Program-made: the position numbers and the translations under genes | Shown here: positions 1-23,579 of the stretch, in pieces | Position numbering within the stretch: position 1 is the stretch's first letter | Layout of the letters: each line of letters starts with the position of its first letter | Notes under the pieces: generated by a model | Told to the model about the DNA's origin: nothing | Databases searched by the model: none | The model's input: the letters and a program-made list of their open reading frames with translations, nothing else | Virus record (IMG/VR): IMGVR_UViG_3300045136_000435 | Span: 1 to 23,579 of that record | Strand: one strand, 5' to 3' | Length of the DNA: 23,579 nt | Source: a virus

Positions 1-1
1 T

Positions 2-634
2 CAAATCAAACAAGCAGTACCAGTGAGATTTGCTTTTGCCAAAATCATCAATGATACTGTACAGCAAGAGCATTATCCTGTACTATGTCGAGACTTTCTA
101 CTTGATACATTAATCTGGAATGATAATCCAAAGTTATTTAATGGTAGCATCTACGGCTATTCATATAAGGGGCCGTTAGAACCAACCCCCATTCTAACAC
201 TATCAAATGTAAAAAATCCAGCAGGAATTTCAAATTTAATTCAAATTGAATACATCTTTAATCCGAAAAGAGGAAGTTATCTCTTTCCTACAGATAAAAA
301 AGGAACCTATGTAATCGTAGGTGATCCCTTGTGGTATAAAAATACCACACTGCTTTCCTTCTGGACTTTCTGTCAAAGGTATTTTCTTGGAACAAAAGAG
401 TACCAAGTTGATTGCAATCTACCAGAGACTATAGAGTGGTACCAAATACGTAAAAATGTATCTTTTGTGGAGGTAGCGGAATGTCTAGCAAAACTTCCGA
501 CAGATGTTCCTGTTAAAACATCTATAGATAATGATATCCACGGACCAAACGGATTTTTCAGCACAATCTGCTATCCTGAGCATAGTGTTTTTGGAGACGT
601 AAAATGCTTACGGCCACTAAAGAGCGCGATGTAG
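2..634 (+). CDS. Hypothetical phage protein, 5' end outside window
   Basis: The frame is open from base 2 to a TAG at 632-634. A GTG at 23 could start a 203-aa protein, but no ribosome binding site precedes it and the frame continues upstream, so the gene probably begins before the window. I recognise no domain. The product is soluble-looking, with scattered aromatic residues, several cysteines and no membrane segment. It sits at the head of the replication block and its 3' end overlaps the next gene by 31 bases, so the two are probably co-translated. Function unknown. Confidence 0.7.
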   Translation, partial: QIKQAVPVRFAFAKIINDTVQQEHYPVLCRDFLLDTLIWNDNPKLFNGSIYGYSYKGPLEPTPILTLSNVKNPAGISNLIQIEYIFNPKRGSYLFPTDKKGTYVIVGDPLWYKNTTLLSFWTFCQRYFLGTKEYQVDCNLPETIEWYQIRKNVSFVEVAECLAKLPTDVPVKTSIDNDIHGPNGFFSTICYPEHSVFGDVKCLRPLKSAM

Positions 635-852
635 TAACAAAAATCCGACTTCTGGAGTTTTATATCAGAGAAAACAAGAATAAATTGTCTCTTGATGATG
701 TGTTAAAAGCAATTAACAGGGTGCAAAAAATCCGTGGAAAACCACAAATTCAGAAAAAGTTTGCGGTTTCAAACAAGACAGAAGCAATAAACACTCTAAC
801 CACAATTCTTTACAATTTATTTGATGATAATTCTCCCGATGAGTTACCATAA
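604..852 (+). CDS. Small hypothetical protein
   Basis: An 82-aa reading frame. Its ATG is preceded by GGAG at a sensible distance, which supports this start although it overlaps the previous gene by 31 bases. The product is rich in Lys and charged residues, predicted mostly helical, with an acidic C-terminus (residues about 72-80). There are no membrane segments or recognisable motifs. Its last base is shared with the primase start (TAATG), a translational-coupling arrangement, so it probably belongs to the replication operon. Function unknown. Confidence 0.75.
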   Translation: MLTATKERDVVTKIRLLEFYIRENKNKLSLDDVLKAINRVQKIRGKPQIQKKFAVSNKTEAINTLTTILYNLFDDNSPDELP

Positions 853-1580
853 TGGCGGTATATTTACACCATACACAATGCCCAAATTGTGCAGAAATGG
901 GCAAAGATACAGCAAGAGATAATCTTGCTGTTTACTCCGATGGAAGTACATATTGTTTTGGGTGTAACACCTATACGAAGGGAGATTCTTTACCAACCAA
1001 AAAGGAAAAACCTGTCTATGAGTTAGTGCTTACTAACAAAATCCCAGAAAAATTAAGAACTCACTTACGGCAATACTTATCTGACAACGAAATTGATGAT
1101 TGGTTCCAATATGAACCTAACATGGATAGGTATATTTTTCACTATAAAGGGGAGGAGGGAACTTTTTGGGAAGCAAGAAATCCAGAGAAAAAGCCAAAAA
1201 GTATCCAAAATGGAAAGAAACCATTTTTTCCATTAATCAACTTGGAAGATGAAACTAACACATTGGTAATTGTTGAAGATTTAATCTCGGCTATATGTGT
1301 GGGGAGATACTTTTCATCTTTACCTCTTTTTGGTAGCTTTATACGTCCAGAGTGGATAGGGGAAATTACCAAATCTAAGCTATTTAATCGCGTATTTGTG
1401 TGGTTAGATGAGGACAAAACACAGACAGCTATTGACATTTCCAGAAAAATAAGTATACTGAAACCTAGCTACGTCATCCGAACAAAGGAAGATCCAAAAG
1501 CTATATTTGAAGAGGAAATGCGGGAAATTTTAAATGAACCCAGATTGTACTTTGATGTGGTCGGTCAACAGGAAAGCTAG
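852..1580 (+). CDS. DNA primase (zinc finger plus TOPRIM)
   Basis: A 242-aa primase that would make RNA primers for lagging-strand synthesis. Seen directly: an N-terminal zinc-binding module with Cys10, Cys13, Cys35 and Cys38 (CPNC and CFGC), and a TOPRIM core with the glutamate motif VIVED (Glu142) and the acidic WLDED motif (Asp186, Asp188). This is the order in the primase half of T7 gp4. Here the helicase is a separate gene downstream, so this is a primase-only version and shorter than fused T7-type primase-helicases. The start overlaps the previous stop as TAATG. The 56-aa gene and helicase follow after an AT-rich spacer, consistent with one replication module. Confidence 0.9.
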   Translation: MAVYLHHTQCPNCAEMGKDTARDNLAVYSDGSTYCFGCNTYTKGDSLPTKKEKPVYELVLTNKIPEKLRTHLRQYLSDNEIDDWFQYEPNMDRYIFHYKGEEGTFWEARNPEKKPKSIQNGKKPFFPLINLEDETNTLVIVEDLISAICVGRYFSSLPLFGSFIRPEWIGEITKSKLFNRVFVWLDEDKTQTAIDISRKISILKPSYVIRTKEDPKAIFEEEMREILNEPRLYFDVVGQQES

Positions 1581-1653
1581 TGTTGCTTTATTACGTGAAC
1601 ATGGGATACCTTTTGAGGAGAAGTATCCCGTGAATTTGGGATACCTTGTATGA
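1555..1653 (+). CDS. Possible 32-aa micro-ORF overlapping the primase end
   Basis: A 32-codon frame starts with ATG at 1555 inside the primase gene and stops at 1651-1653. The peptide ends HGIPFEEKYPVNLGYLV. That resembles the stretch just before the catalytic Asp in DUF559/Vsr-like endonucleases, but the frame stops where the Asp-Phe would be expected. It could be the stub of a decayed nuclease, a real micro-protein, or chance. The codons also contain the GGGATAC inverted repeats described separately. Low confidence. Confidence 0.22.
   Translation: MWSVNRKASVALLREHGIPFEEKYPVNLGYLV
1603..1644 (+). repeat. Three-armed GGGATAC repeat with two alternative hairpins
   Basis: GGGATAC at 1603-1609 and 1638-1644 flanks a central inverse copy, GTATCCC at 1623-1629. 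The centre can pair with either arm, giving a 13-nt or an 8-nt loop but not both. A T-rich stretch follows at about 1660-1673, so weak termination after the primase or an RNA switch are both possible. Confidence 0.5.
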
Positions 1654-1654
1654 A

Positions 1655-1822
1655 ACTTTCTTCTTTTTTTATTGTCTAATTAATTAAAAGATAAATAATA
1701 ATTATATATATAATAATATAATATATAATATATATATTCTTTCATGTAAGAATATATATGTTTAACATATATTACCTTACATGTAAGATATAATAATATA
1801 ATAATAAATATAATATAATAAT
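1655..1822. promoter_or_regulatory. Extremely AT-rich spacer with inverted repeats; candidate origin or regulatory region
   Basis: The interval is almost wholly A and T. It holds an 11-12 bp inverted repeat at 1730-1759 with loop TCATGT, and a perfect palindrome CTTACATGTAAG at 1776-1787. CATGTAAG also occurs at 1743-1750, so the two structures share a core. The position between primase and helicase and the ease of melting fit a replication origin or a regulated promoter region. This is inference; no known initiator site is recognised. Confidence 0.45.
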
Positions 1823-1993
1823 ATGAAAATTCTAAATGATTCAGAATTAGAAAAACTTGTTTCAAAAGTTCCTGTGTATGATCCAAAGAAAGCCTATCCA
1901 CGGCTTCGGCACAAGATCTGGAGGGATCTTGAGGCACCCGGCCCTGTACGATATTTGACAAAAGAGGAAATAGAAAGAGAATATCGTGTTTGA
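1823..1993 (+). CDS. Small hypothetical protein upstream of helicase
   Basis: A 56-aa frame begins with ATG directly after the AT-rich spacer and stops at 1991-1993, overlapping the helicase GTG start (1986) by 8 bases. Composition turns from nearly pure A/T to normal coding composition exactly here. The peptide is charged, with a central PRLRHKIWRDLEAPGP segment and a helical basic/acidic C-terminus. There is no clear ribosome binding site in the AT-rich leader. No family recognised. Coupling to the helicase suggests a replication accessory role, which is inference. Confidence 0.6.
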   Translation: MKILNDSELEKLVSKVPVYDPKKAYPRLRHKIWRDLEAPGPVRYLTKEEIEREYRV

Positions 1994-3212
1994 AGTCTCC
2001 TTGTTGAAAGCCCTCCTCGATAAGGAGGTCTACCAACTCTACAGGAGCTATCTTTCTTTCTCTGATTTTCCCAAAGAATTAACGCCTGTAGTGCAGGCGA
2101 TTGATGAATTACATAAGATTTCTGACCAAAAGGTACTCTCCCCGTTAGATGTGGCTAATGTGGTGTATGCCAGGGGTATTCCTGACAAAAACAAAGAATA
2201 CCTCTCTGGCGTGTTTACAGCCCTTACAAGCCACGGAGGGGAGGAGACAATAGGGGTACTGCTAGACCGTGTAAAAAAACGCGCTACGAGCCTAAAAATG
2301 GCTGTAGCGGCCATGAATTATGCGGAGGGTCGCGGCAGTATCCAAGAAATCCTGTCTTTGGCGAAAATCTTGGAAGAACCAGTAATTTCTGAAGAAATTG
2401 AGTTGGTAACAGATAATTTACAGGAAATTCTATCCAAATTGGTGCATAAACCTGGTTTAAGATGGAGGTTATCATGTTTGAACAAATCTCTAGGCAGTCT
2501 GAGGAAGGGGAACTTTGGTTTCATTTTCGCCAGACCGGAGACTGGAAAGACGACCTTCCTCGCATCAGAAGTGACACATATGGCGAGTCAACTAAAAGAG
2601 GAGGATGGACCTATACTGTGGTTAAACAACGAAGAACAGGGGGATGTAGTTCGACTTAGACAGTATCAAGCTGCTCTTGGAGCAAGGCTAGAGCATCTGA
2701 AATCACGGCCGGAAAGGGCATACCAGGCGTTCAAGGAAAAAACAAAAGGGAAGATCTTTCTGGTGGATAGCCCAATCCTTACAAAAGACAAAGTATCTAA
2801 ACTTGCCTTCAAATACAAACCTAGCTTGATTGTTGTAGATCAACTTGATAAAGTGTCTGGTTTTGAAAGTGATAGAGAAGATCTTAAACTTGGGAGCATT
2901 TATCAATGGGCTAGAGAATTGGCAAAAGAGTATTGTCCTGTTATTGGGGTTTGCCAAGCAGACGGCACTGCGGAAGGTGTAAAATATTTAACAATGGGTC
3001 ATGTATCTAACGCCAAAACCGCAAAACAGGCCGAAGCAGATTGGATTCTTGGCATAGGGCGGGATAATTCCCCGGGATATGATTATGTGAGATTCTTATC
3101 TATTTTGAAAAATAAACTAGTGGGGGATGATGATACAGATCAAAACTTAAGACATGCTCAATTTCAAGTAGAGATTCAACCTGAAATAGCAAGATATAGG
3201 GATTTAGAATGA
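1986..3212 (+). CDS. Replicative DNA helicase (DnaB/T7 gp4 type)
   Basis: A 408-aa hexameric-helicase-like ATPase that would unwind the fork 5' to 3' and work with the upstream primase. The RecA-like core has Walker A at residues 182-190 (ARPETGKTT), a catalytic-glutamate region NNEEQ at 214-218, Walker B LIVVD at 281-285 and a CQADG motif near residue 324. The N-terminal 160 residues are helical and correspond to a DnaB-type N-terminal domain or linker. The usual first glycine of Walker A is alanine here. GTG is the likely start and overlaps the preceding 56-aa gene. The stop overlaps the next gene as ATGA, so translation is tightly coupled. Confidence 0.9.
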   Translation: MFEVSLLKALLDKEVYQLYRSYLSFSDFPKELTPVVQAIDELHKISDQKVLSPLDVANVVYARGIPDKNKEYLSGVFTALTSHGGEETIGVLLDRVKKRATSLKMAVAAMNYAEGRGSIQEILSLAKILEEPVISEEIELVTDNLQEILSKLVHKPGLRWRLSCLNKSLGSLRKGNFGFIFARPETGKTTFLASEVTHMASQLKEEDGPILWLNNEEQGDVVRLRQYQAALGARLEHLKSRPERAYQAFKEKTKGKIFLVDSPILTKDKVSKLAFKYKPSLIVVDQLDKVSGFESDREDLKLGSIYQWARELAKEYCPVIGVCQADGTAEGVKYLTMGHVSNAKTAKQAEADWILGIGRDNSPGYDYVRFLSILKNKLVGDDDTDQNLRHAQFQVEIQPEIARYRDLE

Positions 3213-3361
3213 AAATACTACTTAGGCACTTAGTGGTAATTATTGTTTTCCCGGTGCTTTTACTAGGGGGTTTACTAGCCTTTTTGGTAGTGCCAGTAGT
3301 AACAGGCTATCTTTATGGCAGTAATTTATTTGAACAGATTATAGATAAACTTGCAGAATAA
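3209..3361 (+). CDS. Small membrane protein (50 aa)
   Basis: The start overlaps the helicase stop as ATGA. The peptide has a short basic N-terminus (KILLRH), then one long hydrophobic stretch at about residues 8-32 (VVIIVFPVLLLGGLLAFLVV), then a polar tail. This predicts a single-pass inner-membrane protein. No family recognised. It lies in a run of small genes between helicase and polymerase, a typical place for host-takeover or membrane-acting early phage proteins, which is inference. Confidence 0.65.
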   Translation: MKILLRHLVVIIVFPVLLLGGLLAFLVVPVVTGYLYGSNLFEQIIDKLAE

Positions 3362-3372
3362 AAGGAGAAAAA

Positions 3373-3552
3373 ATGAGAGTTCGTTTAGTTTATGAAGTAA
3401 TTACTGATATCGAAGACAAAGAAAAAGCCCTAGAAGCCACAATTGAAGCTTTAGCTAATGAGATTCAAAACAGTGTCCCTAAAGATGTGTTTACTAAAAT
3501 TGAATTTCGTCGTAAATATGAGCGTAGGGTGAAGGAAAATGCTGCAGAATAA
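3373..3552 (+). CDS. Small hypothetical protein (59 aa)
   Basis: The ATG follows a strong AAAGGAG ribosome binding site at 3361-3367. The 59-aa product begins MRVRLVYEVIT and has alternating beta-like then helical segments and a highly charged C-terminus (EFRRKYERRVKE). It looks like a small soluble alpha/beta protein. No family recognised. Its end overlaps the start of the next micro-ORF at 3539. Confidence 0.7.
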   Translation: MRVRLVYEVITDIEDKEKALEATIEALANEIQNSVPKDVFTKIEFRRKYERRVKENAAE

Positions 3553-3643
3553 TGGCCCAGTAACTAAATTTCTCAGTAAACCACATAATTTAGCACTTTG
3601 TATAGTTTTAGCTGTTCTTTTAATTTTATGGCTTTATGGATAA
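3539..3643 (+). CDS. Single-pass membrane micro-protein (34 aa)
   Basis: ATG at 3539 has AAGGA just upstream, inside the end of the previous gene. The 34-aa product has a polar N-terminus (about residues 1-17) and a hydrophobic helix (LALCIVLAVLLILWLYG) reaching the C-terminus. Membrane insertion is likely. Function unknown. The good ribosome binding site and the tandem arrangement argue that it is real. Confidence 0.55.
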   Translation: MLQNNGPVTKFLSKPHNLALCIVLAVLLILWLYG

Positions 3644-3652
3644 AAACCTACA

Positions 3653-3961
3653 ATGAACAAGCCTGACGAGGAAGAAACTTTTCACTGGGAGGATTGGATG
3701 CCAGAGGCGCGAGCAATCGCGGCACAGTGTTGGTGTGACGAGGAGACGAAGCACATTGAGATGGACCCCGTGCTCGCTGAGGCGGTGGCCCGTCGAATCG
3801 CGTTCCATGCAAGAAACGAAGAGGTCTGGCGCGAGCGTGCTATGCACGCTGAAAAGGAACTACTGTCTATGCAGTCTTTAAAAAAATTAGAAATTGCTAT
3901 TTTAATTTTAATTTTAATCTTAATCTTTCTAATAGGATATTTTCTTCTGTTATCAAAATAA
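3653..3961 (+). CDS. Hypothetical protein with C-terminal membrane anchor
   Basis: A 102-aa product. Residues 1-75 form a charged, helical domain with a CWCDEETKHIEMD segment, a type seen in many small phage proteins of unknown function. Residues about 80-100 are an Ile/Leu-rich membrane helix. The DNA changes abruptly: up to about 3865 it is GC-rich with GCG, CGT and GAG codons, after which it is almost all A/T. That suggests a transferred soluble domain joined to a locally derived anchor. No ribosome binding site stands out. Function unknown. Confidence 0.65.
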   Translation: MNKPDEEETFHWEDWMPEARAIAAQCWCDEETKHIEMDPVLAEAVARRIAFHARNEEVWRERAMHAEKELLSMQSLKKLEIAILILILILIFLIGYFLLLSK

Positions 3962-3973
3962 TAAGAAAAATGA

Positions 3974-4150
3974 ATGGAAGAAAATCATTATACAAATGCC
4001 GTAAATAATTTTGAGAAACTAGTGAACCATTTGGAAAAAGAGTTGTCTAAAGACACTCTAGAAACTTTAAGATATAACATAATGTATTTAAAACTTTACC
4101 CGGATTATAATGGCCAATTACCGGAACAAAAAGATCTTGGATTTAGCTGA
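3974..4150 (+). CDS. Small hypothetical protein (58 aa)
   Basis: Starts with the second of two nearby ATGs; the first, at 3970, gives only a 12-codon frame. The helical, acidic product (EENHYTNAVNNFEKLVNHL) has no membrane segment. It overlaps the downstream DUF1364 gene by 41 bases in another frame, an unusually long overlap, and the ribosome binding site is weak. Both points lower confidence. No family recognised. Confidence 0.5.
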   Translation: MEENHYTNAVNNFEKLVNHLEKELSKDTLETLRYNIMYLKLYPDYNGQLPEQKDLGFS

Positions 4151-4421
4151 AGAGTGTGGTACATGTATGATCTGTGGGGCACAGGATGGGACCGTAGTAG
4201 CTGCCCATTCAAATCAACTTCGTGATGGTAAGGGAAAAGGTATAAAAGCACATGATTTTAGAGTGGCTTATTTATGTTCCACCTGTCATTACACTATAGA
4301 TCAAAGTCCATACCTTTCAAAAGAGGATCGGATAGAAACATGGGAAAGAGCACATAGAAATACGATTGAATGGTTATTTTTGAATAATCACATAACTATA
4401 AAGTCAACCACCCCCGACTGA
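4110..4421 (+). CDS. DUF1364 HNH-like nuclease, C-terminus altered by insertion
   Basis: A 103-aa protein matching the DUF1364 (phage nuclease-domain) pattern: a CMIC zinc knuckle at residues 19-22, an AHSN motif near 32-35, and CSTCH near 56-60. These Cys and His residues suggest a zinc-stabilised HNH-like fold, often encoded in phage replication or recombination regions. Residues after HITIK (STTPD and the stop) are read from the inserted IS605-type element, not the gene. Relatives as I recall them end close to that Lys, so the native gene probably ended with AAG TGA, and the insertion replaced only the stop codon. The protein is probably still functional with five extra residues. Confidence 0.8.
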   Translation: MANYRNKKILDLAEECGTCMICGAQDGTVVAAHSNQLRDGKGKGIKAHDFRVAYLCSTCHYTIDQSPYLSKEDRIETWERAHRNTIEWLFLNNHITIKSTTPD

Positions 4422-4647
4422 AGTCGGGGGCTTGAGGGAGTAGCGAATGCCATCGCGAAACGGAGAGACTAAACGGGAGACTAGGGTGGCCAAGGTCTCG
4501 CAAGAGGCCGTTGGAAGGCAACTGAGCCGTCTGCCCGTGGCAGGGCGGAACATGCAGCGGATGCTCCCCAAGTCTGCTGCTTCTGTGACGGCCAGTCCCG
4601 ATGGCGGAAATTGCCGACCGAAAGGTCGAGAAGAAAGGTAACTTTCT
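4388..4647 (+). ncRNA. Probable omega RNA of the IsrB element, 5' guide from flanking phage DNA
   Basis: About 240 GC-rich bases lie between the left end of the element and isrB, without a convincing ORF. They contain stable hairpins: the left-end hairpin (4411-4430), CTGCC/GGCAG at 4531-4543, an 8-bp stem pairing 4554-4561 with 4573-4580, and CGACC-GAAA-GGTCG at 4615-4628. IscB and IsrB proteins use an RNA encoded upstream whose 5' end is the guide and is read from the flanking target DNA. Here that would be about 16-20 bases ending at 4403. Exact ends are uncertain. Confidence 0.65.
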
Positions 4648-5676
4648 ATGCTTTACGTTCCGGTGGTATCTTGTACAGGCAAGCCTCTTATGCCGTGCCA
4701 CCCTGCCAGGACGCGGGAACTCGTGCGTAAGGGGAGAGCCGTTAGGCGGTTCAGCGGGGGGATGTTTTACATCCGGCTCCTGGACCGCCAAGACGGTGAT
4801 GTCCAGCCTATTGCGTGCGGTGTTGATCCGGGGTCGAAGAAGGAGGGCTTCTCGGTCAAGAGCGAATCCCATACCTATCTGAACGTGCAGGCTGATGCGG
4901 TGTGTTGGGTCAAGGATGCAGTTGAGACCCGCCGCCAAATGCGCCGTACTCGCCGATTCCGTAAGACGCCTTGCAGACAGCCGCGGTTAAATCGGGCAAG
5001 AGGTGGTATTCCGCCATCCACCAAGGCGCGATGGCAATGGAAGTTGCGCATTTGCCGATGGTTGAGCCGACTCTATCCCATTGCTTGTTTTGTGGTAGAG
5101 GACATTAAGGCGAGAACCACCGGCAAGAGACGGTGGGATGTTTCGTTTAGCCCGTTGCAGACTGGCAAGAAGTGGTTTTACGGCGAGCTTGAGAAACACG
5201 CCAAAGTAGAAACAAAAGAGGGATGGGAAACGAAAGAACTTCGTGATGCGCATGGACTGGCCAAGACAGGCCGAAAGATGTCTGAAGTATTCGAGGCGCA
5301 TTGCGTAGATGCTTGGGTTCTTGCGAACTGGTGGACCGGAGGCCACACCCAACCGGACAACACCAGGCTGATGTGTGTTTCTCCGCTTCGGTTTCACCGG
5401 AGACAATTGCACATGCTAAAGCCCGCAGAGGGTGGTGTTCGCCGCGCATATGGCGGCACCAGAAGCTTGTGGTATAAGCGTGGTTCAGTCGTCAAGCATC
5501 CTGAACGTGGCGTGTGTTATGTGGGCGGAACGATGGCGGGTCACATTAGCCTCCACTCTTTATTCGATGGTCGAAGGCTGTGCCAGAACGCCAGGCCGTT
5601 GGATTGCAAGTTTCTGACCTATGCTTCTTGGAGGACGCGGCTCCTCCCCTGTCTGAAGGCAGGGGTTTCCGCCGCG
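4404..5676 (+). mobile_element. Non-autonomous IS605/IS1341-like element carrying isrB
   Basis: A GC-rich island of about 1.27 kb with the terminal architecture of IS200/IS605 elements: a perfect CCCCCGAC/GTCGGGGG hairpin with TGAA loop 7 bases inside the left edge, and a CCCCTG/CAGGGG hairpin just inside the right edge. There are no long terminal inverted repeats and no target duplication. It has no TnpA transposase, so mobilisation would need a helper. Boundaries are inferred from where the nuclease gene and polymerase leader would rejoin cleanly, with one ambiguous G (4403/5676). It lies between the DUF1364 gene and the polymerase gene. Confidence 0.8.
4411..4430 (+). repeat. Left-end subterminal hairpin of the IS605-type element
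   Basis: A perfect 8-bp stem, CCCCCGAC with GTCGGGGG, closed by a TGAA loop. In this family such hairpins are the strand-specific recognition sites of the Y1 transposase. It also forms the start of the probable omega RNA and supplies the last residues and stop of the upstream nuclease ORF. Confidence 0.8.
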
Positions 5677-5679
5677 TGA
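4648..5679 (+). CDS. isrB: IsrB-like RNA-guided RuvC nuclease (HNH-less IscB relative)
   Basis: A 343-aa protein with IscB-superfamily architecture. The PLMP motif lies at residues 13-16 (GKPLMPCHPAR). RuvC-I has GVDPGS with Asp60. The Arg-rich RRXRR/bridge-helix segment is at 93-117. RuvC-II is VVEDIKA with Glu151, and RuvC-III is EAHCVDAW with His218 and Asp221. All RuvC catalytic positions appear intact. Only about 65 residues separate RuvC-II from RuvC-III and no HNH motif is present, so it matches IsrB (usually about 350 aa), whose characterised members nick DNA with an omega RNA guide. AGAAAGG (4632-4638) precedes the ATG. The C-terminus is encoded through the right-end hairpin, and the TGA stop appears to come from the flanking target. 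Confidence 0.88.
   Translation: MLYVPVVSCTGKPLMPCHPARTRELVRKGRAVRRFSGGMFYIRLLDRQDGDVQPIACGVDPGSKKEGFSVKSESHTYLNVQADAVCWVKDAVETRRQMRRTRRFRKTPCRQPRLNRARGGIPPSTKARWQWKLRICRWLSRLYPIACFVVEDIKARTTGKRRWDVSFSPLQTGKKWFYGELEKHAKVETKEGWETKELRDAHGLAKTGRKMSEVFEAHCVDAWVLANWWTGGHTQPDNTRLMCVSPLRFHRRQLHMLKPAEGGVRRAYGGTRSLWYKRGSVVKHPERGVCYVGGTMAGHISLHSLFDGRRLCQNARPLDCKFLTYASWRTRLLPCLKAGVSAA
5635..5677 (+). repeat. Right-end nested hairpin of the IS605-type element
   Basis: An inner hairpin, CCCCTG with CAGGGG (5646-5665, TGAA-type loop), is enclosed by a second 7-bp stem, ACGCGGC (5635-5641) with GCCGCGT (5671-5677). This is the typical right end of an IS200/IS605 element. It also encodes the last 14 or so residues of IsrB. 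Confidence 0.75.
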
Positions 5680-5685
5680 ATTTAT

Positions 5686-6825
5686 ATGATCTTAGTTCTC
5701 GATACAGAGAACACGATCCATAACAAAGGGAGCCCGTTCGATCAACGGAATTTCAACGTCTGTATTGCTTACAAGACTCCAGAAGAATCTGGGGTGCTAT
5801 TTAGCCAATACGAAAAGATTAAAGAGCTAATAGAGAAAGCATCCCTAATTGTATTCTTCAATGCGAAGTATGATATCCACTGGCTTCGCAAATTAAATCT
5901 CGACGTTCGTCATAAGCGGATTTGGTGTTGTCAAGTCTTCGAATTCATCCATAACAGGATGAGAGAAGCCTATCCAAGTCTGGATCAGACAACAGAGAAA
6001 TATGGGCTTGGAAAAAAGATAGACATAATTGAACAAGAATATTGGAGTAAGGGAATAAATACAGATCAAATCCCAAAAAATATTCTCTCAGATTATGCTT
6101 TAAAAGACGTTGAATTAACCTATGGAGTGTTCTTAGAACAACAAAAACTACAAAGACCGCATCAAAAAACATTATTCAATATTATGATGCACGATTTAAT
6201 TGTGCTATCAGATATGGAGTGGAATGGGTCTTTCTATAATCTAGAAAAATCAAAAGAAAAGGCCTTAGAAGTTGAAAGGGAAATTAACGAAATTCAAACT
6301 AAGCTTACTCTCTTTCATAATGTCCCTAATTTTAACTGGGGTTCTAACGATCACTTATCTTCTCTTCTTTATGGGGGAGAAATTAAAGAAATAATTCAGG
6401 TTCCTGATGGAACATATAAAACCGGCAAAAAGGCTGGACAGATAAAATTAAAAAGAGAAGAGAAGATCCACGTTTTGCCTAGACTATATAAACCTATAAA
6501 AGGATCTGAATTAAAAAAACCAGGTAAATGGTCAGTAGAAGAAACCTATCTTTTAAGATTAAAAGGAGACAGATCCCTTATTGATGGTATTCTAAGAATC
6601 AAGGAACTAAATAAATTAAAAGATACTTATTATTCTGGTTTTGTAGAGTTACATGAAACAATGCATTGGAAACCAGATATCTTACACACTACTTTTAATA
6701 TGGTGGTAGCACGCACTGGTAGACTATCGAGTACAAAACCAAATATTCAGAACCTTCCAGATCCTGCACAGGAGCTATTTGAAAGCAGATGGACAACTAC
6801 GAAGAAACCTATTTTACTTTGTTAG
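5686..6825 (+). CDS. DNA polymerase family A, N-terminal part (3'-5' exonuclease and thumb)
   Basis: The proofreading half of a T7/PolI-type replicative polymerase. Exonuclease motifs are visible: LDTE (Asp6, Glu8), FFNAKYD (Asp63) and YALKD (Tyr137, Asp141). The thumb and early palm follow, including TGRLSS at 344-349 and NIQNLP at 353-358. Homology should run through FESRW (365-369) and then stops: residues 370-379 are an unrelated tail and a TAG, where palm motif A is expected. Motifs A, B and C are on a separate downstream ORF in the same frame. The start lies 9 bases after the inserted IS605-type element and has no obvious ribosome binding site, so the insertion may have broken coupling to the upstream gene. 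Confidence 0.88.
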   Translation: MILVLDTENTIHNKGSPFDQRNFNVCIAYKTPEESGVLFSQYEKIKELIEKASLIVFFNAKYDIHWLRKLNLDVRHKRIWCCQVFEFIHNRMREAYPSLDQTTEKYGLGKKIDIIEQEYWSKGINTDQIPKNILSDYALKDVELTYGVFLEQQKLQRPHQKTLFNIMMHDLIVLSDMEWNGSFYNLEKSKEKALEVEREINEIQTKLTLFHNVPNFNWGSNDHLSSLLYGGEIKEIIQVPDGTYKTGKKAGQIKLKREEKIHVLPRLYKPIKGSELKKPGKWSVEETYLLRLKGDRSLIDGILRIKELNKLKDTYYSGFVELHETMHWKPDILHTTFNMVVARTGRLSSTKPNIQNLPDPAQELFESRWTTTKKPILLC

Positions 6826-6983
6826 ATATGGCCTCTATTTCTAAGGATGGTCTTATGCGAGAATTCCTTTTAGATTTAAAGGGATACTTTCCAGATGTAT
6901 TCGAGGATTTGAAACATCAATTAACAAAGATAGAAAATACAAAAGAACTAGCAGCTTTATTTAAAGATGTTAATTCAATGTGA
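6789..6983 (+). CDS. 64-aa ORF splitting the DNA polymerase gene
   Basis: The ATG is inside the last polymerase-like codons of the N-terminal half (37-base overlap) and the stop lies 17 bases into the C-terminal half. It is in another frame from both. The 64-aa product is helical and acidic (SKDGLMREFLLDLKGYFPD) with good phage-like codon use, so it looks coding rather than accidental. I recognise no homing endonuclease, intein or intron motif, and the insert (about 175 bases) is too small for a group I intron. It may be a cargo gene that split the polymerase, or a small subunit bridging the halves; both are inference. Confidence 0.55.
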   Translation: MDNYEETYFTLLDMASISKDGLMREFLLDLKGYFPDVFEDLKHQLTKIENTKELAALFKDVNSM

Positions 6984-7665
6984 TGCAAGTCAACTTGAGT
7001 GGAGAGTATTAGCATGGTTATCTGGAGATTCTATTGCATTACGGGAGATAAATGATGGGTTGGACTTTCATGCGAAAAATCAGGAAACCCTTGGTTTACC
7101 AACGAGGCTCATCGCTAAAATCTTTCTCTTCCGTACTATTTACCGCGGTTCTGGCTGGAGTTTCGCTAATGATCCTGATTTTATTCCTGTTTCTGACGAT
7201 CCCAAATTTTGGGATTCCATGAATGAAAAATTTTATCGTAAATATAAAGGAATAGATCTATGTCATAAGATTTGGGCACAGCAAGTAGCGGCACATAAGC
7301 CAATTGTTTCCCCCCTTGGAAGAGAATGGTTGATTCCTGTCAATGAAGATGGATCATTACCATGGACAGTTTTAACTAATTATCCAGTACAGGGGACTGG
7401 AAATGATCTTATGGCAGTTGCAAGAATTAGTCTGAGACGCAGGTTAGCTGGAAAACAGGCATTGTTAGTGTCCACGGTACACGACTCAATAGTGGTTGAC
7501 TGTCCGGATGATGAAGTAGAATTTGTAAAAAATACAATGTATGAAGTTTTTGACGATATTCCAAAGAATGTTGCAAAGCTGTGGTCGGTCAACCTGCCAT
7601 GTGCGTTTCCATGTGAAGTAAAAGTTGGATTAAACTTAAAGGATATGACTAAGGTATCTAAATGA
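6967..7665 (+). CDS. DNA polymerase family A, C-terminal part (palm and fingers)
   Basis: The 232-aa catalytic half. Motif A is LIQCDASQLEWR with Asp6. Motif B (O-helix) is at 47-62 (RLIAKIFLFRTIYRG, with Arg47, Lys51 and Tyr59). Motif C is STVHDS with His172 and Asp173. With the N-terminal part (379 aa) this adds up to a normal phage PolA. An in-frame TAG at 6949 blocks translation from upstream, and ATG 6967 is the first start, directly before motif A. Its start overlaps the 64-aa ORF, suggesting re-initiation. Activity would require the two chains to assemble or an RNA-level repair. The end overlaps the next gene as ATGA. Confidence 0.88.
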   Translation: MLIQCDASQLEWRVLAWLSGDSIALREINDGLDFHAKNQETLGLPTRLIAKIFLFRTIYRGSGWSFANDPDFIPVSDDPKFWDSMNEKFYRKYKGIDLCHKIWAQQVAAHKPIVSPLGREWLIPVNEDGSLPWTVLTNYPVQGTGNDLMAVARISLRRRLAGKQALLVSTVHDSIVVDCPDDEVEFVKNTMYEVFDDIPKNVAKLWSVNLPCAFPCEVKVGLNLKDMTKVSK

Positions 7666-8165
7666 ATAAAAATATTACTATCATCAATACTGAAGTAGAA
7701 GAAGTAGTCAAACCAAATACAAAGTATAAAACCTTGACTGTAGTCTATAAGGATCATTCAAGGGAAGGTAAAGTAGATTCTAAAAAACTACTAAGTTTTA
7801 GTGCGGATAAGGTAGTTTGGGATACTCTTGAAAAAAGTAAATCCGGAGATCACTTTAATGTAGAAGTAGAAAAAGACAATAAAGGATATTTTCAATGGAT
7901 TGCTATTCATAGACAAACGGAGGTTCCTGTGGAAACAAAAGCGCACCCAACCCCTACGAAACCAACCTATGAAACCCCACAAGAACGGGCACAAAGGCAG
8001 GTCTATATTGTCAGACAAAGTTCAATCGCATCTGCTGTAGAGTTAATTAAAGATCATGGAAAACAGCCAGATCCAATGAAGGTTATTGAGATTGCAAAAC
8101 TTTTTGAAGATTATGTTCTTGGAAATGGTATTGCTGGCCTAACGAATGACTCATTACCAGAATGA
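7662..8165 (+). CDS. Putative single-stranded DNA-binding protein
   Basis: A 167-aa protein. Residues about 10-85 form a beta-rich, charged domain of OB-fold-like pattern (TLTVVYKDHSREGK ... HFNVEVEKDNKGYFQW). A Pro/Thr-rich linker covers about 90-108, and a helical tail begins QRQVYIVRQSSIASA. I recall similar two-part proteins in T7-like phages in the SSB position, but no diagnostic motif proves binding. Location supports the call: it is coupled to the polymerase (ATGA) and to the 5'-3' exonuclease (ATGA). The alternative is an unrelated replication accessory protein. Confidence 0.5.
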   Translation: MNKNITIINTEVEEVVKPNTKYKTLTVVYKDHSREGKVDSKKLLSFSADKVVWDTLEKSKSGDHFNVEVEKDNKGYFQWIAIHRQTEVPVETKAHPTPTKPTYETPQERAQRQVYIVRQSSIASAVELIKDHGKQPDPMKVIEIAKLFEDYVLGNGIAGLTNDSLPE

Positions 8166-8914
8166 TTGCTTTGATTGATGCTGATGTTGTAGCCTATAGG
8201 TGTGCGGCCTCTTGTGAACCTACCAAGGAAAAACATGAACGAGAACCAATTGACCTCGCAATCTCCAGAGCGGACGAACTCTTATACCGCATCCTTAGTG
8301 ACACTCAATCTGAGAAGTATAGACTCTTTCTCTCAGGCACTGAAAATTTTAGAAAGTACCTTTATCCGCAGTACAAAGCTAACCGTGAACATTTACCACG
8401 ACCAGCATGGTTGGAACCAGTTCGTGAGTTTTTGGTTACGGAATGGAAAGCTGAGGTCGTATCCGGCTGTGAAGCTGACGACGGAATTGGAATCGCAGCT
8501 AATGAAGATACTCTCATCTGCACGAACGATAAAGACCTTCTACAGATCCCCGGATTACATTTTAATTTTGTTACGGGAGAGTTTCATAACTTGGATGAAG
8601 CACAGGCTGCTCTGGCTTTTTGGTCCTCGATGCTCCTTGGGGACTCTTCGGATAATTTGCCAGGAATTCCGGGACTTGGAAAAGTTAAATCAAAGCGATA
8701 CCTTGAGGGTTTATCTCCCAAAGAAATGGAAAGTGCTGTCCGCGGTTTATACTCCGCCAGTGGACTCGACTACGTACTGCATTATAAGTTATACAGAATA
8801 GTCAGATCAGAGGAGGAATTAGAAGAGAGATTAAATGAAGCCTACAAGTGCAAAGCAGAAAGGGAGGCTACTACAGAAGCTAGTAGTAAAGAAAATTCTG
8901 GAGACCTTCCATGA
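8162..8914 (+). CDS. 5'-3' exonuclease, FEN/T7 gp6-like
   Basis: A 250-aa PIN/FEN-fold nuclease for primer removal and host DNA degradation. Metal-binding motifs are visible: IDADVVAYR (Asp6, Asp8), YKANRE at 71-76, EADDGIGIA (Glu104, Asp106, Asp107) and CTNDKDLLQI (Asp123, Asp125). The GDSSDNLPGIPGLG stretch at 160-173 is the helix-hairpin-helix that holds DNA and potassium. It is complete. The start overlaps the previous stop (ATGA) and the C-terminal 80 bases overlap the resolvase-like gene. Genes of this type sit beside the polymerase in T7-like phages that lack a PolI exonuclease domain, as here. Confidence 0.9.
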   Translation: MIALIDADVVAYRCAASCEPTKEKHEREPIDLAISRADELLYRILSDTQSEKYRLFLSGTENFRKYLYPQYKANREHLPRPAWLEPVREFLVTEWKAEVVSGCEADDGIGIAANEDTLICTNDKDLLQIPGLHFNFVTGEFHNLDEAQAALAFWSSMLLGDSSDNLPGIPGLGKVKSKRYLEGLSPKEMESAVRGLYSASGLDYVLHYKLYRIVRSEEELEERLNEAYKCKAEREATTEASSKENSGDLP

Positions 8915-9188
8915 ACTCACAGGAAACGATGTTAGATCCACAAGCTCTGGCGCAACTGGAAGAGATGTTTTGTTGTCGGAAAGAGCCTTGTCCTTGTTTC
9001 GATATGCTTGTGAGTGCAAATCCAGAAAACAGATGGCAGTGTATCGAGATTTTGAGCAAGCTCGGGGACATGCCGTTGCCGGAGAGGTGCCCTTACTCGT
9101 TATCAAAGAAAACCACTCCGAACCGTTAGCTATAATTCCATTAGACCATTTTTTAACCTTAGTGAGGAATCAAAATAAAAATAAATAA
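8835..9188 (+). CDS. PDDEXK endonuclease, Holliday-junction-resolvase-like
   Basis: A 117-aa protein with the PD-(D/E)XK signature: GRDVLL (Asp44) followed by ACECKSRK (Glu60, Lys62) at the usual spacing. An N-terminal Lys-rich KQKGRLLQKLVVKKI helix resembles that of phage resolvase and VRR-type nucleases. It would cut branched DNA during replication or recombination. A purine-rich AAGAGAGA stretch precedes the ATG, although it overlaps the exonuclease gene by 80 bases in another frame. The A-rich 3' end runs into the next unusual small frame. Confidence 0.75.
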   Translation: MKPTSAKQKGRLLQKLVVKKILETFHELTGNDVRSTSSGATGRDVLLSERALSLFRYACECKSRKQMAVYRDFEQARGHAVAGEVPLLVIKENHSEPLAIIPLDHFLTLVRNQNKNK

Positions 9189-9363
9189 AACTATAGAGAC
9201 CCCGGAAGGCTCAATTATTTTCGAGGGGGAATTAGATCAAGAAGAACTTTCAATTGTTCTTACTGTTGGATTAAATGAACTCTTTAGGGTAGGAGCCTTA
9301 CCTTTTTATGTAGAAACATCTGAGTCAGTAGCAATCACTAATCCACCAAAAACAAAACAATGA
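9175..9363 (+). CDS. Small protein lacking an ATG/GTG/TTG start (AUA start or frameshift)
   Basis: An open frame from 9166 to a TGA at 9361-9363 encodes about 62 residues that look like protein (TIETPEGSIIFEGELDQEEL, then LTVGLNELFRVGALPFYV). It fills an otherwise empty gap and ends in an ATGA overlap with the phosphoesterase. It has no ATG, GTG or TTG that would keep this sequence. An ATA at 9175 lies 6 bases after GAGGA (9164-9168), good spacing for initiation. The alternatives are a +1 slip from the preceding gene in the A-rich tract at about 9171-9190, or a sequencing error. The start given is a guess. Confidence 0.5.
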   Translation: MKINKTIETPEGSIIFEGELDQEELSIVLTVGLNELFRVGALPFYVETSESVAITNPPKTKQ

Positions 9364-10127
9364 AAATAATGGTAGTTCCAGATGGGCAGGTAAAGCCTGG
9401 AGTTCCATTGGAGCATTGGAGATGGGCCGGGCAATATGCCGCAGATAAAAAACCAGATGTAATTATCAATCTTGGTGATTGGGCAGATATGTCCTCTTTA
9501 TCATCATATGATAAAGGGAAAAAAGCGTTTGAGGGAAGACGATATAAAAAGGATATTGAAGCTATTCACAAAGCAGTAGCTTTATTTCAAGAACCTTTGG
9601 ATACTCTTAATGCAGAATTAAAAGCTGCCCACCAAAAACGATATAAACCAAGAAAGATAATTACTTTAGGGAATCATGAAAATCGTACGATTAAAGCTAT
9701 TGAAAATAGTCCTGAATATGATGGTGTTATTTCACTTGATGATCTTCCATATAAAAAATATGGTTGGGAAGTTTATCCGTTTTTGGAAGTTGTAATTATC
9801 AATGGAGTAGCTTTTAGTCATTATTTTACTACCGGAGTAATGGGACGGCCAGTAACAACACCAGCCGCTCTCTGTTCCAAGAAGCATATGTCATGTGTGA
9901 TGGGGCATGTACAAAAAGAGGGTATTCACACTGACTATAGAGTTGATGGGCAGAGAATTACTGGTATTTTTGCAGGTTCTTTTTATCAACACGATGAGGA
10001 TTATTTAGGACCACAGGGGAATAATCATTGGCGAGGAATCTGGATGTTACACAATGTCCAGAATGGGGACTTTGATGTTATGCCAGTTAGTTTAGATTAT
10101 TTAAGAAGAAAATATGGAAAAAATTGA
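9360..10127 (+). CDS. Calcineurin-like metallophosphoesterase
   Basis: A 255-aa two-metal phosphoesterase. The motif series is complete in order: PDGQ (Asp8; Gln10 where His is common), NLGDWAD (Asp40), LGNHENR (Asn105, His106), FSHY (His154) and MGHVQ (His183; Val-Gln replaces the usual Thr-His). Phage members of this family hydrolyse nucleotides, phosphoproteins or 3'-phosphates; the substrate cannot be told. No signal peptide. Its position between nucleases and nucleotide hydrolases suggests a nucleic-acid or nucleotide substrate. The start overlaps the preceding stop (ATGA), and its 3' end overlaps the MazG-like gene by 14 bases. Confidence 0.85.
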   Translation: MKIMVVPDGQVKPGVPLEHWRWAGQYAADKKPDVIINLGDWADMSSLSSYDKGKKAFEGRRYKKDIEAIHKAVALFQEPLDTLNAELKAAHQKRYKPRKIITLGNHENRTIKAIENSPEYDGVISLDDLPYKKYGWEVYPFLEVVIINGVAFSHYFTTGVMGRPVTTPAALCSKKHMSCVMGHVQKEGIHTDYRVDGQRITGIFAGSFYQHDEDYLGPQGNNHWRGIWMLHNVQNGDFDVMPVSLDYLRRKYGKN

Positions 10128-10464
10128 TACACCAATTTCAACACAACTCAAAGATATAGATGACTACCAAGAGAGATCTGCAGCATTTCGAGTCCCAACT
10201 GCAACACCTGAAGAGCGTATCTTCGGACTTCTTGAAGAAGCTGGAGAAGTGGCCGGGGTCTTCAAACGCCTCTTTAGAGGAGACTATGGACCTGATGTCG
10301 CAGGTAATTTCCTTGCGCATGAACTTGGAGACCTTCTTTGGTACATTGCCAACATCGCTACAGATAATGGTTGGAAATTATCAGAAATCCTCCAAGCAAA
10401 CTTAAATAAATTGGAAGATCGAAAACTTCGTAATACTATTCTTGGTAAAGGGGACAGCCGATGA
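10114..10464 (+). CDS. MazG-like nucleotide pyrophosphohydrolase
   Basis: A 116-aa all-alpha NTP pyrophosphatase-like protein. The metal-binding pattern is visible: EEAGE at residues 41-45 and HELGDLLWY with Glu70 and Asp73, the EExxE...ExxD signature of the MazG fold. Members convert NTPs or dNTPs to NMPs and PPi. Single-domain phage MazG proteins adjust nucleotide pools or alarmone levels. It is coupled to the DUF5664 gene by ATGA, and two further nucleotide hydrolases follow. Substrate unknown. Confidence 0.82.
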   Translation: MEKIDTPISTQLKDIDDYQERSAAFRVPTATPEERIFGLLEEAGEVAGVFKRLFRGDYGPDVAGNFLAHELGDLLWYIANIATDNGWKLSEILQANLNKLEDRKLRNTILGKGDSR

Positions 10465-10922
10465 ATATGTTTATGGCGAAATCTGGTGGTTCTGTTAAGA
10501 TGGAAGATTGTAAAGGTCCAATCTATTCTGAGCCTTCTGATGGCACTTCCGGACTTATTTTAAGGAACGAAACTCACAATGTAGATTCCCTTTTTGTAGT
10601 AAGTTCAAAAAATACCGAAGGCTTAAAATTTGATTCAGAAAAACCAAGAATGGATCTTCTTGATCCATTATTCTTGGAGGCAGTGGCAGAAGTTTTAACT
10701 TTTGGAGCTAAAAAATACTCTGCTCATAATTGGAGAAATGGCATTCATGTATCAAGACTCATCGCCGCTGCCTATCGTCATTTGGGGGCAATTAATAGAG
10801 GAGAAGATATAGATCCAGAGTCAGGAAAACCACACACAGCCCATCTTGGTTGTTGCATACAATTTTTACACTGGATGCTGGCTAAAAAACCGGCCTTTGA
10901 TGATAGGTGGAAAGGTGAGTAA
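10461..10922 (+). CDS. DUF5664 protein, dATP/dGTP diphosphohydrolase-like
   Basis: A 153-aa protein. Residues 1-52 are a variable polar leader. The conserved core then reads GLKFDSEKPRMDLL (54-67), VLTFGAKKYSAHNW (78-91), AYRHLGAINRGED (104-116), HTAHLGCCIQFLHW (125-138). This matches the DUF5664 family now associated with dATP/dGTP diphosphohydrolase activity and the MazG superfamily. The role would be trimming purine deoxynucleotide pools. It is coupled to MazG and followed by an HD hydrolase. The start at 10461 (ATGA overlap) is preferred; the later Met codons at 10467 and 10473 give slightly shorter forms. Confidence 0.78.
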   Translation: MNMFMAKSGGSVKMEDCKGPIYSEPSDGTSGLILRNETHNVDSLFVVSSKNTEGLKFDSEKPRMDLLDPLFLEAVAEVLTFGAKKYSAHNWRNGIHVSRLIAAAYRHLGAINRGEDIDPESGKPHTAHLGCCIQFLHWMLAKKPAFDDRWKGE

Positions 10923-11070
10923 CTGGTTTCTTGTTGCCGCCATTGTCATTTATATTGGGGCAACTATTGGCTTTATTCGAGAAAAAAATTGGGGGATGGC
11001 CCTTATTTTTGGTAGTTATGCCCTGTCCAATCTAGGTTTTATATGGACAAATTTGTCAATAACAAAGTAG
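10915..11070 (+). CDS. Small two-helix membrane protein (51 aa)
   Basis: The likely start is GTG at 10915, preceded by AGGTGGAAAG, rather than the longer frame from 10846 that lies inside the previous gene. The product has two hydrophobic helices (WFLVAAIVIYIGATIGFI and MALIFGSYALSNLGFIW) joined by a basic loop REKNWG. I recall similar short proteins in other phages without known function. It could be a membrane-acting accessory or a small holin-like protein; neither is shown. Confidence 0.65.
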   Translation: MSNWFLVAAIVIYIGATIGFIREKNWGMALIFGSYALSNLGFIWTNLSITK

Positions 11071-11078
11071 GTAAAATT

Positions 11079-11600
11079 ATGGAACCATGGATAGAAACTT
11101 CCACTGGTGAAAAATTCTGGTTCACTTCGGAAGATACCAATGGGATTGATATTAGAGATATAGCTCATTGTTTAAGTAATGCTTGTAGATTTACCGGACA
11201 TTGTAGGTTCTTTTATAGTGTGGCTGAGCATTCTCTAAATGTAGCTGCTTTATTACCAGAGCATAAAAAATTATGGGGCCTGCTACATGATGCGAGTGAG
11301 GCTTATCTAGCTGATATTGCATCCCCAGTTAAACAGTTGCTTCCTGATTATAAGAAATTAGAAGCTCGTCTTATGACGCGGATTGCGACTAAATTTAATT
11401 TGCCAGATAAATTTTGGGAAGATGAGGAGGTGAAATTAGCAGACTGGTCACAGCTTCGAGCAGAGGCTAAAGTTCTTCTTCCATCAAGAGGTGAGGATTG
11501 GTACTTTCCACAAAATTTAAAGGAAGGAATCCCACCACTTGGTTATACTCCGACAGCAACCAAATATCTATTTCAGGAAACATTTTGGAGGTTAGTATGA
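11079..11600 (+). CDS. HD-domain phosphohydrolase (YfbR/DatZ-like deoxynucleotidase)
   Basis: A 173-aa HD-fold nucleotidase. Motifs are CRFTGH (36-41), YSVAEHS with His51, LLHDASEAYLADI with His70 and Asp71, and a C-terminal Asp at about 122 (KLADWS). This is the metal set of YfbR-type 5'-deoxynucleotidases and the phage DatZ dATP triphosphohydrolases. ATG 11079 is chosen because AGTAGGT precedes it; a longer form from 11043 lacks a ribosome binding site. DatZ proteins are best known from phages with 2-aminoadenine genomes, but related HD proteins are widespread. PurZ, needed for that pathway, is not in this window. Confidence 0.8.
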   Translation: MEPWIETSTGEKFWFTSEDTNGIDIRDIAHCLSNACRFTGHCRFFYSVAEHSLNVAALLPEHKKLWGLLHDASEAYLADIASPVKQLLPDYKKLEARLMTRIATKFNLPDKFWEDEEVKLADWSQLRAEAKVLLPSRGEDWYFPQNLKEGIPPLGYTPTATKYLFQETFWRLV

Positions 11601-11995
11601 ATCTTCTTTCATTGCTTGGTTCGCTTCCGCAATTACTTGCGGATATTTATAAACAGCGACAAGAAATTAAAGCAAAAGAAAGAGAACGAGAATTTGAATT
11701 ACAAGAAGCAATTCACAAACGAAGAGTAGAACTGATCGCACAGGGATTAGCTGCAGATGCAAACTGGGAAATGGAATTTGCCAGACAGGCTGCAACATCA
11801 TGGAAAGATGAATATACTCTAATTGTAATTTCAATCCCGGCTCTTTTATGTTTTATTCCTGGTATGGACACATATGTCAAGGCTGGTTTTTCTGCTTTAA
11901 ACGAAACCCCTGCTTGGTATCAAATTACTTTCCTATCCCTTTTCTTAGCAACGGTTGGAATTAGATACTGGCGGCGTACACAGTCTGATACATAA
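11597..11995 (+). CDS. Holin-like membrane protein (GTA/3TM holin type)
   Basis: A 132-aa protein starting at ATG 11597 (ATGA overlap with the HD gene, GGAG upstream). Residues 15-65 are a charged coiled coil, followed by TSWKDEY and two strong hydrophobic segments (about 73-90 and 106-122) around an amphipathic ALNETPAWYQ region. This pattern fits the GTA_holin_3TM-type family, in which I recall a similar SWKDE...P.WYQ signature. It would permeabilise the inner membrane for lysis. It lies on the opposite strand from the endolysin, so assignment as the main holin is tentative. Confidence 0.6.
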   Translation: MNLLSLLGSLPQLLADIYKQRQEIKAKEREREFELQEAIHKRRVELIAQGLAADANWEMEFARQAATSWKDEYTLIVISIPALLCFIPGMDTYVKAGFSALNETPAWYQITFLSLFLATVGIRYWRRTQSDT

Positions 11996-11996
11996 A

Positions 11997-12191
11997 ATGC
12001 CACTTACTATCAGGGATTTAATTGAACGGCTTAAACAACTCGATGAGGTAACTCTAATAGAAATCTTAGATTTGCGATCAGAGGATATTGTTAATAGATT
12101 TGAAGATGTAATTGAATATAGATTTGATGAAATTTTTTCGCAGGTTGACGATGACTCTGAAGAAGGTGAAGAAAACTCGCTATTTGACTGA
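11997..12191 (+). CDS. Small acidic hypothetical protein (64 aa)
   Basis: ATG 11997 begins a strongly acidic, helical product (LIEILDLRSEDIVNRFEDVI, then a C-terminal SQVDDDSEEGEEN tail). I recall similar short acidic proteins in marine and podovirus genomes without known function. The acidic tail could mimic DNA or bind basic partners, which is inference. It follows the holin-like gene by two bases and overlaps the next gene by 41 bases. Confidence 0.65.
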   Translation: MPLTIRDLIERLKQLDEVTLIEILDLRSEDIVNRFEDVIEYRFDEIFSQVDDDSEEGEENSLFD

Positions 12192-12327
12192 TGAAATTAA
12201 AGTAAATCATCGAGATTCGTTTAAAGGCCACCGAACAAAAAAACACTTTTTAAGAAAAATTGAAGCAGAAGAAGCAGAGAAGGAGATAAAAGATGAGATT
12301 TTACAAGATCAGCGAAGAGGTTCGTAA
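12151..12327 (+). CDS. Small basic hypothetical protein (58 aa)
   Basis: ATG 12151 with CAGGTTG just upstream is preferred over the longer frame from 12112, which lies within the previous gene. The product is highly basic at the N-terminus (MTLKKVKKTRYLTDE) with an HRTKKHFLRK segment and an acidic/basic helical C-terminus. It may bind nucleic acid. No family recognised. It overlaps both neighbours. Confidence 0.55.
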   Translation: MTLKKVKKTRYLTDEIKVNHRDSFKGHRTKKHFLRKIEAEEAEKEIKDEILQDQRRGS

Positions 12328-12469
12328 CGCTCTTATTGCGTACTTACTAACTCGCCCTATGCAAGAGGTTGAACATGGAGTTAATGCCCTTCGTTATCTG
12401 GATGAGGTTCCAGCTAATTATCCAGAAGATTTTAACCAAGAAATCACACCGGTAAATGCTCCAGAATAG
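12293..12469 (+). CDS. Small hypothetical protein upstream of RNR (58 aa)
   Basis: ATG 12293 has the strong ribosome binding site AGAAGGAGA about 6 bases upstream. The product (MRFYKISEEVRNALIAYLL, then a QEVEHGVNALRYLDEV helix and a polar tail) resembles a small helical phage protein often found near replication genes. No function known. It overlaps the ribonucleotide reductase start by 14 bases, so it may drive RNR translation by coupling. Confidence 0.7.
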   Translation: MRFYKISEEVRNALIAYLLTRPMQEVEHGVNALRYLDEVPANYPEDFNQEITPVNAPE

Positions 12470-13260
12470 ATTTAAAACAAAATTTTCTGAAGATATTTTT
12501 AATTATAAGTACCGCAATGGTCCTAACGATACTTGGGATGCACTAGCAGAGCGTGTTGTAGAGGATGTTTGTGGTACTAGGTGGGGTACGACAGTTAAAT
12601 TAATGTCGGATGGAGATAGGGCACAGTTAGCCGAATACATCAAACAGATGAAGTTTCTTCCCGGAGGAAGGTACTTATATTATGCTGGTCGCCCTGCTAA
12701 ATACTTCAACAACTGTTTTATTGGTATCGCTAGGGAGGATTCTAGAGAGGAGTGGGCTCATTTAGTTTGGTGGGCCATGAGATGCCTCACTGTTGGAGGG
12801 GGGATTGGAATTGATTATTCAGTTTTTAGGGGGGCTGGAAGGCCATTAACTAGAACTGGTGGTTTGGCTTCTGGTCCCATACCCCTAATGATGGCAATTA
12901 ATGAAATTGGCAGGAATGTCATGCAGGGGGGTTCGAGACGATCTGCTATCTATGCATCTCTTCATTGGTCACATGAAGATATTTCTGCTTTCCTTAAGGC
13001 AAAAAATTGGGATGAATTATCCATTGGTCTTGGTGATGATGATGGTAATGTGTACACTGTTGCAGATGCTAAGGTAGCAGATTTTAATTTCAATGCTCCA
13101 CTGGATATGACAAATATTTCGGTTAACTATGACGATAGTGCTGGAAATTTAATTGAGAATCCAGTTTTTTTGGAGAATTGTTTTCAGGCTATGCGAACTG
13201 GTGAACCTGGATTTTCTTTTAATTTTGGAGATAAAGCCAGAGAGACCGGCAGGAATGCGT
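12456..13260 (+). CDS. nrdJ: Ribonucleotide reductase large/catalytic chain, exon 1 (probably class II)
   Basis: The N-terminal 268 residues of a ribonucleotide reductase, which converts ribonucleotides to dNTPs. Visible are LPGGRYLYYAG, FNNCFIG (first redox cysteine), LTVGGGIGIDYS, GGSRRSAIYASL and MTNISVNYDDS. The exon ends at T13260, the first base of the TGT codon for the catalytic cysteine in RNACTEV (equivalent of E. coli NrdA Asn437-Cys439-Glu441). Without splicing, the frame ends at 13281-13283 after an unrelated tail (LTTSALH). Motif style, the absence of a small-subunit gene here, and a total of about 558 aa favour a B12-dependent class II enzyme, but class is not proven. Confidence 0.88.
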
Positions 13261-14057
13261 TAACTACTAGCGCCCTGCACTAGAAATAGTGCTTGAATAA
13301 CTAACCTAAAAACAGGGGAAATCCAGAACGGATAATCCTGTGCCAATTCAGTATTGAAAGGTGCAACGACTATGAGTATTAATGAAAAGCAACTTAGCAA
13401 GCTACTCTACTATTTTAGTAGCTTTGATGGTGGTGTATATCCATCAGGAAAAGAATTCCGCTATGTGATGAATATGCGTGAGGAAAACAAAGACTACATT
13501 AATTGGGTAAGAGAGACACTTGAATCTTTTACTGGAACTAATGTTTATAAAGTTCCTCAACGTGGTAATCGCAAACCACTATTATGTTTAATGTCAAAGG
13601 TACATCCTAAATTTGCTGCAATTCGAGAGCGTTTGTACACTCCAGAAGGCAAAAAAATTCTTGATCCACATCAGCTAACATTGCTTGATGCTGAAGCATT
13701 AGCTATCATTTTTATGGCAGATGGTGGGACAAATCTAGATAAAGGAAAGTACCCCGAGATTAAACTACACACGAAAGGCTACAGCTATTTTGACAATCTT
13801 GCACTTAGCAAGGCAATCTATGAAAAAACTGGTATTAGAACAACAGTGAACAAACATAACCAGTATTTTTTCTTACGTGTCAAAACAGCCGACTTACAAC
13901 TATTTATTGATGTTGTAAAGCCTTACATATTGCCAAGCTTTTCTTACAAACTCGAACGGTTAGCTCCAGCAATGGGTGGTGATATAGTCTGTGCTTCACA
14001 GGAATGTGAAGAGGTTGAAGGAAACTATCAACCATGCTAAATGCATTAACAAAACAG
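13261..14057 (+). ncRNA. Group I self-splicing intron 1 in RNR
   Basis: The 797-base insert rejoins RNR exactly as GCG-T|GT-ACA if removed. It follows group I rules: the exon ends in T and the intron ends in G. Core elements are visible. P1: exon GCGT with GCGC at 13270-13273, extended by GCAGG/CCTGC. P2: GCACTA-GAAA-TAGTGC at 13277-13292. A Q-like AATCCTGTGCCAA occurs near 13334-13346. R is GTGCAACGACTA (13361-13372), S is GATATAGTCTG (13981-13991), and P9-type hairpins lie at 13994-14011 and 14013-14033. It carries a LAGLIDADG ORF between R and S. Confidence 0.88.
13372..14040 (+). CDS. LAGLIDADG homing endonuclease in intron 1
   Basis: A 222-aa intron-encoded endonuclease. ATG 13372 is preferred over the upstream TTG frame at 13354. 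The first LAGLIDADG-type helix is LLYYFSSFDGG; the clearer second motif is ALAIIFMADGG (residues about 109-119), followed by a beta-rich segment and a final NLALSKAIYEKTGI repeat, as in small phage and organelle DNA endonucleases. It would cut intronless RNR alleles and spread the intron. The start lies directly after R and the C-terminus is encoded through the S and P9 elements, so protein and ribozyme share sequence at both ends. No good ribosome binding site is seen. Confidence 0.82.
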   Translation: MSINEKQLSKLLYYFSSFDGGVYPSGKEFRYVMNMREENKDYINWVRETLESFTGTNVYKVPQRGNRKPLLCLMSKVHPKFAAIRERLYTPEGKKILDPHQLTLLDAEALAIIFMADGGTNLDKGKYPEIKLHTKGYSYFDNLALSKAIYEKTGIRTTVNKHNQYFFLRVKTADLQLFIDVVKPYILPSFSYKLERLAPAMGGDIVCASQECEEVEGNYQPC

Positions 14058-14452
14058 GTACAGAAGTTACATCTTCAGACCATGAGGATGTGTGTAATCT
14101 TGGTTCTATAAATATAGGAAACATTTCTTCATTATCTGAATTTAAGGATATTGTAAATTTAGCCTCAAAATTCCTATTATGTGGTACATTAAGAGCGGAT
14201 TTACCAACCGAAGGAACTTATAAAGTAAGAGAAAAAAACAGGCGGCTAGGTCTTGGATTAATGGGGATACATGAATGGCTTTTAAAACGAAACTATAAAT
14301 ATGAGGTTACTCCAGAACTTCATAAATGGCTTTCTGTTTATAAAGAAGAATCGAAACGCGCGGCCGATGAGCATGCTGACCGACTTTTTGTAAATCACCC
14401 GGTTGCATATCGGGCTATTGCTCCTACTGGAAGTATTGGCATTCTAGCAAGT
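14058..14452 (+). CDS. nrdJ: Ribonucleotide reductase, exon 2
   Basis: The exon opens with GT ACA GAA GTT, completing the catalytic Cys codon and giving CTEVTSSDHEDVCNLGSINIG. This contains the active-site Cys and Glu and the second redox cysteine (VCNLGS). The middle has the LRRLGLGLMGIHEW-like helix (KNRRLGLGLMGIHEW). The end is the phosphate-binding motif APTGSIGILAS, cut at T14452 before TTTGIEP. The exon is 395 bases and begins in phase 1; read alone from 13991 it carries an intron-derived N-terminus and a false tail (LIGLLFTVM). Confidence 0.88.
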
Positions 14453-14524
14453 TTGATTGGCTTGCTTTTCACAGTAATGTGATCAAAATAAATTGGGTGA
14501 ATTCAGGGAACATCTAAATTTCTC

Positions 14525-14553
14525 TTGCCTTATTCCAATAAGTATGGTATAAT
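14525..14553 (+). promoter_or_regulatory. Sigma70-like promoter inside intron 2
   Basis: TTGCCT (14525-14530), a 17-base spacer, then TGG-TATAAT (14545-14553): a perfect -10 box with an extended TGn and optimal spacing. Transcription would begin near 14560, about 24 bases before the HNH endonuclease ATG, so the endonuclease can be expressed independently of RNR transcription. Confidence 0.65.
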
Positions 14554-14583
14554 ATACGTATTGAACCATTGAAAGGGGTAAGG

Positions 14584-15249
14584 ATGAATAAATATAATCA
14601 ATTAACTGTATTAGAAGAAGTGAACCAGAATAAACGTTGGATGTATAAAGTTCAATGTGATTGTGGTAAAGTGGAAATCAAAAGAAAAGATTGGGTCATA
14701 CAAGGAAGAACAACTTCTTGTAAATCTTGTGCTAGTAAACGCACAGCAAAACAATATCCACCACCGGTTAATCGCAAAGGATGTAACGGCTTATCTGGAA
14801 CACACTTCTTAGCTATAAAACAAGGTGCAATAAGACGTAATATTCAGTTTGATTTGACTCCAGAATTTCTTTGGAATCTATATCTCAAACAAGAGGGTAG
14901 ATGTGCATTAACTAATGTGCCTATAAATCTAGATTGTTTAATTAGAAATAACAATGTAGATTGGAAATATATTACAGCATCCTTGGATAGAATAGATAAT
15001 ACTAAACCATATATTGAATCTAATGTATGGTGGGTACACAAAACAGTTAATAGATTAAAAAATAATTTTTCATTAGAAGAACTTCTTTATTGGAGTAGAC
15101 TTCTTCTTGAGAAACATGACAATCCTGATCCAAGCGTAGTGAAAGAGGTAGAAGTAACTACGAAGGAGCAACGACTAGGCATTGAGGACTCTACCAATAA
15201 TATGCCCACGAGCGCCCAACATCCTATCAAGGATGAAGATATAGTCTGA
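14584..15249 (+). CDS. HNH homing endonuclease in intron 2
   Basis: A 221-aa intron-encoded nuclease. ATG 14584 is chosen because GAAAGGGGTAAGG lies just upstream; the frame from 14569 is an unnecessary extension. The N-terminal third has a zinc ribbon (CDCGK ... CKSC), a basic middle follows, and the nuclease core reads GRCALTNVPI ... ASLDRIDNTKPYIESNVWW, the signature of phage HNH/HNN-type homing nucleases. The last 40 or so residues are read through the ribozyme R and S elements and may be incidental. It has its own promoter. It would mobilise intron 2 into intronless RNR genes. Confidence 0.85.
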   Translation: MNKYNQLTVLEEVNQNKRWMYKVQCDCGKVEIKRKDWVIQGRTTSCKSCASKRTAKQYPPPVNRKGCNGLSGTHFLAIKQGAIRRNIQFDLTPEFLWNLYLKQEGRCALTNVPINLDCLIRNNNVDWKYITASLDRIDNTKPYIESNVWWVHKTVNRLKNNFSLEELLYWSRLLLEKHDNPDPSVVKEVEVTTKEQRLGIEDSTNNMPTSAQHPIKDEDIV

Positions 15250-15303
15250 GCTATATGGAAACATATAGAAGTGTGTATAAAGAGACACACGATAACACAA
15301 CTG

Positions 15304-15780
15304 ACAACAACTGGTATTGAACCTATCTATGCAGTGGCTTACAAACGAAACTATTTAGTTGCTGGTAATAGGTGGAAATACCAATTTGTAATTGATTCGA
15401 CTGCAGATTTCCTAATTAAAGAGTATGGAATTGATCCAGATAAAATTGAAACTTCTATTGATTTAGCAGATGACTATGAAAGAAGAATTAAATTCCAAGC
15501 AGATGTTCAAGATTACGTTGATATGTCAATCTCCAGTACCATCAATCTTCCTGCCTGGGGTACCGGAAAAAACACACCGGAGAACGTTGCAAGATTTGCA
15601 AGAATCCTTGCCAAGTACGCTCCGCGTCTACGAGGATTTACATGTTATCCAGATGGAAGTAGAGGAGGACAACCAATCACTAGAGTAGACTATAAAAAAG
15701 CCCTTAATCATAAGGGCGTAGAGTATCTTGAAACAGATGTGTGTGAATTAACCGGCAAGGGAGGTACTTGCGGGGCATAA
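15304..15780 (+). CDS. nrdJ: Ribonucleotide reductase, exon 3
   Basis: The exon begins TTTGIEPIYAVAYKRNY, completing the phosphate-binding loop, and continues with STINLPAWGTG and the barrel end GFTCYPDGSRGGQP. The C-terminal tail has two cysteines (VCELTGKGGTCGA), which could be the swinging thiols that re-reduce the active site. The spliced protein is 558 aa from 1677 coding bases in a single consistent frame. A frame from 15271 exists only by reading the intron end. A terminator follows 3 bases after the stop. Confidence 0.88.
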   Translation, partial: TTTGIEPIYAVAYKRNYLVAGNRWKYQFVIDSTADFLIKEYGIDPDKIETSIDLADDYERRIKFQADVQDYVDMSISSTINLPAWGTGKNTPENVARFARILAKYAPRLRGFTCYPDGSRGGQPITRVDYKKALNHKGVEYLETDVCELTGKGGTCGA

Positions 15781-15783
15781 AAG

Positions 15784-15807
15784 AAAGGGGCCTTTCGGCC
15801 CCTTTTT
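15784..15807. terminator. Bidirectional rho-independent terminator
   Basis: GGGGCC (15787-15792) pairs with GGCCCC (15797-15802) around a TTTC loop, with A residues before and T residues after. It ends the RNR transcript on the + strand, and on the - strand it ends the convergent virion/lysis transcript, whose last gene stops at 15806. Confidence 0.88.
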
Positions 15808-16180
15808 AATATTTTGGTGGTCCTATAAATTTTCGTTCTAATGTGTTGACTATTTCATGCTCCTTTTCCATAATTCCAGTTTCATCGTGTGGATGCTCTT
15901 GAATATATTCTTTAAAATCGTGAAGAAGAAGATGAACCATTTCATGACAAGCAACTAACTCAAGGTTGTATGAATTTACTGGCAGACTTTTCCAGTTTTT
16001 ACCAACTAGAACTGAGCAAAGTTTATGTTCTTTATTTTGATCTATTGATAACTCTGCTAGGTTTTTTGTTGGTTTATTACTTAACATTACGCTCCATTTT
16101 TGTAGCCCAAGTTCTTCTTGCCATTTTAAGACATAATTAAAAAACTCTAGTCTGTCTTTTTCTGTTAATTCATTATTCAT
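15806..16180 (-). CDS. Small HExxH zinc metallopeptidase-like protein
   Basis: A 124-aa protein from ATG at 16180; a TTG two codons earlier is less likely. The key motif is ACHEMVHLLLHDF, a zincin HExxH (His79, Glu80, His83). A helical N-terminus and short beta strands (WSVML, LCSVLVG) give a SprT/minimal-gluzincin-like layout. Substrate unknown. It is the last gene of the - strand unit and overlaps the preceding 32-aa membrane ORF, so it could be part of the lysis set or a virion maturation/anti-host protease. Confidence 0.7.
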   Translation of the reverse strand: MNNELTEKDRLEFFNYVLKWQEELGLQKWSVMLSNKPTKNLAELSIDQNKEHKLCSVLVGKNWKSLPVNSYNLELVACHEMVHLLLHDFKEYIQEHPHDETGIMEKEHEIVNTLERKFIGPPKY

Positions 16181-16271
16181 AGCCAATTAAAAAGTAAATA
16201 AAAATTACGAATAATACAACAACCCACCAAATAGCTTCACCAAACCAATCTGGGAAATTATTTTCTTTCAT
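16173..16271 (-). CDS. 32-aa membrane micro-protein next to the endolysin
   Basis: A 32-codon ORF overlapping the endolysin gene end by 14 bases and the metallopeptidase start by 8 bases. The product is KENNFPDWFGEAIWW followed by a hydrophobic helix (VVVLFVIFIYFLIGYE), so a single-pass membrane protein. Filling the gap exactly with overlaps at both ends argues that it is real. Its place directly after the endolysin makes a pinholin, antiholin or spanin-related role possible. Function is inference. Confidence 0.55.
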   Translation of the reverse strand: MKENNFPDWFGEAIWWVVVLFVIFIYFLIGYE

Positions 16272-16740
16272 ATTCGCGCTCAGTTTCAAGCTCAGAATCA
16301 ATCCATCTGCGTAATCTAGTTACGCGGTTCATCCACCCCCTTTCAAAGACTTTTAATTTGGGGTTTCTATTTATTAATTCTTTATACTTTTCAATCCTTA
16401 ATTGAAGAAATGTAACATAGTTATTGTTACACCCTTTCAGAAAAATCTCTGCCCTCCTCCTTCCCATGTTTATGGATGTGTCCAACATACATGCGGCCAA
16501 AGCAAGACCCAGTTTTTCCCAATCTGGGCTCCAATATTTCTCATAATAAATCTTCAACGCTAACTCTGGTTTTAGATCTTTAACGTTTATTTGAGGTATG
16601 TTATTTTCCTGACAATACGCATCCAGAGTCTTCTGAGTGACCCCCATATTGGTGGCTCCACCTGGGTCATTTGGATGGTTTACATAACCACCTTCTTCTT
16701 GTAAAACGAATTGGATTATTCTAGCGAACATAGTCTTCAT
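16258..16740 (-). CDS. Endolysin, GH108-type N-acetylmuramidase
   Basis: A 160-aa peptidoglycan hydrolase. The N-terminal catalytic motif EGGYVNHPNDPGGATN carries the GH108 glutamate (Glu16) and the conserved DPGG-T turn, followed by GVTQKTLDAY. Later IYYEKYW and MLDTSINMG match the family core, and the C-terminal half fits the PG_binding_3 region. No signal peptide, so export would need a holin. The start overlaps the polyvalent gene by 20 bases. Met4 is an alternative start. Confidence 0.88.
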   Translation of the reverse strand: MKTMFARIIQFVLQEEGGYVNHPNDPGGATNMGVTQKTLDAYCQENNIPQINVKDLKPELALKIYYEKYWSPDWEKLGLALAACMLDTSINMGRRRAEIFLKGCNNNYVTFLQLRIEKYKELINRNPKLKVFERGWMNRVTRLRRWIDSELETEREYERK

Positions 16741-19700
16741 ACCTCTTTGCTCCGGCTCCAGTCTTTGCTTTCATCTGCATTTGCTCTAGTTTTGTTGTCA
16801 TTCTACGGACAAAAGCCTCTCCAAACATTTTTTCCAAATCTGGTACTGTGCCATTTAATTCTACATATCTGCTAAATAAGTCTCCGACATTTTCCGGAGA
16901 ACCAAAAATAACTGCTTCTTTTAATTTCTCTGTTGTGCTACGCAGTCGTTCTTTTCTTTGTGCCTCAGATTTAGCATTTCTAAATTTTAATTCTTTTGCT
17001 TCTGCTTCTTTTAATCCAGTAAATCCAAATTTTCTAGCTGTTATATCCGAAGGCGAGCGTCTGTAAACCCCCTGAAGAGGGTCGCTAACTTGTGTAGCTA
17101 CTCCTGAATTTTTATCAAAAAATACATCTGAATTAGCTTCATAAAGCCCTTTTAATCCTGCAGGAAGTGTTTGATGAATTAACTGTGCCTGCTTTACTTT
17201 ACTTTCTGGATCAACTGCAAGAGCCCACATTTTCTCAAGTTGAGTCGTTAATTCACCAATAAAAGGTAAAAGCCCTTCTAAGGTGGGGTCAACTACTGTA
17301 CCGGAATCATATCTGGTGTGGATATTTAAACCCGATGCTGTAGATGCACCCCCATAAACAAGCCATGATTTAGATGGATCATCGAATGCCGCTTTTATCA
17401 GAGATTCTTTGATTGAAAAATCTTTCACTTTCATCCAAAGGTTATCTGGTAATAGTGTCTTTAGGTATTCCCAAGATTTATCTAATGTATTAATACCAAA
17501 GAAGCCTACTGCGCCACCCATCATCATTTGAATTGCGACCAAACTTAATAATGGGCCATATTGACCAGTTTGTTTAGCTTCTTTTGCAAATAAATACAAT
17601 TGATTTAATTGGTTAATTTTGAATTGATTTAGTGTAGATAAAGCAGATCCGACTACACCCAATTTATTGAAAATTGGAGCTCGTTCTTGTACTCGATAAT
17701 CCGCCATAGATAGATTTGTAAGTTCTTCTGCTCTCTGGAACATCTCTACTTCTCTACCTTTAAATGCTCCAGATTGGTCCAAATGGTGTACAAAGTTCAT
17801 GTATGCAACGGCGCGAGCAATCCGCTCTGAATACACCATATTGAACGTAACTACTTGTTCTAGAGTTTGTAGTTTTTCTGGACGACCGAGATCTGAAACA
17901 TCTGAAATGGTAGTAATATCAATGATACCATTATCAATACCATAAGTAGCAGCTTTTCTTCCAATCTCAGTCATTCCATCTTTGGGAAGTTGCATTCCCT
18001 CATGCTCAAGAATAAGGCCAAGTGAGTCTTGCATTCCTGCAACAAAGGTTCTTACTGGATCATGCTTAATCCCGTGATTAGACAACCTTACGTGCCAAGG
18101 AATTGTATACATAGGTTGTATCAATGACACAACAGTAAAGGGTAGGTTTAATCCTAAAGTTTTCCAATAAAACAACATTTTTGAATATCCAGTAGCTTTT
18201 GCTAAAGTTAATCTAGATACTCCAAATGTTTTAGCAATAGTATTCTCTATTTCTGTTGCAACTTTTAGTTCGCCAAAACCAAGCTTATTCTTTGCAACTT
18301 CTTTCCCCAACGTGATTGCATTTGATGCTTTTTCCATTAATTCAGGATCAGAGAAGATTTGTTTTGCTTTCGCAGTGGCTTTTTGCATCTCTGCCCAAGT
18401 TAAAGCATTTTCCAGATATTTTATTTGTTGCCTAAACATATCTTTAATGTCTGCTTTTTCCCATGGACGATCACCAGTGAACCCTCTGACACCAGATTTT
18501 GGTTCAAAATGTTTGGTTTGACCAAGGGTTTTAATGCTTTCTGCAGACACAAAATCTTCATAAATAGATTTTAATGTTTCTACTCTAGGATCATTTGGGT
18601 CTAACAGTTTAAGTAATTCTTGATATCCGGCTTCTAATAAACCACCACGGTCTCTGCCACTACCACCACGATATTCGACCTTAGACTTAGATAAATCTAA
18701 ATCAGGATGATTCTCAGCTAAATATTGTAGCGCAGCTTCCGCTCGTTTTTTAGAAGGTTCTGCTATATACCATATTAGCTTTCCTTTTTTATCATAAACG
18801 GGGGTTCTCCAATCTCCTCCCCATCTGGAAGAAATATAAGCTTCTCTATAAGTTAGAGGTTTTCTTCCTAATGCGATCAAGGTTTCATTTTGTACTTTAT
18901 GGGCTAGATCAAAAGCATTTCGTAGTCCTTCATAAGCACGGACAACATTATCTGGAACTCCAGCAGCTAGCAATTGTTCCTTAGAGAATTTTTGATCTTG
19001 TTTTAATTCCTTCATAAAAATACCATGTAGGATCTCTGCATGATCTTTATTATGAAGAATATCGTTTAATAGCTCTCTTGTTGGAGAGATGTTTTCCCTA
19101 ATTAAATAATTTGCTCTTTTTGTAGCATTATTAAACCATTGCACTGTTGCATATACCACAGGATGATTTTTAATTTCTGCAAGCATATGTGTGCCACCGA
19201 TAAATGCACTTCCAGGTGCAGTATCAGACACTTTTAAAGCTTCTTGTTTTACTTTTTCAACAGAAATATCTTCTGGAATTAGTGCATCTTTGAGATCTTT
19301 ACTAATAGGTAGTTTCTCAAATGCAGATGTTTTATGTTCTTCTTTAGCTAATTCACCAGAAAATTTTCCACGTATTTTTTCAGCTAATTTTCCTACACCT
19401 AATAGATCAAGATTAAGCGCCCCTCTTTGTTTGGCTGGAACCACTATCCTTTTTGGTGGATCATAAATAGATCTAATATTATCTAAATTCCAAGTTACAA
19501 AGGAAATTGGGTCTTGTACAATAGGCTTTTCAAATCTTTTTTTACCAAATAAAGTTTCGCCTGCATTTCTATAAAAAAATCCATCTACCCCCACTTCTTT
19601 TAATAGCTGAGAAAAAAGACGATTTCTTTCTGTGGATACATCAGAAGTTCTTACATGATCTAAATCAAAAATACTGCGTTTATACCAATCATATCTAGAT

Positions 19701-21349
19701 TGTGTTAATGGAGGTTTTCCATTTTCTGCAGCAAGTTTATTTAATAAGTCAAAAAGAATAAAACGTTCACCTTTATATTTAAAGGTAAGTGGACCATCTA
19801 ATGGCCTTGACATTAAACTAGACGGGTGCCAATGTCCTGCATCAGACTCTAAAAATGGATAATTACCGCGTTTAATTACAAGGGGGTGTATATTTTTAGG
19901 AAATTCAGAGTCAGGTAAAAGTCTTTTTCTATATGTGTTTGGTTTGTTTGCTAGAACAGGTCCAGTTGCTCCTGTCCTAATTAGATGTGCTGGAACCGTA
20001 AATCCAGCGTGTACTCCTTCTGGAGTATCTACAAATTTATTAAAAACTGAATTAGTCCCATGTAATAAAACTAACGGAGTTCCGTCGCTATTAGTCATCC
20101 ACTTATCAGAAGGGAATCTTTCTTTTAGCCATTTCTGGTCCGTAAGTCTGGATAATGCCCTGGTTAATCTTTTAAATCCTTCTTTGAATATTTGTGGATC
20201 AATGGCCCCACGTTCCCGTTTTGGAACAAATGGTTTTTTAGCAAAATTGTAGAACTCTTTAGATGCTTCATCTACAACCGGAGGAATTTGAGTTTCAGTT
20301 TTTTGTGGGTTTAATTCTCCCCCTTTTCTAATTCCTTCTGGATATCTAGGAGCAGGTATGTCCCCTCTAGATACAGATTCCCACAACTTTTGTAAGCCAA
20401 TTGCATCTTGTGGGGAATAAATACCAAGTTGCCTCATCCCGGACATGAATTCAGATTCTAGCCGAGCAAGGCCAGCTTCATCTCCTGCTTGACGAAGTCG
20501 ATCTGCTTCTAATCTGAAATTATCTATTGCAGATTTGATTTCCGGTTGTTGAAGAACTTCTTGACGCAATGGAAAATCAATTGTGGGAACACTTTCGTCC
20601 ATACCCTGAACTACTTTTCCAGTAGTTGGATCTAGGTGCCGTACACCACCATCTGGTGTTGGATATTGATCTTCCGGTAATAGTTCAAATGGAAGTCTAG
20701 ATTCTCCACGAAGCTCCGGAAATTCTGCACCAAGGGCATTTTTACCACCAAATTGTTGTCCACGAATTGTTTGTGAATCTATAGAAAGTTCTTCTGGAGT
20801 AATGGGGGTTTCTACTGGTTTATCTAGGTTTTGTAAGACTTGATTGGGCTCTTTTGGCCTCTCAGTTAAATCAATTTTAGTCTCTTTTGATAGTGCCTTC
20901 TTACCTGCATGCAAAGGCATAAAATTAAGTAATGTCTCTGCTATTACACCAGCAAATAAACGGCCCTCTGAACCTGCGATAGATTCACCTACTTCTGCTG
21001 CCTTTTCAATTGGGTATTTAAAAGCTTGGCCTAATGCCTCAGAATATTGCTTTCCTTCCTGAGTTTTAGGTTGTGCTCCTAAAAATTTATCTAAATTTTC
21101 TTGTACATACTTTTGTTGTGCAGCCGCTGCATCTATTCCTTGTCCAGTTAATAATGCACCAAGCCCTGTTAGGCCACCCCCAACATAACCTGGCAAACTA
21201 AGAAGAACACCACCAGCAGCTTCAAGTGCCCCGATAGTGCCTTTAAGTTGAGCTTCTTTTTCTCTATTGATAACCTGTTCAGCAGAAAGATCTTCCTCAA
21301 AAGGAAGAATGCTTTCTTCAAACGGCAATTCTTCTTCAAATGGTAACAT
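16721..21349 (-). CDS. Large polyvalent/internal virion protein with ADP-ribosyltransferase-like domain
   Basis: A 1542-aa protein, probably carried in the virion and injected with DNA. It begins with three tandem LPFEE motifs (residues 2-21), then Gly/Ala-rich hydrophobic helices (about 35-75). Residues about 420-630 look like an ART-PolyVal domain: LVLLHGTNSVFNKF, GVHAGFT, then GVDGFFYRNAGE and SFVTWNLDNIRSIYDPP. The rest is largely helical with hydrophobic stretches near 1090-1110 and 1280-1300, typical of large polyvalent proteins and the T7 gp16-like ejection class. The C-terminus is basic and charged. Function of the ART module (host modification after entry) is inference. The first base overlaps the upstream gene's stop. 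Confidence 0.75.
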   Translation of the reverse strand: MLPFEEELPFEESILPFEEDLSAEQVINREKEAQLKGTIGALEAAGGVLLSLPGYVGGGLTGLGALLTGQGIDAAAAQQKYVQENLDKFLGAQPKTQEGKQYSEALGQAFKYPIEKAAEVGESIAGSEGRLFAGVIAETLLNFMPLHAGKKALSKETKIDLTERPKEPNQVLQNLDKPVETPITPEELSIDSQTIRGQQFGGKNALGAEFPELRGESRLPFELLPEDQYPTPDGGVRHLDPTTGKVVQGMDESVPTIDFPLRQEVLQQPEIKSAIDNFRLEADRLRQAGDEAGLARLESEFMSGMRQLGIYSPQDAIGLQKLWESVSRGDIPAPRYPEGIRKGGELNPQKTETQIPPVVDEASKEFYNFAKKPFVPKRERGAIDPQIFKEGFKRLTRALSRLTDQKWLKERFPSDKWMTNSDGTPLVLLHGTNSVFNKFVDTPEGVHAGFTVPAHLIRTGATGPVLANKPNTYRKRLLPDSEFPKNIHPLVIKRGNYPFLESDAGHWHPSSLMSRPLDGPLTFKYKGERFILFDLLNKLAAENGKPPLTQSRYDWYKRSIFDLDHVRTSDVSTERNRLFSQLLKEVGVDGFFYRNAGETLFGKKRFEKPIVQDPISFVTWNLDNIRSIYDPPKRIVVPAKQRGALNLDLLGVGKLAEKIRGKFSGELAKEEHKTSAFEKLPISKDLKDALIPEDISVEKVKQEALKVSDTAPGSAFIGGTHMLAEIKNHPVVYATVQWFNNATKRANYLIRENISPTRELLNDILHNKDHAEILHGIFMKELKQDQKFSKEQLLAAGVPDNVVRAYEGLRNAFDLAHKVQNETLIALGRKPLTYREAYISSRWGGDWRTPVYDKKGKLIWYIAEPSKKRAEAALQYLAENHPDLDLSKSKVEYRGGSGRDRGGLLEAGYQELLKLLDPNDPRVETLKSIYEDFVSAESIKTLGQTKHFEPKSGVRGFTGDRPWEKADIKDMFRQQIKYLENALTWAEMQKATAKAKQIFSDPELMEKASNAITLGKEVAKNKLGFGELKVATEIENTIAKTFGVSRLTLAKATGYSKMLFYWKTLGLNLPFTVVSLIQPMYTIPWHVRLSNHGIKHDPVRTFVAGMQDSLGLILEHEGMQLPKDGMTEIGRKAATYGIDNGIIDITTISDVSDLGRPEKLQTLEQVVTFNMVYSERIARAVAYMNFVHHLDQSGAFKGREVEMFQRAEELTNLSMADYRVQERAPIFNKLGVVGSALSTLNQFKINQLNQLYLFAKEAKQTGQYGPLLSLVAIQMMMGGAVGFFGINTLDKSWEYLKTLLPDNLWMKVKDFSIKESLIKAAFDDPSKSWLVYGGASTASGLNIHTRYDSGTVVDPTLEGLLPFIGELTTQLEKMWALAVDPESKVKQAQLIHQTLPAGLKGLYEANSDVFFDKNSGVATQVSDPLQGVYRRSPSDITARKFGFTGLKEAEAKELKFRNAKSEAQRKERLRSTTEKLKEAVIFGSPENVGDLFSRYVELNGTVPDLEKMFGEAFVRRMTTKLEQMQMKAKTGAGAKRYEDYVR

Positions 21350-22359
21350 TATTGTACTTTTTGCCAGTTAGCCATATCTTTTGGATTATCAGGGTTTTTC
21401 CCTGTATAGAGATATGATCCGGTTTTTCCACGATAAACTTTACCAACAATATATTGTTGTGGGCTAGATGGTTGTCCTGTGAGCTGTTGCCCAGGTAATT
21501 GTGGTTGTGGGGCTGGATTGGTTGGAATTTTACCGCCGGACAAAGCACCAATATCAGGTTGTCCACCCTGTCTTTGCATTGTTGCAAATGCTTGGTGTTG
21601 AAGATCTTGCTGTACTACAACATCCAATTGTTGTGCAAGTTCAGAGAGTAATTGAATTTTTGCTTGTTGTTGTTCAACTGTCTCTTCTGGCATTCTCTTG
21701 ACTTCCATCATTTGTTGCATTAATTGCGTTGCATATTGCTGGTAGGATTGATTCTTGATTTGTTTTGCTCTTTCCGCGCTTGCTCGAATTCTAGCCTCTT
21801 CATTAATTCTAGCTACCTCTAATGCTCTTTTAGTACGCTCTCTTTCTTGCATTTCTGCTTTAGTAAATTCTAAATTTTTTGCTGCTGTTGTTTCTTGAAT
21901 TTTAAATTTATTTTCCATTTCTCGCTTTGCTTTTTCTCCACGCAATGAGCGGTTTGTCCATTGTTCATAAACCTTATCCCTTTGCTCTGGAGTCATTTGC
22001 ATAAATTGTTGAGCAAATTTAGGTGGAACACCAGAATACTCTACTGCCCCTTGTGGATCATCATATTTCTGCATAAATTCGAAGAATTTGTCTGTTGCTT
22101 CCATTCTTCGTTTTCTTTCTTCATCTGTAATTAATCCCTTGGTACGTTCTAAATTTGCTTGTGTTGATTGGTTGGATAGTTGTTTGCCTTGTAATTCCAA
22201 TGGGAATAATTGCTCTTGCTGCATCATTTTCTGTATCATTCCTTGCCGAGTTAATTCTTCATTAGCAAGTTCAGAAAAAACTTTAGAACGGTCTTCCATT
22301 CTTCTTTGACCGGAAAAGAATGCGCCTAAACCTGGGCTTTTTGTCACATCATATTCCAT
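21349..22359 (-). CDS. Gln-rich coiled-coil virion protein
   Basis: About 336 aa from the ATG at 22359, which follows GGTGGGA; a longer form from 22377 is possible. Residues 15-220 are rich in Gln, Glu, Lys and Met with long coiled-coil stretches (KAEMQERERTKRALEVARIN). A Pro/Gln linker follows, then a compact C-terminal domain (YIVGKVYRGKTGSYLYTGKN). It resembles internal core or ejection proteins placed before the large gp16-like protein in T7-like phages. No enzymatic motif. Overlaps or abuts both neighbours. Confidence 0.6.
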   Translation of the reverse strand: MEYDVTKSPGLGAFFSGQRRMEDRSKVFSELANEELTRQGMIQKMMQQEQLFPLELQGKQLSNQSTQANLERTKGLITDEERKRRMEATDKFFEFMQKYDDPQGAVEYSGVPPKFAQQFMQMTPEQRDKVYEQWTNRSLRGEKAKREMENKFKIQETTAAKNLEFTKAEMQERERTKRALEVARINEEARIRASAERAKQIKNQSYQQYATQLMQQMMEVKRMPEETVEQQQAKIQLLSELAQQLDVVVQQDLQHQAFATMQRQGGQPDIGALSGGKIPTNPAPQPQLPGQQLTGQPSSPQQYIVGKVYRGKTGSYLYTGKNPDNPKDMANWQKVQ

Positions 22360-22360
22360 A

Positions 22361-23579
22361 TTAATCCCACCATCCACTAATTACATCCCAAATATCTGAA
22401 CCAGCATCAATAACATCTTTAATATCATTCCAAACATCTCCAGCACTTCCACCAGCCCCAGCCCAACCAATTAGGTCTGAATATCTAGTGGCATCTTCTT
22501 CCGCTGCTTTTTGTAGTAATGGAACAAAAGCCTCTGGTTTATATATGGATCTTACTGTTTGTTGTAATCCACTTCTATAATCACCGAGTCTTGATTGAGC
22601 TAGTTTTTGTAGTAATGCAGTTCTATTGATATCATTTGATAGCCTTCCTTGGGAAGCATCAATACCAGCTAGTTTATTTGCCTCAAGCCCTAAAACTGCT
22701 TTCATTTCTGGTGAATTTAGATAGGCTTCTGGATTTTCATAAGATTCTCTTAATTTTTGTAAATATGGGTCTGCTAATTGCTGCATTGTTCCGGCAATTG
22801 ACCTTAAATCTCCTGCATACATTCTATTAGCATAATTACCATATAATGCACTTAAAAGACCAGGAAGTCCGGAGGCACGTCTTCCAACGTTATCTCCACC
22901 TGGGTTAACAAGGTCTCCAATTCCACCTACTGCATCACCAACTGTATTTATCCCCCTAAGAATGTCTCCAATTCCGATTGAGCCAGCCACCCCGGCCGCA
23001 GCGCCACCCGCAGCAAGACCAGGTAAAATACTAGGAAGTGTCCCGGTCATCGCGCTGGTGCCCGCAAATCCGGTACCTAGGCCAGTCATAAGGTTAGGGG
23101 CAGCGGTTGCTCCACCGATGACCCCCTCGATGCCCCCAAGCGATGCTGGCAGCCCAGATGCCGCTGCTTCTGCTCCAGCCGCACCAGCAGCACCCCCGAA
23201 CAATCCAGGGGCGATAATCCCGGCAATCGCCGGAGCCATGACGGCTAGGGCAGGGAGAATATCACTAAACCCACTGTTGGTATCCCATCCTACATTCCCG
23301 CTCGTCTCCGGCAACGGGACGTATTCGTTGCCCTGCTTCACGTAGCGGACCCTTGTGCCCTGCTTATCCGCCGATTTGATCTGCGCGTAGAAGCTGTTCG
23401 GGTCGTCTCCTGGTAGGAACGTGACACTATCTGTACGCGGGGTACCGAACCATGAATAGCGGGACCTTACGTCAGGGCTTGCCCACTCCCATCTGTTTGG
23501 GAGCGTTTCCTGCCACCCGCCAGATTCGGTGTCTGGGTTGACCCACCGCGTTTCTTCCGGCCGAAATAAAATGTCGCTC
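22361..23579 (-). CDS. Ala/Gly-rich internal virion or tail protein, 5' end outside window
   Basis: The frame is open from the right edge to the stop at 22361. A GTG at 23341 could start a 326-aa form, but about 80 further in-frame codons upstream (WFGTPRTDSVTFLPGDD and similar) look coding, so the gene is 5'-partial. The N-terminal visible part is rich in Trp, Arg and Pro. A long Ala/Gly hydrophobic stretch follows (APAIAGIIAPGLFGGAAGAA onward, about 120 residues), then a helical Gln/Leu region, ending in VWNDIKDVIDAGSDIWDVI. This fits a membrane-inserting internal core or ejection protein. The DNA is GC-rich beyond about 22960 and AT-rich before it. Confidence 0.6.
   Translation of the reverse strand, partial: SDILFRPEETRWVNPDTESGGWQETLPNRWEWASPDVRSRYSWFGTPRTDSVTFLPGDDPNSFYAQIKSADKQGTRVRYVKQGNEYVPLPETSGNVGWDTNSGFSDILPALAVMAPAIAGIIAPGLFGGAAGAAGAEAAASGLPASLGGIEGVIGGATAAPNLMTGLGTGFAGTSAMTGTLPSILPGLAAGGAAAGVAGSIGIGDILRGINTVGDAVGGIGDLVNPGGDNVGRRASGLPGLLSALYGNYANRMYAGDLRSIAGTMQQLADPYLQKLRESYENPEAYLNSPEMKAVLGLEANKLAGIDASQGRLSNDINRTALLQKLAQSRLGDYRSGLQQTVRSIYKPEAFVPLLQKAAEEDATRYSDLIGWAGAGGSAGDVWNDIKDVIDAGSDIWDVISGWWD

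What the first reader, a model, noticed from the sequence alone, without database searches (positions are those of the whole stretch)
4404..5679. IsrB-omega RNA system inserted in a phage replication operon
The 343-aa protein has PLMP, an Arg-rich bridge and all RuvC catalytic positions (Asp60, Glu151, His218/Asp221) but no HNH, matching IsrB, the compact nickase relative of IscB and Cas9. It sits in an IS605-type element with both end hairpins and no transposase, between a nuclease and the DNA polymerase gene of a phage. I am not aware of a described phage-borne IsrB in this position.
Basis: partly seen in the sequence, partly recalled or inferred. Interest (0 to 1): 0.88.

Follow-up and report, generated by a model that had tools for sequence, protein, structure and literature searches.

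The report
Phage-borne IsrB RNA-guided nickase element
A small mobile element carrying an RNA-guided DNA nickase (IsrB, a relative of Cas9's ancestor) sits in a phage exactly before the start codon of its DNA polymerase gene; it belongs to a known family, but its relatives show that these elements land between a gene's ribosome-binding site and its start codon, using the start codon itself as landing signal.

Summary
The 343-aa protein is an IsrB: DtIsrB is its best sequence and fold match over nearly the whole length, the RuvC residues are intact, and there is no HNH. Upstream lies an omega RNA whose fold is kept by compensatory changes (31 of 53 pairs). The element has IS605-type end hairpins and no transposase on this contig. 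Corrected limits are 4403-5685. It fills the junction of an HNH-nuclease gene and a split family-A DNA polymerase gene; joining the flanks gives a stop/start overlap (AAATGA). The TAM is the polymerase start codon, ATGA. The boundary rule was confirmed on true empty sites in seven cyanobacterial relatives of another copy. Phage-borne IsrBs are not new: K2IsrB came from a viral metagenome, Microcystis phage Ma-LMM01 carries a likely one, and I found about 60 viral contigs. What may be new are three family-wide patterns: insertion between Shine-Dalgarno and start codon, a natural match between the TAM-reading residue (Q or R/K) and ATGA or ATGG, and phage IsrB frames that often end at the downstream start codon. 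New member of a known kind; homing-like spread is the likely role, activity untested.

The parts
4403..5685 (+). whole IsrB/omega RNA element (1283 bp), IS605-type, no transposase inside
   Evidence: left end GTCAA shared with relatives; right end directly before ATGA, as in true empty sites of a related copy
4383..4402 (+). probable guide (16-20 nt of left flank, AATAATCACATAACTATAAA); next bases are GTCA, not a TAM, so the occupied copy is spared
   Evidence: position known for IscB/IsrB omega RNAs; only full match in the window is this one
4403..4647 (+). omega RNA scaffold
   Evidence: HEARO RF02033 end to end at 4403-4641, 24.7 bits, below cut-off; 31 of 53 pairs with double compensatory changes; MFE z = -3.2
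4411..4430 (+). left-end hairpin CCCCCGAC-TGAA-GTCGGGGG
   Evidence: sequence; helix 2 of the consensus, 6 of 8 pairs with double changes
4648..5679 (+). isrB gene, 343 aa; stop codon 6 nt before the polymerase ATG
   Evidence: purifying selection
5646..5665 (+). right-end hairpin CCCCTGTC-TGAA-GGCAGGGG, with outer stem 5636-5641/5671-5676
   Evidence: sequence; conserved in relatives
5686..5689 (+). ATGA: TAM and also the start codon of the polymerase gene
   Evidence: Q313 goes with ATGA; relatives' polymerase genes mostly start ATGA
4110..4421 (+). HNH nuclease gene upstream; its last codons (from 4403) are element sequence; joined flanks give ...ITIK-stop
   Evidence: phrog_131; element-free homologues end in AAATGA stop/start overlap (L202; L046)
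5686..6825 (+). family-A DNA polymerase, first ORF (exonuclease and start of polymerase domain)
   Evidence: Pfam PF01612, PF00476
6967..7665 (+). family-A DNA polymerase, second ORF
   Evidence: Pfam PF00476

Best explanation
It is an intact, non-autonomous IS200/IS605-type element that carries an IsrB RNA-guided nickase and its omega RNA. Shown: the element lies exactly between the end of an HNH gene and the ATGA start codon of a phage DNA polymerase gene; the protein and RNA are under selection to keep the IsrB fold; the TAM position is ATG(A/G). Inferred from DtIsrB biochemistry: the omega RNA carries about 16-20 nt of the left flank as guide and leads IsrB to the uninterrupted HNH/polymerase junction, which is guide followed by ATGA, in element-free phage genomes. 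[quoted passage not shown] Repair by recombination with an occupied copy during co-infection then installs or restores the element. The occupied copy is spared because GTCA, not a TAM, follows the guide. First insertion needs a Y1 transposase supplied in trans. Insertion at a stop/start overlap breaks no protein. In this copy the isrB stop codon lies 6 nt before the polymerase ATG, so ribosomes finishing IsrB may restart there and keep the polymerase translated (hypothesis).
For: DtIsrB is the best PDB match by sequence (E 2.5e-40, residues 3-294; profile 3.3e-56) and by fold (Foldseek 2.1e-25; Z 25.6 over 298 residues). Catalytic residues are invariant in 22 viral homologues. pN is 0.17-0.26 against saturated pS. 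The omega RNA has 120 cells with double changes against 34 in shuffles and 11-20 in slid structures. HEARO hits in sister loci begin exactly at the predicted left ends (L061, L063, L067, L057). Empty sites of the L148 copy in seven relatives confirm ends and ATGA with no duplication; L137's flanks also match an uninterrupted site. Joined flanks put the upstream stop in ATGA in the window and six other loci. Residue 313 (= DtIsrB Q326): of 86 loci with Q, 83 are flanked by ATGA; of 12 with R/K, 8 are flanked by ATGG; p = 4.6e-7.
Against: No activity, transcript or movement was tested. No element-free version of this exact junction was found; polymerase relatives mostly lack both the HNH gene and the element. 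Rfam HEARO is below its cut-off. IsrB makes nicks, and whether nicks drive homing is unproven. On the tree the residue/TAM match rests on only 7 independent pairs (5 agree, 0 oppose, 2 uninformative in most pairings; sign test p 0.0625).
Confidence: 0.85

Rival explanations
1. Inert relic: an old insertion that lost its transposase and is only carried along.
For: No TnpA on the contig; the record is a fragment, so trans supply is not seen.
Against: Intact ORF, catalytic residues, TAM residue and folded RNA, and strong purifying selection across relatives. The selection estimate comes from divergent homologues, so recent loss of activity in this one copy is not excluded.
Confidence: 0.12
2. Kept by the phage for its own benefit: IsrB nicks rival phage or host DNA, or acts as a guided regulator, rather than as a selfish homing device.
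For: Many phages carry IsrB, often beside core genes; mobile-element nucleases have been recruited for cellular functions before (review PMC8987985, listed, not read here).
Against: The guide is the element's own flank, so the natural target is the same locus without the element; intact transposon-type ends.
Confidence: 0.15
3. IscB or TnpB rather than IsrB.
For: NCBIfam guided_IscB matches the N-terminal half.
Against: Below the curated cut-off (101 against 175 bits), no HNH, DtIsrB first in all searches, RNA lies 5' of the gene unlike TnpB.
Confidence: 0.01
4. The element controls the polymerase gene by RNA structure or coupled translation, and mobility is secondary.
For: Elements lie between upstream translation signals and the ATG; viral isrB frames end at the downstream ATG in 15 of 38 loci against 2 of 54 cellular ones.
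Against: Different insertion sites and downstream genes among relatives; within viral loci the excess over the other two frames is modest (15/38 against 14/76, p = 0.02), and loci are not independent.
Confidence: 0.1

Closest known systems
DtIsrB of Desulfovirgula thermocuniculi (8DMB; PMC9581776)
   Same: PLMP, bridge, RuvC without HNH, TAM-interacting domain; R323/Q326 align with R310/Q313; 5' omega RNA; NTGA-type TAM
   Different: about 28-30% identity; cellular thermophile; omega RNA here is diverged from the Rfam consensus
K2IsrB from a viral metagenome contig (PMC9581776)
   Same: virus-derived IsrB with NTG TAM and nicking shown in vitro
   Different: sequence not compared here; genomic site not described in the text read
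Microcystis phage Ma-LMM01 gp171 (NC_008562)
   Same: phage-borne RRXRR protein without detected HNH, HEARO-like RNA directly upstream (27.4 bits, below cut-off), near a replication gene
   Different: 31% identity; 382 aa; different phage group and site
HEARO / IscB elements (RF02033; PMC9755519)
   Same: same RNA architecture and IS605-type setting; many viral copies
   Different: IscB has an HNH domain and cuts both strands
Phage homing endonucleases (HNH, LAGLIDADG, group I intron borne)
   Same: selfish spread into element-free siblings, inserted at harmless places in core genes
   Different: here the target is read by an RNA guide and only one strand is expected to be cut

Membership tests
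IsrB | PLMP domain at the N-terminus | tested here: met
   KPLMP at 12-16; M15 and P16 invariant in 22 sequences
IsrB | Arg-rich bridge and RuvC with D, E, H, D catalytic residues | tested here: met
   RRQMRRTRRFRKTPCR 95-110; D60, E151, H218, D221 invariant; RuvC fold
IsrB | no HNH domain | tested here: met
   Pfam finds only RRXRR; 343 aa; 66 residues between E151 and H218 form helix-strand-helix
IsrB | C-terminal TAM-interacting domain with R323/Q326 equivalents | tested here: met
   R310/Q313 by alignment; full-length fold match
IsrB | long structured omega RNA just 5' of the gene | tested here: met
   4403-4647, covariation; Rfam HEARO sub-threshold
IsrB | TAM of NTG/NTGA/NTGG type at the right flank | tested here: met
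   ATGA at 5686; family-wide TAM/residue match
IsrB | RNA-guided nicking of the non-target strand | not testable with these tools
   needs biochemistry
IscB (guided_IscB, NF040563) | curated full-length model score and HNH domain | tested here: not met
   101 bits against cut-off 175, residues 6-154 only
IS200/IS605 element | subterminal hairpins and insertion at a short motif without target duplication | tested here: met
   hairpins; exact empty sites of a related copy
IS200/IS605 element | Y1 transposase (TnpA) in the element | tested here: not met
   no PF01797 match on the 23.6-kb record: at most a non-autonomous IS605-type element

The most novel reading that the evidence does not exclude
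Phage IsrB elements use the start codon as TAM and so settle between Shine-Dalgarno and ATG of core phage genes. In phages, but rarely in cells, the isrB frame has been extended through the right-end hairpin to stop at the downstream start codon, replacing the lost translation signal by translational coupling and making the insertion nearly neutral.
Probability: 0.35. Interest if true: 0.6.

Novelty: new member of a known kind. Interest (0 to 1): 0.45.

Why it matters
It adds a well-bounded phage copy with its own guide, TAM and predicted target, so a homing or retention role for IsrB becomes directly testable in a phage cross. The family-wide patterns explain how a mobile nickase can sit among essential replication genes: the start codon is the landing signal. 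They also give natural evidence for which residue reads the fourth TAM base, matching the published Q326R experiment.

Tried and rejected
GTGA at 5676-5679 as TAM instead of ATGA at 5686: rejected because a close relative (L054) has GTAG there and ATGG further on, the spacing to ATG(A/G) is nearly constant, and the HNH frame then lacks its natural end. A rule-based right-end finder that takes the first NTGR after the hairpin placed the window and L057 at GTGA; its counts (10 of 16 viral loci with an ORF of at least 100 codons against 21.5% of control ATGR; 7 of 13 gene-start-like against 7.6%) are therefore conservative. Direct empty site for this very junction: polymerase scans gave relatives without the HNH gene next to the polymerase, and the HNH scan gave homologues beside other genes. 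Translational coupling as a general rule: not supported in cellular copies (2 of 54) and only modest within viral ones. Key papers Altae-Tran 2021 and Weinberg 2009 are not held, so I could not check whether start-codon insertion of HEARO elements was noted there; from memory, the 2009 paper reported ATGA/GTGA next to HEARO. Rfam hits to other families in 4300-5800 judged chance.

Full report
What is there. ORF 4648-5679 (+) encodes 343 aa. Pfam gives RRXRR (1.2e-33) for residues 4-154 only; NCBIfam guided_IscB matches the same part below its cut-off. The best PDB sequence is DtIsrB (2.5e-40, residues 3-294); IscB chains match only the N-terminal part. An alignment of 22 viral homologues (54-78% identity) keeps D60, E151, H218 and D221 invariant. 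AlphaFold2 (pLDDT 79) matches DtIsrB over the whole length (Foldseek 2.1e-25; Z 25.6, rmsd 4.8, 298 residues), ahead of IscB and Cas9. There is no room for an HNH domain. The protein is under purifying selection (pN 0.17-0.26, pS saturated).

The RNA. Rfam HEARO aligns end to end at 4403-4641 but at only 24.7 bits (cut-off 83). An alignment of 13 related upstream regions gives a consensus fold with 53 pairs, 31 with changes on both sides. Ninety-six percent of cells pair against 78% in shuffles and 33-42% in slid structures; the covariation score is 0.54 against 0.20. HEARO hits in sister loci start exactly at my predicted left ends.

The ends. Homologues share the left end GTCAA (or GTCAT) and a right-end hairpin followed after a short tail by ATG(A/G). 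The rule was tested on another copy: the flanks of L148, joined without its 1302-bp element, match uninterrupted sites in seven relatives, with the junction exactly before a conserved ATGA start codon and no duplication. L137, between two overlapping genes of another genome, likewise has an uninterrupted counterpart. Applied to the window the rule gives 4403-5685.

The site. Joining the window's flanks gives ...CAC ATA ACT ATA AA|A TGA TCT..., so the HNH gene would end in ITIK-stop with TGA inside the polymerase start ATGA. Element-free HNH homologues end the same way: L046 VVK-stop in AAATGA and L202 LVK-stop in AAATGA, in a phage of the same polymerase group. In polymerase relatives the polymerase gene mostly starts with ATGA. 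No element-free version of the window's own junction was found.

Family-wide patterns. (1) Shine-Dalgarno cores lie 4-17 nt before the left end in 18 of 47 loci against 11.9% of control windows (p = 3e-6), peaking at 8 nt, the normal spacing to a start codon. So the elements sit between ribosome-binding site and ATG. The window itself has no such core; its junction was a stop/start overlap. (2) The ATG after the right end heads a real gene more often than control ATGs. (3) Residue 313 aligns with DtIsrB Q326. Of 86 loci with Q there, 83 are flanked by ATGA and 3 by ATGG; of 12 with R or K, 8 are flanked by ATGG and 4 by ATGA (Fisher 4.6e-7; loci with another fourth base or another residue were left out, and the right end was set without regard to the fourth base). 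The published Q326R mutant accepts ATGG (PMC9581776). On the tree the residue changed 8 times; independent pairs agree 5, oppose 0, suggestive but small. (4) isrB stops within -4 to +9 nt of the flanking ATG in 15 of 38 viral loci against 2 of 54 cellular ones (p = 1.7e-5), though only 15/38 against 14/76 for the other frames (p = 0.02). In the window the distance is 6 nt. These loci are related, and the test was chosen after seeing the data.

Mechanism. Shown: identity, limits, intact parts, TAM. Inferred from DtIsrB work: the guide is the left flank 4383-4402, the target is the uninterrupted junction in element-free genomes, IsrB nicks it, and recombination copies the element. The occupied copy is protected because GTCA follows the guide. 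No transposase is present, so initial movement needs help in trans.

Novelty. IsrB in viruses is known: K2IsrB (PMC9581776), over 16% of HEARO contigs viral (PMC9755519), and Ma-LMM01 gp171 with a HEARO-like RNA. I found 26 and 61 viral loci in two overlapping scans. The window is therefore a new member of a known kind. The start-codon placement and the natural residue/TAM match are the most interesting products; I could not read the two founding papers to see whether the first was noted.

Noticed in passing
window 5686-6825 and 6967-7665: The family-A DNA polymerase is split into two ORFs inside the polymerase domain, with a small ORF 6789-6983 between; the same split recurs in some 40 related viral contigs.
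   Followed up: partly
window 12456-15780: The ribonucleotide reductase gene is in three pieces, separated by a LAGLIDADG ORF (13354-14040) and by an HNH-like ORF with a group I intron (RF00028 at 15003-15268): several kinds of selfish element in one 23.6-kb contig.
   Followed up: partly
window 16721-21349 (-): A 1542-aa ORF with no Pfam or PHROG match.
   Followed up: no
L066 2427-2648: A second, strong HEARO RNA (130 bits) on the same contig fragment, downstream of the IsrB element.
   Followed up: no
L054 and L055: Sister IsrBs that differ at residue 313 (R against Q) and in the flanking TAM (ATGG against ATGA): a natural pair for testing TAM specificity.
   Followed up: no
L089, L106, L070: In these loci the joined flanks keep one long frame through the ATG, so the element seems to sit inside a gene rather than before it.
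   Followed up: no
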